Positions 1 through 64,000 of a stretch of 64,000 nucleotides of DNA are shown here, one piece after another. The position numbers were made by a program, and so were the translations under genes. The stretch comes from Cryptosporangium arvum DSM 44712 (GTDB taxonomy: Bacteria > Actinomycetota > Actinomycetes > Mycobacteriales > Cryptosporangiaceae), in the NCBI RefSeq assembly GCF_000585375.1, contig NZ_KK073874.1:3162001-3226000 (forward strand), in the 5' to 3' direction. The first letter of the stretch is position 1, and each line of letters opens with the position of its first letter. Under the pieces are notes generated by a model. The model saw only the letters and a list, made by a program, of their open reading frames with translations, had not been told where the DNA came from and did no database searches.

Positions 1-415
1 ACGGCAGGCCGACGAACCAGTACTGCGTGTCCAGCCGTCCGGTGGCCCCCTCGGCCAGGTCGGCGTATCCCCGGAACGTCGTGCGGGTGACCCCGAACGT
101 GTAGCCGTGCGGGACGCCGACGCCGACCGTGACCACGCACTGCTGGCGTCGCTGGGACGTCGCGATCCCGCCACCGCTCTGCGCGGTGTAGTTGCTGTAC
201 GTCAGGGAGAACGCAGTTTTGTCCTCGGTGCCGACCACGGTCGTCGTGCCGGGCGGGCAGCCGCTGCCGTGGACCCGCTTCACCTCCATCGTGAACTGCC
301 CGGGCGGCGGGTCGTCGGAGCGCACCGCCGCGGCTCCGGGCTGCACGGTCGCCAGCACAACTCCGAGCACACCGAGCGCCGCGAACGCGACCCGTCCCCA
401 TCTTCGACACACCAT
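1..415 (-). CDS. Secreted DUF4360-like protein, C-terminus off the window
   Basis: The gene reads leftwards from an ATG at 413-415 and is still open at the window edge, so only 138 codons are visible. Residues 1-28 look like a signal peptide: basic start MVCRRWGR, an Ala/Leu/Val core, then an Ala-rich cleavage region. The mature part contains GSGCPPGTTT, FSLTYSNYTAQSG, VPHGYTFGV and RGYADLAEGATGR, which match my recollection of the DUF4360 family of small secreted proteins of unknown function. The ATG at 401 is out of frame. The upstream stretch 416-537 is shared with a divergent gene. Export is a firm inference; the function is unknown. Confidence 0.75.
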   Translation of the reverse strand, partial: MVCRRWGRVAFAALGVLGVVLATVQPGAAAVRSDDPPPGQFTMEVKRVHGSGCPPGTTTVVGTEDKTAFSLTYSNYTAQSGGGIATSQRRQQCVVTVGVGVPHGYTFGVTRTTFRGYADLAEGATGRLDTQYWFVGLP

Positions 416-537
416 CGCTACCCCCGTAGGTCCGACAAGACCCGGCGATACTAACTACGCGAAAACCCACTAACCGGACGACGCGCGCCACCAAAAAGGT
501 GTGTGGATCTCACTTTCGTCGTGCCACGCTTTCCGGC

Positions 538-1131
538 ATGACGCTGGTGTGGGTGACCGGAAACTCCGGGGCCGGCAAATCGGCGGTCTGCGAGCTGCTC
601 AAGCACCGCGGATACGAGGCGATCGACGCCGACTGGGAGGGCTACAACCACTGGGTGGACCGGATCAGCGGAGAACGCGTCAGCGATCCGCCGGACCCGG
701 TGCCTCCGGGATGGCTGAATCGCTTCGGCTGGACGATCGACCGCGCCGAGGTCCTCGCCCTGGCGACGCGGGCGGCCGACCGGACCGTGTTCCTCTGTGG
801 CTCGGTCGAGAACGAGGACGAGGTCCGGGACCTGTTCGACGTGCTGATCTGTCTCGTCGTCGATACGCCGACGCTGCGGTCCCGGCTCGCGAACCGCACC
901 ACGAACTCGTTCGGCGCGCACCCGGAGGAGCTGGCCGCCGCGCTGCGCGACAACGACACCGCGGAGTCGACCTACCGGCCGCTCGGCGCGACGATCGTCG
1001 ACAGCACGCGGCCGTTGGCGGTGGTCACCGACGAGGTGCTCGCCGCGTCCGGCGGGTCACGGGGTGGCCGGGGGCTCGGCGTGGACGATCCGGGTCAGCG
1101 ACGGCCAGAGCAGGGCCAGGAAGACGGCTGA
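538..1131 (+). CDS. P-loop nucleotide kinase-like protein
   Basis: A 197-residue soluble protein opening with VWVTGNSGAGKS, a textbook Walker A loop at residues 8-15, followed by a helix and the acidic stretch IDADWEGYN. This is the layout of small P-loop kinases (AAA_18/adenylate-kinase-like) that phosphorylate a small molecule; the substrate cannot be read from sequence. The ATG at 538 puts the P-loop at the usual distance from the N-terminus. An upstream in-frame ATG at 499 would add 13 poorly supported residues. The last 25 residues are low-complexity and overlap by 75 bp the convergent MFS gene, so the real domain probably ends near residue 170. Confidence 0.7.
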   Translation: MTLVWVTGNSGAGKSAVCELLKHRGYEAIDADWEGYNHWVDRISGERVSDPPDPVPPGWLNRFGWTIDRAEVLALATRAADRTVFLCGSVENEDEVRDLFDVLICLVVDTPTLRSRLANRTTNSFGAHPEELAAALRDNDTAESTYRPLGATIVDSTRPLAVVTDEVLAASGGSRGGRGLGVDDPGQRRPEQGQEDG

Positions 1132-2310
1132 GCCGGCGAACGCGAACCAGAACGGCGCGGCCACCCCGAAGTGGTCGGCGAGGACACCGCCCACGGCCGC
1201 GCCGACGACCAGACCGCCGTAGAGGCCGATCGTGTAGACGCTGCCCACCCGTCCCTGCAGGTGGGTGGGGACGGCGCGCTGGCGCACGGTGGTCGAGGTG
1301 GTGCCCCAGATGAAGGCGTGCGCGCCGAAGACGAAGAAGATCGGCAGCGCCACCAGGGGAGAGGTCGTGGTGGCCAGCCCGAGGTGGGTGAGCGTCTCGA
1401 TGACCAGGCCGACGCGCATCACGTTGCCGAGGCTGACCCGCGCCGTGATCGGCCCGTAGAGCACGCTGCCGAGCAGGCCACCGACCGCCGACACCGCGGT
1501 GATCAGGCCGAACCCGATCGCGCCGAGCCCGAGCCGGTCCTGGGCGTAGAGCACGAGCACCGACCACGCCGCGCCGAACGTCACGTTGAAGATCAGGATC
1601 GTCAGGGCCAGCGTGCGCACCGCGGCGTGCCGCACCGTCCACGCGACGCCCTCGCGGATCTCCCGCCGGGCGGTGCTGCGCGGCCGGGCCTCGGGTGCGA
1701 CCGGCCGGATCCGGCGGATGAGCAGCACCCCCGCGGCCACCAGCACCGCCTGCGTGACGAACGGCCAGACCTGCCCGGCGACGAACAGCGCGGCGCCGAG
1801 CGGAGGACCGGCGAGCTGGTTGAGCGTGATGAGCCCGACCTGCAGGCGGGCGTTGGCCAGCACGAGGTCGTCGGAGGAGACCACCATCGGGGTCAGCGTC
1901 GCGGTGGTGTTGTCGGCGAAGACCTCGGCGGTGGCCAGCAGCCCCAGGGCGAGCAGCGCGCCCGCCACGCCGAGCCGGTCGGTGGCGAGCGCCACGACCA
2001 GCACGGCGAGGACGACCGCACGGCTGCCGTCGGCGAGCACGACGATCCGGCGCCGGTCGTGCCGGTCGGACAACACCCCGGCGTAGAGCCCGAACACCAG
2101 CGGCGGCGCCCAGCGCAGCAGCGCGGCCGCCGCGATCGCCGGCGGGCTGTCGGTCAGCGAGGCCACCAGCAGAGGCCCGGCCGCGGCCGCGACGCCGTCC
2201 CCGAGGTTCGTCGACCAGGAGGACGCGAGCAGCCACCGGAAGGAGCCGCCGAGGCGGGCGGGCGCCAGGAGTTCCCCGATCGAGGGCCCGGCGCGGCGGG
2301 CGCTGTTCAC
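1057..2310 (-). CDS. MFS transporter (EntS-like, 12 TM)
   Basis: A 417-residue integral membrane protein with about twelve hydrophobic segments. It has the loop motif GVLSDRHDRRR after TM2, the MFS signature between TM2 and TM3, and N-terminal WSTNLGDGV typical of the MFS_3/enterobactin-exporter branch. It probably exports a small molecule by proton antiport; the substrate is unknown. Its GTG start overlaps the stop of the upstream NmrA-like gene by 4 nt (GTGA), so the two are translationally coupled. The 3' end overlaps the convergent kinase-like gene by 75 bp. Confidence 0.85.
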   Translation of the reverse strand: MNSARRAGPSIGELLAPARLGGSFRWLLASSWSTNLGDGVAAAAGPLLVASLTDSPPAIAAAALLRWAPPLVFGLYAGVLSDRHDRRRIVVLADGSRAVVLAVLVVALATDRLGVAGALLALGLLATAEVFADNTTATLTPMVVSSDDLVLANARLQVGLITLNQLAGPPLGAALFVAGQVWPFVTQAVLVAAGVLLIRRIRPVAPEARPRSTARREIREGVAWTVRHAAVRTLALTILIFNVTFGAAWSVLVLYAQDRLGLGAIGFGLITAVSAVGGLLGSVLYGPITARVSLGNVMRVGLVIETLTHLGLATTTSPLVALPIFFVFGAHAFIWGTTSTTVRQRAVPTHLQGRVGSVYTIGLYGGLVVGAAVGGVLADHFGVAAPFWFAFAGSAVFLALLWPSLTRIVHAEPPATP

Positions 2311-3131
2311 CGCGCTGCGGGTCGGGACCTCGCCGTTGCGGGCGGGGTGGCCTGCGCCCAGGGCCGGGTGCTCGCGTAGCGGCCGGCGCGGATGGCTCGA
2401 CCCAGCGTGATCAGCGCGGTGATCATGCCCTCCGGAAGGCCCGCCCCGGTCAGGTGCGCCCGGTAGTCGTCGTCCTCGAGGACCCGGGCCGTGACCGGCG
2501 CGCCGGTGCGCTCGCTGAGCAGCGCCGCGACCCCGTTCGCGTCGAGCGCGGCCGGACCGTTCACCTCCAGGACCCGCCCGGCGTACCGGTCGTCGGGCGC
2601 CGCCAGCACCTCGGCCGCCGCCGCGGCGCAGTCCTCGCGGGTCACGTACGCCACCGCGCCCGAGCCGGAGTTCGTCACGTACACCCCTCCGGGTGCCGCC
2701 GCGTCGAGTCCGTCGAGGTACAGGTTGTTCCGCAGGATCGTCCAGGTGGCGAAGTCGGCCTTCAACCGAGCCTCGGTCGCGGTGTGCGCGGCATTGAGGA
2801 ACTCCGGAGGGCCGCCCGCGCCGACCAGCGAGGTGTAGACGACGTGTCCGACCCCGGCGGCGGCGGCCGCGTCGAGCGCCGCGGCGTGCTGGGCGGTGCG
2901 CGTGTCGTTCGAGCGTGCGTCGGTGCTGATCACCAGGAGACGATCGAGCCCGGCGAACGCGGCCGCCAACGTCCGCGGACGATCGAAGTCGGCCTCCCGC
3001 ACCAGGAGCCCCTCCGCGGCGGCGCGCCGTTCCGGATGCCGGGTCAGCGCGACCACCGGTACCCGCCCGGCCAGCCTCCGCACCACCGCGCGTCCGAGTG
3101 CCCCTCCGGCGCCTGTCACTCCCACGAGCAC
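2307..3131 (-). CDS. NmrA/QOR2-like NAD(P)-binding protein
   Basis: A 274-residue atypical short-chain reductase. The N-terminus VGVTGAGGALGRAVVRRL is a Rossmann GxxGxxG loop at residues 3-15. YTSLVGAG and the central AHTATEARLKAD helix match NAD(P)H:quinone reductase 2/NmrA proteins, which act on quinones or sense the NADP/NADPH ratio. The GTG at 3131 is chosen because GGAGGAG lies about 7 nt upstream and the Rossmann strand follows at once; the frame stays open to 3605 but that extension is unlike protein. It is the first gene of an operon with the MFS transporter. Confidence 0.8.
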   Translation of the reverse strand: MLVGVTGAGGALGRAVVRRLAGRVPVVALTRHPERRAAAEGLLVREADFDRPRTLAAAFAGLDRLLVISTDARSNDTRTAQHAAALDAAAAAGVGHVVYTSLVGAGGPPEFLNAAHTATEARLKADFATWTILRNNLYLDGLDAAAPGGVYVTNSGSGAVAYVTREDCAAAAAEVLAAPDDRYAGRVLEVNGPAALDANGVAALLSERTGAPVTARVLEDDDYRAHLTGAGLPEGMITALITLGRAIRAGRYASTRPWAQATPPATARSRPAAR

Positions 3132-3745
3132 GAACCGCTCCTCCCGACGACGACCGAGTGCTGATCGTCCACGATGGCTCCGTACCGCGAAAGCCGTTAT
3201 TCGCCCGCCGCGAGAACCGAGGCGCCCCCCACCGCGATGCTCACCTCCCGCCGACGCTCCTCGACGTTCCGGTAGGCCTCCAGCCAGAGGTGAACCGTCG
3301 TCGGTTGTGGTCGGAGCGGCGCCTGCGCCGGCCCGGGACAGCGGTGTCCCGGGTGCGGCCACCAGCGTCGCATTCGCCCCGGCCGACGGCACGACCCCTG
3401 GCGCTCCGGCCACCGACCAGAAGGCCAGCTTTCCGGACGGACCACCGGTGGTCGTCGGTGGCGGAAAGCCCACGCTGTCGCGTGTGTCGTGAACCGAACG
3501 TTCGCGGTGTAGCGGCGCCGATCGTGCCTCGAATAGATCCGCGCGAAAGTAGTGGCGCAGCAGGGGGAACACACACAGCGCACCACGCGCCCCGGGCCGC
3601 GCCACGTCCGACCACCGCCGGCGCGAACTCCGCGCGGTGGCCCACTGCCGCGCGGATGCCGTGCACGGTGGAACAGGGGCAGCGCGGCGATCCGGTCCGC
3701 CATCGGGATCGGGCTGCCGCGGGGGGTGACGCTTACAGTGGCCGG
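3132..3745. other. 614-bp stretch without an intact gene
   Basis: Between the NmrA-like gene and the GlxA-type regulator I see no intact gene. On the minus strand an open stretch ending at a TAA at 3197-3199 reads HLWLEAYRNVEERRREVS and then VLAAGE; this looks like the C-terminal helix of a lost protein I cannot name. An 82-bp element at 3493-3574 recurs at 26353-26434 (listed separately). The remaining sequence is GC-rich without convincing coding signals. A candidate promoter for the regulator lies at 3734-3739. Confidence 0.5.
3493..3574 (+). repeat. 82-bp dispersed element, copy A
   Basis: Aligns without gaps to the reverse complement of 26353-26434, with 66 of 82 positions identical by hand alignment. 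Fully conserved blocks are ACCGAACGTTCG (with palindrome CGAACGTTCG) at one end, GATCCGCGCGAAAGTA in the middle and CAGGGGGAACACAC at the other end. No RBS or ORF follows directly in this copy, whereas copy B leads into a 42-residue gene. Conserved blocks with diverged spacers suggest a regulatory element or RNA rather than a recent duplication. Confidence 0.7.
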
Positions 3746-4702
3746 GTGGGGGAGGCTCGGTTGCATCGCGTCGCGGTGTTGGTGCTCGAGGGCGCCAAGC
3801 CGATGGACGTGGGGATTCCGGCGCAGGTGTTCACCACGCGGGCGAGCATGCCGTACGAGGTGCGGGTGTGTGGCGTCGAACCGGGGCTCGTGGCCGGGGG
3901 TGACGGGCTGTCGTACCACGTCGCCTCCGGGTTGGACGTGCTCGGCTGGGCCGACATCGTGTTCGTGCCCGGCTACCGGTTCCCCGACCGGGAGGAGCCG
4001 CCGCGGGCGGTCGTCGACGCGTTGATCGGTGCGCACGAGCGCGGGGCCCGGCTGGCCGCGATCTCCACCGGGGCGTTCGCGCTCGCCGCGACCGGGCTGC
4101 TGGACGGCCGCCGGGCGACGACCCATTGGCACTACACGCGCGCGCTGGCCGCGAAGTACCCGCGGATCCGCGTCGACGAGAACGTGCTGTTCGTCGACGA
4201 GAAGAGCGTGCTCACCTCGGCCGGAGCGGCGTCGGGGCTCGACCTGTGCCTGCACGTGCTGCGCGGTGACCTGGGGGTGGCGGCCTCCAACCACGCGGCC
4301 CGGCGGCTGGTCGCGGCGCCCTACCGCAGCGGCGGTCAGGCGCAGTACGTGCCGCGCAGCGTCCCCGAGCCGCTCGGCGAGCAGTTCGCGGCGACCCGCG
4401 AGTGGGCGCTGCACCACCTCGGGGAGCCGCTCACGCTGGCCGCGCTCGCCCGGCACGCGGCGGTGTCGGCCCGGACGTTCTCCCGCCGGTTCGTCGAGGA
4501 CACCGGCTACACGCCGATGCAGTGGGTCATGCGTGCCCGCGTCGACCGGGCCCGGGAGCTGCTCGAACGCTCCGAGCTCTCCGTCGAGCGGATCGCCGCC
4601 GACGTCGGGCTCGGCACCGGCACGAACCTGCGGCTGCATTTCCAGCGCATCCTCGGTACCACGCCGACCGAGTACCGGCGGACGTTCTCCCAGGGCGAGT
4701 GA
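3746..4702 (+). CDS. GlxA-family AraC regulator (DJ-1/PfpI domain + HTH)
   Basis: A 318-residue transcriptional regulator. Residues about 6-170 are a DJ-1/PfpI-like domain (VAVLVLEGAKPMDVGI; elbow AAISTGAFALA, where Thr replaces the nucleophile Cys as in many non-enzymatic members). Residues about 215-318 are an AraC double HTH, with LAALARHAAVSARTFSRRF and RIAADVGLGTGTNLRLHF. A TACAGT at 3734-3739 lies 6 nt before the GTG at 3746, consistent with a leaderless transcript. The in-frame TTG at 3761 has GGGGGAGG before it and is the alternative start. The ligand and targets are unknown. Confidence 0.85.
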   Translation: MGEARLHRVAVLVLEGAKPMDVGIPAQVFTTRASMPYEVRVCGVEPGLVAGGDGLSYHVASGLDVLGWADIVFVPGYRFPDREEPPRAVVDALIGAHERGARLAAISTGAFALAATGLLDGRRATTHWHYTRALAAKYPRIRVDENVLFVDEKSVLTSAGAASGLDLCLHVLRGDLGVAASNHAARRLVAAPYRSGGQAQYVPRSVPEPLGEQFAATREWALHHLGEPLTLAALARHAAVSARTFSRRFVEDTGYTPMQWVMRARVDRARELLERSELSVERIAADVGLGTGTNLRLHFQRILGTTPTEYRRTFSQGE

Positions 4703-4703
4703 G

Positions 4704-5763
4704 TCACCAGTGGTCGACCTGGCCGCGGATGCGTGCCAGCAGCCGGAACAGGCCGGGGACCGTGTCGGTGGACGTGTCGGTCACCTCGTGGCGCACGTTC
4801 GTGTTGGTCAGCACCGCACAGGTCAGACCGTCGGGAGAGCGCTGCAGGAGGCCGGTCGCGCCCGGCAGCACCCCGGTGTGGGACCCCACCCCGGGGTCGA
4901 TGGCGCCCTCGCCGGAGGTCGTCCAGCCGGCACCGTACCCGCTGCTCCCGGCCAGCCCGCTCGGCGTGGTCATGAAAGCGGTCGACGCGGGGGCCTGCAC
5001 GTCGGAACCGGAACCGTCGACGCGCACCGCGAAGCGGAGCAGGTCGACGGCGGTGGCCATCCAGCCGCCGTGCGCGTCCATCCGGTCGATCCGGATCCGG
5101 TACGGGTCCTCGTCGCCGGGGGAGGGGTAGCAGCGGATGATGTCGCCGTTCGGCGGCGCGTCGCGGGCGGTGAGCATGCCGCCGACGCCGCACGCCCGGA
5201 GGAGGTCCTCGCGGACGACCGCGAGCGAGACCGCGGGGAGGCCGTGGCCGCGGGCGAAGTCGGCCACCAGCGCCGGCACGACGACACCCGCGTCGCGGCG
5301 GCGCCGGATCGGGGTGAAGCGCGCCACCGAGGGTGAGTCCACCGAGTACGGACCGAGCTGGTCGGGGCGCAGGCCGTCGGCCTGATACCGGGCCAGGTCG
5401 CTCTCGAGCCGGGACCGGTCCCAGCCGTGGACCGCGACGAACGTGGTCGGCACCTGCTCCCAGAGCGTCACGTAGCGCACGCCTTCCGGGCCCGACCAGC
5501 CGCTGGTCCGGACGACGCTTCAGCCGGCCGCGGTGAGCCGGTCGAACTCGGCCTGCGCCTGGGAGGAGTCGGACGGGCCGGTCAGCGACCGTTCGGTGGG
5601 CGCGACGTGGCGGTAGCCCGACAGGTCCACGACCCGCTTCCCACGGCCGCGTGCCCGTGCCTCGTGCGCGCGGAACGTGGATCGAGCGCTGCGGGCCGGG
5701 GACGTCCTCCCAGACCCAGGCGAAGCTGCGCCCGGTGGAGCTGGGGTAGCCGGTGAACAGCAC
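4704..5763 (-). pseudogene. Decayed beta-lactamase-family serine hydrolase with BTRD-like repeats
   Basis: The minus strand carries pieces of one protein. The 3' 258 codons include a bacterial tandem repeat-like segment (TLWEQVPTTFVAVHG; YQADGLRPDQLG) and the C-terminal half of a beta-lactamase/D-aminopeptidase fold (GYGAGWTTSGEG, GATGLLQRSPDGLTCAVLTN). After LPAVSLAVVRED the sequence jumps straight to RACGVGGMLTARD, so the SxxK region and YxN motif are missing through an internal deletion. Upstream, the frame is cut by an in-frame TGA at 5520-5522 between FDRLTAAG and SVVRTSGW. Further upstream a frameshift separates VDLSGYRHVAPTERS from WVWEDVPGPQRS. It cannot encode an active enzyme. Confidence 0.75.
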
Positions 5764-5885
5764 CGGGCGCTACTGCGACCCGGTCACGCGCTGTGTTGAC
5801 GGACGCGCCCGCCGTGGCGTGATCCTTTCGAACCATGGCGCTCACGCCACTGCTGTCCGGGCCCGCGGTGGGCGACGCTGGGGTC

Positions 5886-6884
5886 ATGACTCGGATCGCC
5901 ATCAACGGCTTCGGCCGCATCGGACGCAACGTGCTCCGCGCGATGCTGGAGCGCGACACGAAACTCGACGTCGTCGCCGTCAACGACCTCACCGAACCGG
6001 CCGCGCTGGCCCGGCTGCTCGCCTTCGACTCGACGGCCGGACGGCTCGGCCGCCCGGTCACCGCCGAGGGCGACGAGCTGGTCGTCGACGGCCGCCGGAT
6101 CACCGTGCTCGCCGAGCGCGACCCGGCGAACCTGCCCTGGGCCTCGCTCGGCGTCGACCTCGTGCTCGAGGCGACCGGTCGCTTCACGTCCGCGAAGGCC
6201 GCTCGCGCCCATCTGGACGCGGGCGCGCGCAAGGTGCTCGTCGGCGCGCCCTCCGACGGGGCCGACGTCACGCTCGCCTACGGCGTGAACACCGGCGCCT
6301 ACGACCCGGCCGCGCACACGATCGTCTCGAACGCCTCGTGCACGACGAACGCGCTCGCGCCGCTGGCCAAGGTGCTCGACGACCTGGCCGGCATCGAGCA
6401 CGGCTTCATGACCACCGTGCACGCCTACACGCAGGAGCAGAACCTGCAGGACGGCCCGCACCGCGATCCGCGCCGGGCCCGTGCCGCCGGGATCAACATC
6501 GTCCCCACCACGACCGGCGCGGCCAAGGCCATCGGCCTGGTGCTGCCGAACCTCGACGGCAAGCTGTCGGGCGACTCGATCCGCGTGCCGGTGCCGGTGG
6601 GTTCGATCGTCGAGCTCAACACGGTGGTGGCCCGCGACGTGACCCGCGAGGACGTGCTCGCGGCCTACCGCGCGGCGGCCGACGGCCCGCTGGCCGGTGT
6701 CCTCGAGTACTCCGAGGACGCGCTGGTCTCGTCCGACATCACCGGGAACCCGGCGTCCTCGATCTTCGACTCGGCGCTCACCAGGGTCGACGGCCGGCAC
6801 GTCAAGGTCGTGGCCTGGTACGACAACGAGTGGGGCTTCTCGAACCGGGTGATCGACACGTTGGAGCTGCTCGCCGCGAGCTGA
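5886..6884 (+). CDS. gap: Glyceraldehyde-3-phosphate dehydrogenase, type I
   Basis: A 332-residue cytosolic glycolytic enzyme converting glyceraldehyde-3-phosphate, NAD and phosphate to 1,3-bisphosphoglycerate. N-terminal IAINGFGRIGRNVLRAML is the NAD-binding motif, the catalytic cysteine is C152 in NASCTTN, the partner histidine lies in TTVHAYT, and the C-terminus has WYDNEWGFSNR. Length is normal. The ATG at 5886 gives the canonical MTRIAINGFG start; an upstream ATG at 5835 would add 17 residues the family does not have. No pgk or tpi follows, so this may be a second, stand-alone copy (inference). Confidence 0.95.
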   Translation: MTRIAINGFGRIGRNVLRAMLERDTKLDVVAVNDLTEPAALARLLAFDSTAGRLGRPVTAEGDELVVDGRRITVLAERDPANLPWASLGVDLVLEATGRFTSAKAARAHLDAGARKVLVGAPSDGADVTLAYGVNTGAYDPAAHTIVSNASCTTNALAPLAKVLDDLAGIEHGFMTTVHAYTQEQNLQDGPHRDPRRARAAGINIVPTTTGAAKAIGLVLPNLDGKLSGDSIRVPVPVGSIVELNTVVARDVTREDVLAAYRAAADGPLAGVLEYSEDALVSSDITGNPASSIFDSALTRVDGRHVKVVAWYDNEWGFSNRVIDTLELLAAS

Positions 6885-6903
6885 TCTCGCTATCGTCGGC
6901 GGT

Positions 6904-8031
6904 GTGGACACGGCGGACGAATTCTGCCGGCTCGCCTGCCTGACCTATTCGGGCGACGACGGGCCGCAGCGATGGGACACGGCCGCGCGCCTGCTGGCCG
7001 AGGAGCCCGGGCTGACGCGGGGACACGTGTGGGCCGCCGCGGCGGCCGCGCGGGCCGACGAGGTGTCGGCGCTGCTCGACGCCGACCCGTCCACAGCCCG
7101 GGCCGCCGGAGGGCCGTTCGGGTGGGAACCGCTGCTGTACCTCGTCTACTCCCGGGTTCCCGGGGGTGACGCGGTCGCGGCCGCGCGGTCGCTCCTGGCC
7201 GCCGGCGCCGACCCGAACAGCGGCTTCGTCCTGGCGCCGAACACGTTCAGCGCGATCACCGGGGTGTTCGGGAGCGGCGAGCAGAACCAGCCGCGCCACC
7301 CGCGGTGGCGTGAACTGGCCCGGCTGCTGCTCGACGCCGGCGCCGACCCGAACGACGAGCAGGCGCTCTACAACTGCATGTTCGGTGCGTCGGACGAGCA
7401 CCTGGAGCTGTTGTTCTCCGCCGGGCTCGCGGACCGGGGCCTGCTCCGGATCCAGCTGCGCTGGGCGGTCGAGCACGACCTCCGCGACCGGGTGCGGCTG
7501 CTGACCGAGCACGGTGTCGACGTCCGCTCGCCGTACGAAGGCGACGGGCCGGCCTGGGCGGCGGGGGACGGGCGGACGCCGGTCGCGCTCGCGCGCCTGT
7601 GCGGCAACACCGAGATCGCCGACTACCTGCTCGCCCACGGCGCCGAGCCGCCCCCGCCGGACCCGGTCGCCGACCTGATCGCCGCGGTGTTCCGGGGCGA
7701 GAACGCCACCGCGCCCGCCGACGTGGTGGCGCGGGCCGTCCGCGAGCGGCCGGGCCTGGTCGTGTGGGCGGCGGCGGCCGCGCCCGCCGCCGTGGAGCGC
7801 CTGGTCGAGCTCGGGTTCGACGTCAACGCGCTCGGCCGGGCCGACGCACCGGTGGAGCAGGAGTGGGAGACCGCGCTGCACCACGCCGCCGGGGCGGGGG
7901 ACGTCGACCTGACCCGGCGGCTGCTCGCGCTCGGTGCCGACCCGGGCGTCCGCGACCGGCGGTTCGACGCCACGCCGCTCGACTGGGCCCGTCACCTGAA
8001 CCGGGCGGCCACCGCGGAGCTGCTCGGCTGA
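6904..8031 (+). CDS. Ankyrin-repeat protein
   Basis: A 375-residue soluble protein with ankyrin-type helices spaced along its length: ARSLLAAGADPNSG, ARLLLDAGADPNDE, TEIADYLLAHGAEP, VERLVELGFDVNALG and DLTRRLLALGADPGVRD. It has no signal peptide, membrane segment or enzymatic domain, so it is probably a protein-interaction scaffold whose partner is unknown. TATCGT at 6891-6896 sits 7 nt before the GTG start, suggesting a leaderless message. Its last 40 bp overlap the convergent DUF998 gene. Confidence 0.85.
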   Translation: MDTADEFCRLACLTYSGDDGPQRWDTAARLLAEEPGLTRGHVWAAAAAARADEVSALLDADPSTARAAGGPFGWEPLLYLVYSRVPGGDAVAAARSLLAAGADPNSGFVLAPNTFSAITGVFGSGEQNQPRHPRWRELARLLLDAGADPNDEQALYNCMFGASDEHLELLFSAGLADRGLLRIQLRWAVEHDLRDRVRLLTEHGVDVRSPYEGDGPAWAAGDGRTPVALARLCGNTEIADYLLAHGAEPPPPDPVADLIAAVFRGENATAPADVVARAVRERPGLVVWAAAAAPAAVERLVELGFDVNALGRADAPVEQEWETALHHAAGAGDVDLTRRLLALGADPGVRDRRFDATPLDWARHLNRAATAELLG

Positions 8032-8594
8032 TGCGTCGCCGCGATCACGGCGACGAAGGCCAGCTGCACCGCGGTCGCGGCGATCAGACGGAGCGGGAGC
8101 CCGTCGGCGTCGGGCCAGGCCGCCAGCGTCAGCACTACGAGGAGCGTCGCCGCCGTCGCGGCTGCGGCCGCCCGTCGGCGGCGGCGCCGGAAATGCACGA
8201 GGAAGACGACGGCCGCCGCGGTCCAGCACACCGAGGCGAGCAGGAACCCCAGCTCGTGCAGGGCGCCGTGCCAGGAAAGGCGCTCCGGGGCTCCGGCCGG
8301 CGCGCCCGCCGGGAAGCCCGCGCCCGCGTCGGTCACGAACACCCCCGCCACGACCATGCCGACGCCGAAGCCGACGATCAGCGCCCCGCCCCATCGCGGG
8401 CGGACCGTGATCCCGGCGAGGACGAGCAAGACCCCGGTGAGCACGAAGCTGGCGATCTGGATCCAGCCGAGGTCGCCGAGCGCGAGGAGGCTCACCGGGT
8501 GTCGTCCCGGTTCGAAGCCTTCCCGGGTGAACGCCTGCACGGCCCAGGCGACGACGAACAGCGGACCGGCGATCAGGGCCGCGGTGCGGGTCAT
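7992..8594 (-). CDS. DUF998 membrane protein
   Basis: A 200-residue protein with about six hydrophobic helices. It carries features I associate with DUF998: GFEPGRHPVSLLALGDLGWIQ after TM1 and LHELGFLLASVCW before a late helix. A run of arginines (FRRRRRRAA) marks a cytoplasmic loop. GGAGGA lies just before the ATG. The function is unknown; family members are small polytopic membrane proteins common in actinobacteria. Its 3' end overlaps the ankyrin gene by 40 bp. Confidence 0.75.
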   Translation of the reverse strand: MTRTAALIAGPLFVVAWAVQAFTREGFEPGRHPVSLLALGDLGWIQIASFVLTGVLLVLAGITVRPRWGGALIVGFGVGMVVAGVFVTDAGAGFPAGAPAGAPERLSWHGALHELGFLLASVCWTAAAVVFLVHFRRRRRRAAAAATAATLLVVLTLAAWPDADGLPLRLIAATAVQLAFVAVIAATHQPSSSAVAARFR

Positions 8595-8695
8595 GGTTCC
8601 TCCGAGTGGTCGGGATTCACCCGGGACGTCGGAGCCGGCGCGCGCGAGCGGACAGCCGGTGCGCGTGGGCGGGTATCAAAGGCGCGTCGGCGGAT

Positions 8696-9901
8696 TCAGG
8701 GGCGGAGGCGGGCGGCCTGGGCGCGCAGGTAGCGCTGCTGCGGGAGGCTCGCGGTGCGGGCCGCCGCCTCCTCGTAGGCCGCGCGGGCCGCGACCGGGTC
8801 ACCGGCCCGTTCCAGCAGGTGCCCGCGGACCGCGGCCACGCGGTGATCGGCGGCCAGCCGTCCGTCGTCGACCAGCCGGCCGACGAGGCGCAGACCGGCC
8901 TCGGGCCCGTGCACCATCGCCACCGCGACCGCGTGGTTCAGCGCCACGACCGGGTTGTCGGCCATCCCCAGCAGCACCTCGTAGAGCGCGAGGATCTGCG
9001 GCCAGTCGGTCGCCTCGGCGCTGGGTGCCTCGTCGTGCAGCGCCGCGATCGCCGCCTGGACCTGGTAGGGGCCGACCGGCCCCCGGGGCAGCGCGGACTC
9101 CAGCACCGCGACGCCCTCGGCCACGCGCCCGGCGTCCCACCGGCGGCGGTCCTGTTCCGACATGGGCACCAGCGAACCGTCCGGTGCGGTCCGGGCCGGG
9201 CGTCGCGCGTCGGTCAGCAGCATGAGCGCGAGCAGGCCGCCGACCTCGGCGTCGCCCGGCAGCGCCCGGTGCAGCAGACGGGTGAGGCGGATCGCCTCCG
9301 CGGTGAGTTCCACCCGGTGCAGCGCCGGACCGGCCGTGGTGGCGTACCCCTCGGTGAAGACCAGGTAGAGGACGTGGAGCACGGCCGGGAGCCGGGACTG
9401 CTGATCGGCGGGCAGCGCGAACGGCAGGCCGCTGTCCTTGATGCGCTGCTTCGCGCGGGTGATGCGGCGCGTCATCGTCGACTCGGGGACCAGGAACGCG
9501 CGGGCGATCTCCGCGGTGGTCAGGCCGCCGACGGCACGCAGCGTCAGCGCGATCTGCGACGCGACCGGCAGCGACGGGTGGCAGGCGAGGAACAGCAGGA
9601 TCAGCGTGTCGTCGGAGTCGCGGGCCTCGCCGGGGTCGTCGGGCAGGGCACGCGCCTCGCGGGCCTTACGGGCCTGTTCGCTGCGCAGGATGTCGGTGAG
9701 CCGGCGGGCCGCGACCCGGATCAGCCAGGCCTTCGGGTCGTCCGGGCGGCCCTCGGGCGGCCACTGCAGCGCGGCCGCGAGCAGCGCCTCCTGGGTGGCG
9801 TCCTCGGCGGCGTCGAAGTGCCCGTACCGGCGGACGACCGCCGCGAGGACCTGCGGCGCCAGCGCGCGCAGCAGGTCCTCGGTCGTGGGCCCGGCGGTCA
9901 G
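8696..9901 (-). CDS. ECF sigma factor, SigJ-like with DUF6596 C-terminal domain
   Basis: A 401-residue sigma-70 family protein. Region 2 is RYGHFDAAEDATQEALLAA with WLIRVAARRLTD, and region 4 is LTLRAVGGLTTAEIARAFLVPESTMTRRITRAKQR. A long helical C-terminal domain follows (LHVLYLVFTEGY, LLLGMADNPVVALNHAVA) as in the SigJ/ECF41-like group that pairs with YCII proteins. No ATG, GTG or TTG fits. The best start is CTG at 9901, whose CTGA overlaps the stop of the upstream YCII gene, the usual arrangement for this pair. The nearest in-frame ATG, at 9475, would delete region 2. Confidence 0.85.
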   Translation of the reverse strand: MTAGPTTEDLLRALAPQVLAAVVRRYGHFDAAEDATQEALLAAALQWPPEGRPDDPKAWLIRVAARRLTDILRSEQARKAREARALPDDPGEARDSDDTLILLFLACHPSLPVASQIALTLRAVGGLTTAEIARAFLVPESTMTRRITRAKQRIKDSGLPFALPADQQSRLPAVLHVLYLVFTEGYATTAGPALHRVELTAEAIRLTRLLHRALPGDAEVGGLLALMLLTDARRPARTAPDGSLVPMSEQDRRRWDAGRVAEGVAVLESALPRGPVGPYQVQAAIAALHDEAPSAEATDWPQILALYEVLLGMADNPVVALNHAVAVAMVHGPEAGLRLVGRLVDDGRLAADHRVAAVRGHLLERAGDPVAARAAYEEAAARTASLPQQRYLRAQAARLRP

Positions 9902-10293
9902 AGTTCCGGCTCCGGCGCGTGGTCGAGGATCGGGCGGACGTCGCAGTACCCGTCGGCGAACACGTCGTTCGGGCTCGGGCAGGCGGCCAGCCGGCCCGCG
10001 ATCCGGGTCGCGCGGTCGAAGCTCTCGCAGTCGACGACCCAGTAGCCGGCGAGCACCTCCTGGGTCTCGGCGTACGGGCCGTCGGTGACGATCGGCACCC
10101 CGTCCTTCTGGCCGACCCGGCGGGTGTGGACCGGCGCGTCGAGCCCGCGGGTGTCGACGAACTCGCCGGACTCCATCAGGTCCTTGGTGAACTGCTCCAT
10201 GAACGCGTGCATCGGCGCGAAGTCGTCGGGGGCGGCGCTCGTCATCAGGTCGTAGTCGCGCTGCGAGCCGTACATCAGGATCAGGTACTTCAT
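9898..10293 (-). CDS. YCII-related (DGPF-type) protein
   Basis: A 131-residue protein starting MKYLILMYGSQRDYD and containing VTDGPYAETQEVLAGYWVVD, the DGP[FY] signature of the YCII/DGPF family. These small cytosolic proteins sit next to SigJ-like sigma factors in many actinobacteria; their activity is unknown, though a role in sensing or regulation is assumed. GAGGAGGA stands just before the ATG at 10293. It is the first gene of the pair and its stop overlaps the sigma gene's CTG start. Confidence 0.88.
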   Translation of the reverse strand: MKYLILMYGSQRDYDLMTSAAPDDFAPMHAFMEQFTKDLMESGEFVDTRGLDAPVHTRRVGQKDGVPIVTDGPYAETQEVLAGYWVVDCESFDRATRIAGRLAACPSPNDVFADGYCDVRPILDHAPEPEL

Positions 10294-10390
10294 CGGGTCC
10301 TCCTCGGATCGGTGCGTTCGTGGGGGACGTCGGAGCCGTGCACCGTCTCCGGACACCGAGTGCAGTGCGGCTGGGCCGGGCCCGGCGGGT

Positions 10391-12106
10391 TCAACCAGTG
10401 AACGCGGAGCCGGTGCTGCCGTCGGTGTCGGGGCTGATCACGGCGGCCACGCAGCGGTAGACCCGCGAACCGTCCGCGAAGGCGGCCTCGCTCGGCGGGA
10501 GGACGTCGACGCTCCACTCGGCGACCGGGATCGTCGGGGCGTTCGCGCGCCGGGAGGCCAGCATGACGTCGGTACTGCACAGTTTCTTCACCGCGGGGTG
10601 GGCGGCGAGGGTTTTCTGGCTGGAGGTCAGCGCGTCCCGGGGGAGTGGCGCGATCGCGAAGGTCTCCCAGCGGTGGAGGTCCTCGCAGGGCTGCCGTTCG
10701 ATCGTCACCTGGCCGACGATGACGACCATGCCCGACCAGCATTCGGGCTCGACGACGCACCGGCCGCCGTTCGCGGTGGCCGGGCAGTTGCCGGTCGTCG
10801 TTTCGACGCCGTAGTCGGGGCCGGAGCGGGTCGCTGCGGTGGGGGCCTGGTTCGCGCTCTCGACGGTGGGGAGGCCGGTCTCCTCGTTCCAGGGCCGGGT
10901 GGCGGCCACGAGCCCGGCCGCGACGACGGCGACCAGAGTCAGCACTCCGACGGCGGTGAGGACGGCCGCTTTCCGGGCGGACATCCCCCGCCGCTCCGAC
11001 GCCGGGGCCTGATGCGGCCCGGTGTGGTGGGGCGGTGGCCGGTGCGGGATCGACTGGTGCGGGATCGACTGGTGCGGGATCGAGTAGGGCGGTCCGGAGT
11101 GGGGCGGTACCGAGAAGGACGCGCCGTGCGCTGCTCTCACCTGGGGCGGACCGGATCTCGGTGGGGCGGAGACGGAGGCGCTGTGCCGGTCGCCGCCGGG
11201 CGGGCGGAACGAGGCGCCGGACGTGGTCGGGCTCGCCGGGTCACCGGTGGCGTGTTCCGGCGCGTACCCCGGCCATGCCGACGAGGAGAACGTCACCGGC
11301 GTCCGCGCCAACGCCGCACGCATCGCCGCCCCGTCCGGGAACCGATCGGCCGGATTCGGCGCCATCGCCCGTTCGATCACGCTCATCAGCGCCCCGGGCA
11401 CCCACGGCAGCACCGGCAACGGCTCGTCGTGCATCCGCACGATCGCGGCCAGGCTCGGCGACCCGGTGTCCGGGAACCGCGGCGGCCGCCCGCTGAGCAG
11501 CGCGTAGAGCGTCGCCCCGAACGAGTACACGTCCGCCGACGGAGCCGGCTCCACCAGCGAGAACGCTTCCGGCGGCGCGTACGCGGGCGTCAGCGACTCC
11601 AGCGTCGCCGACTGCTCGGCGTCGGCCGTGATGATCGAGGCGAGCCCGAAATCGGCGAGCCCCACCATCCCGTAGCGGTTGACCAGGATGTTCCCGGGCT
11701 TCAGGTCCCGGTGGAGCACACCGAGCGAGTGCGCGGCCCCGAGCGCGTCGGCCAGCCCGACGCTCATCGCCTGCACCTCGTCGGGCGGTAAGCCCCCGCG
11801 CCGCTTGAGCACGGTGGCCAGCGACCCTCCGGTGCACAACTCCATCACCAGGTACGGGCGCCCGTCGGCCAGCGTGCCGGCGTCGTAGAGCCCGATCACG
11901 TTCGGGTGATCGGACAGCCGCCCCGCGGCGTTCACCTCGCGGTAGAAGCGGCGCTGGTCCCGTTCGGTGGTCAACGTCCGGTTGTCGATCTTCACCGCGA
12001 CGTCCCGGCCGACGACGATCTGCGTCGCCAGGTAGACGGTCGCGCAGCCGCCGGAGCCCAGCACGTCACGGATGGCGTAACCAGGGACGTCGGGCGGTCG
12101 GTGCAC
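10391..12106 (-). CDS. Membrane Ser/Thr protein kinase with extracytoplasmic Cys-rich domain
   Basis: A 571-residue PknB-type kinase. Residues 9-270 hold the kinase domain: LGSGGCATVY loop, VAVKI lysine, HRDLKPGN catalytic loop, LADFGLA metal loop. The APE motif reads PPE. A Pro/His/Ser linker follows with SIPHQ repeated in tandem. A single TM segment (AVLTAVGVLTLVAVVAAG) lies near residue 390, and about 160 external residues with several cysteines (CPATANGGRC, PECWSG, QPCEDLH) resemble the septum-formation/sensor domains of actinobacterial kinases. TAGGCT at 12114-12119 lies 7 nt before the GTG: leaderless. It phosphorylates unknown targets in response to an unknown external signal. Confidence 0.9.
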   Translation of the reverse strand: MHRPPDVPGYAIRDVLGSGGCATVYLATQIVVGRDVAVKIDNRTLTTERDQRRFYREVNAAGRLSDHPNVIGLYDAGTLADGRPYLVMELCTGGSLATVLKRRGGLPPDEVQAMSVGLADALGAAHSLGVLHRDLKPGNILVNRYGMVGLADFGLASIITADAEQSATLESLTPAYAPPEAFSLVEPAPSADVYSFGATLYALLSGRPPRFPDTGSPSLAAIVRMHDEPLPVLPWVPGALMSVIERAMAPNPADRFPDGAAMRAALARTPVTFSSSAWPGYAPEHATGDPASPTTSGASFRPPGGDRHSASVSAPPRSGPPQVRAAHGASFSVPPHSGPPYSIPHQSIPHQSIPHRPPPHHTGPHQAPASERRGMSARKAAVLTAVGVLTLVAVVAAGLVAATRPWNEETGLPTVESANQAPTAATRSGPDYGVETTTGNCPATANGGRCVVEPECWSGMVVIVGQVTIERQPCEDLHRWETFAIAPLPRDALTSSQKTLAAHPAVKKLCSTDVMLASRRANAPTIPVAEWSVDVLPPSEAAFADGSRVYRCVAAVISPDTDGSTGSAFTG

Positions 12107-12147
12107 GGCCGGAAGCCTAAACCACGCTCTCCCGTAGGCTGCGCGGC
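12107..12147. promoter_or_regulatory. Back-to-back leaderless promoters, kinase and EI24 gene
   Basis: The identical -10 box TAGGCT occurs on both strands, at 12114-12119 (minus) and 12135-12140 (plus). Each is exactly 7 nt from a GTG start codon, at 12106 and 12148. The 41-bp gap leaves no room for leaders, so both mRNAs probably begin at the start codon. No good -35 was recognised. Confidence 0.6.
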
Positions 12148-12924
12148 GTGAGCGCCGTGACCCCCCGCCCCACCGCCGGTTCCGAGTTCGTCTGGGGGCT
12201 GCGGCTGCTCGGGCGCGGCTTCGGGATGTACGCGAAGTACCCCGGGTTGTTGCTGCTGGGTCTGATCCCGGCGGTGATCGCGTTCTTCGTCCTGCTGGCG
12301 GCGTTCGTCACGTTGCTGGTGTTCCTCGACGACCTCGGCGGGTGGATCGCGGGGTCCTTCGCCGGCGGCTGGTCGGCCGACGCGCGGAAAGCCGCCGAGC
12401 TCCTGATCGAGGTCACGATCGTCATCGGGGCGCTGTGGCTCTCGGTCATCGTCTACACGGCGCTGACGCTGATCATCGGTGACCCGTTCTACGAGAAGAT
12501 CTCCGAGGAGATCGAGCGCCGGCTCGGCGCCGTCGACCACCCCGAGCTGCCCTGGCACAAGACGCTGCCGCGTAACGCCGCCGACTCGATCCGGGTGATC
12601 GGCACGCAGCTCCTGCTCACGATCCCGGTGCTGCTGATCGGGCTGGTGCCGTTCGTGGGGCAGGTCCTCGCGCCGATCCTGGCCCTGCTCATCGGTGGCT
12701 GGCTGCTCAGCCTCGACCTGACCGGCATTCCGTTCAACCGGCGGGGCGTCTTCCTCAAGGAGCGCCGGCGCGTGCTGCGGCAGCACCGGGCGCTGGCGCT
12801 TGGGTTCGGGATCCCGGTGGCGGCGCTGGCGCTGGTGCCGTTCGCCAACATCGTGGTGGTTCCGGCGGCGATCGCCGGCGGGACCCTGCTGACCCGCCGC
12901 GTCCACGGCCAGCCGATCGACTAG
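12148..12924 (+). CDS. EI24-domain membrane protein
   Basis: A 258-residue protein with four to five hydrophobic helices. It shows the EI24/CysZ-like pattern: an N-terminal amphipathic part (GSEFVWGLRLLGRGF), then LLGLIPAVIAFFVLLAAF, a loop with GDPFYEKISEEIERRLG, and C-terminal GGTLLTRR. In actinobacteria such proteins are annotated as EI24 membrane proteins of unknown role; CysZ members carry sulfate. It is divergent from the Ser/Thr kinase. The TAG stop is part of a CTAG shared with a gene on the other strand. Confidence 0.8.
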   Translation: MSAVTPRPTAGSEFVWGLRLLGRGFGMYAKYPGLLLLGLIPAVIAFFVLLAAFVTLLVFLDDLGGWIAGSFAGGWSADARKAAELLIEVTIVIGALWLSVIVYTALTLIIGDPFYEKISEEIERRLGAVDHPELPWHKTLPRNAADSIRVIGTQLLLTIPVLLIGLVPFVGQVLAPILALLIGGWLLSLDLTGIPFNRRGVFLKERRRVLRQHRALALGFGIPVAALALVPFANIVVVPAAIAGGTLLTRRVHGQPID

Positions 12925-13121
12925 GGCGCAACGCGCCGGTCCGGGAGGGCGGTCGCCGTCCCGAGCAGCACCGGGAGGACCGCGTCGGCGACCGCGATGC
13001 GGTGCTGTGTGTCGTCGACGTCCGCGGTGAGCGCGAAGACGACGAACGACGCCACGCTGAGCGCGGCATCCGCCGGGGCGGTGTTCGGTCTGCGCCCGCA
13101 CCGGCTGCTCGGCACCGACAT
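12921..13121 (-). CDS. Hypothetical small protein, possibly a gene remnant
   Basis: An open frame of 66 codons with protein-like composition in its second half (ALSVASFVVFALTADVDD, VADAVLPVLLGTATALP). Its TAG stop shares the CTAG tetranucleotide with the stop of the EI24 gene, an arrangement seen at several true convergent gene pairs in this window; that is the main argument that it is real. No RBS or -10 is clear before the ATG at 13121. I recognise no family. It may be the tail of a decayed gene. Confidence 0.3.
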   Translation of the reverse strand: MSVPSSRCGRRPNTAPADAALSVASFVVFALTADVDDTQHRIAVADAVLPVLLGTATALPDRRVAP

Positions 13122-13137
13122 TCGGCTCGCGTCATCG

Positions 13138-13632
13138 CTAGTCGGGCGCCCCGGTCGGCTTCGCCCCGGTCGGCTTCGTCCCCGTCGGCTTCGGGGCCGG
13201 CCGGCGCGCGATCACCACGGCGATCGCGCCGCCCAGCGTGATCACCAGCCCCGCGACGACGATCAGGTACGCGCCGACGTCGGGGCGCACCCGCAGCAGC
13301 GCCGTGCAGAAGTACTCGTGGGCGCACGAGCTCAGGTCCCGGTTGCCGCTACGCAGGTCGACGACGTACCAGAGCCAGGCGAGCGAGGTCAGGAACCCGG
13401 GGATGCCCGCGGCGGCGACGAACCAGGGTCGGGACCGGGTCAGCCCGACGACCGCCAGCACCCCCGCCACGAGCACGGCGGCGAGCAGCAGCAGCGCCTC
13501 GGCGGTGTTCGGCCGGCTGGCGTCGGTGCCGGTGATCGCGTCGACGGTGCGCGAGCGGGGTAGGAACAATGCCGCGACCAGCAGCGCCGCACCGACGCCC
13601 ACCACGTACGCGGCCCGGGCGAGTGGTTTCAC
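13138..13632 (-). CDS. Hypothetical four-TM membrane protein with PTG repeats
   Basis: A 164-residue protein with four predicted membrane helices (AYVVGVGAALLVAALFL, ALLLLAAVLVAGVLAVVG, WFVAAAGIPGFLTSLAWLW, LIVVAGLVITLGGAIAVVI). A loop between helices 3 and 4 carries two cysteines (SSCAHEYFC). The C-terminus is a short repeat KPTGTKPTGAKPTG. TAGGCT at 13640-13645 stands 7 nt before the GTG start, so the mRNA is probably leaderless. The family is not recognised. Confidence 0.65.
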   Translation of the reverse strand: MKPLARAAYVVGVGAALLVAALFLPRSRTVDAITGTDASRPNTAEALLLLAAVLVAGVLAVVGLTRSRPWFVAAAGIPGFLTSLAWLWYVVDLRSGNRDLSSCAHEYFCTALLRVRPDVGAYLIVVAGLVITLGGAIAVVIARRPAPKPTGTKPTGAKPTGAPD

Positions 13633-13668
13633 GGGCGGCAGCCTACGCGGCGAGGCAAGCTAGGCCGC

Positions 13669-14421
13669 ATGTCTCGAGTCTTCATCACCGGATCCGCCGA
13701 CGGCCTCGGGCTGCTGGCCGCGCGTCAGCTCGCCGGTGAGGGCCACCGGCTGACGCTGCACGCCCGCCGCGAGGAGCGCGCCGACCAAATCCGCAAAGCA
13801 CTGCCGGAGGCCGACGTCGTGGTCGGTGACGTCTCCACCCTCGACGCGATGCGCTCGGTGGCCGAGCAGGTCGACGCGCTGGGCCCGCACGACGCCGTCA
13901 TCCACAACGTCGCGGTGGGCTACCAGGAGCCGCGCCGGATCGAGACCGCCGACGGGCTGGCGCACGTGTTCGCGGTGAACGTGCTGGCGCCGTACGTGCT
14001 GACCGCGCTGATCACCCCTCCCGCACGCCTGGTCTACCTGAGCTCGGGCATGCACCAGAGCGGCCGCCCCGACCTCGACGACCCGCAATGGGTCGATCGG
14101 CGGTGGAACGGCTCGCGGGCCTACTCCGAGAGCAAGTTCTACGACCTGATGCTCAGCCGCGCGGTGGCCCGCCGCTGGCCGGACGTCCGCGCGAACGCCG
14201 TCGACCCGGGCTGGGTGCCGACCCGGATGGGTGGCCGCGGCGCCCCCGACGACCTGCGGCTCGGCGCCGACACGCAGGCCTGGCTCGCGGTCACCGACGC
14301 CCCGGCGACCGGCGCCTACTTCTACCACCGGGAACCCCACTCCGCGCTGCCGTCGACCGCCGAGTCCGAGGACGCACTCGTCGACTACTGCGCCACGCTC
14401 AGCGGCATCCCGCTCCCGTGA
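13669..14421 (+). CDS. Short-chain dehydrogenase/reductase
   Basis: A 250-residue SDR. The nucleotide loop is TGSADGLG at residues 7-14, with VVGDVSTLDAM for cofactor Asp recognition. The motif usually NNAG reads HNVAVG, the active-site Ser lies in YLSSGMH, and the catalytic YxxxK is YSESK. The substrate is unknown. Its TGA overlaps the GTG of the next gene, making an operon with an endonuclease/exonuclease/phosphatase-fold protein. It is divergent from the four-TM gene. Confidence 0.85.
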   Translation: MSRVFITGSADGLGLLAARQLAGEGHRLTLHARREERADQIRKALPEADVVVGDVSTLDAMRSVAEQVDALGPHDAVIHNVAVGYQEPRRIETADGLAHVFAVNVLAPYVLTALITPPARLVYLSSGMHQSGRPDLDDPQWVDRRWNGSRAYSESKFYDLMLSRAVARRWPDVRANAVDPGWVPTRMGGRGAPDDLRLGADTQAWLAVTDAPATGAYFYHREPHSALPSTAESEDALVDYCATLSGIPLP

Positions 14422-15221
14422 CCCGGGTCCGCGTGCTCACCCTGAACGTCCAGCACGACGCCGGCGACCCGGGCCGCACCGCGCGCATCAACGCCGAACT
14501 GCGGCGGCTCGCGCCGGACATCGTCGTGTTCCCGGAGGTCCGCTACCCCGACGACACCCGCGACCAGCTCGCGGAGCTGGTCGACGGCGTCGGCCTGCGC
14601 ACCACGCACCAGGCGGAGATCCTCGAGCACCTGCCGCCGGACGCGGACGTCTACGGCGGCAGCGCGATCGCGACCCGCTGGCCGCACCGGGTCCTGGAGG
14701 TCGTCGACGGCCGCACCCCCGAGGGCGTCTACTGGTACACGCTTGCCGCGTCGGTCGAGCTCCCCGGCGCCGGTCCGGTGCTGCTGCTCACGCCGACGAC
14801 GTTCTGGAAGCCCGACGCCGAAGCCTGGCGGGAGCGGCAGATGCTCGAGCTCGCCGCCCTCGACGCCCGGCACCGCACGCGGCTGCCGACGATCGTCGCC
14901 GGTGACTTCAACGCGGTGCCGGAGTCCGCGAGCATCCGGTTCCTGAGCGGCCTGCAGTCACTCGAGGGCCGCAGCGCCTACTACCACGACGTGTGGGCGG
15001 TCGCCGGCGACGGGCCCGGCCACACCTGGACCGTCGACAACCCGCTCGGCGCCGCCGAGATCGAACGGCTGGTCGGGCAGCCCGGCGTCCGCTACCGGAT
15101 CGACTACGTCTTCGTCGGGTCCGGCCCGGGTGCCCGCGTCGTCGGCGCCGCGGTCGTCGGCGAGGAGAATCCGCTCAGCGACCACCACGGCGTGCTGACC
15201 GACCTGGTGTATTCCGTCTAA
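14418..15221 (+). CDS. Endonuclease/exonuclease/phosphatase-family protein
   Basis: A 267-residue metal-dependent phosphoesterase of the EEP fold. Motifs in order are VRVLTLNVQHD (Asn), DIVVFPEVRY (metal Glu), the phosphate-site region GGSAIATRWP, AGDFNAVPES (Asp/Asn) and LSDHHGVLTDL (catalytic Asp-His). The substrate could be DNA, a phospholipid or an inositol phosphate. The GTG at 14418 overlaps the stop of the SDR gene (GTGA). Its stop overlaps by 4 nt with the convergent histidine phosphatase gene. There is no signal peptide, so it is cytosolic. Confidence 0.85.
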   Translation: MTRVRVLTLNVQHDAGDPGRTARINAELRRLAPDIVVFPEVRYPDDTRDQLAELVDGVGLRTTHQAEILEHLPPDADVYGGSAIATRWPHRVLEVVDGRTPEGVYWYTLAASVELPGAGPVLLLTPTTFWKPDAEAWRERQMLELAALDARHRTRLPTIVAGDFNAVPESASIRFLSGLQSLEGRSAYYHDVWAVAGDGPGHTWTVDNPLGAAEIERLVGQPGVRYRIDYVFVGSGPGARVVGAAVVGEENPLSDHHGVLTDLVYSV

Positions 15222-15877
15222 CCCTCGTGCAGTGGCTGACCGGTGGGACCGCTGTCCTCCGGCTCCTCCGGCAGGTCGACGGCCTGGCCCTCCCAGGTGA
15301 CGACCTTCCAGCCGTCGGAGGGCGCGCCCTCCAGCGTCACGATGCCGGTGTTGCTCAGCGCGTGCTCGGCGGCCCACTCGACGTCGACGTTCGCGGCGCG
15401 GGCGGCCACCCAGGCGCGGATCGCCGCACCGTGGCTGACCAGGGCCACCGTGCCCGCCCCGGTCGCGGCGGCCTCGTCGATCACCGCGTCGTAGCGGCCG
15501 AGGAACTCGGTACCGTCCTCGCCGCCGGGCATCCGCAGCTCGGTGCGGCCGGCCGACCAGCCGAACACCGTCTCCAGGTACGTCTTCACCGACTCGTGGT
15601 CGCTGAGCATCTCCAGGTCACCGGCGACCACCTCGCGCAGCCCGTCGCGGACGACCGGCTCCAGCCCGCGCGCGGAGGCCAGCGGCGCCGCCGTGAGGTG
15701 CGTGCGGACGAGCGTGGAGACGAACAGCACCTCGATGTTCTCGTCGGCCAGCGCACCCGGCAGCGCGGCCGCCTGGTCGAGGCCGAGCTCGGTCAGACCG
15801 GGGCCGGGGACGCCGGTGTCGAGCAGGTGGGCGACGTTCGACGGAGTCTGGCCGTGGCGGATCAGGATCAGGCGCAT
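15218..15877 (-). CDS. Histidine phosphatase family protein
   Basis: About 219 residues of the phosphoglycerate mutase-like superfamily. It starts [15 protein letters not shown], the RHG catalytic motif, with the second half-site [13 protein letters not shown]. It probably dephosphorylates a small metabolite. The ATG at 15877 is chosen because the family begins directly with the LIRHG strand; an in-frame TTG four codons upstream is the alternative. The C-terminal tail is acidic and low in complexity (LPEEPEDSG). Confidence 0.88.
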
Positions 15878-16016
15878 GCCGGGGTTCAACTCCGCGAGAG
15901 TGAGGGGACGTACTCCTCAATTGTCTCAAACACTCAGCCCGGCTCCGTCCCGGCCGATGGGAGCGATATCTGGCGGGCGGCCGGCAACGGTCACGTACAC
16001 GAGGTCGAGGCAACGC

Positions 16017-17633
16017 ATGGTATCGACGTCCGGCACGGAAAGCGGCGGCAAGCTCTCCGGTCTCGGTGTGGGGCAGAAGATCCTGATGTCGGTGGCGGTG
16101 ATCGCGGTGGTCGCGCTGATCACGGGCGGGCTCGCATGGCAGCGGCTCGGCACGATCGACGGCAAGATCCAGAAGCTGCAGACCGAGAACATCGCCCGGC
16201 TGAACGCTCTGGTCGACATGGAGGCGGGGCTCGCGAAGCTCTACCGCGGCATCCTGAACATCTACGTCGCGCCGACCGACACCACGAGCCAGCAGCAGAT
16301 CAAGGACGGCGAGGCGGCGGTCAGCTCGGCCTTCGCCGAGTTCCAGAAGAACCCGAGCGACTCGGCGGAGTGGAAGAAGCAGGTCGCCGACTTCGACGAG
16401 GCGTTCACCACCTACACCGCGCTGGCCAACAACATCCTGTTCAAGGACCCGTTGCCGGCCAGCGTGCCCGCGCCGGCCAACACCGCCGCGATGAACGCGG
16501 AGTTCGCCCGGGTCGAGAAGGCGTTCGGCGTAACGCTCACGGCGCTGAACAACCTCGAGGCCGAGGACTCGGCGGCGGACGCGAGCGACTCGCACAAGAC
16601 GGTCGTCGGCGCGCGCACGATGATCGCGATCGTGCTCGTCGTCGGCCTGCTCGCGGCGTTGGCTCTCGCGGTGATCGTCAGCCGCGCGATCATCAGCCGG
16701 CTCAACCACGTCCAGGAAGTGCTCGACGGCGTCGCCAACGGCGACCTCACCCGCCAGGCCCGCGTCGACTCCGGGGACGAGGTGGGCCGGATGGCCGAGG
16801 CCGTCAACCGGGCGATCGACTCGATCCGGCAGACGGTCTCGGCGCTCTCGAGCTCCGCGCGGACGCTCGCGGACTCCTCGCAGCAGCTCACCGCCTCCGC
16901 CGAGGCGATCTCCGGTACGGCCGCGGACACGTCCGCGCAGACCAGCGTGCTCGCCTCGGCCGCCGAGGACGTCTCCCGCAGCGTCCAGACCGTCTCGGCC
17001 GGTACCGAGGAGATGGGCTCGGCGATCCGCGAGATCTCGCAGTCGGCGAACGACGCCGCCGGTGTCGCGTCCCGTGCGGTCGACGCCGCCGCCCAGACCA
17101 ACGCGACCGTGGCGAAGCTCGGTGAGTCGTCGGTGGAGATCGGCAACGTGGTGAAGGTGATCACTTCGATCGCCGAGCAGACCAACCTGTTGGCGCTCAA
17201 CGCCACGATCGAGGCGGCGCGGGCCGGTGAGGCCGGTAAGGGGTTCGCGGTGGTCGCGAACGAGGTCAAGGATCTGGCGCAGGAGACCGCGCAGGCGACC
17301 GAGAACATTTCCAAGCGGGTGGAGGCGATCCAGGCCGACACCGATTCGGCGGTGGCGGCGATCGAGCAGATCTCGGGGATCATCGCGCAGATCAACGACT
17401 ACCAGATGACGATCGCGTCGGCGGTGGAGGAGCAGACCGCCACCACCAACGAGATGAGCCGCTCGATCATGGAGGCCTCCACCGGGTCGACGAGCATCGC
17501 CGACAACATCGCGAGCGTCGCCGCGGCCGCCCAGACCACCTCGACCACCGTCGGTGAGACGCAGCGCTCGGCCGAGGAGCTCTCCCGGATGTCCTCGGAC
17601 CTCCAGGCGCTGGTCAGCCGCTTCCGGGTGTGA
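16017..17633 (+). CDS. Methyl-accepting chemotaxis protein
   Basis: A 538-residue transmembrane chemoreceptor. TM1 ([17 protein letters not shown]) lies near residues 22-40. A roughly 155-residue helical ligand-binding region of 4HB type follows, then TM2 ([19 protein letters not shown]), a HAMP domain ([17 protein letters not shown]) and a long coiled signalling domain. The conserved hairpin tip is [20 protein letters not shown], followed by [15 protein letters not shown]. It would signal to CheA/CheW, none of which is encoded nearby. GAGG about 8 nt before the ATG at 16017 supports the start. It implies a motile stage in this organism. Confidence 0.95.
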
Positions 17634-17637
17634 CGTC

Positions 17638-18015
17638 ATGGGCCTCGTCGAAGAACTGGAAGCCCAGCGCGAAGCGCTGACCGAGGCCTGCGCGGTCGCG
17701 GACGCCGAGGACCGCGTCGCCCAGGCCCGGTGCGATCAGCTGCTCTCGGAGTTCGCCGGCACGGCCCGGCAACTCCAGGTGCGCGCGGCCGAGTTCGCCG
17801 CGGTCACCGAGGGCGGGAGCCCGCAGTCCGAGGTGTCGGCCGCGGCCTGCGCGGTCGACGCCGCGCGGGTCGACGCGATGCGCGCTCAGCTGCGTGTCGT
17901 GGACGAGTGGGCCGCGATCACCAAGTCCCGGCTGACCCGGGCCCGGCGCCTGTCGCAGCAGGTCAGCAGCATTTGTGACGTCACGCTTGACCTGGAGCGC
18001 ACTCCAGGGCCTTGA
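17638..18015 (+). CDS. Small coiled-coil protein downstream of the chemoreceptor
   Basis: A 125-residue, mostly helical soluble protein starting MGLVEELEAQREALTEAC only 4 nt after the chemoreceptor stop, so almost certainly co-transcribed. Heptad-like spacing, rich Ala/Glu/Arg/Gln content and several cysteines suggest a two-helix coiled coil: residues 1-55 and 70-115, separated by a Gly/Ser/Pro linker (TEGGSPQSE). I recognise no family. It may be an accessory or adaptor of the receptor (inference from position). Confidence 0.65.
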   Translation: MGLVEELEAQREALTEACAVADAEDRVAQARCDQLLSEFAGTARQLQVRAAEFAAVTEGGSPQSEVSAAACAVDAARVDAMRAQLRVVDEWAAITKSRLTRARRLSQQVSSICDVTLDLERTPGP

Positions 18016-18024
18016 CTGGAGGCC

Positions 18025-19035
18025 ATGGAATACAGGTACCTGGGACGATCCGGCACGACGGTCAGCGAGCTCTGCCTCGGCGCGATGACGTTCGGCCGGG
18101 AGGCCGACGAAGCCGACAGCCGCCGTATGCTCGACCTGTTCGCCGACGCCGGTGGCAACTTCATCGACACCGCCGACGTCTACGGCGGGGGAGCGTCGGA
18201 GGAGGTCACCGGCCGCTGGCTGAAGGACCGCGACCGCGAGCAGTGGGTGATCGCCACCAAGGTCCGGTTCCCCAGCGGTCCCGGCGTCAACGACGTCGGC
18301 CTCGGCCGCAAGCACATCCTGGCCTCGATCGACGCCAGCCTGCGCCGGCTGGGCACCGACTACGTCGACCTCTACCAGATCCACGGCTGGGACCGGGCGA
18401 CCCCGCTGGAGGAGACGCTCTCCACGCTCGACTCGCTGGTCACGGCGGGCAAGGTCCGCTACATCGGGGCGAGCAACGTCGTCGGCTGGCAGTTGCAGAA
18501 GATGCTCGACGTCAGCCGGGCCGCCGGGTACGAGCGCTTCCTGACCCTGCAGCCGCAGTACAGCCTGCTGGCCCGGCCGACCGAGTGGGAGCTGATCCCG
18601 GTCTGCGAGGCCGAGGGACTCGGCGTGCTGCCGTGGTCGCCGCTGCGTGGCGGGTGGCTGTCCGGGCGCTACACCCGGGAGATGGCCGGTGCCCCCGACG
18701 GCTCGCGGGTGAAGACCGCCGAGGCGCAGGGGTGGAGCGAGACCTGGGCCGCGTACGCGAACGAGACCACGTGGTCGATCCTGGACGAGCTGCGCGCGAT
18801 CGCCGACGCGCGGGGCAGGAGCGTCGCGCAGGTGGCGCTGCGCTGGGTGCTGCAGCGCCCCGGCGTGACCGCGCCGATCCTCGGTGCGTCCAAGTTCTCC
18901 CAGCTCGAGGACAACCTCGGCGCGGTGGGCTGGGAGTTGTCCGGCGAGGAGCTGGAGCGGTTGACCGCGGTCAGCGAGGTGACCGCGCCGTACCCGTACG
19001 ACGCGTCGATGCGTGACCTCGCGACCAACCGCTGA
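18025..19035 (+). CDS. Aldo/keto reductase
   Basis: A 336-residue NADPH-dependent oxidoreductase of the AKR family, with the (beta/alpha)8 pattern and full tetrad. Asp and Tyr lie in [13 protein letters not shown], Lys in WVIATKVRF and His in [15 protein letters not shown]. The cofactor region is [12 protein letters not shown]. It resembles the YdjG/AKR11-14 type that reduces aldehydes and ketones. Length is normal. It starts 9 nt after the coiled-coil gene, so it may share that transcript. Confidence 0.92.
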
Positions 19036-19039
19036 CGCC

Positions 19040-20213
19040 GCCCGGGCCGCCGGCGGGTGGGGTCCAGACGTCCCGGCCCAGGGCCATCGCGATCGCGTGC
19101 GCGCGGTCGCGCGCGGTCGCGCGTCGCGTCGGCCCCGCCCAGGTTCGGCATCCGCAGATCCATCAGGACGACGTCGGGCCGGGTCTCCTCGACCAGGCGC
19201 ACCGCCTCGGCGCCGTCGGCGGCGGCGCCCGCGACCTCGATGTCGTCGGTGAGACCGAGCAGCGTCACCAGCACGTCGCGCACGCGGACCGCTCCACGGC
19301 CACCTCGCCCCCGAGTTCACGGTGCGTGGTCGTCAGCTCGTCGAGGACCGCGTCGACGTCACCGACCGGCTCGCGCAGCGCGGTGACCGCTCGTCCGGCC
19401 TCGGCCAGACCGTCCACCGCGAGTCCGCGCGCGGCGATCACCCGCTCGCGGGCTTCGGCGTCGCGTCCGGATTCGAGCAGGGCGTCCCCGGCGTCGAGCT
19501 GGATGACCAGGCCGCCGGGGGAGCGCGCGAGTACGGCGTGCAGATCGCGGGCGATGCGTGACCGTTCGGGGAGCGCGCGTTCCTGTTCGACGGCGAGACG
19601 CTCCTCCCAGCAACGCCCGGGTCTGCGCCTCGGCGGCGCGGAACTGCCGCCGGCTCAACCCGCCGAGGACGACGGCCAGCAGGAACGAGAGCGCGGAGAT
19701 CAGCAGGCTGACGGGGGGAGGCCACGGCACGGCGCCGACCGGGAGCAGGGCGGCCGAGGCGGCGACCACGACGGCGACGTCCCGCCACGGACGGCCGGGG
19801 CCGCCGATGCAGGCCAGCAGACCGGCGATCGCGGGAACGAACCCGATCAGGTCGGTGGCGCACGCGGTGACCGAGCCGGCGACGATCATCACCACGATCC
19901 GGGTCTCCAGCGTCGGCAGCGCGCCGTTGCGCATCCGCTTCGGCGTCGCGGCGGTGGGCGGGATCGGGCGGAACTGCGCCAGCCGGCCCCTCGCGGTGCC
20001 GGATCCGAGCGCGACTATCGCCGACAGGACGAGCACCGCCACGTCAGCGGTGCTCAGCCGGGCGTGGCCGGAGCCGACGGTCAGCAGGCCGACCACCCCG
20101 AGCACGATCGGCAGCCGCCAGATCCGGGTGGTGTCGACCGGCACCCACCGGATCTGCCGGGTCACGAGATAGGCGAGGAGCGCGAGGCCGGGAGCGAGGT
20201 TTTCGAGCGCCAT
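19040..20213 (-). pseudogene. Two-component system wreck: sensor kinase fused into response regulator by deletions
   Basis: From ATG 20213 the minus strand reads an intact membrane half of a NarL-type sensor kinase (MALENLAPGLALLAYLVTRQ, several TM segments, then RRQFRAAEAQTRALL). An extra base near 19601-19608 shifts the frame. In the new frame the dimerisation helix continues (EQERALPERSRIARDLH, the His box, then LVIQLDAGDALLESGRD) to GGEVAVERS. The whole ATPase domain and the first strand of the regulator are then missing. The text resumes in another frame with RDVLVTLLGLTDDIEVAGAA and the phosphoacceptor VVLMDLRMP, breaks again, and ends with DRAHAIAMAL, the tail of a LuxR HTH. At least one frameshift and two deletions are visible. 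Confidence 0.75.
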
Positions 20214-20272
20214 ACCTCGAGGTTCGCGCTCCGCCCCCGACCGGGTACCGCCCCTGGTTGGTGCCGGGGTGG

Positions 20273-21049
20273 TTATCCGGGGTTGCGGCCGGAGGCGGAG
20301 CGGGCCAGGGCGCTCAGGGTGAACGAACCGGTGGGGGAGCCGAGCCGGCGGAACAGCTCCGCGCGCACCGCCGTGCGCTGGTCGTCGGGCAGGCCGACGC
20401 AGTAGACGCCCGCGGGCCCGATCCCGGCGAGATAGCCGTTCCACAACTCGTCGAACGAGGCGTAGGTGGAGCTCACCGACAACACCGTCTCGGTGACGCC
20501 GGTGAAGCCGGCCGCCGCCAGCCACGCGGCGATCTCGCCGTCGCGTCCGAACTTCAGCGTCCGGGCCTCGTCGGGTGCGGACGGGTCGATCGTCAGCGCC
20601 GCGTCCCAGAAGAGCCGGAGCATCTGCATTCCCCCGGCGAAATCCCAGACGCAGGCCGCGGCGACGCCGCCGGGGCGCACGACCCGGCGGAGCTCCCGGC
20701 CGAACGCGTGCGGGTCGGCCACGAAGTGGATCACGAGTTGGGCCAGCGCGCAGTCGAAGGCCGCGTCGCCGAACGGGAGGTCCTCGGCGCGTCCGGCCCG
20801 GACCGTGACGCCCGGCAGCGCGGCCGCGCACTCGGCGACGAACGGCGGCGACGGGTCGGCGGCCGAGACCCGCTCCGGCCCGAGCCGGTCCGCGAGCACC
20901 CGGGTGAGCGCACCGGGGCCGCACCCGACGTCCAAGGCCGACCAGCCCGGCGCGACGCCGGCGGAGTCGGCGAACAGCGTCGCCAGCGGACGCGAATACC
21001 GACCCATGTAGCCGTCGTAGGCATGGCCGGTAGTGAGGAACGAGTTCAT
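20273..21049 (-). CDS. Class I SAM-dependent methyltransferase
   Basis: A 258-residue Methyltransf_11/25-type enzyme. Motif I LDVGCGPGALTRVLADRL binds SAM, followed by VSAADPSPPFV, EDLPFGDAAFDCALAQLVIHF and the RVVRPGGVAAACVWDF loop. The last 100 residues form the variable substrate-recognition part. The methyl acceptor is unknown. No partner gene is coupled to it. The region upstream holds the operator of the divergent acetyltransferase operon, which could also affect this gene. Confidence 0.88.
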   Translation of the reverse strand: MNSFLTTGHAYDGYMGRYSRPLATLFADSAGVAPGWSALDVGCGPGALTRVLADRLGPERVSAADPSPPFVAECAAALPGVTVRAGRAEDLPFGDAAFDCALAQLVIHFVADPHAFGRELRRVVRPGGVAAACVWDFAGGMQMLRLFWDAALTIDPSAPDEARTLKFGRDGEIAAWLAAAGFTGVTETVLSVSSTYASFDELWNGYLAGIGPAGVYCVGLPDDQRTAVRAELFRRLGSPTGSFTLSALARSASGRNPG

Positions 21050-21118
21050 CGACGCCTCCGGTCGGATCCCTCCGATCGTGACAGTCGGCGCGTACGACGT
21101 CAGCCCTGGAGTTCCGAT

Positions 21119-21153
21119 GCGTACGATCGTACGCTCAGTGTACGATCGTACGC
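21119..21153. promoter_or_regulatory. Two GTACGATCGTAC operators over a leaderless promoter
   Basis: The 12-bp perfect palindrome GTACGATCGTAC occurs twice, at 21121-21132 and 21140-21151, with centres 19 bp apart (about two helical turns). The downstream copy ends 2 nt before the ATG at 21154 and contains TACGAT at 21141-21146, a plausible -10 with 7 nt to the ATG. A repressor bound here would block the promoter. The TetR protein of the same operon is the obvious candidate (inference). Confidence 0.65.
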
Positions 21154-21747
21154 ATGAACCGTGCTGACCCGGCCGAAGGCGATCTGCGATCGATGCGTGA
21201 GCGCATGCTCGCCGGAGACCTGTACCGCGGCGCCGATCCGGAGCTGGACGCCGAGATGCGCCAGGCGATGGTGCTGACCAAGGCGTTCAACGACAGCGAC
21301 CCGCGTGATCCGGCCGGGCGCCGGGCCCTGCTCGAGCAGCTGCTGGGCACGATCGGCGACGAGGTCGACCTGCGCCCGCCGCTGCACGTCGATTACGGCA
21401 GCCACCTGCACATCGGCGACCGCACGTTCGTCAACTTCGGGCTGATGGCGCTCGACGTCGCCCCGATCCGGATCGGCACCGACGTCCTGATCGGCCCGAA
21501 CGTGCAGTTGCTGACGCCCACGCACCCGATCCACCCGGAGCCGCGCCGCGCCAAGTGGGAGGCGGCGCTGCCGATCACGATCGGCGACAACGTCTGGATC
21601 GGCGGCATGGCCGTGATCTGCCCCGGTGTCACCATCGGCGCGAACTCGATCATCGGCGCCGGGGCGGTCGTCACCAAGGACGTCCCGGCCGACGTCGTCG
21701 CGGTCGGGAACCCGGCCCGGGTCATCCGGTCGGTCTACGACGAATGA
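21154..21747 (+). CDS. Sugar O-acetyltransferase (maltose/galactoside type)
   Basis: A 197-residue left-handed beta-helix acetyltransferase of the LacA/Maa group, transferring acetyl from acetyl-CoA to a sugar or similar hydroxyl. It has the N-terminal Mac helix region (MRERMLAGDLYRGADPELD). The hexapeptide rungs include IGPNVQLLTPTHPIHPE, the catalytic His region, then IGDNVWIGGMAVICPGVTIG and GAGAVVTKDVPADVVAVGNP. It is the first gene of an operon with TetR and MFS genes joined by ATGA overlaps, behind two palindromic operators. Confidence 0.92.
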   Translation: MNRADPAEGDLRSMRERMLAGDLYRGADPELDAEMRQAMVLTKAFNDSDPRDPAGRRALLEQLLGTIGDEVDLRPPLHVDYGSHLHIGDRTFVNFGLMALDVAPIRIGTDVLIGPNVQLLTPTHPIHPEPRRAKWEAALPITIGDNVWIGGMAVICPGVTIGANSIIGAGAVVTKDVPADVVAVGNPARVIRSVYDE

Positions 21748-22298
21748 CGAGCCGCCGCCGCTACGAGCCCGATCGTCGGCAGCGGCTGATCGAGGTCACG
21801 CTCGACGTCGTCGCCGCACGCGGTGTCGCCGGCACCACCCACCGGCGGGTGGCCGCCGCCGCCGACGTGCCGCTCGGATCGGTCACCTACCACTTCACCA
21901 GCCTCGACGAGTTGCTGACCGCCGCGTTCACGCACCTGGCCGAGACCGAGGCGGCGCTGTTCGAGGCACGGATGAGCGCGATCGAGCCGGGCACGGACGC
22001 CCGGGCGCGGGTCGTCGACACGATGCTCGCCGACCTGGCCGACAACCAGCGCAGCGCGGTGCTCACGTACGAGCTCTACGCGGCGGCCGCCCGCGACCCG
22101 TCCCTGCGCACGATCACGCAGTCCTGGATGGAGCGCACCCGCCGCCTGCTGGAGCTCCACTTCGACCCGGAGACCGCCGAGGCGCTCGACGCGCTGATCG
22201 AAGGGCTGATCCTGCACGCGACGCTGTCCACCCGCCCGGTGGACGCCGACGTCATCCGGAACGCGGTCCGCCGGCTCGTCCCCGACGCCGTCCGATGA
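21744..22298 (+). CDS. TetR-family regulator
   Basis: A 184-residue repressor. The N-terminal HTH lies at residues about 10-55, with IEVTLDVVAARGVAGTTHRR, VAAAADVPLGSVTYHF and SLDELLTAAF. The rest is an all-helical ligand domain. The ATG overlaps the acetyltransferase stop (ATGA) and its own stop overlaps the MFS start the same way. It probably represses its own operon through the GTACGATCGTAC pair at 21121-21151, with a substrate of the MFS exporter as inducer (inference). Confidence 0.88.
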   Translation: MTSRRRYEPDRRQRLIEVTLDVVAARGVAGTTHRRVAAAADVPLGSVTYHFTSLDELLTAAFTHLAETEAALFEARMSAIEPGTDARARVVDTMLADLADNQRSAVLTYELYAAAARDPSLRTITQSWMERTRRLLELHFDPETAEALDALIEGLILHATLSTRPVDADVIRNAVRRLVPDAVR

Positions 22299-23491
22299 CC
22301 GCCGCGTCGCTGCGCTCGTCCACCGTGGCCGTCTACCTGGCGTTCAGCGGCAGCGGGTTCCTGTTCGCCACCTGGGCCGCGCGGATCCCGAGCGTCCGGT
22401 CGCAGCTGGGTCTGGACGCCCGCGAGCTCGGGCTGTTGCTGCTCGCGCTGCCCGCGGGGTCGATCGCGTCGCTGCTGGTGGCCGGGGCGTTCGTGGCGCG
22501 CAGCGGGCCGCGTCGCGCGGTGGCGGCGGCCGGCCTGGCCGGTGCGACCGGACTCGGCCTGGCCGGTCTCGGCGCGCCGGGTTCCGTCGTCGTCACGGCG
22601 GTGGGCCTCGCCCTGCTCGGCCTGGCCACCGGCGTCTGGGACGTCGCCATGAACGTCGAGGCCGCCGCGGTCGAGCAGGCCCGCGGCGTCGCGATCATGT
22701 CCCGCTTCCACGCCTCCCTGAGCGCGGGGACCGTTGTCGGTGCCGCGGTCGCCGCCGCGTGCGCTGCCGTGGGCGTCCCCGTCACCGCTCACCTGGTCGC
22801 GGTCGGGCTGCTCATCGGCGTCGCGGTGCCGCTCTCCACCCGGTGGTATCTCCGGGCGGAGACGCCGGAGGACCGCCCGGCCGGTTCCGCCCTCCGCGCG
22901 TGGACCGAGCCACGCACGCTCGTCCTCGGTCTGTTCGTGCTCACGATGGGCTTCTCCGAGGGAACCGGCAACGACTGGCTCGCCTCGGCGATGATCGAAG
23001 GCCACCGGACGTCGGTCGCCGGCGGATCGCTGACGTTCGCGCTGTTCGTCGCCGCGATGACCGTCGGCCGCTGGTTCGGGCCACCGCTGGTGGACCGCTT
23101 CGGGCCCCGGCCGGTGATCCGGGTCGGTGCGGTCGTGGCGCTGGCCGGCCTGATGGCGACGGTCTTCGGGCCGAACCCGCTGACCGCCGTGATCGGCGTC
23201 GTCGGCTGGGGCCTCGGTACCGCGATGGGCTTCCCGCTGGGCATCAGCGCGGCCGCCGAGGATCCCCGCCGCGCCGCCGCGCGGGTCGGCGTCGTCTCCA
23301 CGATCGGCTACACCGCGTTCCTCGCCGGGCCGCCGCTGCTGGGCTTCGCCGCCGACCACGTCGGCATTCTGCGGTCGCTCTCGATCACCGCGGGCCTGGT
23401 CGCGGTCGGCCTGCTGCTCGCGACCGGCCTGCCGGAGCGGGGGGTGCGTGGCGGCTCGCCGCCGCGCCGGACCGCGGTGCACGGGAGATGA
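22295..23491 (+). CDS. MFS transporter
   Basis: A 398-residue, 12-TM major facilitator. It starts STVAVYLAFSGSGFLFATWA, with WAARIPSVRSQLGL between TM1 and TM2 and VDRFGPRPVIRVG as the second-half loop motif. WDVAMNVEAAAVEQ in TM5 is a feature I associate with the YbjJ/inner-membrane MFS group, which includes sugar or drug exporters. It is the third gene of the acetyltransferase-TetR operon, with an ATGA overlap, and may export an acetylated or toxic substrate (inference). Confidence 0.87.
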   Translation: MTAASLRSSTVAVYLAFSGSGFLFATWAARIPSVRSQLGLDARELGLLLLALPAGSIASLLVAGAFVARSGPRRAVAAAGLAGATGLGLAGLGAPGSVVVTAVGLALLGLATGVWDVAMNVEAAAVEQARGVAIMSRFHASLSAGTVVGAAVAAACAAVGVPVTAHLVAVGLLIGVAVPLSTRWYLRAETPEDRPAGSALRAWTEPRTLVLGLFVLTMGFSEGTGNDWLASAMIEGHRTSVAGGSLTFALFVAAMTVGRWFGPPLVDRFGPRPVIRVGAVVALAGLMATVFGPNPLTAVIGVVGWGLGTAMGFPLGISAAAEDPRRAAARVGVVSTIGYTAFLAGPPLLGFAADHVGILRSLSITAGLVAVGLLLATGLPERGVRGGSPPRRTAVHGR

Positions 23492-23498
23492 TGGGGCG

Positions 23499-24320
23499 AT
23501 GCCCGAGGGAGACACCGTGTTCGCGCTCGCGCGCCGGCTGAACGACCGGCTGCGCGGGCAGGTGGTGCGCCGCTCCGACTTCCGGGTTCCGCGCCACGCC
23601 ACCGCCGACCTGTCCGGCGCCACGCTGCTGGCGACCCACACCCACGGCAAACACCTGCTGACGCGGTTCGACGACCCGCACAGCGGCCCGCTCACGCTCC
23701 ACACCCACCTGCGGATGGACGGCTCCTGGACAGTGCTCGGCCCCGGCAAACGGCTGCCCCGCCGGGTCGAGCCGGACGTGCGGATCCGGCTGGAGTTCGC
23801 GGACGGCCGCAGCGCCGCCGGGCTCAAGCTTCCGGTGGTCGAGCTGGTGAGGACCGCCGACGAGGGGCAACTGACCGCTCACCTCGGCCCCGATCCGCTG
23901 CGCGAGGACTGGGACCGCGACCAGGCGATCGCCCGGCTCGCCGCGGACGCCGACCGGCCGGTCAGCGCCACGTTGCTCGACCAGACCCGGATGGCCGGCC
24001 TGGGCAACCTCTGGGTCAACGAACTGTGTTACCTGCGCGGGCTCTCGCCCTGGACCCCGATGCGCGACGTCGACGTGCCCACGCTCGTCGACCTGGCGGC
24101 CCGGCTGCTGCGGTTCTCGGTCAGCACCCCCGGCGCCATGCAGGTCACCACCGGTGACACCCGGCCCGGGAACAGCCACTGGGTGTCCGGCCGGGCCGGG
24201 CGTCCGTGCCGGCGCTGCGGTACCCCGATCGAGGTGGTGGCCGAGGTCAGCGGCGACCCCGAACGCCGCCGCACCTGGTGGTGCCCGCGCTGCCAGCCCG
24301 GTCCGGGGCCGACGAGGTGA
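23499..24320 (+). CDS. Nei/Fpg-family DNA glycosylase
   Basis: A 273-residue base-excision repair enzyme that removes oxidised bases and cleaves the strand by beta/delta elimination. It starts MPEGDTVFALARRLND, so the catalytic Pro2 and Glu3 are present after Met removal. The conserved Lys lies in THTHGKHLLTRF. The H2TH region reads LLDQTRMAGLGNLWVNELCY. The C-terminal zinc finger has four cysteines in CRRCGT and WWCPRC. PEGDT is typical of Nei rather than MutM. The ATG at 23499 is required for Pro2. It is coupled to DUF3253 by a GTGA overlap. Confidence 0.93.
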   Translation: MPEGDTVFALARRLNDRLRGQVVRRSDFRVPRHATADLSGATLLATHTHGKHLLTRFDDPHSGPLTLHTHLRMDGSWTVLGPGKRLPRRVEPDVRIRLEFADGRSAAGLKLPVVELVRTADEGQLTAHLGPDPLREDWDRDQAIARLAADADRPVSATLLDQTRMAGLGNLWVNELCYLRGLSPWTPMRDVDVPTLVDLAARLLRFSVSTPGAMQVTTGDTRPGNSHWVSGRAGRPCRRCGTPIEVVAEVSGDPERRRTWWCPRCQPGPGPTR

Positions 24321-24571
24321 GCCCGTCCGACGCGCGGCTCGAGTCGTCGATCGTCGACCTGCTGGCCCGGCGCGCGGCCGGGGCCACCATCTGCCCGTCC
24401 GAGGTGGCCCGGCTCGTCGGCGGCGACGACTGGCGATCGATGATGGAACCGGTGCGGGCCGCCGCCCGGCGCCTGGTGACGGCCGGGCAGGTCGAGATCA
24501 CCCAGGGCGGCGAGGTGGTCGACCCGGAGACGGCCACGGGCCCGATCCGGATCCGACGCGTCCGGAGCTAG
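24317..24571 (+). CDS. DUF3253 small protein
   Basis: An 84-residue winged-helix-like protein: LESSIVDLLARRAAGATICPSEVARLVGG, then MEPVRAAARRLVTAGQVEITQGG and a C-terminal GPIRIRRV strand. This matches DUF3253, small proteins that may bind DNA or assist repair enzymes; the function is unproven. The GTG overlaps the glycosylase stop, and the stop TAG shares CTAG with the convergent reductase gene. Coupling to Nei hints at a DNA-repair role (inference). Confidence 0.82.
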   Translation: MSPSDARLESSIVDLLARRAAGATICPSEVARLVGGDDWRSMMEPVRAAARRLVTAGQVEITQGGEVVDPETATGPIRIRRVRS

Positions 24572-25161
24572 CCGCCGGTGGAGCGGCGCACCGGGTAGCG
24601 CAGGTGGAGCACCCGGTTGCCGGGGATCACCACGTCGGGGTCGTCCAGCAGGTGCTGGGCGTCGACCGACCCGAAGTAGCGCTTGCCGGCCCCGAACACC
24701 ACCGGGACGACGTCCATGCGCACCTCGTCGACCAGCCCCGCGGCCAGCACCTGACCCCCGACGTCACCGGCGGCGACCTCGACGACACGCTCACCCGCGA
24801 GCTTCTGCGCCGTGGCCACGGCCGCCTCGACACCGTCGACGAAGTGGAACGGCGCGCCGGGATCCCAGCCCTCGGGCGCCGGCCGGTGCGTCACGACGAC
24901 CACGTGCTCGACGCCGCTCGGCGGGGTGCCGTCCCAGCCGTCGGTCAGGTCGAAGACGTGGCGGCCGGCGATCGTCACCCCGATCTGGTCCCAGTACGGC
25001 CGGACGTAGTCGTACGACCGCTGCGACACCGCCAGTACGCCGCTGTCGTCCAGCGGGACGTCACCGCCGGTCAGCCAGTCGAACAACGGTCCGGGCCGGT
25101 CGTGTGCGTCGGCGACGAAGCCGTCCACCGACACCGAGGCGTACATGACCACTCTGCCCAC
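24568..25161 (-). CDS. RibD C-terminal/dihydrofolate reductase-like protein
   Basis: A 197-residue protein of the RibD_C family. It starts VVMYASVSVDGFVADAHDRPGPLFDWL, has the TIAGRHVFDLTDGW loop, the cofactor strand VVEVAAGDVGGQVLAAGLVDEV and VPVVFGAGKRYF. The fold uses NADPH; actual substrates are mostly unknown for these stand-alone copies. It follows the AraC gene on the same strand by 66 bp and is probably regulated by it. Its stop lies in the CTAG shared with DUF3253. Confidence 0.88.
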   Translation of the reverse strand: MGRVVMYASVSVDGFVADAHDRPGPLFDWLTGGDVPLDDSGVLAVSQRSYDYVRPYWDQIGVTIAGRHVFDLTDGWDGTPPSGVEHVVVVTHRPAPEGWDPGAPFHFVDGVEAAVATAQKLAGERVVEVAAGDVGGQVLAAGLVDEVRMDVVPVVFGAGKRYFGSVDAQHLLDDPDVVIPGNRVLHLRYPVRRSTGG

Positions 25162-25227
25162 GGGGCTCTCCTTCTGCTTCGGGTGCCCCGACGGTAGCGC
25201 GGCGCGGGTCGCCGCTCTTGTAGGAAA

Positions 25228-26091
25228 TCAATCGGCCGGAAGCGGCCAGCCGTCCAGCACGTGGCCGGGATGTTCACGCCGGAACCGCTGCCGGACCTCG
25301 ACGTACCGGGTGGGCGTGAGCCCGGTGAGCGCCCGCACCTCGTGGCCGAAGTGGGCCTGGTCGAAGTAGCCCGCACCGTGGGCGAGGGCACCCCAGTCGA
25401 TCGGTCCGGCCGGGTCGATCGCGAACACGGTCGCCATCAGCCGGTGGGTGCGGGCCAGCCGCTTGGGCGTGACCCCGACGAGCTCGGTGTACCGCCGGGC
25501 CAGGTGGGTGCTGCTGACCCCGGCGGCCGTCGTGAGGTCGCCGATCGCCACCGTTCCGCCGGTCGCCGCGATGACGCCGCTCGCGTGCCGGACCAGCTCC
25601 AGGCCGGTGGTCCCGCCGGGCTCCGCGGCCGCGCCCAGCCGCCGCCGCAGCTCGTCCTCGAGCAGCGTCAGCATCTCGTGCGGCCCGGCCGCCGCGGCCA
25701 GGCGCTCACGCAGCCGTGCGACCGCCGACCGGCCCCACACCTGCTCCACCGCCACCGGCCGGTCACGCAGCTCGGCCGCGGGCATCGGCAGGAACGGCGC
25801 CAATCCCCACGGTTTGACGTGCACACCGACCGACCGGGTGTCCGGCGGGTAGCCGAACTCGTACGCGCGGGTGGGCATCGTGATCACACAGCCGTCGGCG
25901 TACTCGGCCGCCTCGAGGTCGGCGCCCCCACGGATCCGGAACGGCGCCCCGAGGTTGACGACGAGCAACGCCGACGGCGCGGGCGGCACGGTGAACCGCG
26001 CGTACGGCGGCGCGCCGTCGAGGTAGTAGAGGTCGTCGATCAGCCCGTCCAGCGGCGGTCGCGGCACTCGGGACACGTACTCCACCCGCAC
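25228..26091 (-). CDS. AraC-family transcriptional regulator
   Basis: A 287-residue regulator. The N-terminal sensor part is DUF6597-like (FTVPPAPSALLVVNLGAPF; DTRSVGVHVKPWGLAPFL). The C-terminal AraC HTH pair is AIGDLTTAAGVSSTHLARRY and LAHGAGYFDQAHFGHEVRAL, followed by GLTPTRYVEVRQRF. The GTG at 26091 is chosen from the family start V-E-Y; upstream codons lack protein character. It precedes the RibD-like gene and may control it. Confidence 0.85.
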   Translation of the reverse strand: MRVEYVSRVPRPPLDGLIDDLYYLDGAPPYARFTVPPAPSALLVVNLGAPFRIRGGADLEAAEYADGCVITMPTRAYEFGYPPDTRSVGVHVKPWGLAPFLPMPAAELRDRPVAVEQVWGRSAVARLRERLAAAAGPHEMLTLLEDELRRRLGAAAEPGGTTGLELVRHASGVIAATGGTVAIGDLTTAAGVSSTHLARRYTELVGVTPKRLARTHRLMATVFAIDPAGPIDWGALAHGAGYFDQAHFGHEVRALTGLTPTRYVEVRQRFRREHPGHVLDGWPLPAD

Positions 26092-26152
26092 AGCATGACC
26101 CTTGACCGCCGACCTGGGCACACCCCCGGAGGCACCTAACGGCACGCGCGAC

Positions 26153-26181
26153 GGCCCGGGGCGCGTGGTGCGCTCCGGGCC
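26153..26181 (-). terminator. Hairpin terminator after the WDYN gene
   Basis: An inverted repeat GGCCCGG ... CCGGGCC with a 15-nt centre that can pair further (GCGC/GCGC). It lies 20 nt after the stop of the 42-residue gene at 26201-26329 and 62 nt before the AraC start, so it would separate the two transcription units. There is no U-tract, as is usual in high-GC actinobacteria. Confidence 0.45.
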
Positions 26182-26200
26182 GGTGGTGGTGCGGGGTGCG

Positions 26201-26329
26201 TCAGCTGCAGGGGTTGTAGTCCCAGCAGTCGTTGTAGCGCTTCTTGTGGTGGCGGCGACGGCGCGGCTTGCACTCGTTGTAGTCCCAGTCGTTGCCCTGG
26301 TTGTAGTCCCAGCCGTAGCAGTCGCTCAT
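26201..26329 (-). CDS. 42-residue protein with three WDYN motifs and four cysteines
   Basis: An unlisted short gene on the minus strand: ATG at 26329, TGA at 26201-26203. WDYN occurs at residues 7-10, 15-18 and 36-39. The centre is strongly basic (KPRRRRHHKKR, residues 21-31), and cysteines are at 4, 20, 35 and 41. GGAGG stands 9 nt before the ATG. Aspartate and asparagine are unusually rich and there is no hydrophobic core, signal peptide or membrane segment. I recognise no family. The regular motifs with paired cysteines and a good RBS argue for a true product: a metal-binding or disulfide-linked peptide, a nucleic-acid-binding peptide, or a modified-peptide precursor are all possible. The 82-bp dispersed element lies directly upstream. 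Confidence 0.7.
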   Translation of the reverse strand: MSDCYGWDYNQGNDWDYNECKPRRRRHHKKRYNDCWDYNPCS

Positions 26330-26352
26330 GTCGCCGTTCCTCCACGAAGTCG

Positions 26353-26434
26353 GTGTGTTCCCCCTGCGGTGCCATTACTTTCGCGCGGATCCGGCCGGTG
26401 CTCGATCAGCGGCCCGACGCCCCGAACGTTCGGT
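26353..26434 (-). repeat. 82-bp dispersed element, copy B (upstream of the WDYN gene)
   Basis: Reverse-complement partner of 3493-3574, gapless over 82 bp. In the orientation of the 42-residue gene it begins with the palindrome CGAACGTTCG, continues through GATCCGCGCGAAAGTA and ends with GGGGGAACACAC only 24 nt before the ATG. It therefore spans the presumed promoter or 5' leader of that gene. It also directly follows the broken end of the GNAT remnant. Confidence 0.7.
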
Positions 26435-26484
26435 CGGCGACAGTCCCTCGCCGCCCGGCGACCCGAACTCCGGACCCGGGGGTC

Positions 26485-26762
26485 CACCGTGGCTCGCCCG
26501 ATTCCCAGCGAGCGCGCCACCGGCAGAACCGTACGGAGCATCGCGGTGGCGTGGCCGCGGCGGCGGGCGGAGGGCCGGACGTCGTATCCGATGTGACCGC
26601 CCACCTCGCGCAACTGCGGCGTCAACCGGTGCCGGACCGCGATGCGACCGAGGTCCTCGCCGCCCTCGGCCCACCACCGATCTCGGTCCGGTCGGTCTCG
26701 GCGCCGCGTCCCTCGGCGCGCAGCTCGGCGATCGCGGCGAGGAACGAGGCTCGCCGGTCCAC
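26485..26762 (-). pseudogene. GNAT acetyltransferase remnant with internal deletion
   Basis: Two pieces of one GNAT protein remain. The first, from a GTG at 26762, reads RRASFLAAIAELRAEGRG then ETDRTE. The second, in another frame, reads RWWAEGGEDLGRIAVRHR, REVGGHIGYDVRPSARRRGH with the acetyl-CoA loop, and LPVARSLGIGRATV. The middle of the protein and everything after RATV are gone. The C-terminal break is close to the 82-bp element. It cannot be active. Confidence 0.7.
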
Positions 26763-26765
26763 GGC

Positions 26766-27176
26766 GTGACCGACCCGCAGATCGTGGCGCGGTTCGACGA
26801 GCTCGACGAAGTGGACATCGACAGCGCGTCGCTCCCGACCGGTCTCGCCGACCTGCGCGACGATCGGAACGCGCAGCGCGGCCGCCCGGGTTTCGGCGCG
26901 CTCGCCGGCCGTGGGGACGTGTTCGTCCGACGACCCTGGGACGAGGAGCCGGTCCTCTACTACCTGCACCTCGGTCCGGACGGACGCCGGCTGCGCCAGG
27001 TCGACGCCCACCCCGACGGCACCGCGATCCGGACCGGCCCCGACGACTGGCCGTTCAACCCGCCGCTCGATCTCTACGACCCGGACCTGGCGCAGTGGGA
27101 GACCGACGCGGTCACCTTCGAAAAAGCCTGGTCGTCGGCTAGGGCGTGTTTGAAAAGCGCTTCGTTCGTTGGGTGA
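26766..27176 (+). CDS. Hypothetical protein with IS-altered C-terminus
   Basis: A 136-residue soluble protein from a GTG at 26766, rich in Asp/Arg/Pro. It reads ARFDELDEVDIDSASLPTGL, then GRGDVFVRRPWDEEPVLYYL and WPFNPPLDLYDPDLAQWETD. I recognise no family, but the composition is protein-like throughout. The IS inserted just after WSSA: the original reading would have ended after three more residues (RPG), whereas the present frame runs 12 codons into the element. The protein was therefore barely shortened and now carries a short IS-derived tail. Confidence 0.55.
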   Translation: MTDPQIVARFDELDEVDIDSASLPTGLADLRDDRNAQRGRPGFGALAGRGDVFVRRPWDEEPVLYYLHLGPDGRRLRQVDAHPDGTAIRTGPDDWPFNPPLDLYDPDLAQWETDAVTFEKAWSSARACLKSASFVG

Positions 27177-27179
27177 TGC

Positions 27180-27602
27180 GTGGCTCGTGGTGATCTGACG
27201 AATGCGGAGTGGGAAGTCTTGTCGGCGGTGTTGCCGTCGGCTAAGCCGGGTGGTCGGCCGCCGCGTTCGCGGCGGCAGGTCATTGATGGGATCCGGTGGC
27301 GGGTGAGGACCGGGGCGCCGTGGCGGGACCTGCCCGAACGGTATGGGCCGTGGGAGACCGCGTATGCGCTGTTCCGGGACTGGCAGCGGGACGGGACCTG
27401 GGCGCGCATCGTGTCCGATCTGCAGTCCCGCGCCCAGGCCCGGGGGCTGATCACCTGGGACGTGTCCGTCGACTCCACCGTGGTCCGGGCTCACCAGCAC
27501 GCCGCGGGCGCCCGTAAAAGGGGGTCGATCAGAAACAACCGCCGGGAGGGTGCACCGCAGAGCCCAACGACCATGGTCTGGGACGGTCACGCGGCGGGTT
27601 GA
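27180..27602 (+). CDS. IS5-family transposase, OrfA
   Basis: A 140-residue N-terminal half of a DDE transposase: [50 protein letters not shown], and the first catalytic Asp in [18 protein letters not shown]. It starts with GTG 38 bp inside the element. The frame ends at 27602 with an unrelated tail. Full-length enzyme is expected from a -1 shift at AAAAGGGGG (27516-27524), which would give [14 protein letters not shown] and lead into OrfB. Confidence 0.9.
27516..27524 (+). other. Probable -1 ribosomal frameshift site
   Basis: The run AAAAGGGGG follows the AGA-R codons of OrfA. In the -1 frame a TAA ends at 27517, and the open frame then continues into OrfB. Slipping back one base on AAA gives [12 protein letters not shown] and then [17 protein letters not shown], the expected continuous transposase sequence. 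A simple decoding error or fixed deletion elsewhere is less likely because the family sequence is restored exactly from here. Confidence 0.6.
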
Positions 27603-28051
27603 GCACCAAGATCCATCTCGCGGCCGAGGGCGGACAGCGTCCGCTGTCGCTGCTGGTCACCGCCGGGCAGGCCGGAGACGCGCCGCAGTTCCAGCCGGTG
27701 ATCGACGCGATCGGTGTCCCCGGTCGAGTCGGCAGGCCCAGGACACGGCCGGCGCGGGTCCTAGCCGATAAGGCCTACGGATCCCGCGCCAACCGCGTCT
27801 ACCTGCGCCGACGCGGAATCCGCGCCACCATCCCCGAACCAGCCGACCGGTTGGCCCACCGCCGACGTCGCGGCAGCGCCGGCGGCCGCCCACCGACGTT
27901 CAACGCCGAGACCTACAAGCAGCGCCACGCGGTCGAGTGCGGGATCAACCGCCTCAAGCGCTACCGGGCGGTCGCGACTCGCTACGACAAACTCGCCGTC
28001 CGCTTTCTCACGACGCTGCACATCGCCGCGATCAACGAATGGCTACGGTGA
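27599..28051 (+). CDS. IS5-family transposase, OrfB
   Basis: A 150-residue C-terminal half of the transposase, beginning near [19 protein letters not shown]. The second catalytic Asp lies in [14 protein letters not shown]. The Glu of the DDE triad is in [22 protein letters not shown], the Y(2)R(3)E(6)K-like signature. The open frame actually extends upstream to 27518, as needed for the frameshift fusion. The coordinates given start at the first in-frame TTG and overlap OrfA by 4 nt. It looks intact, so the element may still move. Confidence 0.88.
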
Positions 28052-28070
28052 CCAGCTTTTCAAACAGGCC

Positions 28071-28985
28071 CTAGGCCGGGCTGATTCCCGGGGTGGTCGT
28101 CCGGAGTGCCCGGCTGACCTCCGCGCGGAGCCAGGCGTGCGCCGGGTCGCGGTCGAACCGCTCGTGCCAGCTGAAGACGATCGGCAGCGGCGGCAGCGGC
28201 ACCGGGAGCGGCCGGACCACCAGGCCGAACGCGTCGATCAGCGGGCGGCAGACGGCCTCGGGGACGGTCAGCAGATGCCGGCCCCGGCTGACGGCGTGCA
28301 GCGCGATCGCACTGCTGCCCACGGCGGCGACGACCCGGCGTCGCCGGCCGGCCTCGGACAGGATCCGGTCGGCCGGGTCGGCGAGCCGCCCTCGCCGGGA
28401 CACCAGGATGTGGGTCTGCCCGGCGTACCGCTCCTGATCGATCTCGCCCTCGGCGCAGGGGTGTTCCGGGCTCATGACCAGCACGAAACGGTCGTGCCCG
28501 ATCGTCTCCGAGCGGATCTCCGGGAGGTCCGACCGGTCCGCTCCGATCTCCAGGTCGACGCGTCCGTGGCGCAGGTCGTCGGTGTCCGATGCGCCTTCGG
28601 TGAGCAGCCGGATCCGCACCTTCGGCGCCCGGGACGCGGCCTCGGTGAGCAGCATCGGGGCGAGCGCGGTGGCGAGCGCGTCGTGACATTGCAGCGTGAA
28701 CGTGCGGTCGAGCTCGTGCAGGTCGAGCGTGCGGCTCGGCATCAGCACGGCTTCGGCGTCGCGCACCAGTTCGTGGACCCGTTCCCGGATCGCCAGCGCG
28801 TACGGCGTCGGCGTCATCGTGCGGCCGGTGCGCACCAGGATCTCGTCGCCGGTGAGACGCCGGAGCCGCCCGAGCGTGCGGCTGACCGCGGGCGAGGAGA
28901 GACGCAGACGCTCGGCCGCCCCCGCCACGCTGCCCTCTTCCAGCAGCGCGTCGAGGGCGGACAGCAGATTGAGGTCCAGCTGCAT
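28071..28985 (-). CDS. LysR-family transcriptional regulator
   Basis: A 304-residue regulator. The N-terminal winged HTH reads LDLNLLSALDALLEEGSVAG, AERLRLSSPAVSRTLGRLR and LVRTGRTMTPTPYAL. The C-terminal periplasmic-binding-like effector domain follows (LEIGADRSDLPEIRSE; ILVSRRGRLADPAD). Its TAG stop is formed by the TA duplication of the IS: insertion left the reading frame complete. It is probably the regulator of the NAD(P)-binding/inositol-phosphatase-like operon just upstream on the same strand (inference). Confidence 0.9.
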   Translation of the reverse strand: MQLDLNLLSALDALLEEGSVAGAAERLRLSSPAVSRTLGRLRRLTGDEILVRTGRTMTPTPYALAIRERVHELVRDAEAVLMPSRTLDLHELDRTFTLQCHDALATALAPMLLTEAASRAPKVRIRLLTEGASDTDDLRHGRVDLEIGADRSDLPEIRSETIGHDRFVLVMSPEHPCAEGEIDQERYAGQTHILVSRRGRLADPADRILSEAGRRRRVVAAVGSSAIALHAVSRGRHLLTVPEAVCRPLIDAFGLVVRPLPVPLPPLPIVFSWHERFDRDPAHAWLRAEVSRALRTTTPGISPA

Positions 28986-28994
28986 GGGCCCAAT

Positions 28995-29612
28995 CTAGGA
29001 CGCGAGTGGTACCAGCACCCGGCCGCCCGGCCCGGACGGGTGCTCGGCCTCGTCGAGCATCGCGGCGGCCACCGTCGCCTTGCTCACCGACGCCGGGAAC
29101 AGCTTCCGGGGCGCTTCCGACAGGTCGACCGCCCGCCGGCGCGGACTCACCGGCCCGCTGCTCATCGGCCCGGCGTGGAACACCGTCCCGCCGCCGTCCA
29201 GGATCGCGGTGTCGGCCGCGACCTTGTCCCCGAGTTCCGCGCGCAGGAAGGTGCCCAGCAGCGTCCGGGTGAGCGCGCCTGCGGCCCGGGCCGAACGTCC
29301 GCTCCCGAAAGCGCCGAGCCACAGCAGCCGGTCGGGCGCCGCGGCCAGTACGGCCTGGGACCCGGCGGTGAGCACCCCGGGCCGGTCGGCCAGCCCGAGC
29401 ACCGAGATCACCGTCGACGCGCCGCTCAACGCCGTCCCGATGGACTCCGGGTCGAACACGTCGGCGGGCACCCGGGTCAACCGCGGCGAGTCGGGAACGG
29501 CACCGCGCTCCGGACGACGCGAGATCGCCACCACCTCGTGCCCCCGCTCGACCGCCTGCCGGGTGAGCTCCACGCCCACGCCGCCGGACGCGCCGAGGAT
29601 CGTGAGCTTCAC
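28995..29612 (-). CDS. NAD(P)-binding SDR-like protein
   Basis: A 205-residue atypical SDR with the Rossmann start LTILGASGGVGVELTRQAV (GxSGGxG loop), VVAISRRPERG for cofactor phosphate recognition and STVISVLGLADRPG. It ends in GPGGRVLVPLAS. It resembles BVR-B/NmrA-type reductases that act on flavins or quinones. The GTG overlaps the stop of the inositol-phosphatase-like gene (GTGA), so the two are one operon. Confidence 0.82.
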   Translation of the reverse strand: MKLTILGASGGVGVELTRQAVERGHEVVAISRRPERGAVPDSPRLTRVPADVFDPESIGTALSGASTVISVLGLADRPGVLTAGSQAVLAAAPDRLLWLGAFGSGRSARAAGALTRTLLGTFLRAELGDKVAADTAILDGGGTVFHAGPMSSGPVSPRRRAVDLSEAPRKLFPASVSKATVAAAMLDEAEHPSGPGGRVLVPLAS

Positions 29613-30382
29613 GAGAGCACCTCGCGCACGGCCCGGTGGAGACCCGGGGCCGCGACCAGCACGTCGGTGCTCGTCGGGCGCCACGGTTCGCCGGCCAGGT
29701 CGGTGGCGACGCCCCCCGCCTCGGTGGCCAGCAGCGTCCCGGCCGCCGCGCCGGGCAGGTCGGGCTCGTACTGGAAGAACGCGTCGTACTGACCGGAGGC
29801 CAGCGCCAGCAGCGGGAACGTCGTCGGGATCGTGTTGCGGACGAGCAGCGCGCGGTCGGCTAACGCGGCCCACGTCGCGCCGAATCGTTCGTGTGTCTCC
29901 GAGCCGTTCCCGGCCTGGCTTGCGGCGACGATCGCCGCGTCGAGATCCTGTTTGGACGAGACCCGCAGGCGCTCGCCGTTCAGGAAGGCACCCCCGCCCC
30001 GCACCGCGACGTAGGTGAGGTCGCCGATCGGCTGCCGCGCGACGGCGAGCTGCGGCTCCCCGTCCCGGATCAGCACGATCACGACGCCGAACTCCGCCAG
30101 CCCGTGCACGAGGTTGACCGCGCCCTCGGCCCCGTCCACGATCCACCACTCGCCGGCCGGTACCGGCTCGCCGGAATCGTCGTCGTACCAGCCCACGTTC
30201 GGCGCGACCCCGTCCAACGCCGCTTTCACGACGGCGAGCGAGGCCGCCTCCGCTTGCATTCCGACCTCGTACATCGCTTTTCGGTCGGCCGGGCGCGACG
30301 TCGGCGAGTAATACTTCAGCAGCGTGGATCCAGCCCGCTCAGCTGCGGAAACAACGGCCGGAAGAAGATCGGAATAGGACAT
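29609..30382 (-). CDS. Inositol monophosphatase-family protein with altered metal motif
   Basis: A 257-residue protein of the IMPase/FIG superfamily fold: MQAEAASLAVVKAAL, GVVIVLIRDGEPQLAVARQP, YVAVRGGGAFLNGERL and YEPDLPGAAAGTLLATEAGG. The metal motif, normally DPxDGTxNF, reads WIVDGAEGAVNLVHG: the first Asp is kept, the second is Glu, and Thr is replaced by Ala. The usual GEE-type site reads WYDDDSGE. Catalysis may be altered or lost. Translation probably depends on a leader hairpin (30392-30441) that includes the RBS. Confidence 0.75.
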   Translation of the reverse strand: MSYSDLLPAVVSAAERAGSTLLKYYSPTSRPADRKAMYEVGMQAEAASLAVVKAALDGVAPNVGWYDDDSGEPVPAGEWWIVDGAEGAVNLVHGLAEFGVVIVLIRDGEPQLAVARQPIGDLTYVAVRGGGAFLNGERLRVSSKQDLDAAIVAASQAGNGSETHERFGATWAALADRALLVRNTIPTTFPLLALASGQYDAFFQYEPDLPGAAAGTLLATEAGGVATDLAGEPWRPTSTDVLVAAPGLHRAVREVLS

Positions 30383-30391
30383 CGGAACAAT

Positions 30392-30441
30392 CCTTTTAAC
30401 GGAGATTGCCGCTCGATCCGGCGACGTGTCCAGTTAAAAGG
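30392..30441 (-). promoter_or_regulatory. Leader hairpin sequestering the Shine-Dalgarno
   Basis: In the mRNA of the gene starting at 30382, CCUUUUAAC (30433-30441) can pair perfectly over 9 bp with GUUAAAAGG (30392-30400). That second arm contains the RBS AAAGGA, located 9-10 nt before the ATG. The 32-nt loop holds a smaller GCCG/CGGC hairpin. The AU-rich, RBS-masking stem resembles RNA thermometers or other translational switches. An AT-rich stretch continues to about 30490 and may hold the promoter. Confidence 0.5.
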
Positions 30442-30483
30442 GCAGCACTAAACAAATCAAATGCACAATTCTCAATCGACGAT

Positions 30484-30716
30484 TTACTCAGACGCAATCG
30501 AGCCGTCGGCGGGATCGGGTACGCGGGGCTGCGGCCGGCCGGGGGAGCCCGACGAGCCGGGTGAGGAATCGATCGGCCTGCTCGGGGAACGGCGGCCAGG
30601 TCGCCGAGCATCCGCGCGGCCGCGGAAATGATCTCCTCGCGCAGCCGCTCGCCCTGCCCACGCGCGTGGGGGCGACGAGGGCCGGGCGCGCGGCCGACCG
30701 ACGACACAGCCGACAC
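30484..30716 (-). pseudogene. TetR regulator reduced to both ends
   Basis: The minus strand starts with a TetR-like N-terminus (GPRRPHARGQGERLREEI, ISAAARMLGDLAA). It then jumps, with a frame change, to what looks like the extreme C-terminus of the same protein: FPEQADRFLTRLVGLPRP and then RRRLDCV before a TAA at 30487-30489. About 140 codons in the middle are missing. The position beside the inositol-phosphatase-like operon suggests it once regulated a neighbour. Confidence 0.55.
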
Positions 30717-30744
30717 CTACCGTCCCGGAATACTGTTCTCCCCG

Positions 30745-31530
30745 GTGAGACTTCGTCCCGTGGTTCAGATGCTGGTCGCCTGCGTGCTGGTCGTCGGTGG
30801 GTGCGCCGGCTCCGGCCCGCGGGCGGCCGATGTCGTTGCCACCGCGCCGACGCCCGGCCGGTGGACGGTGACCGCGCTCGGCGACTCGGTCACGGCGGGG
30901 TCGGGCTGCGACTGCGCGCCGTTCGTGGATCACTACGCGGAGCTGACGCACCGGGCCACCGGGTTCCGGGTGACGGCGGACAACCTCGGCGTGCCGGGCC
31001 AGACGAGCGAGCAGCTGCTGGCCACGCTGACGGGCGACACCGACACGACTCGGCGCGTCGCCGACAGCGACATCGTGATCGTCACGATCGGCGCGAACGA
31101 TTTTGTTCCGGCGCTGGACGACTGGGCGTCCGGGGGGTGCGACCTGGCGTGTTTCCGCACGGTCGCCGACTCGGTGCGTACCGAGGTCGGCGCGATCGCG
31201 CAACGGATCCGCGCGGTACGGGGCGGCTTCCCGACCGCGATCCTGGTGACCGACTACTGGAACGTCTTCCGCGACGGCGACGTCGCCCAGGAACTGGGCG
31301 CCGGGTACGACCAGATCTCCGAGCAGGTGACCCGGCTGGCCGACACGGCGATCTGCGACGGCCTGGTGGACACCGGCGCGGTCTGCGTCGACCTGTACGC
31401 GCCGTTCAAGGGCGACGGCACGGGCGACCCGACCGGTCTGCTGGCGGCAGACGGCGACCACCCCAACGCCGTCGGTCACCTCCTGATCGCCGAAACGCTC
31501 GCGGCCGAAGGCTGGAAGCTCCGCGCCTGA
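30745..31530 (+). CDS. SGNH/GDSL hydrolase, secreted lipoprotein
   Basis: A 261-residue esterase/lipase-like protein. The N-terminus MRLRPVVQMLVACVLVVGGC is a lipoprotein signal with lipobox VGG-C, so it is anchored outside the membrane. Block I is VTALGDSVTAGSG (catalytic Ser), block II LGVPGQTSEQLL (Gly), block III TIGANDF (Asn) and block V DGDHPNAVGH (Asp, His). Extra cysteines (CDC, GCDLACF, ICDG, VCVD) probably form disulfides. The GTG at 30745 is chosen to give the signal peptide; upstream codons belong to the TetR remnant's complementary strand. Confidence 0.88.
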   Translation: MRLRPVVQMLVACVLVVGGCAGSGPRAADVVATAPTPGRWTVTALGDSVTAGSGCDCAPFVDHYAELTHRATGFRVTADNLGVPGQTSEQLLATLTGDTDTTRRVADSDIVIVTIGANDFVPALDDWASGGCDLACFRTVADSVRTEVGAIAQRIRAVRGGFPTAILVTDYWNVFRDGDVAQELGAGYDQISEQVTRLADTAICDGLVDTGAVCVDLYAPFKGDGTGDPTGLLAADGDHPNAVGHLLIAETLAAEGWKLRA

Positions 31531-31563
31531 AACGCGGCCCGGCAACCGCCGACGCGAGCACCG

Positions 31564-32160
31564 TCATTCCAGGTGCAGGGCGGTGAAGCCGCGGGCGATC
31601 GGCTCGATCGTCGACCGGCAGGCCGGGGTCGGGCTCAGTTGTTCGAACAGCGCCACGACGTTGCCGTACCGCACGGCCAACTGGCAGGAGCCGGCCGACC
31701 ATCGGGCCTCGTCGCCCCAGCCGGTGACGATCTCGCCGGTCGGAGCCTCGCTCGTCGCGTACGCCTCGGCCCGCGCGGAGCCCTCACCTTCCGCCCCGGA
31801 GCGGAACAGATAGGTCTCGACGCTGAGCGGCTGCTGTGCCGCCGCCACCATCGCGACGCAGGCCGTGCCCTCCGTCCAGGTGTCGCCGGCCTTCTTCCTC
31901 GGCACGACCTGGAGGACGCTGCCCTGGAAGGTGCCGGCGAGCGAGGCCGGGAACTCGTTGCACGGCGGCAGCGCGGAGAAGCGGTCCCCCGCGCCGGTCG
32001 GAGCGGGGGCGCTCGCTGACGCCGTGACGCGGGCGGCGGCGGTCGTCCCGGCCACCGCGGTCGGCCGATCGGCGCCAGGGGTCTCGTCGCCGCAGCCGGC
32101 CACCCCCAGGAGCGCGACCACCCCGGTGGCGAGCAGGCCGGAACGGAACCGTCGATGCAT
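31564..32160 (-). CDS. Secreted lipoprotein, DUF3558-like
   Basis: A 198-residue protein with lipoprotein signal MHRRFRSGLLATGVVALLGV and lipobox VAGC at residues 19-22. A low-complexity Ala/Thr/Ser/Pro linker (about 40 residues) follows. The folded part has paired cysteines (PPCNEF, GTACVAM, GSCQLAV, PACRST) and a late GWGDEARWSAGSC strand, as in actinobacterial DUF3558-like surface lipoproteins. The function is unknown. GGGGGA precedes the ATG at 32160. Confidence 0.65.
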   Translation of the reverse strand: MHRRFRSGLLATGVVALLGVAGCGDETPGADRPTAVAGTTAAARVTASASAPAPTGAGDRFSALPPCNEFPASLAGTFQGSVLQVVPRKKAGDTWTEGTACVAMVAAAQQPLSVETYLFRSGAEGEGSARAEAYATSEAPTGEIVTGWGDEARWSAGSCQLAVRYGNVVALFEQLSPTPACRSTIEPIARGFTALHLE

Positions 32161-32228
32161 GATTCCCCCATCGGGATCGGGGCCGGATCCACACTCGACA
32201 GAAATGATGAACGGGCGCCGAGCGGGTT

Positions 32229-32252
32229 CCATGCCGCACCGATGCGGCATGG
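32229..32252. repeat. Perfect 10-bp inverted repeat
   Basis: CCATGCCGCA and TGCGGCATGG with a 4-nt CCGA loop. It lies 69 nt upstream of the lipoprotein ATG at 32160 and 78 nt after the stop of the ChW gene. It could be an operator for the lipoprotein gene or a second terminator; the sequence does not decide. Confidence 0.45.
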
Positions 32253-32305
32253 ATCGGCGGCCCCGGCCATGGCAAGGTGCTTGTACTCCTGACGCCGGTA
32301 TCGCG

Positions 32306-32326
32306 GTGGCCCGGGGGCGGGGCCAC
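32306..32326 (-). terminator. Terminator hairpin after the ChW gene
   Basis: GTGGCCC, a 7-nt loop and GGGCCAC form a perfect stem that begins 4 nt after the stop codon of the ChW-repeat gene at 32330. There is no T-tract, as is common in actinobacterial terminators. Confidence 0.5.
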
Positions 32327-32329
32327 GCG

Positions 32330-33274
32330 TCAGACGCTGAGTTCGACGGCCTCCAGTCGCTTGGACTGTCCGGTGGTGCCCACCTGCACGACGGTGTCCG
32401 GGGGCGCGCACGCCCGGGCCTGCCAGCCGATGTCCTGGACGTGACCGCGGGCGCAGACGCCGCTGCCGGTCCGGATCCGAAGTGCTTCCATCCGCCGGGA
32501 CTGGCCGGTGCTACCGGCGACGACGGGGGTTCCGTCGGCCTGGCAGAGCTGTCCTTGCCACCCACTGTCCTGTTCGTGGGCGGTGAGGCACACACCGCCG
32601 GCACCGACGGTGTAGACCTCGACCGCCTCCAGCCGGAGGGACTGACCCACTCTGCCGACGGTGAGGCGCCCGCCGTGCGGGGCGCACACCCACGGCTGCC
32701 ACCCGGTGTTCTCGACGTGCCCGCGCGCGCAGATCTTCGCCGGGGCGGGCGCGGCGCTGGGCGGGCTGGCGACCGGCGCCGGCTGCGGCGCTGCCCCGGC
32801 CGAGGAGCGGCTGCTCGGCCGGGGCGCAGCGGACTTCACGGCGGCCGGAGTGGCGGCGGACGACGCGGTGGCGCTCGGCGACGGAGAGGCGTGCGTCCGC
32901 GACGTGAGCGGGCGCGGTGCGGGGGCGCTCGCTCGTGCGGAGGCCGTCCCGTGGTCCGGAACGAGCCACAGTGTGGTGGCAACGGTGATCGCGACCAGGA
33001 GTACGGCGGCCAAGCCGAGAGCGAGCCCGGCGCGACGCTTGCGCCCCCCGGAGGCAGCGTCCGGTGACGTCGGCGCGGGCTCTTCGAACACCGGCGGCTC
33101 CGCCGGAGGTTGCGGGCTGCCCACCATCAGCCACTGCGACGAGGGGCGGGGGTAGTCGCTCAGGTCCTCGGTGACGGCGTCCGGGGTCGTGACGACCTCG
33201 GTCGCGGCCTCCGGCTCGGGCGTCGGGCCCTCGGTGACCTGGTCCGGCGCGGATTCGTCGGGCTTGGCAGACAA
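32330..33274 (-). CDS. Membrane-anchored surface protein with three ChW repeats
   Basis: About 314 residues. The cytoplasmic N-terminus is acidic and Pro-rich. One TM segment (AGLALGLAAVLLVAITVATT) lies near residue 90. A Ser/Ala/Pro spacer follows, then three ChW (hydrophobic with conserved Gly-Trp) repeats of about 45 residues: ARGHVENTGWQPWVC, TAHEQDSGWQGQLCQ and ARGHVQDIGWQARAC. Each ends with GxxGQSxRLEA-like text. ChW repeats are thought to bind cell-surface polymers or proteins. The TTG at 33274 is chosen because AAAAGG lies 8 nt upstream; ATG starts at 33358 or 33388 would add 28-38 residues. Confidence 0.8.
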   Translation of the reverse strand: MSAKPDESAPDQVTEGPTPEPEAATEVVTTPDAVTEDLSDYPRPSSQWLMVGSPQPPAEPPVFEEPAPTSPDAASGGRKRRAGLALGLAAVLLVAITVATTLWLVPDHGTASARASAPAPRPLTSRTHASPSPSATASSAATPAAVKSAAPRPSSRSSAGAAPQPAPVASPPSAAPAPAKICARGHVENTGWQPWVCAPHGGRLTVGRVGQSLRLEAVEVYTVGAGGVCLTAHEQDSGWQGQLCQADGTPVVAGSTGQSRRMEALRIRTGSGVCARGHVQDIGWQARACAPPDTVVQVGTTGQSKRLEAVELSV

Positions 33275-33445
33275 ACGAGTGCCTTTTCTGACTGGCGCCG
33301 ACTCCTTATTGGACAGTGGCCGGATGACCCGAAGCCTAGCCGCACCGTCCAGCGTCATGACCGCGGCGGATCCGTCTCGGCCGCGCACCGGGCGGGTCTG
33401 AGCATTCAGCTACCGCGGGTCGAGCGAATGATTACAGTGTTGCAC

Positions 33446-33916
33446 GTGACAGAGACTCCCACGCTCTTCGACTGGGCCGGTGGATCGGCCGCCTTCGAGC
33501 GGCTGATCAACGCCTTCTACGACCGCGTCGAAGGTGACGAACTCCTGACCCCGCTCTTCCCCGGCGGAGTGTCCGATGAGCACCGTACGCACGTCACCGC
33601 CTGGTGGAGCGAGGTGTTCGGCGGCCCGGCTGAGTACTCGAGCGAGCTCGGTGGCTATCACCGGATGGTGAACAAGCACGTCGACCTCGGCATCACGCCC
33701 GAGCAGCGGTACCGGTTCGCCTCCTTGATGAGCCTGGCGGCCGACGACGCGGGCCTGCCCGACGACCCCGAGTTCCGCGCTGCCTTCGTCGGATACGTCG
33801 AGTGGGGCACCCGCATCGCGCTGGCCAACTCGCAACCGGGCGCCGACATCGTCCAGCAGGCTCCGGTTCCCCGCTGGGGTTGGGGTGTCGCCCCGCCCTA
33901 TCAGCCCTCGAACTAG
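33446..33916 (+). CDS. Group II truncated haemoglobin (GlbO type)
   Basis: A 156-residue globin starting TETPTLFDWAGGSAAFERLI. It has FYDRVEGDELLTPLFPGG in the B-E region, HVTAWWSEVFGGP, the proximal His in MVNKHVDLGI, and a C-terminal helix FVGYVEWGTRIALANSQ with the Trp typical of group II. A Trp-rich tail (PRWGWGVAPP) is also seen in the actinobacterial GlbO family. It binds oxygen or detoxifies NO/peroxide. TACAGT at 33433-33438 lies 7 nt before the GTG: leaderless. Confidence 0.92.
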   Translation: MTETPTLFDWAGGSAAFERLINAFYDRVEGDELLTPLFPGGVSDEHRTHVTAWWSEVFGGPAEYSSELGGYHRMVNKHVDLGITPEQRYRFASLMSLAADDAGLPDDPEFRAAFVGYVEWGTRIALANSQPGADIVQQAPVPRWGWGVAPPYQPSN

Positions 33917-34017
33917 CGGGCGCGCGTGACGACGTGCGTCGCGGTGACACCCGGTCGCGTGGCGGCGAATCGCGCGGGACCGGGATTCCGCGGGGGTGTC
34001 CGAGCGTTGAACCGGCC

Positions 34018-34428
34018 ATGCTGACTGCTGAAGACCTCGAGTTCCTCGCCCGTCCGCTGCTCGGTTTCCTCACCGTGGCCGCGGGCCCGACGCCTCCGCA
34101 GCCCCGGCCCGTCTGGTTCGAGGCGGCCGACGACGGCACGGTCCAGTTGTTCACCGGGCCGGCCTCGGTCAAGGTCAAGCGCCTGAGCCGGGATCCGCGT
34201 GCGTCGATCGTCGTCGCGGCCCCGGTCGAGGAGCGCGAGCGGTGGGTGTCGGTCGCCGGCCGGGTCACGGTGGAGGCCGACGGAGCGCACGAGCTGGCCG
34301 CCCGTCTGGCCGCCAAGTACTGGGACCTCGACGATCCGGCCCGTGCCGAGGACCTGAAGAACCTCCTCGCCGAGGAGCAGGTCCGGCTCGTGATCCACCC
34401 GGACGCCGTGCATCGATTCTCGTACTAA
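34018..34428 (+). CDS. Pyridoxamine 5'-phosphate oxidase-like flavin protein
   Basis: A 136-residue split-barrel protein: EDLEFLARPLLGFLTVAAGP, PRPVWFEAADDGTVQLFTGP, SVKVKRLSRDPRASIVVAAP and WVSVAGRVTVEADG. This is the PPOX class family that binds FMN or F420 and reduces or oxidises small substrates; which cofactor is used is not certain. Cytosolic, length typical. It is monocistronic or followed by the membrane-anchored gene 18 nt downstream, which has its own promoter. Confidence 0.85.
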   Translation: MLTAEDLEFLARPLLGFLTVAAGPTPPQPRPVWFEAADDGTVQLFTGPASVKVKRLSRDPRASIVVAAPVEERERWVSVAGRVTVEADGAHELAARLAAKYWDLDDPARAEDLKNLLAEEQVRLVIHPDAVHRFSY

Positions 34429-34446
34429 AGCCCTGATAATGGCCAT

Positions 34447-35040
34447 ATGGTGCAGAAGCTCGCGATCGCCGCGACCGCGGTCGTCGCCCTGGTCGCGCTG
34501 GTGACCGGGATGGTCGCGCTGGAACGGTCCGGCGACGCCCGGCGGATCGCCGGGGTCGCCGCCGACCGCGAACCGCTGCCGGTCCCCACGGTCGTCGCGC
34601 AGCAGTCGATCGTGCCGGGACCGTCGGTGGCCAGCCTGACGCCCGCGCCGGGCCGTTCCCGGGACCGGTACCCGGTCGCCTACGAGAACCAGCACCTGCG
34701 GCTGCAGAACGCCTGCGTCGGCAGCGGCCAGGCGGTCGACCTCGACGAGCCCCGCGTCGCCCCGCCGGACGGCGCCGAGCTGACGTTCTTCGCCTGCACG
34801 GAGACCCGGTTCGCGTTCGAAGGCCCGGCCACGTTCGCCGAGGTGACCGACCCGCAGGCGAACGCCACCGCCTGCCTCGACGCGCTGCGCACGAACCCGG
34901 GCGTCGAGAGCCTGCGGGTGGCGCGGGGGCAGACCGTCTGCGTCCTCACGAGCGGCCCCGCGCCGAGGATCGTCCGGATGCGGACGGACTCGGTCACCGA
35001 CCGGGTCGCGCTGTCGGTGACCGCCTGGACGATGGTCTAG
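34447..35040 (+). CDS. Hypothetical membrane-anchored extracytoplasmic protein
   Basis: A 197-residue protein with a single N-terminal hydrophobic anchor (LAIAATAVVALVALVTGMVA). A Pro/Ser/Val linker follows, then a compact domain with four cysteines (LQNACVGSG, FFACTETRF, ATACLDAL, TVCVLTS) ending IVRMRTDSVTDRVALSV. I recall similar modules at the ends of actinobacterial surface proteins and kinases, but no function is known. GATAAT at 34435-34440, 6 nt before the ATG, is the best -10 box of the window and implies a leaderless mRNA. The TAG stop is shared with the CorA gene as CTAG. Confidence 0.7.
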   Translation: MVQKLAIAATAVVALVALVTGMVALERSGDARRIAGVAADREPLPVPTVVAQQSIVPGPSVASLTPAPGRSRDRYPVAYENQHLRLQNACVGSGQAVDLDEPRVAPPDGAELTFFACTETRFAFEGPATFAEVTDPQANATACLDALRTNPGVESLRVARGQTVCVLTSGPAPRIVRMRTDSVTDRVALSVTAWTMV

Positions 35041-36137
35041 AGCCAGCCCCGCCGGCGCAGCAGGAACCACAACCCCACCGAGAGCACGACGATCACCGCG
35101 GTGCTGACGATCCAGCCCGAGTGGTGCTCGAACCCGGGGTACGGGACGTTCTGGCCGTAGTAGCCGGTCACCGCCGTCGGCACCGCGATGATCGCCGCCC
35201 ACGCGGCGAGCTTCTTCGTCACCTCGTTGAGCTGCTGGCCCTGGATGTTCTGCTCGCTCTCCAGGATGCTCGCGATCCGGTCGCGGGCGTTCTCGGTGGA
35301 ATCGGCGGCCCGGAGCACGTGGTCGTGCACGTCCTCGTAGTACGGGTGCATGAAGTCGTTCGCGAGGTGGTGCTCACCGGCGTTACGCAGGATCCGCTCG
35401 ACGACCTCGCGCATCGGCGCGACGATGCGACGCAGTTGCAGCACGGCCCGGCGCAGTTCGAACGCGCGCCGGCGGATGTCGAGGTCGGAGCTGTCGCGGG
35501 GTTCGAAGACCCGGTCCTCGAGCGCGTCGAGGCAGTCGTCGACGTCCTCGGTGGCGTCGTAGTGGCCGTCGACGACGGCGTCCAGCAGGCCGTGGACGAG
35601 GAAGCCGACGCCGGCCGACGCGAGCTCGGGGTTCCCGTCCCACCGCGCCTGCAGCGCGTCGACGTCGAACTCGCTCTTGCGCACCGTGATCAGCGCGTTC
35701 GGGGTGATGAACGCGCTGATCTCGCTCGTCGTCAGCTCAGCGGTGGAGGCGTCGAACGCGACCGCGTACGTGTTCGCGAACAGGTGCGTGCGGTAGCGGT
35801 CGAGCTTGGGGCGCTGCTCGGCCTGCAGCGCGTCCTCGACCGCGAGCGGGTGCAGCCCGAACTCCTGCACGACGATGCCCAGGTCCGACTCGTCGGGCGC
35901 GTGCAGGTCCAGCCAGATGACCGCATCGGGGGCGGACGCCAGCCGCTCGCTGATCTCCTCGGCCGGGAAGCCTTCGGCGACGAGTTCGCCGTCCCGGTAG
36001 AGGCGGGTGCGTGTCGGGCATTTCGGCGGGGTGGCCGTGCTGACGCTGTGGTCGGTCGTGCCGGGGGTCTGTGGGTCGCCGGGAGCGGTGCGGGGCTCCG
36101 GAGCCGAATCCTCGTTCACGGTTGCCCAGCCTGCCAT
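35037..36137 (-). CDS. CorA-type divalent cation transporter with GQN motif
   Basis: A 366-residue member of the CorA Mg2+/Co2+ channel family. A soluble N-terminal domain (LYRDGELVAEGFPAEEISER; PLAVEDALQAEQRPKLDRY) leads to a long stalk helix and two C-terminal TM segments (LAAWAAIIAVPTAVTGYYG; VSTAVIVVLSVGLWFLL) with a basic tail RRRGWL. The selectivity signature, normally GMN, reads YGQNVPYPG. That change at the pore mouth might alter ion specificity. The ATG at 36137 is chosen; an in-frame GTG four codons upstream is possible. Confidence 0.88.
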   Translation of the reverse strand: MAGWATVNEDSAPEPRTAPGDPQTPGTTDHSVSTATPPKCPTRTRLYRDGELVAEGFPAEEISERLASAPDAVIWLDLHAPDESDLGIVVQEFGLHPLAVEDALQAEQRPKLDRYRTHLFANTYAVAFDASTAELTTSEISAFITPNALITVRKSEFDVDALQARWDGNPELASAGVGFLVHGLLDAVVDGHYDATEDVDDCLDALEDRVFEPRDSSDLDIRRRAFELRRAVLQLRRIVAPMREVVERILRNAGEHHLANDFMHPYYEDVHDHVLRAADSTENARDRIASILESEQNIQGQQLNEVTKKLAAWAAIIAVPTAVTGYYGQNVPYPGFEHHSGWIVSTAVIVVLSVGLWFLLRRRGWL

Positions 36138-36214
36138 CCGCGTGAGCACAACCGACGCAAGGGCGCGTACCAGGGGTGACGCCGGGTAGCTCGGGCTCGA
36201 CGAGAGGGGAATCC

Positions 36215-37195
36215 ATGCCCAAGCCGATGTCCGAGCAGGTCGTCGTCATCACCGGAGCGTCCACCGGGATCGGGCGCGCCACCGCTCTGACCCTCGCCGG
36301 TCGCGGTGCGAAAGTCGTGGCCGCCGCCCGCAACGAGGGGGCGCTGGCGTCGCTGGTGGCCGACGCGCGCGGTGACGTGCTCGCGGTGCCCACCGACGTG
36401 TCCGACGCCGCGGCGGTGCACGCGCTCGCCGACGCGGCCGAGAGCCGGTACGGCCGGATCGACACCTGGGTGAACAACGCCGCGGTCGCCATGTGGGGCC
36501 GGATCGAGGACATCTCCGGCGACGAGTTCGACCGGGTCATGCGGGTGAACTTCCTCGGCCAGGTGCACGGCGTCCACGCCGCCCTGCCCGCGCTGCGCCG
36601 GTCCGGTGGGGGCGGCATCATCGGCGTCGCGTCGGTGGAGAGCATCCGCGCGGTGCCGCTGCAGGCGCCCTACAGCGCGAGCAAGTTCGCGCTCCAGGCG
36701 TTCTACGAATGCCTGCGGATCGAGCTGGCCCAGGAGGGTTCGCCGATCTCGGTCAGCACGGTGCTGCCCGCGGCCATCGACACGCCGCTCTACGACCACG
36801 GCCGGAGCAAGCTGGGCGCGCGGCCCAAGCCGCCGCCCCCGGTGTACGCGGCGGAGCTGGTCGCCGAGGCGATCACCCGGGCGGTCGAGCGCCCGCGCCG
36901 GGAGATCCCGGTCGGGGACTCCGCGCTCGGGTTCTACCTCGGCCAGCGGATCAGCCCGGCGCTCGCGGACGGGTTCATGGCGATCCGGCGGCTCGCGAAG
37001 ACCTCGCAGATGTACGGCGACCGGGCCGACAACGGCGTCGACAACCTCGACAAAGCCCTGGACGAGCCGGGCCGGGTACACGGCAGCTACCCCGGCCGGG
37101 TGCTCCGGCACAGCCTGCTGACGCAGCTCGCCGCGCGGGTGCCGCGACCCGGGGAGCTGCTCACGTCGGCGGTCAACCGGTTGCACGCGCGCTGA
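36215..37195 (+). CDS. Short-chain dehydrogenase with C-terminal extension
   Basis: A 326-residue SDR: VVVITGASTGIGRATALTLA (TGxxxGIG), WVNNAAVAMWG (NNA), GIIGVASVESIRAVPLQ (Ser) and YSASKFALQAF (YxxxK). Some 80 residues beyond the Rossmann domain (FMAIRRLAKTSQMYGDRADN) match the long SDR group often found near membrane lipid or polyketide genes. The substrate is unknown. AGGGGAA stands before the ATG at 36215, which is preferred over an upstream ATG at 36176. Confidence 0.88.
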   Translation: MPKPMSEQVVVITGASTGIGRATALTLAGRGAKVVAAARNEGALASLVADARGDVLAVPTDVSDAAAVHALADAAESRYGRIDTWVNNAAVAMWGRIEDISGDEFDRVMRVNFLGQVHGVHAALPALRRSGGGGIIGVASVESIRAVPLQAPYSASKFALQAFYECLRIELAQEGSPISVSTVLPAAIDTPLYDHGRSKLGARPKPPPPVYAAELVAEAITRAVERPRREIPVGDSALGFYLGQRISPALADGFMAIRRLAKTSQMYGDRADNGVDNLDKALDEPGRVHGSYPGRVLRHSLLTQLAARVPRPGELLTSAVNRLHAR

Positions 37196-37212
37196 CTCTT
37201 GCCCCGGGTGGC

Positions 37213-37252
37213 GGCTCTGTGGTTCATTAGTGGAGTAATGAACCACAGAGCC
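37213..37252. promoter_or_regulatory. Perfect 17-bp inverted repeat, GntR operator
   Basis: GGCTCTGTGGTTCATTA (37213-37229) and its exact complement (37236-37252) flank a 6-nt GTGGAG spacer. The site ends 10 nt before the GTG of the GntR gene, where GGAGGG serves as RBS. A YtrA-type GntR dimer is the likely ligand and would repress its own operon. As RNA the arms could also form a very stable hairpin. Confidence 0.7.
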
Positions 37253-37262
37253 GGAGGGTGCC

Positions 37263-37631
37263 GTGTTCGACGACCGCAGCCCGATCTACCGGCAGATCGC
37301 CGAGCAGATCAAAGCGGACGTCCTCCGCGGCGTCCTGCGCGCCGACGACCAGGTGATGTCGACGAACCAGTACGCCGCGCACCACCGGATCAACCCGGCC
37401 ACCGCGGCCAAGGCGTTCCAGCAGCTCGTCGACGAGGGCGTCGTCTACAAGCGCCGGGGGATCGGCATGTTCGTGAGTCCGGATGCCGCCGAGAAGCTGC
37501 GCGCCGAGCGGCGCGAGCGGTTCTTCCTCGATGTCGTCCACCCGATGGTGGTCGAGGCCCGCATGATCGACATCTCCCTCGCCGAGATCCGACACCACCT
37601 GGAGGGCCTCGATGACCATCGCCGTTCGTGA
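37263..37631 (+). CDS. GntR-family regulator, YtrA subfamily
   Basis: A 122-residue short GntR protein: SPIYRQIAEQIKADVLRGVL, DDQVMSTNQYAAHHRINPAT with AAKAFQQLVDEG, then VVYKRRGIGMFVS. The C-terminal dimerisation helices lack a large effector domain, the hallmark of YtrA regulators. These repress adjacent ABC transporter genes, often in response to cell-wall antibiotics. Its 3' end overlaps the ATPase gene by 20 bp. Confidence 0.92.
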   Translation: MFDDRSPIYRQIAEQIKADVLRGVLRADDQVMSTNQYAAHHRINPATAAKAFQQLVDEGVVYKRRGIGMFVSPDAAEKLRAERRERFFLDVVHPMVVEARMIDISLAEIRHHLEGLDDHRRS

Positions 37632-38481
37632 TCTCACCTGCCGCTACGGTGCGGTGGAAGCGCTGAGCGGGCTGACCTTCTCGTTACCCGCGGGCACGAT
37701 CTACGGCCTGCTCGGCCGGAACGGCTCCGGCAAGACGACGCTGCTGTCCACGTTGGCCGGGTTCCGCCGCCCGTCCGCCGGAAGCGTGCGGCTCGACGGC
37801 GAGCCGGTGTTCGAGAATCCCCGCGCCGCGCGGCAGCTCTGCCTGATCGCGGAGAGCGGCGACGTCGGCGACAAGACCGACACGTTGCGCGACATCCTCG
37901 ACCTGGCCGGCCGGCTGCGCCCCGGGTGGGACGCCGGTTACGCCGCGAAGCTCGCCGACCTGTTCGAGCTGCCGCTCACCAGCAAGCTCGGCACGCTGTC
38001 GCGGGGGAAGCGCTCGGCGTTCGCCGTGACGGTCGGCCTGGCCTCCCGCGCCGCCGTCACGATGTTCGACGAGGCCCACCTGGGCATGGACGCGCCGACC
38101 CGGCAGGCGTTCGCCGACGAACTGCTGCGTGACTACCTCGAGCGGCCGCGCACGATCATCATCTCCACGCACCTGATCGAGGAGCAGAGCCCGCTGTTCG
38201 AGCGGGTGCTCGTGCTGCACGAAGGCCGCCTCCTGCTCGAGGAGGACCTCGACGAGCTACGGGCACGGGGGGTGTCGGTGACCGGTCCGCTGTCGCTCGT
38301 CGACGACTTCGCCGCCGGGCTCACGGTCCTCGGCGAGCAGACGCTCGGGCCCACCAAGTCGGCGATGATCTACGGCGAATTCGACGACGAGCGCCGGCGC
38401 GCCGCCCGCGCCGCTGGCCTGGAACTGGGCCCGGTGGCCGTGCAGGACCTCTTCATCCACCTGACGGGAGGCACCCGATGA
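37612..38481 (+). CDS. ABC transporter ATP-binding protein
   Basis: A 289-residue ATPase. Walker A is LLGRNGSGKTTLL, the signature is the degenerate LSRGKRS, and Walker B is VTMFDEAHLG, followed by IIISTHLIEEQSP for the switch His. The Q-loop and D-loop are present but divergent, as in YtrB-like subunits. The C-terminal 70 residues may bind the permease. It overlaps the GntR gene upstream and the permease gene downstream (ATGA). Confidence 0.9.
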   Translation: MTIAVRDLTCRYGAVEALSGLTFSLPAGTIYGLLGRNGSGKTTLLSTLAGFRRPSAGSVRLDGEPVFENPRAARQLCLIAESGDVGDKTDTLRDILDLAGRLRPGWDAGYAAKLADLFELPLTSKLGTLSRGKRSAFAVTVGLASRAAVTMFDEAHLGMDAPTRQAFADELLRDYLERPRTIIISTHLIEEQSPLFERVLVLHEGRLLLEEDLDELRARGVSVTGPLSLVDDFAAGLTVLGEQTLGPTKSAMIYGEFDDERRRAARAAGLELGPVAVQDLFIHLTGGTR

Positions 38482-39182
38482 GCACCCGCTGGCCGATCCT
38501 GCGTTACCTCCTCACCGCTCACCTGCTGTTCCTCCTGCTCAGCCTGGGCGCGTTCGTGGCGATCAGCGGGCTGATCCTCGGCGGGGTCGCGCTCTTCGGC
38601 ACCGTGAGCGTCAGCGCGCTCGACGTCGGTGTCGGTCAGTTCTTCCGGTGGATGGCCCTGGGCTACGGGGGCCACCTCTTCTACACGTTCCTGCCGCACT
38701 GCCTGGTGCACGGGCGCACCCGGGGCGAGTTCGTGCGACAGGTGCCGGTGTACCAGGTGGTCGGCGCGGCGGTGCTCGCGCTCGCGATCGCGGTGCTCTA
38801 CGTCGGCGAGACACTGCTGTACCGTGCGGCCGGCTGGACGCAGGGCCTCCGGCCCGGGCACCTCTACGAGTCGGGCACCGACTTCGGCGCGGTCTTCGTG
38901 AGCTACTGGGCCGCCCTGCTGGTGTGGACGGTCGTCGGCTCGATGATCGGCGCGGCCTGGTACCGCTTCCCGGGGGTCGGCGTGCTTCTGGTGCCGGTGG
39001 CGGCCGCGATCCTGTTCGTCAACGGCCTGAACCTCAACATCGGGGAGTGGGGGCCGCTCTCCGGCGGGCTGGCCGGAGGGCCGTGGGGGCTCGTCGGGAT
39101 CGCCGCGGTGAGCACCGCGGTGGCGGTGGCGGTGACCTGGAGCATCGCCCGCGACGTGCCGGTGCACGTGCGCACCGCCTAA
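38478..39182 (+). CDS. ABC transporter permease-like membrane protein
   Basis: A 234-residue protein with six hydrophobic segments (YLLTAHLLFLLLSLGAFVAI, LILGGVALFG, VYQVVGAAVLALAIAVLYV, AALLVWTVVGSMIGAAW, GVLLVPVAAAILFV, VGIAAVSTAVAVAVTWSI). No homologous permease family is recognised by motif, but the gene order GntR-ATPase-membrane protein makes it the transport partner. The ATG overlaps the ATPase stop. The stop overlaps by 4 nt that of the convergent FAD gene. Confidence 0.8.
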   Translation: MSTRWPILRYLLTAHLLFLLLSLGAFVAISGLILGGVALFGTVSVSALDVGVGQFFRWMALGYGGHLFYTFLPHCLVHGRTRGEFVRQVPVYQVVGAAVLALAIAVLYVGETLLYRAAGWTQGLRPGHLYESGTDFGAVFVSYWAALLVWTVVGSMIGAAWYRFPGVGVLLVPVAAAILFVNGLNLNIGEWGPLSGGLAGGPWGLVGIAAVSTAVAVAVTWSIARDVPVHVRTA

Positions 39183-40279
39183 CGCGCGGGCAGCTCGATC
39201 GCGTTGGCGGCGCGGTGCAGCGGCTGCATCACCTTGCCCAGCATCCACTCCTTGAACGGCAGCCGGTCCATCACCGCGAGCATCCGCATCGAGGTGCGCA
39301 CCTGCCCCGGGCTGTGCAGCACCATCCGCTTGATGTTGGCCGGGCCGAGCGCTTGGTTGCGCTCGACGAACGGGCGCATCCGGCGTTCGTAGGCCTCCGG
39401 CCCGTGGCCGGCCGCCAGCTCGGCGCCGAGCACGTAGGCACCGACGAGCGCGAGGCTGGTGCCCTGGCCCGACGCCGGCGAAGCGCACCAGGCCGCGTCC
39501 CCGACCAGCACCACCGGCCCGCGGTGCCACCCGTCCATCTTCACCTGGCACAGGGCGTCGGAGTACACGTCGTCGGCGCGGTCCACGCCGTCGAGCAGGC
39601 GCGGAACCTCCCAGCCCTGGTCGGCGTAGGCCGCCCGGAGGTCCCGCTCGTCGCCCTCGTACAGGAACATCGCCTTCGCGGTGGCGTCACCGGCGGTGCT
39701 GTAGACGAGCGTGGTGCGGCCGGGGCCGACGTAGGTGACCTCCTCGCGGTCGAGGCCGAGGTGGTTGGGCACGGTGGCGATCGCGATCCGGTAACCGAGG
39801 TCGTGGACGTAGTCCGCCTCCGGGCCGAAGGCCAGGGCGCGGGTGGCCGAGTGCAGGCCGTCGGCCCCGACGATCAGGTCGTACCCCTCGGGCAGCGCGG
39901 TGAGCGCCTCACCGAAGCGGTACTCGACGTCGTCGGCGGTGTGCCGGTGGAGCAGGCGGGTCAGGTCGCCGCGGAGCAGCTCGGCGTCGCCGTGGGTGCG
40001 CCCGCCGAACGTGTCACCGTCCATGCTGGCCACCCGGCGGCCGGTGGCGTCGACCACGGTGCCCGACCGGACGTCGGTGCGTAACGCCCGGACCTCGTCC
40101 AGCAGGCCCATGCGGCTGATCACCTCGAGCGCGGCGCCGCGGACGTCGACCTTGTAGCCCCCGTCGCGCAGGGCCGGAGCGCGCTCCACGACCGTGACCG
40201 AGTAGCCCGCGCGGTGCAGCCAGTAGGCGGAGGAGATGCCGGCGATGCTCGCGCCGACGACCAGAGCGGTTGGTGTCAT
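39179..40279 (-). CDS. FAD-dependent monooxygenase
   Basis: A 366-residue flavoprotein of the PHBH/TetX-like group: ALVVGASIAGISSAYWLHRA with VTVVERAP (FAD, GxGxxG variant), YDLIVGADGLHSATR (DG motif) and VVLVGDAAWCASPASGQGTSLA (GD motif, second FAD site). It hydroxylates an aromatic or inactivates a drug with NADPH and O2. TACTAT at 40286-40291 lies 6 nt before the ATG at 40279, so it is probably leaderless. It is divergent from a TetR gene that probably represses it. Confidence 0.9.
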   Translation of the reverse strand: MTPTALVVGASIAGISSAYWLHRAGYSVTVVERAPALRDGGYKVDVRGAALEVISRMGLLDEVRALRTDVRSGTVVDATGRRVASMDGDTFGGRTHGDAELLRGDLTRLLHRHTADDVEYRFGEALTALPEGYDLIVGADGLHSATRALAFGPEADYVHDLGYRIAIATVPNHLGLDREEVTYVGPGRTTLVYSTAGDATAKAMFLYEGDERDLRAAYADQGWEVPRLLDGVDRADDVYSDALCQVKMDGWHRGPVVLVGDAAWCASPASGQGTSLALVGAYVLGAELAAGHGPEAYERRMRPFVERNQALGPANIKRMVLHSPGQVRTSMRMLAVMDRLPFKEWMLGKVMQPLHRAANAIELPAR

Positions 40280-40338
40280 GGCTCGATAGTACGGGCGTGT
40301 TAGACATATGTGCAAGACGTATGTGTCAGACTGTGGGC
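40280..40338. promoter_or_regulatory. Divergent promoter with imperfect TetR operator
   Basis: The 59-bp gap holds TACTAT (40286-40291) 6 nt from the monooxygenase ATG and CAGACT (40327-40332) 6 nt from the TetR ATG. Between them is an imperfect inverted repeat, GACATATGT ... ACGTATGTGTC, at 40303-40327. The arrangement suggests one operator controlling both genes. Confidence 0.55.
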
Positions 40339-40875
40339 ATGGGAAATCGCGAAGACCTGCTGACCGCGGCGAAGCACTGCCTGGAGACCAAGGGCTACAC
40401 GCGCACGACCGCGCGGGACGTGGCCGGCGCGGCCGGGGTCAGCCTCGCCGCGATCGGCTACCACTACGGCACCAAGGAGGCCCTCCTGCAGGCCGCGCTC
40501 GTGCAGGCGCTCGAAGAGTGGGGCGAGGAGCTCGGGCGGACGCTGGGGGAGTCGCCGAGCGGCGGCTTCGCCGAGCAGTGGGACCGGGTGATCGAGTCGT
40601 TCGCGGCGAACCGGGCGCTGTGGTCGGTGCAATTCGAGCTGCTCGCCCAGCGGGACCTGCCGCCCGAGGTGCGCGAGCTGTTCGCCGGCGCGCACCGGCA
40701 GGCGCGGCTCGGGCTCGTCGAGCTGTTCGGGGGAGCGCCCCCCGGGGCGCAGGCGCAGGTCGGCGCGCTCTACCAGGCGCTGCTCGGCGGGCTGGCGGCG
40801 ATCTGGCTCGCGGATCCGGCCGGAACTCCCACCGGCGAGGACCTGCTGTCGGCGATGCGCGCGATCGTGCGCTAG
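40339..40875 (+). CDS. TetR-family regulator
   Basis: A 178-residue repressor: EDLLTAAKHCLETKGYTRTT, ARDVAGAAGVSLAAIGYHYG and TKEALLQAAL form the HTH. The C-terminal part (FELLAQRDLPPEVRELFAG) is the TetR_C_6-like ligand domain. It is divergent from the FAD monooxygenase and shares its operator region. The ATG at 40339 gives the normal short N-arm. The TAG stop shares CTAG with the convergent dehydrogenase gene. Confidence 0.88.
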   Translation: MGNREDLLTAAKHCLETKGYTRTTARDVAGAAGVSLAAIGYHYGTKEALLQAALVQALEEWGEELGRTLGESPSGGFAEQWDRVIESFAANRALWSVQFELLAQRDLPPEVRELFAGAHRQARLGLVELFGGAPPGAQAQVGALYQALLGGLAAIWLADPAGTPTGEDLLSAMRAIVR

Positions 40876-41810
40876 CCGACGCGGAACGCGGGCTCGCCGG
40901 CGAGCGCGGCGACGAGCTCGATCGCACCCTCGCGCCCGGCGGCCGCCCGCGCCTGCGCGGTCTGACCGGCCATGTGCGAGGTCACCGTGATGCCCTCGAC
41001 GTCACGTAGCACGCTGTCGGCCGGGAGCGGCTCGACCGCGGTGACGTCCAGCGCCGCGCCCGCGATCCGGCCCGTACGTACCGCGTCGGCGAGCGCGGTC
41101 TCGTCGACGAGCGGACCCCGGGCGGTGTTCACCAGCAGCGCGGTCGGCTTCATCGCGGCGAGGGCCCGCGCGTCGATCAGGCCGCGGGTGGCGTCGTTCA
41201 GCGCGGCGTGCAGCGACACCACGTCGGACCGGGCGAGCAGGGCGGGGAAGTCCACGAACTCCACGCCGGATGCGTCGTCGGGTACCCGCGGCGTGTGGCA
41301 CAGCACGGTCATCCCGAACGCCCGCGCGAGCGGCACGACGGCGCGGGCGGTCGCGCCGAAGCCCACCAGCCCGAGCGTCGAACCGCGCAGCTCGCGCCCG
41401 TCGGTGCGCGGCCAGCGGCCGGCCGCGACACCGGTCGCGAGGCCGACCAGGTGCCGGGACGCGGACAGCACCAGCCCGATCGTGAACTCGGCCACCGCGT
41501 TCGCGTTGATGCCCGGGAGGTTGCTGACGCTGATGCCGAGGCGGCGCGCGGCCGCGACGTCGACCGAGTCGTAGCCGACGCCGGTGCGCACGACCGCGCG
41601 CAGGGCGGTGGCCCGGGCGAGCACGGCCGCGGTCATCGGCTCGTTCGCGATCAACGCCCCCTCGACGCCGTCGAGCAGCGCGGCCAGCTCGTCCTCACCG
41701 CGCCGGCCGGTCATCGGCGCGTGCACCGGGGCGTGGCCGTGGGCACGCAGGTACGCGTCGACCGCGTCGCCGGGGTGCAGGTAGTCGGCGGTGACGAGCA
41801 GGCGGGCCAT
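40872..41810 (-). CDS. D-isomer-specific 2-hydroxyacid dehydrogenase
   Basis: A 312-residue NAD-dependent enzyme of the SerA/GhrB type. It shows RTGVGYDSVDVAAARRLGI and NLPGINANAVAEFTIGLVL, then the nucleotide loop LGLVGFGATARAVVPLA (GxGxxA variant). The catalytic Arg is in LVNTARGPLVDE, the Glu in AVEPLPADS and the His in VTSHMAGQT. It interconverts a 2-keto acid and a D-2-hydroxy acid; the substrate is unknown. Not operonic with its neighbours. Confidence 0.9.
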   Translation of the reverse strand: MARLLVTADYLHPGDAVDAYLRAHGHAPVHAPMTGRRGEDELAALLDGVEGALIANEPMTAAVLARATALRAVVRTGVGYDSVDVAAARRLGISVSNLPGINANAVAEFTIGLVLSASRHLVGLATGVAAGRWPRTDGRELRGSTLGLVGFGATARAVVPLARAFGMTVLCHTPRVPDDASGVEFVDFPALLARSDVVSLHAALNDATRGLIDARALAAMKPTALLVNTARGPLVDETALADAVRTGRIAGAALDVTAVEPLPADSVLRDVEGITVTSHMAGQTAQARAAAGREGAIELVAALAGEPAFRVG

Positions 41811-41885
41811 GATCGGACCGTACTGAGCCTCCCGGGACCGGAGAACCCCGCGACGAGAAAGGCCACCTTGCCGTCAGGGCAACGC

Positions 41886-42989
41886 TCAGAGCGCGTCGAG
41901 GACCGCGTTCCAGGCCTCTTCGGCGGCGCCGATCATCGGGCCGTCGTCGCCGAACGTCGCGGCCACGACCGGTGGGGCGGACGCGCGGCGGAAGCGCATG
42001 AGGCCGGCGAGGTAGGCGTCCTGGACGGCGTCCGGGGCCGCGGCGAGGAGCCCGACCCCGAGGCCGCCGACCGTGACCAGGTCCGGGTCCAGCCCGTTCA
42101 CCAGCCCCGCGACCCCCCGCCCCAACGCGCCCGCCACCACCCGCACGGCGGCCTCGGCGTCCGGAGATTCCGCGGCGCCGGCGATCACCCGGTGGGCGTA
42201 GGCGATCGGATCGGGCGGCGGCGCGACCCCCAGCAGACGCGCCAACGCCGACCCGTCCACCTCGTTCCCCCAGCACCCGGACGCCCCGCACGAGCACTCC
42301 CGCCCCGGATCCCCGAACGGCAGGTGGCCGAACTCCCCGGCCGCGCCGATCGCCCCGGTCACCACCCGCCCGTCGGCCACGATCGCGCCGCCGATCCCGG
42401 CCGCCACCCGCACGTGCAACGCGACCGCCGCGCCGGACGCCGCGCCCCGGCTCGACTCCGCCGCCCCCGCCAGCATCGCGTCGTTGCCCACGACGAACAC
42501 CCCGGCCCCGGCGCGCAGCGGGGAGAGGTCCAGCGCGTGCCAGCCGAGCGGGAACGCCTCGACCCGCTGATCCCGCGACACCGGCCCGGTCACCGCGACG
42601 CCGACGCCGCGCACCCGCGGTCCCAGCGCCTCGATCGCGCCCCGGACGGCGGTCAGCACGACCGACGGATCGCCGCCCCGGTGCGCACCGACCGCGGACG
42701 AGACCACCCGCCCGCCCAGCTCCACCGCGCTGGCCTGCCACGCCTCGTGAGTGATCGACACCGCCGCCACCAGCGGACCCTCCGGATGCGGCCCGAGCGC
42801 CGTGGTCGGGCGCCCGCGTGCCCCGCTCGGCGCCGCCGGTTGCTCGCGCACCAGCCCGGCCGCGCCCAGCCGCCCCACCAGCTCGGTCGCCGCCCCGGTG
42901 CCGATCCCGATCAGCCGCGCCGCCTCGGCCCGGGTGACCCCGGGACGCGCGTGCACGATCCGCAGCAACTGGGCTGAGCGCGTCGTCAC
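41886..42989 (-). CDS. ROK-family regulator or sugar kinase
   Basis: A 367-residue protein. The N-terminal 60 residues are a MarR-like winged HTH (GVTRAEAARLIGIGTGAATE). The ROK kinase fold follows: VVGNDAMLAGAAESSRGAA contains the catalytic Asp, and AAGEFGHLPFG plus CSCGASGCWG form the zinc site. The HTH makes a transcriptional repressor of the NagC/XylR type most likely. GTG start with AAGGAG 8 nt upstream. It is divergent from an efflux MFS gene that is the probable target. Confidence 0.88.
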   Translation of the reverse strand: MTTRSAQLLRIVHARPGVTRAEAARLIGIGTGAATELVGRLGAAGLVREQPAAPSGARGRPTTALGPHPEGPLVAAVSITHEAWQASAVELGGRVVSSAVGAHRGGDPSVVLTAVRGAIEALGPRVRGVGVAVTGPVSRDQRVEAFPLGWHALDLSPLRAGAGVFVVGNDAMLAGAAESSRGAASGAAVALHVRVAAGIGGAIVADGRVVTGAIGAAGEFGHLPFGDPGRECSCGASGCWGNEVDGSALARLLGVAPPPDPIAYAHRVIAGAAESPDAEAAVRVVAGALGRGVAGLVNGLDPDLVTVGGLGVGLLAAAPDAVQDAYLAGLMRFRRASAPPVVAATFGDDGPMIGAAEEAWNAVLDAL

Positions 42990-43037
42990 AATCCGGACTC
43001 CTTCTTTTTACTCCACGAACGAGCTTATTCTGTCGCA

Positions 43038-44231
43038 GTGAACCATCGTGCCGCCTTGGCCGCCCTCGGCGCCTCCACGTTCGTCTATGTCACCGCCGAG
43101 ACGATCCCGATCGGGCTCCTCCCGGAGATGGCCCGCGACCTGAACGTGGCCGAGGCGTCGATCGGCCTGCTCGTCACCAGTTACGCGGTCGTCGCCGGCC
43201 TCACGTCGATCCCGCTGACCGCGGTCACGATGCGCCTCCCGCGCCGCGCGCTGATCGCCGGCACGGTCGCCGCGTTCGTGCTCTCGCAGCTCGCCGCCGC
43301 GCTCGCCCCGACGTTCCTGCTCGTCGTCGTCGCCCGGCTGCTCTGCGCGCTCGCGCACGGCGTCTTCTGGGCCACGATCGCGCCGATCGCCGCGCGCCTG
43401 GTCCCACCCGGCCAGGGCGGCCGCGCGATCGCGCTGGTGTTCCTGGGCAACTCGCTGGCCATCGTGCTCGGCGTGCCGCTCGGCACCGCGCTCGGGCAGT
43501 GGCTCGGCTGGCGGGTGGTCCTCGCGGTGCTCGCGGTGATCGGGGCCGGCTGCGTCGCCGCGCTGTCGATCTCGCTGCCCGCGCTGGCCGGTGACGTGCC
43601 GACCCCGCTCGGGCGCCGGCTGCGTGACTCGGTCCTGGTCCTGCGTAACCGCTCGCTGTTCGCGATCTGCGCCACCACCGCGGTGCTGATGATCGGACTG
43701 TTCGCCGCGTACACCTACCTCGCGCCGCTGGTCCGCCGCGACGCCGGCCTCGAGGGCACCGCGCTCAGCGCGCTGCTGCTCGGCTTCGGGGCGGCCGGGC
43801 TCTTCGGCAACTGGATCATCGGCCGCTGGGTCGACCGGAGCCCCGGCCCGCTGCTCACCACGTTGATCGCGGTCATGGTGCTCGCGCTGGTGACGCTCGC
43901 GCCGGTGCTCGGCGTCGCGCCGACCGTCGTCGCGGTGCTGGCCTGGGGCGCCGCGATGACCGCGACCCCGATCATCCTGCAGGCCGCCGTGCTGCGCGTC
44001 GCCCCCGAGGCCGGCGACGCCGCGTCCGCCGTCTACGTCGTCGCGTTCCAGATCGGCATCGGGGGCGGCTCGCTGCTCGGCGAGCGCTTCGTCAGCGCCG
44101 GCCGGCTCGGCTGGCTGCCGCTGTTCGCCGCGCTCCTGGCCGTCGGCGCGTGGGTGATCGTCCGCACCTCCCGCACCGCCTTCCCCGCACGGCTTCCCGC
44201 CGAGACCCGCGAACCCGTTCCTACTTCCTGA
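43038..44231 (+). CDS. MFS efflux transporter (AraJ/sugar efflux type)
   Basis: A 397-residue, 12-TM transporter of the DHA1/AraJ group: FVYVTAETIPIGLLPEMARD in TM1, LLVTSYAVVAGLTSIPLTAV and LRRR-like loops. RLLCALAHGVFWATIAPIAA in TM4 and LGNSLAIVLGVPLGTALGQW in TM5 carry the antiporter-type motif. TATTCT at 43026-43031 lies 6 nt before the GTG: leaderless. Divergent from the ROK regulator across 48 bp, so sugar-linked regulation is likely (inference). Confidence 0.9.
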   Translation: MNHRAALAALGASTFVYVTAETIPIGLLPEMARDLNVAEASIGLLVTSYAVVAGLTSIPLTAVTMRLPRRALIAGTVAAFVLSQLAAALAPTFLLVVVARLLCALAHGVFWATIAPIAARLVPPGQGGRAIALVFLGNSLAIVLGVPLGTALGQWLGWRVVLAVLAVIGAGCVAALSISLPALAGDVPTPLGRRLRDSVLVLRNRSLFAICATTAVLMIGLFAAYTYLAPLVRRDAGLEGTALSALLLGFGAAGLFGNWIIGRWVDRSPGPLLTTLIAVMVLALVTLAPVLGVAPTVVAVLAWGAAMTATPIILQAAVLRVAPEAGDAASAVYVVAFQIGIGGGSLLGERFVSAGRLGWLPLFAALLAVGAWVIVRTSRTAFPARLPAETREPVPTS

Positions 44232-44324
44232 CCACGCCGCCCGGCGAACCACCGCCCGCGGGGAGGTCCGCGACGGTTGCGGACGTGCGTCACGTTCCGG
44301 TCCGGGGCGGCATAGGGTCACCGG

Positions 44325-44804
44325 GTGCCGCCCTCCACCGCTCCGGTCACCGTCCGCCCCGCCCACCCCGACGACGCCGACACGATCCACCGGCTGAGCC
44401 TGCGGGCGATCCGTGGTTCGGCCGCCGGGCACTACACGCCGGCCGAGCTCGAGGCGTGGATCCGCACCCGCTCCGCGGCCCGGCACCGCACGCTCATCGA
44501 GCACACCCGTACGCTCGTCGCGGAGTGCGACGGCGCCCCGGCGGGCTTCGTCAGCGTCGCCACCGAACCGTGGGACCGGCTCGAACGCGGTGAGGTCGAC
44601 CAGCTCTTCGTCGACCCGGCCTTCGGCGGGCGGGGAGTGGCTCGCGCGCTGCTCGCCGCCGTCGACGACGTCGCCACCGTCACCCACGCGTCCTGGCGCG
44701 CCGCCCCGGTCTTCGAACGCTTCGGCTACGTGCGTGAGGAGACCGAAACCGTGCCCCTCGACGGCCAGACCCTCACCCGGGTCCGGATGCGACGCGTCCG
44801 GTGA
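44325..44804 (+). CDS. GNAT N-acetyltransferase
   Basis: A 159-residue GNAT protein: [56 protein letters not shown] (acetyl-CoA loop) and [15 protein letters not shown]. It transfers acetyl to an unknown amine. TAGGGT at 44313-44318 lies 6 nt before the GTG, so the mRNA is probably leaderless. The stop overlaps the ECF sigma start (GTGA), placing a GNAT, a sigma factor and a SnoaL protein in one operon. Confidence 0.9.
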
Positions 44805-45697
44805 GCGGCGACGGGTTCGCGCGGCTCGTCGAACCGTTGCGTGGTGAGCTGCACGCGCACTGCTACCAGCTGCTCGCCTCGGCGCACGACGCCGAGGACG
44901 CGGTCCAGGAGACGCTGGTCCGGGCCTGGACGGCGCGGGACACGTTCACCGACCGGGGTGCCGGCGTCCGCCCCTGGCTGTACCGCATCGCGACGAACCG
45001 GTGTCTCACGCTGCTGGCGAAACGCGCCCGCCGCGAACTGCCGGCCGACGTCGGCCCGGCGTCGGACCCGCACTGGGTCGAGCCGTACGCCCAGCCGGAG
45101 GGAACCGTGCTGGCGCGCGAGCGCCTGGAGCTGGCGTTCGTGGCCGCGCTCCAGCACCTGCCGCCGCTTCAGCGGGCGGTGCTGCTGCTGCGCGAAGCCC
45201 AGGGCTTCTCCGCCGCCGAGGTCGCCGATCTGCTCGGCACCACGGTCCCCGCGGTCAACAGCGCGCTCCAGCGGGCCCGGGCCTCGCTGCCGGTCACCGA
45301 GCCGTCGGCCGGTCCGGACGACCCGGGCGTCCGCGAGCTGGCCCGGCACTACGCGGCGGCCTGGGAAGCCGGCGACCTCGACACGATCCTCGCGCTGCTC
45401 GCCGACGACGCGCGCTACTCGATGCCGCCCGAGCCGGCCTGGTACGCGGGTACCGACGCGATTCGGGGGTTCCTGCTCGCCGGCCCGCTGAACGTCGCGT
45501 GGAAGTTCCGGGCCACGGTGGCCAACGGCCAGCCCGCGTTCGGCACCTACCTGCTCGACGGCGACGTCTACCGGCCGGGTGGTCTCGACGTGCTGACCGT
45601 GCGGAACGGCCGGATCAGCGAGGTGGTCTCGTTCCTCACCGCCGATCTGACGAGTTTCGGCCTGCCCGATGAGTTCGGCCCGTCCGCGGGGTTGTAG
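44801..45697 (+). CDS. ECF sigma factor with C-terminal SnoaL-like domain (SigG type)
   Basis: A 298-residue sigma-70 factor. Region 2: [20 protein letters not shown] with [18 protein letters not shown]. Region 4: [20 protein letters not shown] with [20 protein letters not shown]. Residues about 172-298 form an NTF2/SnoaL cone ([36 protein letters not shown]) that in related sigmas binds a ligand or keeps the factor inactive. There is no anti-sigma gene nearby. Four nt after its stop a tandem SnoaL protein follows. Confidence 0.9.
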
Positions 45698-45701
45698 AGA
45701 C

Positions 45702-46496
45702 ATGGACGAGATCACAGAACTCATCGAACGCTGGGTGCTGGCCGTCGGGGCCGGCGATCTGGACGCCGTGGTCGCCGACCACGCCGAGGACATCGTGATG
45801 TTCGACGTGCCGCCGCCCGAGAACGGCGTGCGCGGGCTCGACGCGTACCGGGAGAGCTGGCCGCCGTTCTTCGCGTGGCTGCGCTCGGGCGCGGTGTTCG
45901 AGCTGGTGTCGCTGGAGGTCACGGCGGGGGAGGACGTCGCGTTCGCGGCCGCGCTGCTGCGTTGCGGCGAGCCGGGCGACGTCGCCGAGCGCCGCCTGCG
46001 GCTGACCCTCGGCCTGCGCCGGGAGAACGGGCGGTGGGTGGTGGCGCACGAGCACCATTCGTTCACCGTGTCGGACTCCGCGGACGGCGTCGAGGCCCTG
46101 CACCGGCGCTGGTTCGACGCCACCGAGGCCAAGGACCTGGACGCGATGATGGCCGGTATCGCCGACGACGTCGTGTCCTACGAGCACGAGGCGCCGCTGC
46201 GGTACGTCGGTGTCGACGCCGTGCGCGAGGTCTGCGCCACCGGCCTCGACTCGTCGACCGGCACCGTCACCTGGGACGTGCCCGACCTCACGGTCGTGGT
46301 CCGCGACGACCTGGCGGTGGCCTGGGGCCTGAACCGGATGACCGCCGAGCAGCCGGACGGCACGGTCGCCGAGAACTGGTCCCGCGGCACCCGGGTGTTC
46401 CGCCGGGTCGCCGGCGAGTGGCGCATGGTGCACCAGCACGTGTCCTGGCCCACCGACCCCGACACCGGTGAAGCCCGCCTCGACCTGACTCCCTGA
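45702..46496 (+). CDS. Tandem SnoaL/NTF2-like protein
   Basis: A 264-residue protein made of two consecutive SnoaL cones. The first is IERWVLAVGAGDLDAVVADH with VMFDVPPPENGVRGLDAYRE; the second is LHRRWFDATEAKDLDAMMAG with VSYEHEAPLRYVGVDAVREV and WRMVHQHVSWPTD. Each matches the ketosteroid isomerase-like family with small-molecule pockets. It probably acts with the preceding sigma factor, whose C-terminus has the same fold. ATG at 45702, 4 nt after the sigma stop. Confidence 0.83.
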   Translation: MDEITELIERWVLAVGAGDLDAVVADHAEDIVMFDVPPPENGVRGLDAYRESWPPFFAWLRSGAVFELVSLEVTAGEDVAFAAALLRCGEPGDVAERRLRLTLGLRRENGRWVVAHEHHSFTVSDSADGVEALHRRWFDATEAKDLDAMMAGIADDVVSYEHEAPLRYVGVDAVREVCATGLDSSTGTVTWDVPDLTVVVRDDLAVAWGLNRMTAEQPDGTVAENWSRGTRVFRRVAGEWRMVHQHVSWPTDPDTGEARLDLTP

Positions 46497-46502
46497 CCCC
46501 GC

Positions 46503-49394
46503 TCAGCCGGTGCGATCCGGCGGGTCCGCGTCGCTTCGCGCGGCCGTGACGTGCACCCAGGACGCGATCTGGGTGCGCCGGGTCGCCCGGAGCTTGGTCA
46601 GGATGTGTTCGACGTGCGCGGCGACGGTCTTCGGGGAGATCGTCAGCGCGGTCGCGATCTCGCGGTTCGTCGCCCCGGCGGCGATGTGCCGCGCCACCTC
46701 GATCTCCCGGGGCGTCAGCCCGGGTGGTCCGGAGGGCTCGCGGGTGCCGATCGCGGCCAGCAGGTCGTCGGCGGCTCCGGTCAGGACGACCGCTCCGGCG
46801 GACGTCGCCCGGTCGCGCGCCGTCCGCGCGAGCGCGGTGGCGTCGGCCGGTCGGCGGGAGCGGTGCGCGCAGCGGGCCTGGTCGAGCAACGCCTGCGTGC
46901 CCTCCCAGAACTGCCGGCGCCGGTCCCACTCCGCGCCCGCGGCCTCGAGCGCGACGCGTGCCTTGCCGGTCTGACCCTCGTGCAGGTGCAACAACCCTTC
47001 GGCGTGGTCGAGGGCGGGCAGCGTGCCGGGGATGCTCCGCTTCTCCAGGAGCGTGGCGCACCGGCCGAGGAACACGTGGGCGCGGGTCGGGTCGTTGTCC
47101 GCCAGGTACGCCCGGACGCCGGTGACCACGAACGGGAACAGGTACGCCGCGTCGCCGACCTGCTCGGACGCCGCCAGGCCCTCCTCGCACCGGGCCCGCG
47201 CCGCGACGGTGTCCCCGCCCCGGAGCGCGAGCTCGGCCAGGCCCCAGATCGTCGGCGAGAGCCGTTGCACCTCGCGCAGTTCGGTGCCGACGCCGTACGC
47301 GGCGTCGAGGTGTTCACGCGCCGCGGCCCCGTCGCCGCGCCCGATCGCGAGGAACCCGAGCACCTGGAGCGCCAGGATCCGGGTCAGGACGGTGTCGCCG
47401 AAGTCGGCGAGCGCGCGCTCGGCGTTGGGCCGGGCGTCGGCCCAGGCGCCGGTCGCCCACTGCACCCGGGCCCGCATCGCGAGCATGTAGTTGCGGTCGC
47501 CGAACTGTTCGGTGCGCTCGGCGTAGGCGATACCCGCGTCGAGGTAGCGGTCGGCGGCGTCGTACTCGACGAGCACCGCCGCGGAGCTGCCGACCATCTG
47601 GTACGCGCGGCTGGCCTCCGGCTCGGCGTCGGCCGCGAGCGTCTCGGCGATCGTCGAGTCGGCCAGTTCCCAGCCCTCGTCCATCCGGCCGGCGAAGAGA
47701 AGCACCGGGGCGATCGTGGCATCCACCGACCAGCGCGTCCGGTCGTCGCCGAGCGCGGTGGCCAGCGCCCGGGCGGCCTCGCCGTGGGTGAGGGACTCGT
47801 CGAGACGCCGGTCGAACATGTACACGGCCGACATCGCGGCGAGCAGCCGGGCGCGGACGTGCTCGGCGGTGGTGTCGGTGCGTTCGTCGATCAGCCGGAG
47901 GCCCTCACGCAGCAGCCCCACCCGGTATCCGAGGTCGGCTCCGAGTCGATGGCGCGCGGTGACCAGCGCCGGGACCAGCTTCGCGGCCTGGATCGTCTCG
48001 TCCTGCGCCAGCCGGTGGGCGTAGGCGTCGGTGAGCGTCGCTTCGGCGCCGGGCACGTCGTCGATCGCGATCAGCTCGATCGAGAGCGCGGTCAGCAGGT
48101 CGCCGCGCACGTCGTCCGGGGTGTCCGCGGGCATCGTGCGCCGGGCCCGGCGGTAGAGCGCGGTCGCCTCGACGTGGGCCGACATCGCGGTGGCGTGCCG
48201 GGCGGCGGCGAGGGCACTGGTGAACGCCGCCCGGTGTTGGTGGGCGCGCTCGTAGTGGTCGGAGAGGAACGCGTCGCCGAACCCGGCGTCGCGGGCGGCG
48301 TCGGCGACGCGGGCGTGCAGGAAGCGCCGGCGGTGCGGGGGAAGGGCGTCGTAGAGCGCGTCGCGGATCAGCGCGTGCCGGAAGTCGTAGCCGGTGCCGT
48401 CCGCACCCGGGGAGACGAAGAACCGGTCGCGGAGAACCTGGAGCGCGGCGTCCACGTGCTCGGGCGACGTCCCGGTCACCGCGGTGAGCAGGTCGACGTC
48501 GAAACGACGACCGATCGTGGCCGCGGCGGCGGCCACCGCGAGCGAGTCCTCGGACAGCTCGCGCGAGCGACCCAGCACGGCGTCGGCGAGCGTGTCGGGC
48601 AGCCGGACGGTGGGCGCGGTCGACTGGCAGGGCCCGGCGCCGTCGGCTCCGGCCGCCGCGAGCAGTTCCTCGACGTGCAGCGGGATCCCGTCGCTGCGCT
48701 CGAACAACGCCGCCGCCGACCGGTCACCCGGGACGGAGCCGAGGATCGCGGCGACCATCCGCGCGGTCGCGTCCCGGTCGAGGCGGGGCAGCCGCAGTTC
48801 CTCGGCGGCGCGGCCGGTCAGCAGCCGGGTGCGCCAGGTCCGCAGCGCCGAGTGCGGGAAGAGCTCGTCGCTGCGGTAGGTCGCCACCACGAGAACGGGC
48901 GCGGTGCGCAGGCGCGGTGCCGCCCGGTCCAGGACGTCCAGCGACAGCTCGTCGGCCCAGTGCAGGTCCTCGAGCGCGATCACCAGCGGCTCGTCCGCGG
49001 CGACGAGCGCGTCGGCCGCGTCGTGGACCAGTAACCGCCGCCACCGGGTGCCGTCCGCGCTGCCCCCGGTGACCGCACCGCGGAATCGCTCGGCCAGCGC
49101 GCCGGCCGGGTGGCCGAGCGGGCCGAGGCTCGTCGTCAGGCCGAGCAGCAGGCCACCGGCCACCTCGGCGTCGCGGGGGAACGCACCCGCCCGCGCGATC
49201 CGCGCACCCCGGGCGGCCGCGCGCTCGACGATCTCGGCGAGCAGCCGCGTCTTGCCGATGCCGGCCTCACCGGCCAGGAACAGCATCCCTCCGGCGCCGT
49301 CGAGCATCTCGCCGGTGCGCCGGCCGGCGTGTTCGACCAGGCCGCCCCGGCCGATCAGCACCGGGCAGAGGCAGGCCTCCGACCGCATCCCCAT
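46503..49394 (-). CDS. Large ATP-binding LuxR regulator (LAL family)
   Basis: A 963-residue regulator. Near residue 40 is the Walker A loop FLAGEAGIGKTRLLAEIVE, then VIALEDLHWADELSLDVLD (Walker B region) of an AAA ATPase. A long TPR-like helical region spans residues about 350-880. The C-terminal LuxR HTH reads GLTPREIEVARHIAAGATNR and TISPKTVAAHVEHILTKLR. The ATG at 49394 (or 49388) gives a short N-terminus with two cysteines (SEACLCPVL); upstream open frame lacks protein character. It faces the DUF4242 gene across about 100 bp and may control it. Confidence 0.9.
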   Translation of the reverse strand: MGMRSEACLCPVLIGRGGLVEHAGRRTGEMLDGAGGMLFLAGEAGIGKTRLLAEIVERAAARGARIARAGAFPRDAEVAGGLLLGLTTSLGPLGHPAGALAERFRGAVTGGSADGTRWRRLLVHDAADALVAADEPLVIALEDLHWADELSLDVLDRAAPRLRTAPVLVVATYRSDELFPHSALRTWRTRLLTGRAAEELRLPRLDRDATARMVAAILGSVPGDRSAAALFERSDGIPLHVEELLAAAGADGAGPCQSTAPTVRLPDTLADAVLGRSRELSEDSLAVAAAAATIGRRFDVDLLTAVTGTSPEHVDAALQVLRDRFFVSPGADGTGYDFRHALIRDALYDALPPHRRRFLHARVADAARDAGFGDAFLSDHYERAHQHRAAFTSALAAARHATAMSAHVEATALYRRARRTMPADTPDDVRGDLLTALSIELIAIDDVPGAEATLTDAYAHRLAQDETIQAAKLVPALVTARHRLGADLGYRVGLLREGLRLIDERTDTTAEHVRARLLAAMSAVYMFDRRLDESLTHGEAARALATALGDDRTRWSVDATIAPVLLFAGRMDEGWELADSTIAETLAADAEPEASRAYQMVGSSAAVLVEYDAADRYLDAGIAYAERTEQFGDRNYMLAMRARVQWATGAWADARPNAERALADFGDTVLTRILALQVLGFLAIGRGDGAAAREHLDAAYGVGTELREVQRLSPTIWGLAELALRGGDTVAARARCEEGLAASEQVGDAAYLFPFVVTGVRAYLADNDPTRAHVFLGRCATLLEKRSIPGTLPALDHAEGLLHLHEGQTGKARVALEAAGAEWDRRRQFWEGTQALLDQARCAHRSRRPADATALARTARDRATSAGAVVLTGAADDLLAAIGTREPSGPPGLTPREIEVARHIAAGATNREIATALTISPKTVAAHVEHILTKLRATRRTQIASWVHVTAARSDADPPDRTG

Positions 49395-49496
49395 GCCCGG
49401 AGAACCTAGGCCGAAACGGAGCCTCTCTAGGTGGTCTGACCGATGTCGGACACGCTCGCCGCCGCGACGCTGAACCCACCAACGAAAGGAACAGCA

Positions 49497-49745
49497 ATGG
49501 CGACGTTCATCGACGTGCACAGCGGCTTCGTCGGAGTCACCGCGGAGCAGCTGAAGGAGGCCCACGAGGCCGACCTCGCGATCGAGGCGGACGAGGGCGT
49601 GCACTTCGAGCGGGCCTGGCTCGACCCGGAGAGCGGCAAGGTGTTCTGCCTCGCGCACGGCCCGAGCAAGGAGGCGATCATGCGTGTTCACGAGCGCGCC
49701 GGTCACCCGACCGCCGAGGTCTACGAGGTGCCGATCGAGGTGTGA
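49497..49745 (+). CDS. DUF4242 (SCO4226-like) protein
   Basis: An 82-residue ferredoxin-like protein: MATFIDVHSGFVGVTAEQL, LAIEADEGVHFERAWLDPES, GKVFCLAHGPSKEAIMRVHE and a C-terminal VYEVPIEV strand. The family includes the Streptomyces nickel-binding protein SCO4226; histidines in VHSGF, GVHFER and LAHGP are candidate ligands. AAAGGA 6 nt before the ATG at 49497 fixes the start. Divergent from the LAL regulator. Confidence 0.85.
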   Translation: MATFIDVHSGFVGVTAEQLKEAHEADLAIEADEGVHFERAWLDPESGKVFCLAHGPSKEAIMRVHERAGHPTAEVYEVPIEV

Positions 49746-49751
49746 GACCAC

Positions 49752-49831
49752 GCGCGGCCGGCCCTCGTGCGGGCCGGCCCTCGTGCGGGCCGGCCCTCGT
49801 GCGGGCCGGCTCCGACGGGGGCCGGCCCGCG
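49752..49831. repeat. 16-bp GC-rich tandem repeats, terminator-like
   Basis: The unit CTCGTGCGGGCCGGCC (16 bp) occurs three times in a row after the DUF4242 stop, preceded and followed by partial units (GCGGCCGG, GGGGCCGGCCC). Each unit contains the palindrome GGGCCGGCCC or GGCCGGCC, so the RNA could form alternative strong stems and terminate transcription. Exact unit repetition suggests slippage or local duplication. Confidence 0.7.
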
Positions 49832-49893
49832 GCTCGTGAGGGCTCCTGATCGGAAACTTTTCCGCACCGGCTCCCGCACTGGGGGCTTCCGAC

Positions 49894-50883
49894 ATGGGTG
49901 GCATGCGTAACCTGCTGCCTCTCCGGTCCGCCCTCGCCCCGACCACCACGGTCGCCGCGCTCGCTGCCGTGGCCGCCACCGTGGCGGTCGGCGCAGGCAT
50001 CGCCACCGCCCCCGCTGCCGTCTCCGCCGCTCCGGCCCGCGTCACGCTGGTCGCCGCCGACGCCGGGACCGACGTCTCCGCGGTCGCCACCGACGGCACC
50101 GACGTTCGCTACCAGGGCCTCACGGTTCGCATCCCCGCCGCCGGCGAGGGTGTCCAGGCCGCCGCGCAGAGCACCTCCGGGGACCTCTCGATCACCGTCA
50201 GCCGCTCGGCCGACGGCTCGGTCGTCGTCAAGACCGACAAGCACGAGCACTCCGTCGCGCAGGCCGCGAACGCGATCACCACCCGCGCCGACGCCGCCAA
50301 GACCTGCACCGACAGCGCCTACGCCCTGGCCGGCTGGAAGCTTCCCAGCTTCACCTGGTACTACAACCCGGCCGGTACCCCCGCCGCGCTCTCCGGCACC
50401 GCCGCCGCCGCGGTCACCTCCGGCACGACCGCCCTCTCCTCGGCCTGCGGCCAGCGCACGATCGGCCTCGCGGCGAACTACGGCGGCCAGACCTCCGCCG
50501 CCGTGCAGGTCGGCGCGGCCGGCAACTGCATCGGCAACGACGGCCGCAACGTCATCGGCTGGGTCGCCGGCAACGGCAAGTGGCTCGGGATGACCTGCAC
50601 GTACTACAAGACCGTCAACGGCGCCAAGACGGTGACCGGCACCGACACCGCGCTCAACACCCAGTACAAGTTCTTCACCTCGACCGCGAACTGCGCCAAC
50701 GCCTACGACCTGCAGTCGGTCGTCCTGCACGAGCGGGGCCACTCGCTGGGCCTCAACCACGTCGACCAGACCGCCCACGCCAGCGCGGTCATGACCCCGG
50801 CCCTCTCGGCCTGCTCGGTCGGCAAGCGCACGCTCGGCCTCGGCGACTACAAGGGCCTCGCCGCGATGTACGGCACCCGCTAG
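49894..50883 (+). CDS. Secreted matrixin-type zinc metalloprotease
   Basis: A 329-residue exported protease. The signal region (LRSALAPTTTVAALAAVAAT to SAAPA) spans residues 11-47 and is followed by a propeptide-like part with little structure. From about residue 145 comes the catalytic domain (WKLPSFTWYYNPAGTP; CIGNDGRNVIGW). The zinc motif HERGHSLGLNH has its three His at 279, 283 and 289, and the Met-turn AVMTP has Met300. This is the metzincin/matrixin M10 layout. Cysteines in TCTD, SACGQ, NCIG, TCTY, NCANA and SACSV probably form disulfides. No neighbour is obviously linked. Confidence 0.87.
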   Translation: MGGMRNLLPLRSALAPTTTVAALAAVAATVAVGAGIATAPAAVSAAPARVTLVAADAGTDVSAVATDGTDVRYQGLTVRIPAAGEGVQAAAQSTSGDLSITVSRSADGSVVVKTDKHEHSVAQAANAITTRADAAKTCTDSAYALAGWKLPSFTWYYNPAGTPAALSGTAAAAVTSGTTALSSACGQRTIGLAANYGGQTSAAVQVGAAGNCIGNDGRNVIGWVAGNGKWLGMTCTYYKTVNGAKTVTGTDTALNTQYKFFTSTANCANAYDLQSVVLHERGHSLGLNHVDQTAHASAVMTPALSACSVGKRTLGLGDYKGLAAMYGTR

Positions 50884-50920
50884 GCCCCACCGACCCGCGA
50901 CACCCCCGGTCGCGCCCCTG

Positions 50921-50961
50921 ACGGCGGTCCGCCGGCGCCCCTCGCGCCGACGGGCCGCCGT
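50921..50961. terminator. Bidirectional terminator
   Basis: A long imperfect inverted repeat, ACGGCGG...CGGCGC, loop CCCTC, GCGCCG...CCGCCGT, with about 16 paired bases. It fills the gap between the convergent protease (stop 50883) and SDR (stop 50964) genes and is followed by TTGTT on the plus strand. It fits a terminator for both. Confidence 0.65.
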
Positions 50962-50963
50962 TG

Positions 50964-51707
50964 TTACTGGCCCAGCAGGGTCGCGTAGACCGAAGGACCC
51001 TCGCCCGACAGCGCGGCCTTCGCGTCGACCGCGAGTTGATCGGCCAGGATCTCGGTACGGCCCGATTCGAGGCCACGCAGCGCCCGGTCCACGATCACGG
51101 CCGGGTCGGTCATCAGCGCGTCCAGCGCTCCTGCCCCGGCGACGGCGTCGGCGAACGCCTTCAGCACCGGAGTCGAGGCCATGCCGAAGACGAGGCCGCT
51201 GACGAACGTCCCCGCGCCGGACAGCTCGTCGCGCAGGCTGTTGGTCATGCTCCACAGGGCGGCCTTGGAGGCGGCGTAGACGTGGAGGCCGTCGGAGGTC
51301 GCCCAGGCCGCGGCCGACAGCACGTTGAGCACGGCCCCGCCGCCGTTCGCGGCCAGCACCGGCGCGAACGCGCGCACCATCTGGAGCGTGCCGAAGACGT
51401 TGGTGTCGAACTGGCGGCGGATCAGGTCCGGGTCGCCGTCGGCGAGGGCGAGCCCGGGCGAGGACATCGAGGCGTTGTTGATCAGCAGATCGACGTCGTG
51501 CGCCGTCGCCGCCGCCGCGGCGATCGACGCGTGGTCGGTGAGGTCGAGCCGCAGCACGTGGGCTCCGGGCGCGTCGATCAGCTCGGGGCGGCGGGCCGTG
51601 GCGTAGACCCGCCTCGCACCCCGATCGAGCAGCTGCTGGACGAAGTGATGCCCGAGGTTTCCGGCCCCGACACCGGTGACCAGCGCGGTAGATCCCGATA
51701 GCGTCAT
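50964..51707 (-). CDS. Short-chain dehydrogenase/reductase
   Basis: A 247-residue SDR: TALVTGVGAGNLGHHFVQQL (TGxxxGNLG variant), VLRLDLTD, LLINNASMSSPG, NVLSAAAW (Ser) and the YAASKAAL YxxxK. TAACGT at 51714-51719 lies 6 nt before the ATG. It is divergent from an AraC regulator across 91 bp; this pairing usually means the regulator controls the reductase (inference). The substrate is unknown. Confidence 0.87.
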   Translation of the reverse strand: MTLSGSTALVTGVGAGNLGHHFVQQLLDRGARRVYATARRPELIDAPGAHVLRLDLTDHASIAAAAATAHDVDLLINNASMSSPGLALADGDPDLIRRQFDTNVFGTLQMVRAFAPVLAANGGGAVLNVLSAAAWATSDGLHVYAASKAALWSMTNSLRDELSGAGTFVSGLVFGMASTPVLKAFADAVAGAGALDALMTDPAVIVDRALRGLESGRTEILADQLAVDAKAALSGEGPSVYATLLGQ

Positions 51708-51798
51708 GACTTCACGTTATGGCGCGTACCCCGCACCAGACGATGCTCAAATTCTGCTTTTTTCTTATCCGATCGGCGCACGTTGCTACGGTGGCTGC
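51708..51798. promoter_or_regulatory. Divergent leaderless promoters, SDR and AraC genes
   Basis: TAACGT on the minus strand (51714-51719) and TACGGT on the plus strand (51787-51792) each stand 6 nt before a start codon, ATG at 51707 and GTG at 51799. The sequence between is relatively A/T-rich (CTCAAATTCTGCTTTTTTC) and could hold the operator. I saw no clean palindrome. Confidence 0.5.
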
Positions 51799-52710
51799 GT
51801 GGATCCGGTCACCGAGGTACTGCGTCTCTCCGGCCTGAAGGGCACCGTGGGGACGCGCATCGAGGCGGGCAGCCGGTGGAGCGCGGAGGTGTCGGGCCAC
51901 CCGGGCATCGCCACCCACGCGGTACTCAGCGGCGGCGCTTCGCTCGTGACCGACGACGGGCGGCACGTGGACCTGGCGGCGGGCGACGTCGTCATGCTGC
52001 CGATCGGCGCGAAGCACCGGCTGGGTGACGACCCCGGTGGCGAACCGGTACCGATCCCGGCTCGCGGCGGCGCCGGTCAGTGCCTGCGCCTCGGTTCCGG
52101 CCCGCCGCGCACGCGGATCTTCACCGTCTACTACGACTGCAACCACGTCACCAGGACGCAGGTCCTCGACGAGCTACCCGATTTCCTGCACGTCGAGGGC
52201 GGCGAGCCCGGGGCGGCGTACCTGGACGACGTCGTGCGGCTCCTCGGCCGCGAGCTCTCCCACCCGCAACTCGCCACCACGGCCGTCGTCGACAGCCTGG
52301 TCGACCTCATCCTGATCCAGCTGGTCCGGGCCTGGCTGGCCCGGCAGCCGGAGCACCGGCGCGGTGGCTGGCTGGGTTGGGCCGACGACCCGATCGTGCG
52401 GGACGCCGTGGAACGAGTGCACGCCGATCCGGCCGGGGACTGGTCGGCCGCCACGCTGGCCGCCGCGCTGAACGTCTCCCGGGCGACGCTGGCGCGGCGC
52501 TTCCAGGCGGCCATGGGTCGCAGCCCGGCGGCGTACGTCACCCAGTGGCGCATGGATCTGGCCGCTTCCCGGCTGCGCGACACCCGTGACCCGGTCGAGG
52601 CCGTCGCCGCCCGGGTGGGCTACCGGTCGGTGCCGTCGTTCACCCGCGCGTTCCTCCGCGATCGCGGCACGACGCCCGGGGCCTTCCGGCGGCAGCGTCA
52701 GAAGCCGTAG
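51799..52710 (+). CDS. AraC-family regulator with cupin domain
   Basis: A 303-residue regulator. The N-terminal cupin_6-like part reads VTEVLRLSGLKGTVGTRIEA, then SGHPGIATHAVLSGGASLV and HVDLAAGDVVMLPIGAKHRL. The C-terminal double HTH is WSAATLAAALNVSRATLARRF and VEAVAARVGYRSVPSFTRAF. The GTG at 51799 fits both the leaderless -10 and the family start (DPVTEVLRL). It faces the SDR gene it probably regulates. Confidence 0.88.
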   Translation: MDPVTEVLRLSGLKGTVGTRIEAGSRWSAEVSGHPGIATHAVLSGGASLVTDDGRHVDLAAGDVVMLPIGAKHRLGDDPGGEPVPIPARGGAGQCLRLGSGPPRTRIFTVYYDCNHVTRTQVLDELPDFLHVEGGEPGAAYLDDVVRLLGRELSHPQLATTAVVDSLVDLILIQLVRAWLARQPEHRRGGWLGWADDPIVRDAVERVHADPAGDWSAATLAAALNVSRATLARRFQAAMGRSPAAYVTQWRMDLAASRLRDTRDPVEAVAARVGYRSVPSFTRAFLRDRGTTPGAFRRQRQKP

Positions 52711-52711
52711 G

Positions 52712-53287
52712 TCACGTCCGGGCGTAGTGCGTCACGGTGGAGCCGGAGGCGAAGGTCTCGCGGTGCGCGGGCGTGAACGCGGTGGGGCCGAACGCGCCGG
52801 TGAAGGCGGAGATGCCGTCGCCGACGACGATCGGGTAGCTCTTGATGACCAGCTCGTCGATCTCCGGGAGGACGGCCGCCGCGAGCGTGCCCCCGCCGGC
52901 CAGCCAGACGTCGAACGGGGACTCCTCGGCCTTCAGCGCACGTACCAGCGCCACCGGGTCGCGGCCGACCAGCTCGACCGCCGGGTCGGCGATCCCGCCG
53001 AGCGTGCTCGAGACGACGTACTGGCGCAGGTGCCCGTACGGGCTCGCGATGCCGGCGTCGAGCGCCGGCCGGTAGGTGCCCAGCCCCATCACCACCGTGT
53101 CGAACCGCTTGTTGGCGGCGTTCCCGACCCCGAAGTGCGCCCGGGCGTGCGTCGGCAGCGTCTCCGGGAGGTTCGCGCCGATCCACCCGGCCAGGTCCTC
53201 GCCGAGCGGGAAGAAGTCGAACGATCCGTCGGGGCCGGCGATGTACCCGTCGATGCTGACGCCGACGTAGTAGACCAGTTTTCGCAT
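52712..53287 (-). CDS. RibD C-terminal/dihydrofolate reductase-like protein
   Basis: A 191-residue RibD_C protein: LVYYVGVSIDGYIAGPDGSF, DTVVMGLGTYRPAL, VWLAGGGTLAAAVLPEIDEL (NADPH strand) and YPIVVGDGISAF. A second member of the family in the window (another at 24568-25161), sharing only the family pattern. It lies 28 nt after a TetR gene on the same strand, with an operator-like palindrome in the gap. Confidence 0.88.
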   Translation of the reverse strand: MRKLVYYVGVSIDGYIAGPDGSFDFFPLGEDLAGWIGANLPETLPTHARAHFGVGNAANKRFDTVVMGLGTYRPALDAGIASPYGHLRQYVVSSTLGGIADPAVELVGRDPVALVRALKAEESPFDVWLAGGGTLAAAVLPEIDELVIKSYPIVVGDGISAFTGAFGPTAFTPAHRETFASGSTVTHYART

Positions 53288-53294
53288 GACGTCC

Positions 53295-53318
53295 TAACCA
53301 CTGCACTTGAAGTGGTTA
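53295..53318. promoter_or_regulatory. TetR operator-like palindrome TAACCACT-N8-AGTGGTTA
   Basis: Perfect 8-bp arms (53295-53302 and 53311-53318) with an 8-nt spacer, placed 8 nt upstream of the reductase ATG at 53287 and overlapping the stop codon of the TetR gene. The TetR product is the likely ligand, giving the reductase gene its own repressible promoter inside the operon. Confidence 0.55.
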
Positions 53319-53888
53319 CGAATCTAGCACGTGCTCGACGAGCTCCTGGATCAGTGCGTCGGTGTCGTAGCCCTCGACGATCGCCGGCATCGTCAACGAG
53401 TCCACGACCAGGCCGAACATCGCGAAGTACAGCAACGCGACGCCGGTGCGGTCGCCGGGGAGCCCGGCCGCCACGTGGTAGTCGACGAGCTCCCGGTGCT
53501 CGGCCGCGAGAAAGCCGCTGAGCTCGGCGTAGAGATCGGGGCGGCGGGTGGCCTCCAGCCGCAGCTCGAGCATCGCGAGGTTGCTCGACCGGTCCGCGCG
53601 CTGACGATCGAGCAGCTGGCGCATCAGCTCACCGGCCAGCGCGTGCGACGGCGCCTGCGTCATCGTGGCCGCGAGCGCCTCCGGATCGGGCGTCAGACGC
53701 TCCCGCGTGCGCCGCATGACCTGCGCGAGCAGTTCGTCGCGATTGGCGAAGTAGTTGGTCGCGGTGCCGGTGGGGACCCCGGCCTCCTTGTCGATGGCGC
53801 GCAGGGTCAGCCCGCGTGACCCGTCCCGGGCCAGGACCTCGATGGCCGCGTCGAGCAGCGCGGTACGCCGAGCCGGGTTCTGCCGCAT
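53316..53888 (-). CDS. TetR-family regulator
   Basis: A 190-residue repressor: RRTALLDAAIEVLARDGSRG, LTLRAIDKEAGVPTGTATNY, FANRDELLAQVMRRTRE form the HTH. The helical C-terminal domain includes LEATRRPDLYAELSGFLAAE. The ATG at 53888 gives the usual short arm; longer readings start inside the neighbouring gene's complementary frame. It is first in a two-gene unit with the RibD-like reductase. Confidence 0.88.
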   Translation of the reverse strand: MRQNPARRTALLDAAIEVLARDGSRGLTLRAIDKEAGVPTGTATNYFANRDELLAQVMRRTRERLTPDPEALAATMTQAPSHALAGELMRQLLDRQRADRSSNLAMLELRLEATRRPDLYAELSGFLAAEHRELVDYHVAAGLPGDRTGVALLYFAMFGLVVDSLTMPAIVEGYDTDALIQELVEHVLDS

Positions 53889-53901
53889 GCCTGAAGTACT
53901 A

Positions 53902-55176
53902 CTACACGTCCTCGCGGAGGGCGGACCAGCGGGCGAGGCGCTCGCTGACCCCGGCCTCGTTGCCGTCCGTGGTGGGCCGGTAGAACGTCTCGCGGTCCAT
54001 GCCGTCGGGGAAGTAGTTCGCGCCCGAGAAGCCGTCGGGGGTGTCGGGGTCGTATTGGTAGTCCTCGCCGTAGCCGAGGTCACGCATCAGGCCGGTGGGG
54101 GCGTTGAGGATGTGCGCGGGCGGCATCAGCGAACCCGTGCGCCGCGCGGCCGCGCGGGCCTCGTCGAAGCCGCGGTACACGCTTACCGACTTCGGCGCCG
54201 TGGCCAGGTAGACCGCCGCCTGGGCGATGGCCAGCTCACCCTCGGGGGAGCCGAGCCGCTCGTACACGTCCCAGGCGGCGAGCGTCTGCGCGACCGCCTG
54301 CGGATCGGCCATCCCGACGTCCTCGGTGGCGAAGCGGACGAGCCGGCGGGCGACGTAGAGCGGGTCCTCACCGCCCTCGAGCATGCGCGCGAGCCAGTAC
54401 AGCGTCGCGTCGGGATCGGAGCCGCGCATCGACTTGTGCAGCGCGGAGATCAGGTTGTAGTGCCCTTCCTGCTTCTTGTCGTAGAGCGGCGCGCGCTTCT
54501 GCACCAGCTCCGCGAGCCGGGCGACGTCGAGTGGCGGGCCGCTCGTGGGGAGCTGCTCGATCATGTTGAGCAGGTAGCGGCCGTCGCCGTCGGACAGCGC
54601 GATCAGGGCCTGACGGGCGTCGGAGGTGAGGGGCACGGGCCCGGCGCGCTCGACGAGCGTCTCCAGGGCGTCGTCGTTCAGGCGTTTGAGGACGAACACC
54701 TGACAGCGCGACAGCAACGCGCCGTTCAGTTCGAAGCTCGGGTTCTCGGTGGTGGCGCCGACCAGCACGACCGTGCCGTCCTCGACGTAGGGCAGGAAAC
54801 TGTCTTGCTGGGCGCGGTTGAACCGGTGGATCTCGTCGACGAAGAGCAGCGTGCCCCGGCCCAGCTCGCGGCGCTTGGTGGCGGCCTGGAAGACCCTCCG
54901 CAGGTCGGCGACGCCGGAGAACGTGGCCGAGAGCGGCTCGAAGACGAGGTCGCTGCGCTCGGCCAGCAGCCGCGCGATCGTCGTCTTGCCGCAGCCCGGC
55001 GGGCCCCACAGGATCATCGAGACCAGGCGCTTCTCGGCCACCATGCGCCCGAGCGGTGCGTCGGGCGCCAGCAGGTGGGCCTGGCCGACGACCTCGCCGA
55101 GCGTCGTCGGACGCAGCCGATCGGCGAGCGGGCGCGCCGGCCCCTCGCTCTCGAACAACGACAACGCTTCGTCCAT
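53902..55176 (-). CDS. rarA: Replication-associated recombination protein RarA (MgsA)
   Basis: A 424-residue AAA+ ATPase of the clamp-loader type that acts at stalled replication forks. It shows PLADRLRPTTLGEVVGQAHL, Walker A LWGPPGCGKTTIARLLA, Walker B TLLFVDEIHRFNRAQQDSFL, sensor 1 LVGATTENPSFELN and the C-terminal tetramerisation region LISALHKSMRGSDPDATLYW. Length is normal. TACGGT (55183-55188) lies 6 nt before the ATG: leaderless, back to back with the TPR gene promoter. Confidence 0.95.
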   Translation of the reverse strand: MDEALSLFESEGPARPLADRLRPTTLGEVVGQAHLLAPDAPLGRMVAEKRLVSMILWGPPGCGKTTIARLLAERSDLVFEPLSATFSGVADLRRVFQAATKRRELGRGTLLFVDEIHRFNRAQQDSFLPYVEDGTVVLVGATTENPSFELNGALLSRCQVFVLKRLNDDALETLVERAGPVPLTSDARQALIALSDGDGRYLLNMIEQLPTSGPPLDVARLAELVQKRAPLYDKKQEGHYNLISALHKSMRGSDPDATLYWLARMLEGGEDPLYVARRLVRFATEDVGMADPQAVAQTLAAWDVYERLGSPEGELAIAQAAVYLATAPKSVSVYRGFDEARAAARRTGSLMPPAHILNAPTGLMRDLGYGEDYQYDPDTPDGFSGANYFPDGMDRETFYRPTTDGNEAGVSERLARWSALREDV

Positions 55177-55205
55177 ACCGCGACCGTACGGCTAGGGTCC
55201 GACAG
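55177..55205. promoter_or_regulatory. Back-to-back leaderless promoters, rarA and TPR gene
   Basis: Only 29 bp separate two divergent ATGs. TACGGT (minus strand, 55183-55188) lies 6 nt from the rarA ATG, and TAGGGT (plus strand, 55193-55198) lies 7 nt from the ATG at 55206. The two -10 boxes are 4 bp apart, so transcription from one must sterically exclude the other. Confidence 0.6.
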
Positions 55206-55910
55206 ATGGGGTTCGCGCAGGAGGTACGGGCGGCGTTCCGGCGGGGCGACACCGCAGCGGTGACCCTGCTGGCGCAGGCCGAAGTGGAGCGTGCGCGCAC
55301 GACCGGGGATTCGGCGGGCGAGGTCGAGGCGCTCTACGCGTTGGCCCGCGTGGCCCTCCGCGAGGAGGACCGGCCCCGGGCCGAGCAGCTGGCCGAGGCC
55401 GCGCTCGTCGTCGCGATGGCCGCGGGCGACCGGGCTCTGGAGGAACGGCCGCGGCACGTGCTCGCCGCCGTGGCCCGCCTGTCCGGCGACCACCTCACCG
55501 CGCGGGAGCGCTACCGGGCGAGCATCGCGCTGAACGAGGAGCTGGGTCGGCCGGAGACCGTGACCTCCGAGTCGTACAACCTGGCGTTCACCGAGCTGCA
55601 CCTCGGTGACCTCGAGCGGGCCCGCGAGCTGTTCGCGGCGGTCCGCCGGCGCACCGCCGACCCGGCGATGCTCGCGTACCTGGCGATCGGCGGGGCCGCG
55701 CTGGCCCGCGCCGAGGGCGACCACGAGCGCGCCGCGGAACTGCTGGGAAGCGTCGACGCCGCGTTCGCGGCGATCGGCCAGGTACCGGACCCGGACGACG
55801 CCGCCGAGCTGGCCGCGGTCCGGGACGCCACCGTCGCGGCGCTTGGCGAGGAGCGTTTCCGCGAGCGGTACGCGGCCGGAACCTCCCGGCGCCCGGACGA
55901 CCTGGGTTAA
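55206..55910 (+). CDS. TPR-like helical protein
   Basis: A 234-residue all-helical protein with tetratricopeptide-like pairs: GDSAGEVEALYALARVALRE, DRPRAEQLAEAALVVAMAAG, SYNLAFTELHLGDLERAREL and AYLAIGGAALARAEGDHERA. No enzymatic motif, no export signal; probably a scaffold of unknown role. It is transcribed divergently from rarA and followed 10 nt later by a DUF1905/YdeI protein. Confidence 0.75.
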   Translation: MGFAQEVRAAFRRGDTAAVTLLAQAEVERARTTGDSAGEVEALYALARVALREEDRPRAEQLAEAALVVAMAAGDRALEERPRHVLAAVARLSGDHLTARERYRASIALNEELGRPETVTSESYNLAFTELHLGDLERARELFAAVRRRTADPAMLAYLAIGGAALARAEGDHERAAELLGSVDAAFAAIGQVPDPDDAAELAAVRDATVAALGEERFRERYAAGTSRRPDDLG

Positions 55911-55920
55911 CGTCACCGGC

Positions 55921-56382
55921 ATGGGACAGACGTTGCGGCTGAGCGCGATCCTCGAGCCCCGGGGCCCGGCCGGAGCGTTCGTGCTCACCGATGAGCAGGC
56001 CGCCGCACTCGGGGACGGGAAGAAGGCGTTCCCGGTGACGGTCACGGTCAACGGCGTCACGCTCGCGCTGCGGCTGGCCCGGATGGGCGGTGAGAACATG
56101 ATCGGCCTGGCCAAGGCCGCCCGCGCGCAGGCAGGCGTGGAACTCGGCGCGACCTACGACGTCCAGATCTCGGCCGACGCGGGGGAGCGCACCGTCGAGG
56201 TGCCCGCCGACCTGGCCGCCGCGCTGGCCGCCGACCCGGCCGCGGAGTCCGCGTTCACCGGCCTGGCCTACTCGCACCGCAAGGAGTTCGTCCGGTGGGT
56301 CACCGAGGCGAAGCGCGAGGCCACCCGGGCCGACCGGGTCGTCAAGACCGTGGAGATGGTGCGGGCGGGTACGACCCGCTGA
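55921..56382 (+). CDS. DUF1905 and YdeI-like (OmpD-associated) protein
   Basis: A 153-residue protein with two parts. Residues 1-95 are a DUF1905 beta-barrel: LRLSAILEPRGPAGAFVLTD, FPVTVTVNGVTLALRLARMG. A C-terminal helical bacteriocin-protection YdeI part has AFTGLAYSHRKEFVRWVTEA and AKREATRADRVVKTVEMVR. The family is linked to stress or antimicrobial-peptide resistance, with weak evidence. Its last 41 bp overlap the convergent oxidoreductase gene. Confidence 0.82.
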   Translation: MGQTLRLSAILEPRGPAGAFVLTDEQAAALGDGKKAFPVTVTVNGVTLALRLARMGGENMIGLAKAARAQAGVELGATYDVQISADAGERTVEVPADLAAALAADPAAESAFTGLAYSHRKEFVRWVTEAKREATRADRVVKTVEMVRAGTTR

Positions 56383-57274
56383 ACACGATCTTGCCGGGGG
56401 CGTGACGGCCCTCGCTGAGTTCGTGCGCGGCGGCGGCCTCCTCCAGCCCGAACGTGGCCGCCACCGGGATGGTCAGGCGTCCCTGGGCGGCGAGGTCCAC
56501 CGCGAGGCCGAGCGCGTGGTCGGCGAGCGGATCGGTGCCGCCGGAGGACAGGTGCACGCCCACTGCGGGGGCGGTGAGGTCGGCGATCGTGACGACCCGG
56601 TCCGGGTCGCCGGCCAGCGCGATCAGGTCGGGGAGCGCGCCGCCGGCGCAGTCGAAGACCGCGTCGACGCCCGGCGGCACCCGTTCGGTCAGGCCGGGGC
56701 CGTAGGTGGTCGGGTGCGCGCCGAGGGCCCGCAGGAACTCGTGGTTGTACACGCCGGCGGTGCCGACGACCCGCGCGCCACGGGCCACGGCCAGCTGCAC
56801 CGCGACCGTGCCGACGCCCCCGGCCGCGCCGTTGATCAGCACGGTGTCGCCGTCGCCGACCGCCAGCCGGTCCAGCACGCGGGTGGCCGTCTCGACCGAC
56901 CCGGCCGCGCCCCCGGCCTCGTCCCAGCTCCACCCGGCCGGTTTCGGAGCCCACGCCACGAGCACGGCGATCTCGGCGTTGGCGCCGCGGGTGCCGGGTG
57001 AGACCCAGCCGAACACCGCGTCGCCGATCGCCACCCCGGTCACCCCGGCGCCGACCTCGTCCACCACCCCGGCGGCGTCGAACCCGGTCCGCCAGGGCAG
57101 AACCGCCGGCACGACCGCGCGCATCGCCCCCGAGCGGATCAGCGTCTCGCCCGTCGAGAGCCCCGACGCCCGCACCGCGACGCGGACCTCCCCCGGTCCC
57201 GCGTGCGGCTCGGCGACCTCGACGACTTCGAGCACGCTCGGCGGCCCGTACTGCGCGAACTGCACTGCTCTCAT
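56342..57274 (-). CDS. Zinc-free quinone oxidoreductase (MDR family)
   Basis: A 310-residue NADPH-dependent medium-chain dehydrogenase. It starts MRAVQFAQYGPPSVLEVVEV, has TGFDAAGVVDEVGAGVTGVA and IGDAVFGWV, and the cofactor loop is VLINGAAGGVGTVAVQLAVA (AxxGGVG). Catalytic zinc ligands are absent, so it belongs to the quinone oxidoreductase branch. The ATG at 57274 gives the canonical N-terminus. It shares 41 bp with the YdeI-like gene at its 3' end. Confidence 0.92.
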   Translation of the reverse strand: MRAVQFAQYGPPSVLEVVEVAEPHAGPGEVRVAVRASGLSTGETLIRSGAMRAVVPAVLPWRTGFDAAGVVDEVGAGVTGVAIGDAVFGWVSPGTRGANAEIAVLVAWAPKPAGWSWDEAGGAAGSVETATRVLDRLAVGDGDTVLINGAAGGVGTVAVQLAVARGARVVGTAGVYNHEFLRALGAHPTTYGPGLTERVPPGVDAVFDCAGGALPDLIALAGDPDRVVTIADLTAPAVGVHLSSGGTDPLADHALGLAVDLAAQGRLTIPVAATFGLEEAAAAHELSEGRHAPGKIVFSGSYPPAPSPRS

Positions 57275-57340
57275 GCCGCCGGACGCTAACCGGCCACTCC
57301 GGCCCACCCGCGGAAGTGAGAGCGCGCCCGGCCAGCTGCC

Positions 57341-57853
57341 TCACCTACCGCTGTCCCGGGCCCGAGGGGCAGACCTCCCGGCGGGTCGGGAGAGCTGTCC
57401 CGCGCGGTAGGCGCGCGAGGCCTCGGCGATGCGCTGCGCGGTGTCGACGAAAGCCCGGAGCGCCTCCTCGCCCACGTCCGCGCCGACCGCGTCCGCCCAG
57501 GCGTGCTGGGCGTCGCGCAGCCGTTCCAGGGTGGCGCGCCCGGTGTCGGTGGGGGAGAGCAGTTTCGCCCGGCGGTGGTGCGGGTTCGCGCCGTACGTGG
57601 CCCAGCCCTTCTCGACCAGCAGGTCGGCCGTGCGCTGCACGCTCTGCCTGGCCAGCCCCAACCCGACGCGACGCGCGACGTCGGAGACGCTCAGCGGCTG
57701 GTCGAGCGTCGCACCGAGCACCTGCCACCAGGCCGGGGTCAGGCCGGCCGGCTCGCTGATGTCGCGCGCGGCGGCCAGCAGTTCACCGTTGAGCTCGAAC
57801 ACCGGAAGCACGGCGTCGGTGAGCGCGTCACCGGCCGACGACCGTGTGCTCAC
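57341..57853 (-). CDS. MarR-family regulator
   Basis: A 170-residue winged-helix regulator: LTPAWWQVLGATLDQPLSVS, DVARRVGLGLARQSVQRTAD (recognition helix), LLVEKGWATYGANPHHRRAK (wing) and LLSPTDTGRATLERL. The GTG overlaps the stop of the DJ-1 gene (GTGA). It probably represses the pair through the nested palindromes at 58428-58468. The basic tail (SRPAGRSAPRARDSGR) is dispensable in the family. Confidence 0.88.
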   Translation of the reverse strand: MSTRSSAGDALTDAVLPVFELNGELLAAARDISEPAGLTPAWWQVLGATLDQPLSVSDVARRVGLGLARQSVQRTADLLVEKGWATYGANPHHRRAKLLSPTDTGRATLERLRDAQHAWADAVGADVGEEALRAFVDTAQRIAEASRAYRAGQLSRPAGRSAPRARDSGR

Positions 57854-58416
57854 GCGCCCACCAGCTGCTCGTAGTAGCGACGCTCGCCGGTGGTGTAGAG
57901 CCCGTACCAGGCCTCGACGACCGGCGCGGGGAACAGCGCCAGCTCCTCGAACAGCGCGCGGGCGAAGTCGATCGGCGCGGTGGCCGGTGCGGTGATCAGG
58001 TTCCGGTCGGTGACCACCGCGGCCTCCCGGTAGCGGTGCGCACCGCGGTAGTCCGGCAGGTAGTCGGGCGCGTTGCTGGTGTGCGCCCGGTCGTCGAGCA
58101 GCCCGGCGCGCGCGAGGCCGAACGTCGCGCCGCAGACGGCCGCCACCGTGACCCCGTCGTCGAGCGATCGGCGCGCCAGCTCGAGGACCTCGTCGTGCCC
58201 GGTCTCCCAGGTGTCGGCGCCGGGCAGCACGAGCGCGTCGAACTCCTCGGGCGCCGGCTCCACGAGCAGCCGCAGCCCGCCCATGGTGCGTACCTCGGTG
58301 ACGCCGGGTGCGCCGAACACCCGCAGCTCGCCCCCGGCCATCGCCAGGCCGGCCACCAGGTAGCCGTACTCCCAGTCGGCCATCGTGTCGGTCGCGTACA
58401 GGGCAACGGTCGTCAT
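57850..58416 (-). CDS. DJ-1/PfpI-family protein
   Basis: A 188-residue single-domain DJ-1/PfpI protein: TTVALYATDTMADWEYGYLV, VLPGADTW, and the nucleophile elbow TVAAVCGATFGLARAGLL with Cys95, followed by SNAPDYLPDY. This branch (YdeA-like) includes chaperone, glyoxalase or protease-like activities; the exact one is unclear. It is the first gene of an operon with MarR and lies directly behind the strongest operator of the window. Confidence 0.88.
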   Translation of the reverse strand: MTTVALYATDTMADWEYGYLVAGLAMAGGELRVFGAPGVTEVRTMGGLRLLVEPAPEEFDALVLPGADTWETGHDEVLELARRSLDDGVTVAAVCGATFGLARAGLLDDRAHTSNAPDYLPDYRGAHRYREAAVVTDRNLITAPATAPIDFARALFEELALFPAPVVEAWYGLYTTGERRYYEQLVGA

Positions 58417-58427
58417 GGCGCACTCCT

Positions 58428-58468
58428 TTGACAGTGTGCTGTCATCTTATGTGACAGCACACTGTCAA
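58428..58468. promoter_or_regulatory. Nested palindromes, MarR operator
   Basis: TTGACAGTGTGCTGTCA (58428-58444) and its exact complement (58452-58468) form a perfect 17-bp inverted repeat with a 7-nt spacer. Each arm is itself a palindrome, TGACAG-N4-CTGTCA, so two dimer sites lie 23 bp apart centre to centre. The site is 11 nt upstream of the DJ-1 ATG. The MarR protein of the operon is the natural ligand. Confidence 0.7.
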
Positions 58469-58606
58469 TCAAGTTCCACAAAGTGAGCTTTGCCACTACG
58501 GAGAGTCGTCATAGCACAACGTCGCTACCCCGTAGCGGACATCAATTTCTTAAGTTCGCCGACTTACTGTCTGGGGCACGAACCGGGCGGTCGAGGGGGC
58601 GACGGA

Positions 58607-60685
58607 GTGACGAAGACTCGACGGAGCCGGCATCTGATCGCGTCGCTGGTGCTGTGCGGGCTGCTGGCCGGCGTCGTGCTCGCGGCCGCGGCGTTCCCGG
58701 CCGCCGGGTTCACCGGCCTGACGGCCAAGTCGGCGTCCGACTCGTTCAGCGACCTGCCGGCCGATCTCGAGCTCCCACCCGCCCCGCAGGCGTCGACGCT
58801 CTACGCCAGCGACGGCAGGACCGAGATCGCCGAGTTCTACGACGAGAACCGGCGCAACGTCTCGCTCGACCAGATCGCGCCGGTGATGCGCCAGGCCATG
58901 GTCGCGGCCGAGGACAACCGGTTCTACGAGCACCGCGGCGTCGACCTCAAGGGCATCGTCCGGGCGTTCGTGAACAACCAGAAACAAGGCAGTTCGACGC
59001 AGGGCGCGTCCACGCTCACCCAGCAGTACGTGCGGGCGAGCCTGCGCTACGGCGCGAAGACGCCCGCGGAGGAGCGACTGGCCACCGAGGACACGGCCGG
59101 GCGCAAGCTGCGCGAGATCCGGTACGCGATCGCGCTGGAACACGAGCTCGACAAGGACCAGATCCTCGCGAACTACCTGAACATCACGTACTTCGGCAAC
59201 GGCGGCTACGGCATCTACGCCGCCTCGCAGGCGTACTTCAGCAAACCCCCGTCGGAGCTGACGCTGGCCGAGGCCGCGATGATCGCCGGGCTGGCGCAGA
59301 ACCCCACGCAGTACAACCCGGTGGAGAACGACCACAGGTTCGCGATCGACCGCCGTGACTACGTGCTCAACCAGATGGTGAAGCTGAAGTACGTCACCCG
59401 CGCCCAGGCCGACGCGGTGAGCGTCAGCGACCTGGGGCTGCAGCCGAAGTCCAGCGCCCAGTCGTGCGAGAACGGCGACACCGCGTACGGGTTCTTCTGC
59501 GGCTGGTTCCTCGACTGGTGGAAGTCGAACCCGGCGTTCGGGCCGACCACCGCCGAGCGCGTGGACAACCTGCGCAAGGGCGGCTACTCGATCGTGTCGT
59601 CGCTCGACGTCGGCATGCAGAAGGCCGCGCAGCAGCAGGTCGACGCGGCGCTGGACACCGCGGACAAACGGTTCGCCACCGGCGTCGTGCTGGTCGAGCC
59701 GGGCACCGGCCGGGTGAAGGCGATGGCGGTGAACCGGGCGTTCGGGATCGGGGCCGGCCAGACCGTGGTTCCGCTGCTCAGCGGGTCGTCGATGTCGCCG
59801 GGCTACCAGGCCGGCTCGACGTTCAAGATGTTCACCGCGATCGCCGCGCTGCAGAAGGGCATCCCGCTCGGCCACGAGTTGTTCGCGCCCGACCGGTACG
59901 TCTCGAAGTACCCGGGCGAGTGCGCGGTGGGCGGCGACCGGTACTGCCCGAAGAACGCCTCGCCGAAGATGACCGGGGAGCAGACGATGTCGAGCGCGTT
60001 CGGCGAGTCCGCGAACACGTACTTCATCCAGCTCGAGGAAGCGGTGACGGTGAAGTCGGCGATCGCGGCGGCGGAGTCGGCCGGGGTCGTGCTGCGCGGC
60101 AGCCAGGACGTGCAGCTCGCGCGGGCCGCGCAGCGCAGTCCCACCGCGTGGGGCTCGTTCACGCTGGGCACCGCGCAGGTCTCGCCGCTGGACATGGCGA
60201 ACGCGTACGCGACCGTGGCGGCGCGGGGCACGTACTGCGCGCCGCTGCCGCTGACGTCGATCAGCGACCAGGGCGGCAAGCAGGTCGCGTCGCTCGCGGA
60301 TCCCAGCTGCCGGCAGGCGTTCAGCCCGTCGGTGGCCGACGCCGCGGCCGACATGGCGCGGTGCCCGGTGGGGCAGCAGTCGATGGTCGGGCTCGCGTGC
60401 GCGCACCCGGGCGGCAACCCCACCGCGGCCAGCGTGGGGGCGGCGATCGACCGCCCGGTGGCGGGCAAGACCGGCACCACCGACGACAACAACGCCGCCT
60501 GGTTCATCGGCTTCACCCCGAACCTGGTCGCGGCGTCGTTCCTGGCCAACCCCGACAAGTACGACGACGAGGTGCCCGACACCAAGACCCCGATCAACGT
60601 CACCCGCGAGACGCTCGTCGCCGTGCTGCCCGGCCTCCCGGCCGAGTCCTTCACCGCCCCGACGAACGCGCTGGCCTTCGGGTAG
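58607..60685 (+). CDS. Class A penicillin-binding protein
   Basis: A 692-residue bifunctional cell-wall enzyme. A TM anchor (LIASLVLCGLLAGVVLAAAA) lies near residues 10-30. The GT51 transglycosylase contains MVAAEDNRFYEHRGVDLKGI with catalytic Glu102 and STQGASTLTQQYVR. The transpeptidase has S404-TFK, the SAN box in GESANTYFIQLE, and KTG at 621-623. It polymerises and crosslinks peptidoglycan outside the membrane. The GTG at 58607 gives a short cytoplasmic basic tail; ATG 58490 would add 39 unlikely residues. The 3' end overlaps MocR by 35 bp. Confidence 0.95.
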   Translation: MTKTRRSRHLIASLVLCGLLAGVVLAAAAFPAAGFTGLTAKSASDSFSDLPADLELPPAPQASTLYASDGRTEIAEFYDENRRNVSLDQIAPVMRQAMVAAEDNRFYEHRGVDLKGIVRAFVNNQKQGSSTQGASTLTQQYVRASLRYGAKTPAEERLATEDTAGRKLREIRYAIALEHELDKDQILANYLNITYFGNGGYGIYAASQAYFSKPPSELTLAEAAMIAGLAQNPTQYNPVENDHRFAIDRRDYVLNQMVKLKYVTRAQADAVSVSDLGLQPKSSAQSCENGDTAYGFFCGWFLDWWKSNPAFGPTTAERVDNLRKGGYSIVSSLDVGMQKAAQQQVDAALDTADKRFATGVVLVEPGTGRVKAMAVNRAFGIGAGQTVVPLLSGSSMSPGYQAGSTFKMFTAIAALQKGIPLGHELFAPDRYVSKYPGECAVGGDRYCPKNASPKMTGEQTMSSAFGESANTYFIQLEEAVTVKSAIAAAESAGVVLRGSQDVQLARAAQRSPTAWGSFTLGTAQVSPLDMANAYATVAARGTYCAPLPLTSISDQGGKQVASLADPSCRQAFSPSVADAAADMARCPVGQQSMVGLACAHPGGNPTAASVGAAIDRPVAGKTGTTDDNNAAWFIGFTPNLVAASFLANPDKYDDEVPDTKTPINVTRETLVAVLPGLPAESFTAPTNALAFG

Positions 60686-62024
60686 CGAGCACGGAGACCA
60701 CCGCGTCGACGGCGGCCCGGTAGTCGTGATCGGGGGGCGTGCCGTAGCCGAGCACCAGGGCCGCCGGGTAGGTTCCCGCGACGTGCCGGAGCTCGCCCAG
60801 CCCCTGCACCCGCACACCGTGGGCGGCCGCGGCGGCCACCAGCGCGGGTTCGTCGTCGGCCGTGCGCCCGTCGGTGAACTCGACGAGCGCGTGCAGCCCG
60901 GCGGCGATCCCGCTGACCCGCAGGCCCGGCAGGGGCGTCAGCGCCGCGAGCAGGTGATCGCGCCGGCGGCGGTACCGCAGCCGGGAGCGGCGGACGTGCC
61001 GCTCGTACCCGCCGCTGGTGAGGAACTCGGCCAGCGTCAGCTGTTCCAGCGCGCCGGTGAACCGGTCGGCCGCGGTCTTGGCCTCGACGACGCGGTCGAG
61101 CAGCGCGTCGGGTACGGCCATCCAGGCCAGGCCGACCGCCGGGGCCAGGCTCTTGCTCGCGGTGCCGACGTAGACCACCCGGGCCGGGTCGAGCCCCTGC
61201 AGCGCCCCCACCGGCTTCCGGTCGTAGCGGAACTCGCCGTCGTAGTCGTCCTCGACGACGAACCCGCCGGTCCGGCGCACCCGCTCCAGCAGCGCGAGGC
61301 GGCGCTCCGGGGCGAGCGCGACGCCCAGCGGGAACTGGTGGGCGGGGGTGACGAACACCGCGTCGGCGTCGGGAGCCTCGTCCGGCCGTCCGGCGGCGGC
61401 GAAGTGGACGGTCGCGCCGCTGCGCTCGACGATCCAGCGGTGGTGGCCGAAACCGTGATCCTCCAGCACGATCGAGCCGCCGCCGACGATCTCCGCCACC
61501 AGCGCCACGGCCTGCGTGTACCCCGACACGACGACGAGGTGCTCGACGTCGACGTCGACCTGGCGCACCCGGCCGAGATAGTGGGCCAGCGCGGCACGCA
61601 GCTCCGGGCGGCCCCGCGGATCGGGGTAGTCGAACGCCTCCGACGGGGCGCGGCGCAACGCGGTGCGGCCCGCGGCGGCCCAGGCGGTGCGCGGGAACGA
61701 GGCCACGTCGGGGCGGCCGGGGCGGAGGTCGAACCGGGTAGCCGGCTCGGCCGGGGTCTCCGCCGGGCGACGGGTCGCGCCAGGTGTGCCCGCGGCGACC
61801 CAGGTACCCGCTCCCTGCCGCGCGACCAGCCACCCTTCGGCGACCAGCTGCGCGTAGGCGTCGGCCACCGTGTTGCGGGCCAGCCCCAGGTCGCGGGCGA
61901 GGACGCGGGACGGCGGCAGCGCGACGCCGGCACGCAGCCGGCCACCGCGGATCGCGTCGCGCACGCGGTGTTCGAGGGCGGCCCGGCTGCGGGCACCGCC
62001 GAGGTCGAGCAGAAGTTCGGGCAC
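60651..62024 (-). CDS. MocR/PdxR-type regulator (GntR HTH + aminotransferase domain)
   Basis: A 457-residue regulator. Residues 1-75 are a GntR winged HTH (ALEHRVRDAIRGGRLRAGVA; PPSRVLARDLGLARNTVADA). Residues about 110-450 are a fold-type I aminotransferase with LVVVSGYTQAVALVAEIVGG and VEDDYDGEFRYDRKPVGALQ. The PLP lysine lies in VYVGTASKSLAPAVGLAWM. It senses PLP or an amine. TAGCCT (62032-62037) lies 7 nt before the GTG at 62024: leaderless. Divergent from the cupin gene, its probable target. Confidence 0.9.
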   Translation of the reverse strand: MPELLLDLGGARSRAALEHRVRDAIRGGRLRAGVALPPSRVLARDLGLARNTVADAYAQLVAEGWLVARQGAGTWVAAGTPGATRRPAETPAEPATRFDLRPGRPDVASFPRTAWAAAGRTALRRAPSEAFDYPDPRGRPELRAALAHYLGRVRQVDVDVEHLVVVSGYTQAVALVAEIVGGGSIVLEDHGFGHHRWIVERSGATVHFAAAGRPDEAPDADAVFVTPAHQFPLGVALAPERRLALLERVRRTGGFVVEDDYDGEFRYDRKPVGALQGLDPARVVYVGTASKSLAPAVGLAWMAVPDALLDRVVEAKTAADRFTGALEQLTLAEFLTSGGYERHVRRSRLRYRRRRDHLLAALTPLPGLRVSGIAAGLHALVEFTDGRTADDEPALVAAAAAHGVRVQGLGELRHVAGTYPAALVLGYGTPPDHDYRAAVDAVVSVLATRRPARSSGR

Positions 62025-62103
62025 GGACCCGAGGCTAATTGGCCCACGAAGGCTGATTCCAAGTGGCCCATCGCCATGGGCCGCTGGGCCGTACGGTCGA
62101 GCC
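62025..62103. promoter_or_regulatory. MocR/cupin divergent region with TGGCCCA repeats
   Basis: TGGCCCA occurs at 62040-62046 and 62064-62070 (direct), and inverted TGGGCC at 62077-62082 and 62085-62090. MocR regulators typically bind direct and inverted copies of a short box. TACGGT (62092-62097) stands 6 nt before the cupin ATG and TAGCCT 7 nt before the MocR GTG, so both genes look leaderless and could be controlled together. Confidence 0.55.
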
Positions 62104-62481
62104 ATGGACGACAGGTTCACGGTGCTCGCCGACGTCGAAAGGCCGGACTTCCCGGCGGACGCCGGGGTGATGACGGCGCTCGTCGAGGTCGCACCGGGCA
62201 GCGGCGGGTCGCCGCCGCACCGGCACTCCGGCCCGGTCTTCGGCTACGTCCTCGAGGGCGAGGTGATCTTCGAGCTGGAAGGCGAGGCGCCGCGCGTGCT
62301 GCGGGCCGGCGACACGTTCTCGGAGCCCGGCGGCGACGTCGTGCACTACCGGGCCGCGAACAACCGGCCCGACGCGTGGGCCCGGTTCCTCGCGGTGATG
62401 GTGTGCGCGCCGGGCGTCGAGATGCTGACGTACCTCACCGCGGACGAGATCGCCGCCCGCCGTCACCTCCGGCATCCGTGA
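62104..62481 (+). CDS. Cupin-domain protein
   Basis: A 125-residue small beta-barrel: LVEVAPGSGGSPPHRHSGPV (cupin motif 1 with His-X-His), FGYVLEGEVIFELEGE, and FSEPGGDVVHYRAANN (motif 2 His). It probably binds a metal ion and a small ligand; the activity is unknown. It is first in a two-gene unit with an epimerase-like protein (TGATG overlap) and divergent from MocR. Confidence 0.87.
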   Translation: MDDRFTVLADVERPDFPADAGVMTALVEVAPGSGGSPPHRHSGPVFGYVLEGEVIFELEGEAPRVLRAGDTFSEPGGDVVHYRAANNRPDAWARFLAVMVCAPGVEMLTYLTADEIAARRHLRHP

Positions 62482-63350
62482 TGCGGATCTTCCTCGCCGG
62501 GGGAACCGGCGTCCTCGGGCGGCGGATCGTGCCCGCGCTGCTCGAGGGCGGCCACGACGTCACCGTGCTGGCGCGCACGCCGGGCGCGGTCGTCGGCGCG
62601 CACGCGGTCCGCGGTGACGTGCTCGACGCCGAGGCCACCCGCCTGGCCGTCGCCGAGGCCGCACCCGACCTGGTGATGCACCAGCTCACCGATCTCGCCG
62701 GGGGAAGCGGGGCGGCCAACGCGGCGCTCCGCGTCGCCGGCACCCGCAACCTGGTCGACGCCACGCGCGCGGCCGGTGTCGGACGGCTGATCGTGCAGAG
62801 CATCGCGTGGTGCTACGAGCCCGGCGCGACCCCGGCGTCCGAGGACACCCCGCTGGACACCGGCCCGGCGCCCGACGGGATTCCAGCGGGCACCGGCCCC
62901 GCCCGGCGGATCACCGTCGACGCCGTGGCCGCGATGGAGGCCACCGCGCGCGAGGTGACGCACGCCGTCGTCCTGCGCAACGGCCTGTTCTACGGGCCCG
63001 GCACCTGGTACTGGCCGGACGGCAGCCAGGCGGCCCGCGCCCGCGCCGGTGACCTGCCCGCCACCGCCGACGTCACCAGCTTCGTCCACGTCGACGACGC
63101 CGCGGCGGCCGCGGTCGCCGCCCTGGACTGGCCGCCCGGCGCGGTGAACGTGGTCGACGACGAACCGGCCGACGGGTACCGGTGGACGCCGGTGTTCTGC
63201 GCCGCCGTGGGCGCACCGCCCCCGCCGCGCGCCGACGCGCCCCGCCAGGGCTGGGCCCGCGGCGCGACGAACGCGAAGGCCCGCGCGCTCGGCTGGTCGC
63301 CCCGCCGGACGTCATGGCGCGACGGCTTCCGTCCGGCGGTCAGCGGCTGA
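62481..63350 (+). CDS. NAD-dependent epimerase/dehydratase-like protein
   Basis: A 289-residue extended SDR: MRIFLAGGTGVLGRRIVPAL (GGTGVLG Rossmann loop), LARTPGAVVGAHAVRGDVLD, APDLVMHQLTDLAGG, VQSIAWCYEPGATP and LRNGLFYGPGTWYW. The YxxxK pair is not obvious, as in many NmrA-like or sterol-type members. It shares one base with the cupin stop and so is translationally coupled. Confidence 0.87.
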   Translation: MRIFLAGGTGVLGRRIVPALLEGGHDVTVLARTPGAVVGAHAVRGDVLDAEATRLAVAEAAPDLVMHQLTDLAGGSGAANAALRVAGTRNLVDATRAAGVGRLIVQSIAWCYEPGATPASEDTPLDTGPAPDGIPAGTGPARRITVDAVAAMEATAREVTHAVVLRNGLFYGPGTWYWPDGSQAARARAGDLPATADVTSFVHVDDAAAAAVAALDWPPGAVNVVDDEPADGYRWTPVFCAAVGAPPPPRADAPRQGWARGATNAKARALGWSPRRTSWRDGFRPAVSG

Positions 63351-63379
63351 GCGCGGGGAGCCGCTTCCCTCCGCCGGTC

Positions 63380-63990
63380 GGCCGGGCCGGGCTGCTCCTG
63401 CGCGGCGCGGTCACCCGGCTCGCTGGCCCGGGTGGCGGCCTGGAACAGCGGCGCCTGGCCGCTCGTCTCGCTCCACCCGCAGATCGCGTCGTTCGTCCTC
63501 ACCGGCGCCGGTGAGCTCGCCCATCCGGCCGCGCGGCTCATGCGCCCGGCCGAGCGGTGGTGGGTGGTCACCGCGTCCGTCACGCTTCTCGCCGGTGAGT
63601 TCGCGCCGAGCCGGTGTCGCGTCCGGAGTGGAACGGGTCCGCCGCCGACGTGGCCTGGTCGGGCTACTTCGCCGACCGCGCACTCCACGGGCGGGTGCTT
63701 GCCGTCGTCACCGGTCTGCCGGTGGTGCTGGCTGCCCGGTACGTCGTGCCGCTGGTCCGCCGGGCCCGGCGGTTGCCCGCGCCGGACCGCCCGGGGGTCT
63801 GGCCGGTGCTGCCGGCCACCGGTCTCGCGGCCGGGAGCGCGGTACTCGCGCTCCTCGACGCCGACGTGTGGACCAGTTGGAGGGGTGGCCGGCATCGACG
63901 CCCGCGTCCGGGCTCTGCGGGGACACCTGAGCATCGACGGCGGGGCCGGAACCCGGCTGAGCGTCCGCCTTCCCTGCCGCTGGACCCCCC
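63380..63990 (+). pseudogene. Decayed sensor histidine kinase
   Basis: Plus-strand pieces in different frames belong to one membrane sensor kinase. The first is WPLVSLHPQIASFVLTGAGE to ERWWVVTASVTLLAGEF. After a frame change come WNGSAADVAWSGYFADRALH, VLAVVTGLPVVLAARYVVPL and GVWPVLPATGLAAGSAVLAL (TM helices). After a further break comes the last part of a HATPase domain, GIDARVRALRGHLSIDGGAG and TRLSVRLPC. The dimerisation helix and most of the ATPase are missing. No start codon is evident. The remnant ends close to the window edge near a run of eight C. Confidence 0.6.
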
Positions 63991-64000
63991 CCGGGACGCG

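Follow-up and report, generated by a model that had tools for sequence, protein, structure and literature searches.

The alpha/beta-type SASPs of Firmicutes spores form a multigene family, and the mini-protein family described here is alike in having several dispersed genes for similar small proteins in each genome, under common control, and in the packing role that we propose for it; its members are, however, shorter, rich in Cys and Tyr and from another phylum, and no SASP model was among the matches of 22 members at E ≤ 1. The tufA/tufB and rRNA genes are homogenised by gene conversion, and resemble the family in that coding parts are similar within a genome while flanks have diverged; the family differs in having at least 10 copies of a 130-bp ORF, and in that gene conversion is here something that we infer. 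The type I toxins Ldr, Ibs and Hok are, like the family, encoded by very small ORFs in several copies, each with a promoter and terminator of its own, but those toxins are hydrophobic membrane peptides, whereas the mini-protein has a GRAVY of about −2; identification as a type I toxin was rejected because GRAVY is −1.9 to −2.3 (five copies, with computed charges of −0.2 to +3.8) and A, I, L, V, T and F together make up 0.5% of residues (50 copies). Finally, SspA of Actinoplanes is a putatively disordered spore-surface protein that is anchored to the spore cell wall and matters in development (PMC13293333); the likeness to the mini-protein is of one putatively disordered actinomycete protein to another, and the anchoring to the spore cell wall sets SspA apart (PMC13293333).

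The gene that led to the family lies in a 64,000-nucleotide stretch of the Cryptosporangium arvum genome (the window, to which plain positions refer), which is present as a single contig of 9,195,993 bases. On the minus strand, an ORF of 42 codons plus TGA runs from an ATG at 26329 to 26201 (26201–26329) and encodes MSDCYGWDYNQGNDWDYNECKPRRRRHHKKRYNDCWDYNPCS*, a 42-residue protein with three WDYN motifs, cysteines at 4, 20, 35 and 41 and a basic run at residues 21–31; the plus strand of the same interval reads as an Ala/Val-rich frame. A Shine–Dalgarno GGAGG (26339–26343, minus strand) precedes the ATG by 9 nt, in agreement with the first-pass annotation of this DNA as a complete short gene with a ribosome site. 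Among 50 copies of the gene, GGAGG occurs within 20 nt of the start codon in 42, and the exact string GGAGGCTGGACGAC stands directly 5′ of the start in 27, the window copy having GGAGGAACGGCGAC. Further upstream lies a 78-bp conserved element (26368–26445, minus strand), a putative promoter/operator that aligns gaplessly in 44 copies (consensus aGTGTTnnnAAncGAACGTTCcgggcGTcgcgnnGcCGATCGAGCngnnngcnGATCcgcGcGAAgCTAgTGgCAcA) and ends 33–50 nt from the ATG. The element model R1 matches its own 44 members by construction, among them the window copy (G000:C1:3188369-3188444, E 2.6e-16; G000 is the C. arvum genome). Downstream of the stop codon, a GC-rich hairpin (26152–26182, minus strand), the putative terminator, pairs CGGCCCGGAGCGC with GCGCCCCGGGCCG with one mismatch and folds better than any of 200 shuffles (z −3.73, 0/200 equal); a scan for a U-tract found no T run after it. 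The stems vary among copies with pairing kept: a perfect arm of at least 9 occurs in 27/50 copies vs 10/1000 mononucleotide shuffles, and at least 10 pairs with one mismatch allowed in 42/50 vs 17/1000. Judged from sequence, a copy would usually be a monocistronic unit of the 78-bp element at fixed spacing, a ribosome site, the ORF and a hairpin.

Around the window copy, no match to the sigma-70 promoter consensus was found in 26050–26600. The motifs GCCGATC and GAACGTTC, which we took to be reminiscent of FliA/WhiG- or ECF-type promoters, led us to weigh a promoter of these types, but the idea was unsupported and the literature did not settle it. No Rfam RNA family was found within the window, and a sister locus gave one sub-threshold match (22.5 bits, the cut-off being 70). 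An IS4/5-type transposase is encoded in two overlapping frames (27180–28051; DUF4096 in the first frame) about 0.7 kb from the unit, and a second copy of the element, its ORF lost, is found at 3483–3558 on the plus strand (E 6.1e-14, outside model R1), where it joins the right half of a family terminator; the proximity to an IS and a dispersed element recorded in the first-pass annotation is thus correct.

To define the family, 59 profile matches in four genomes of the genus were collected, of which 50 were used in the ORF analyses; the nine left out comprise six that run off contig ends, a partial of 20 codons, the 30-residue short form G001:C33 and the divergent G002:C14, whose ORF is intact. 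The element alignment is of 44 of the 50, omitting L057, L062:10086, L066:3481 and L072, whose upstream DNA is divergent or has been replaced, L062:2731, which a partial tandem copy has overrun, and L063:2610, which is intact. All 50 ORFs are open, in frame and 39–46 residues long, 48 starting with ATG and one with CTG (L072 has other DNA at the start); as they were picked for an intact core, decayed copies are under-represented, and other copies of the element have indeed lost the ORF. With that reservation, the outcome that the first-pass annotation named as its refutation, a lack of homologues or homologous DNA with frameshifts, did not occur, and its flagging of the gene was justified. Three Arg columns hold Arg in 49/49, 49/50 and 50/50 copies with CGC, CGT and CGG mixed, and the serines of the C-terminal arm are written AGC or TCG. 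Constant arginines under varying codons argue for coding, and amino acids are kept and length changes are in frame throughout these intact-core copies, as for a protein-coding gene. A chance ORF, which had been doubted from the start, can be rejected on the basis of 17 copies in the own genome, matches in 4/4 genus genomes and substitutions that respect amino acids, and we regard it as all but certain that the mini-protein gene family is real. The same substitutions bear on the reading of the locus as a functional transcript, a small RNA with an ORF present by chance: the upstream element and hairpin, with a terminator region that folds well (z −3.73), would suit it, but the ORF RNA folds about as its shuffles do (z −0.97; 33/200 as good), and a transcript of this kind is extremely unlikely.

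Protein matches in the own genome number 21, of which 17 have E ≤ 5.4e-13; the other four, at E ≥ 0.2, are noise. With a profile of 22 members, 17, 21, 10 and 11 matches were obtained in the four genus genomes (17 in the own genome), and none in the one other genome of the family Cryptosporangiaceae that was searched. A single-sequence search of 101 relatives gave strong matches confined to the same four genomes, the rest beginning at E 0.024, and strong profile matches occurred in 4/397 order, 1/394 class and 1/396 phylum genomes sampled, all of them genus members. Outside the genus, the best match in these samples was at E 0.004, and the further genomes at E 0.004–0.009 (one order, two class, one phylum) were taken as noise. 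At the level of sequence, these searches show a family of genes for proteins of mostly 39–46 residues that, in the searches made, is limited to the genus and counts 10–21 profile matches per genome. Draft contigs end inside units (G002 C11, C21, C31 and C32; G001 C47 and C75), so copy numbers in the drafts are uncertain. In the own genome, seven copies are clustered at 8.964–8.979 Mb. At L045 (2727–3917), a unit adjoins an EF-Tu gene, perhaps a second tuf copy.

Pfam, NCBIfam, PHROGs and PADLOC were searched with the 22 members, none of which had a convincing HMM match. The curated family HMMs returned noise at best (CHCH at E 0.049, PRK15213.1 at 0.35 and phrog_18462 at 0.025, each for 1/22 members), PADLOC models gave no match, and the profile run against PDB sequences gave one match only, at E 0.51. 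The view that the protein is unlike known families is therefore upheld within the libraries searched. Phage, plasmid and viral collections held no relative, the 36 stretches that fit the peptide pattern not coding for one, and a phage or plasmid origin was rejected for want of any match there. Scans of contigs of named organisms likewise found no relative, though records of or near the own genome may be absent from that scan, and a search of open-licence PMC papers found no description of such a mini-protein family. A protein of fewer than 50 residues is easily overlooked; the one described here, for which the family, structure and genome searches gave no relative, is probably produced in large amounts from 10–20 genes per genome.

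The conserved pattern of the protein is C-[KR]P-RR-basic-CW[DS]Y. A Cys precedes the basic patch in 48/50 copies and CW[DS]Y/F follows it in 49/50, with HH between KP and CW in 41/50; the number of Cys per copy ranges from 2 to 5 and the number of DY units is variable. The symmetrical arrangement of WDYN motifs and cysteines on which the first-pass annotation dwelt is true of the window copy, but Cys at 4, 20, 35 and 41 recur in only 2/50 copies, and three WDYN in 2/50 as well (none in 22 copies, one in 15, two in 11); what is kept is not WDYN or the Cys positions but the one Cys before the patch, CW[DS]Y/F and the composition. The suggestion of a designed fold was not borne out either, as a single-sequence structure model (pLDDT 52.9) is uninformative on the fold. 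Over the 50 copies, residues are dominated by Y (16.9%), D (14.8%), R (13.9%), C (10.1%) and N (8.8%), followed by H (7.6%), S (6.8%), K (5.3%) and W (3.7%). The near-absence of aliphatics makes an ordinary hydrophobic core unlikely, and the peptide is therefore probably disordered, or else takes its shape from a metal, a disulfide or partners.

Metal enters more directly if the family is a metal or redox buffer, in which Zn or Cu would be bound by the cysteines on either side of the basic block and by the central HH, or the Cys pair would serve, by cycling, as a store of thiols, the many copies giving capacity. The Cys and His contents and the two flanking Cys positions agree with this, as does the HH where present; set against it are the varying Cys count, the nine copies that lack the central HH, family matches at noise level only and the scarcity of shared neighbours of any kind, and we consider a buffer rather unlikely. 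Surface or spore-wall material, a Tyr/Cys-rich peptide cross-linked by dityrosine or disulfides, would fit the high gene dosage and the Tyr, Cys and Trp contents, which may resemble the composition of the Bacillus coat protein CotC, and an oxidase partner may be present among the neighbours, whose annotation is partial; but a protein this hydrophilic and almost free of aliphatics offers no hydrophobic stretch fit for a signal peptide, and wall material is unlikely. A RiPP or pheromone precursor, giving a modified or signalling peptide, could likewise be short, rich in Cys and Tyr and variable in its number of DY units. In a comparison of neighbours (matches of at least 45% identity and at least 60 residues, genes called by a simple script), however, the flanks in the own genome and G001 share one gene (72% alike), which does not adjoin an ordinary unit in each of the two genomes: in the own genome its neighbour is a divergent paralogue, and in G001 it is >4 kb from a unit. 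A modifying enzyme encoded at a distance is possible, and a precursor peptide is, overall, very unlikely.

The copies within a genome are alike in a manner that depends on the part compared. For 44 copies, within-genome identity is 0.85–0.94 in the ORF, 0.65–0.71 in the element and 0.27–0.33 in the flanks, which are thus at the random level (expected identity 0.30). On trees, the species label changes 4 times for element plus ORF, 5 times for the ORF alone and 10 times for the element alone, shuffled labels giving means of about 21.5. Ten pairs of ORFs are identical to the base with elements 64–88% alike; L041 and L042, for example, have identical 120-nt ORFs, with elements that are 0.64 alike and unconstrained sites that are 0.27 alike, the latter value being random. 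Elements are more similar in identical-ORF pairs (mean 0.76) than in other pairs (0.68), and some pairs are therefore plain recent duplicates. At the orthologous locus L049 (G002)/L060 (G003), recognised by five shared gene matches (81–90% alike in the four listed), each ORF is nearest to a paralogue in its own genome (100% and 99.2%) and 94.4% identical to its orthologue. The elements of the two loci are 0.72 alike and are not mutual nearest, that of L060 being closest to a G000 copy (0.76) and that of L049 to a G002 copy (0.81), so the whole unit may have been replaced here. Third positions of Arg codons are similar at 0.65 within G000, 0.53 within G001, 0.48 between G000 and G001 and 0.42 between all species; in G001 they are hardly more alike than between species, which speaks against gene conversion. 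Although these tests are not unanimous, they suggest gene conversion limited to the ORF as the simplest cause of the likeness within genomes; unit replacement, or selection for a species-specific sequence, is a possible alternative. With coding parts that are scattered yet stay alike, while their own elements drift, the family is a natural system for studying how gene conversion acts on very small bacterial genes.

For most copies there is no synteny between species. Three places are common to G002 and G003, at one of which the element and terminator are kept and the ORF is lost in G002. In two attempts to locate an empty site, the neighbours proved absent from G001, G002 and G004, with a relative in G003 each time. 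Dispersed, mostly non-syntenic copies, together with ORF-less copies of the element and the decayed-looking gene pieces (judged by eye) between the units of the 8.964–8.979 Mb cluster, are what a selfish, MITE-like cassette with an incidental ORF would leave. But terminal repeats, sought by eye only, were unconvincing, and diverged elements, random flanks and coding constraint on the ORF imply no recent spread of one cassette, so that we judge such a cassette decidedly unlikely.

Codon use was compared through the share of CGT among Arg codons, which is 23/62 (37%) in 12 distinct own-genome unit ORFs, 24/400 (6%) in 13 long window ORFs, 66/347 (19%) in ORFs called in a ribosomal-protein cluster and 5/24 in EF-Tu of the own genome. 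The difference between unit and window ORFs has a Fisher p of 2.5e-10, a value that is too strong, as the codons of related ORFs are not independent. The CGT-rich arginines hint at high expression, although runs of Arg codons may carry constraints of their own.

For function, we favour, tentatively and with somewhat less than even confidence, an abundant polyampholyte that would condense or pack itself or nucleic acid, as the sequences of the family lead us to propose. Acidic-aromatic arms (DY, WDY, NDY) would flank a block of Arg, His and Lys in a chain that is near neutral and probably disordered. Arg together with Tyr or Trp favours nucleic-acid binding and phase separation; the Arg block with these aromatics would bind nucleic acid or the arms of neighbouring molecules, and the flanking Cys pair would lock the assembly by disulfide or metal. 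Many similar genes under one type of element would allow large amounts of a single protein to be made together, dose being the most evident explanation for the gene number, and ORF-limited gene conversion with selection would keep the copies alike. More speculatively, the protein might serve at a stage of dormancy or stress, much as endospores use SASPs. A broader proposal, that the genus has made from scratch a histone- or SASP-like dosage system, with 10–20 scattered monocistronic genes, a dedicated 78-bp element and homogenisation of the ORF only, for an aliphatic-free, charge-balanced Tyr/Arg/Asp/Cys peptide that condenses, by itself or together with nucleic acid, at a set life stage, is doubtful.

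The element, finally, extends beyond the mini-protein genes, and looks like a putative regulatory element of the genus. A scan of the own genome with R1 recovers the 17 unit copies, which are model members, and further sites, one of them (1783367) at E 5.7e-5; across 41 relatives at E ≤ 1e-4, it recovers genus members and one weak match in G024 (4.1e-5), and G004 has six weak matches (best 9.8e-4), of which two of three inspected fall inside called ORFs. Of 21 further sites inspected (20 in the four genomes and window 3483–3558), 16 are without a family ORF, some being remnants with element and hairpin only, which suggests that single copies are dispensable; the other five are three cut by a contig end, the divergent 40-residue paralogue at L121 and the 30-residue short form at L136. 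Sharing of the element suggests a co-regulated gene set. Among the sites that lack the family ORF, the same leader leads at L119 to a gene for a hydrophobic protein with no Pfam hit, and the element stands 5′ of a sigma-70-family gene at L120 and L151/G000:C1:3790795-3790870 (regions 2 and 4 above the cut-off, region 3 below), possibly as a regulatory link or as a captured remnant. The L121 paralogue (789–1030), missed by the profile search, is rich in His, Asp and Trp and has the same element and a hairpin. A weaker form of the element (L138, L139 and L140; E 2.2e-4 in G000, 6.1e-5 in G003 and 9.2e-4 in G002) lies ahead of a tiny ORF and of a larger protein, the G000 version of which carries a trypsin-like domain and a zinc-ribbon end that scores below threshold, and at L133 in G002 a weak match (E 1.5e-6) precedes a tiny, Tyr-rich ORF of 37 residues that begins MSYGTETYEESGSAG.
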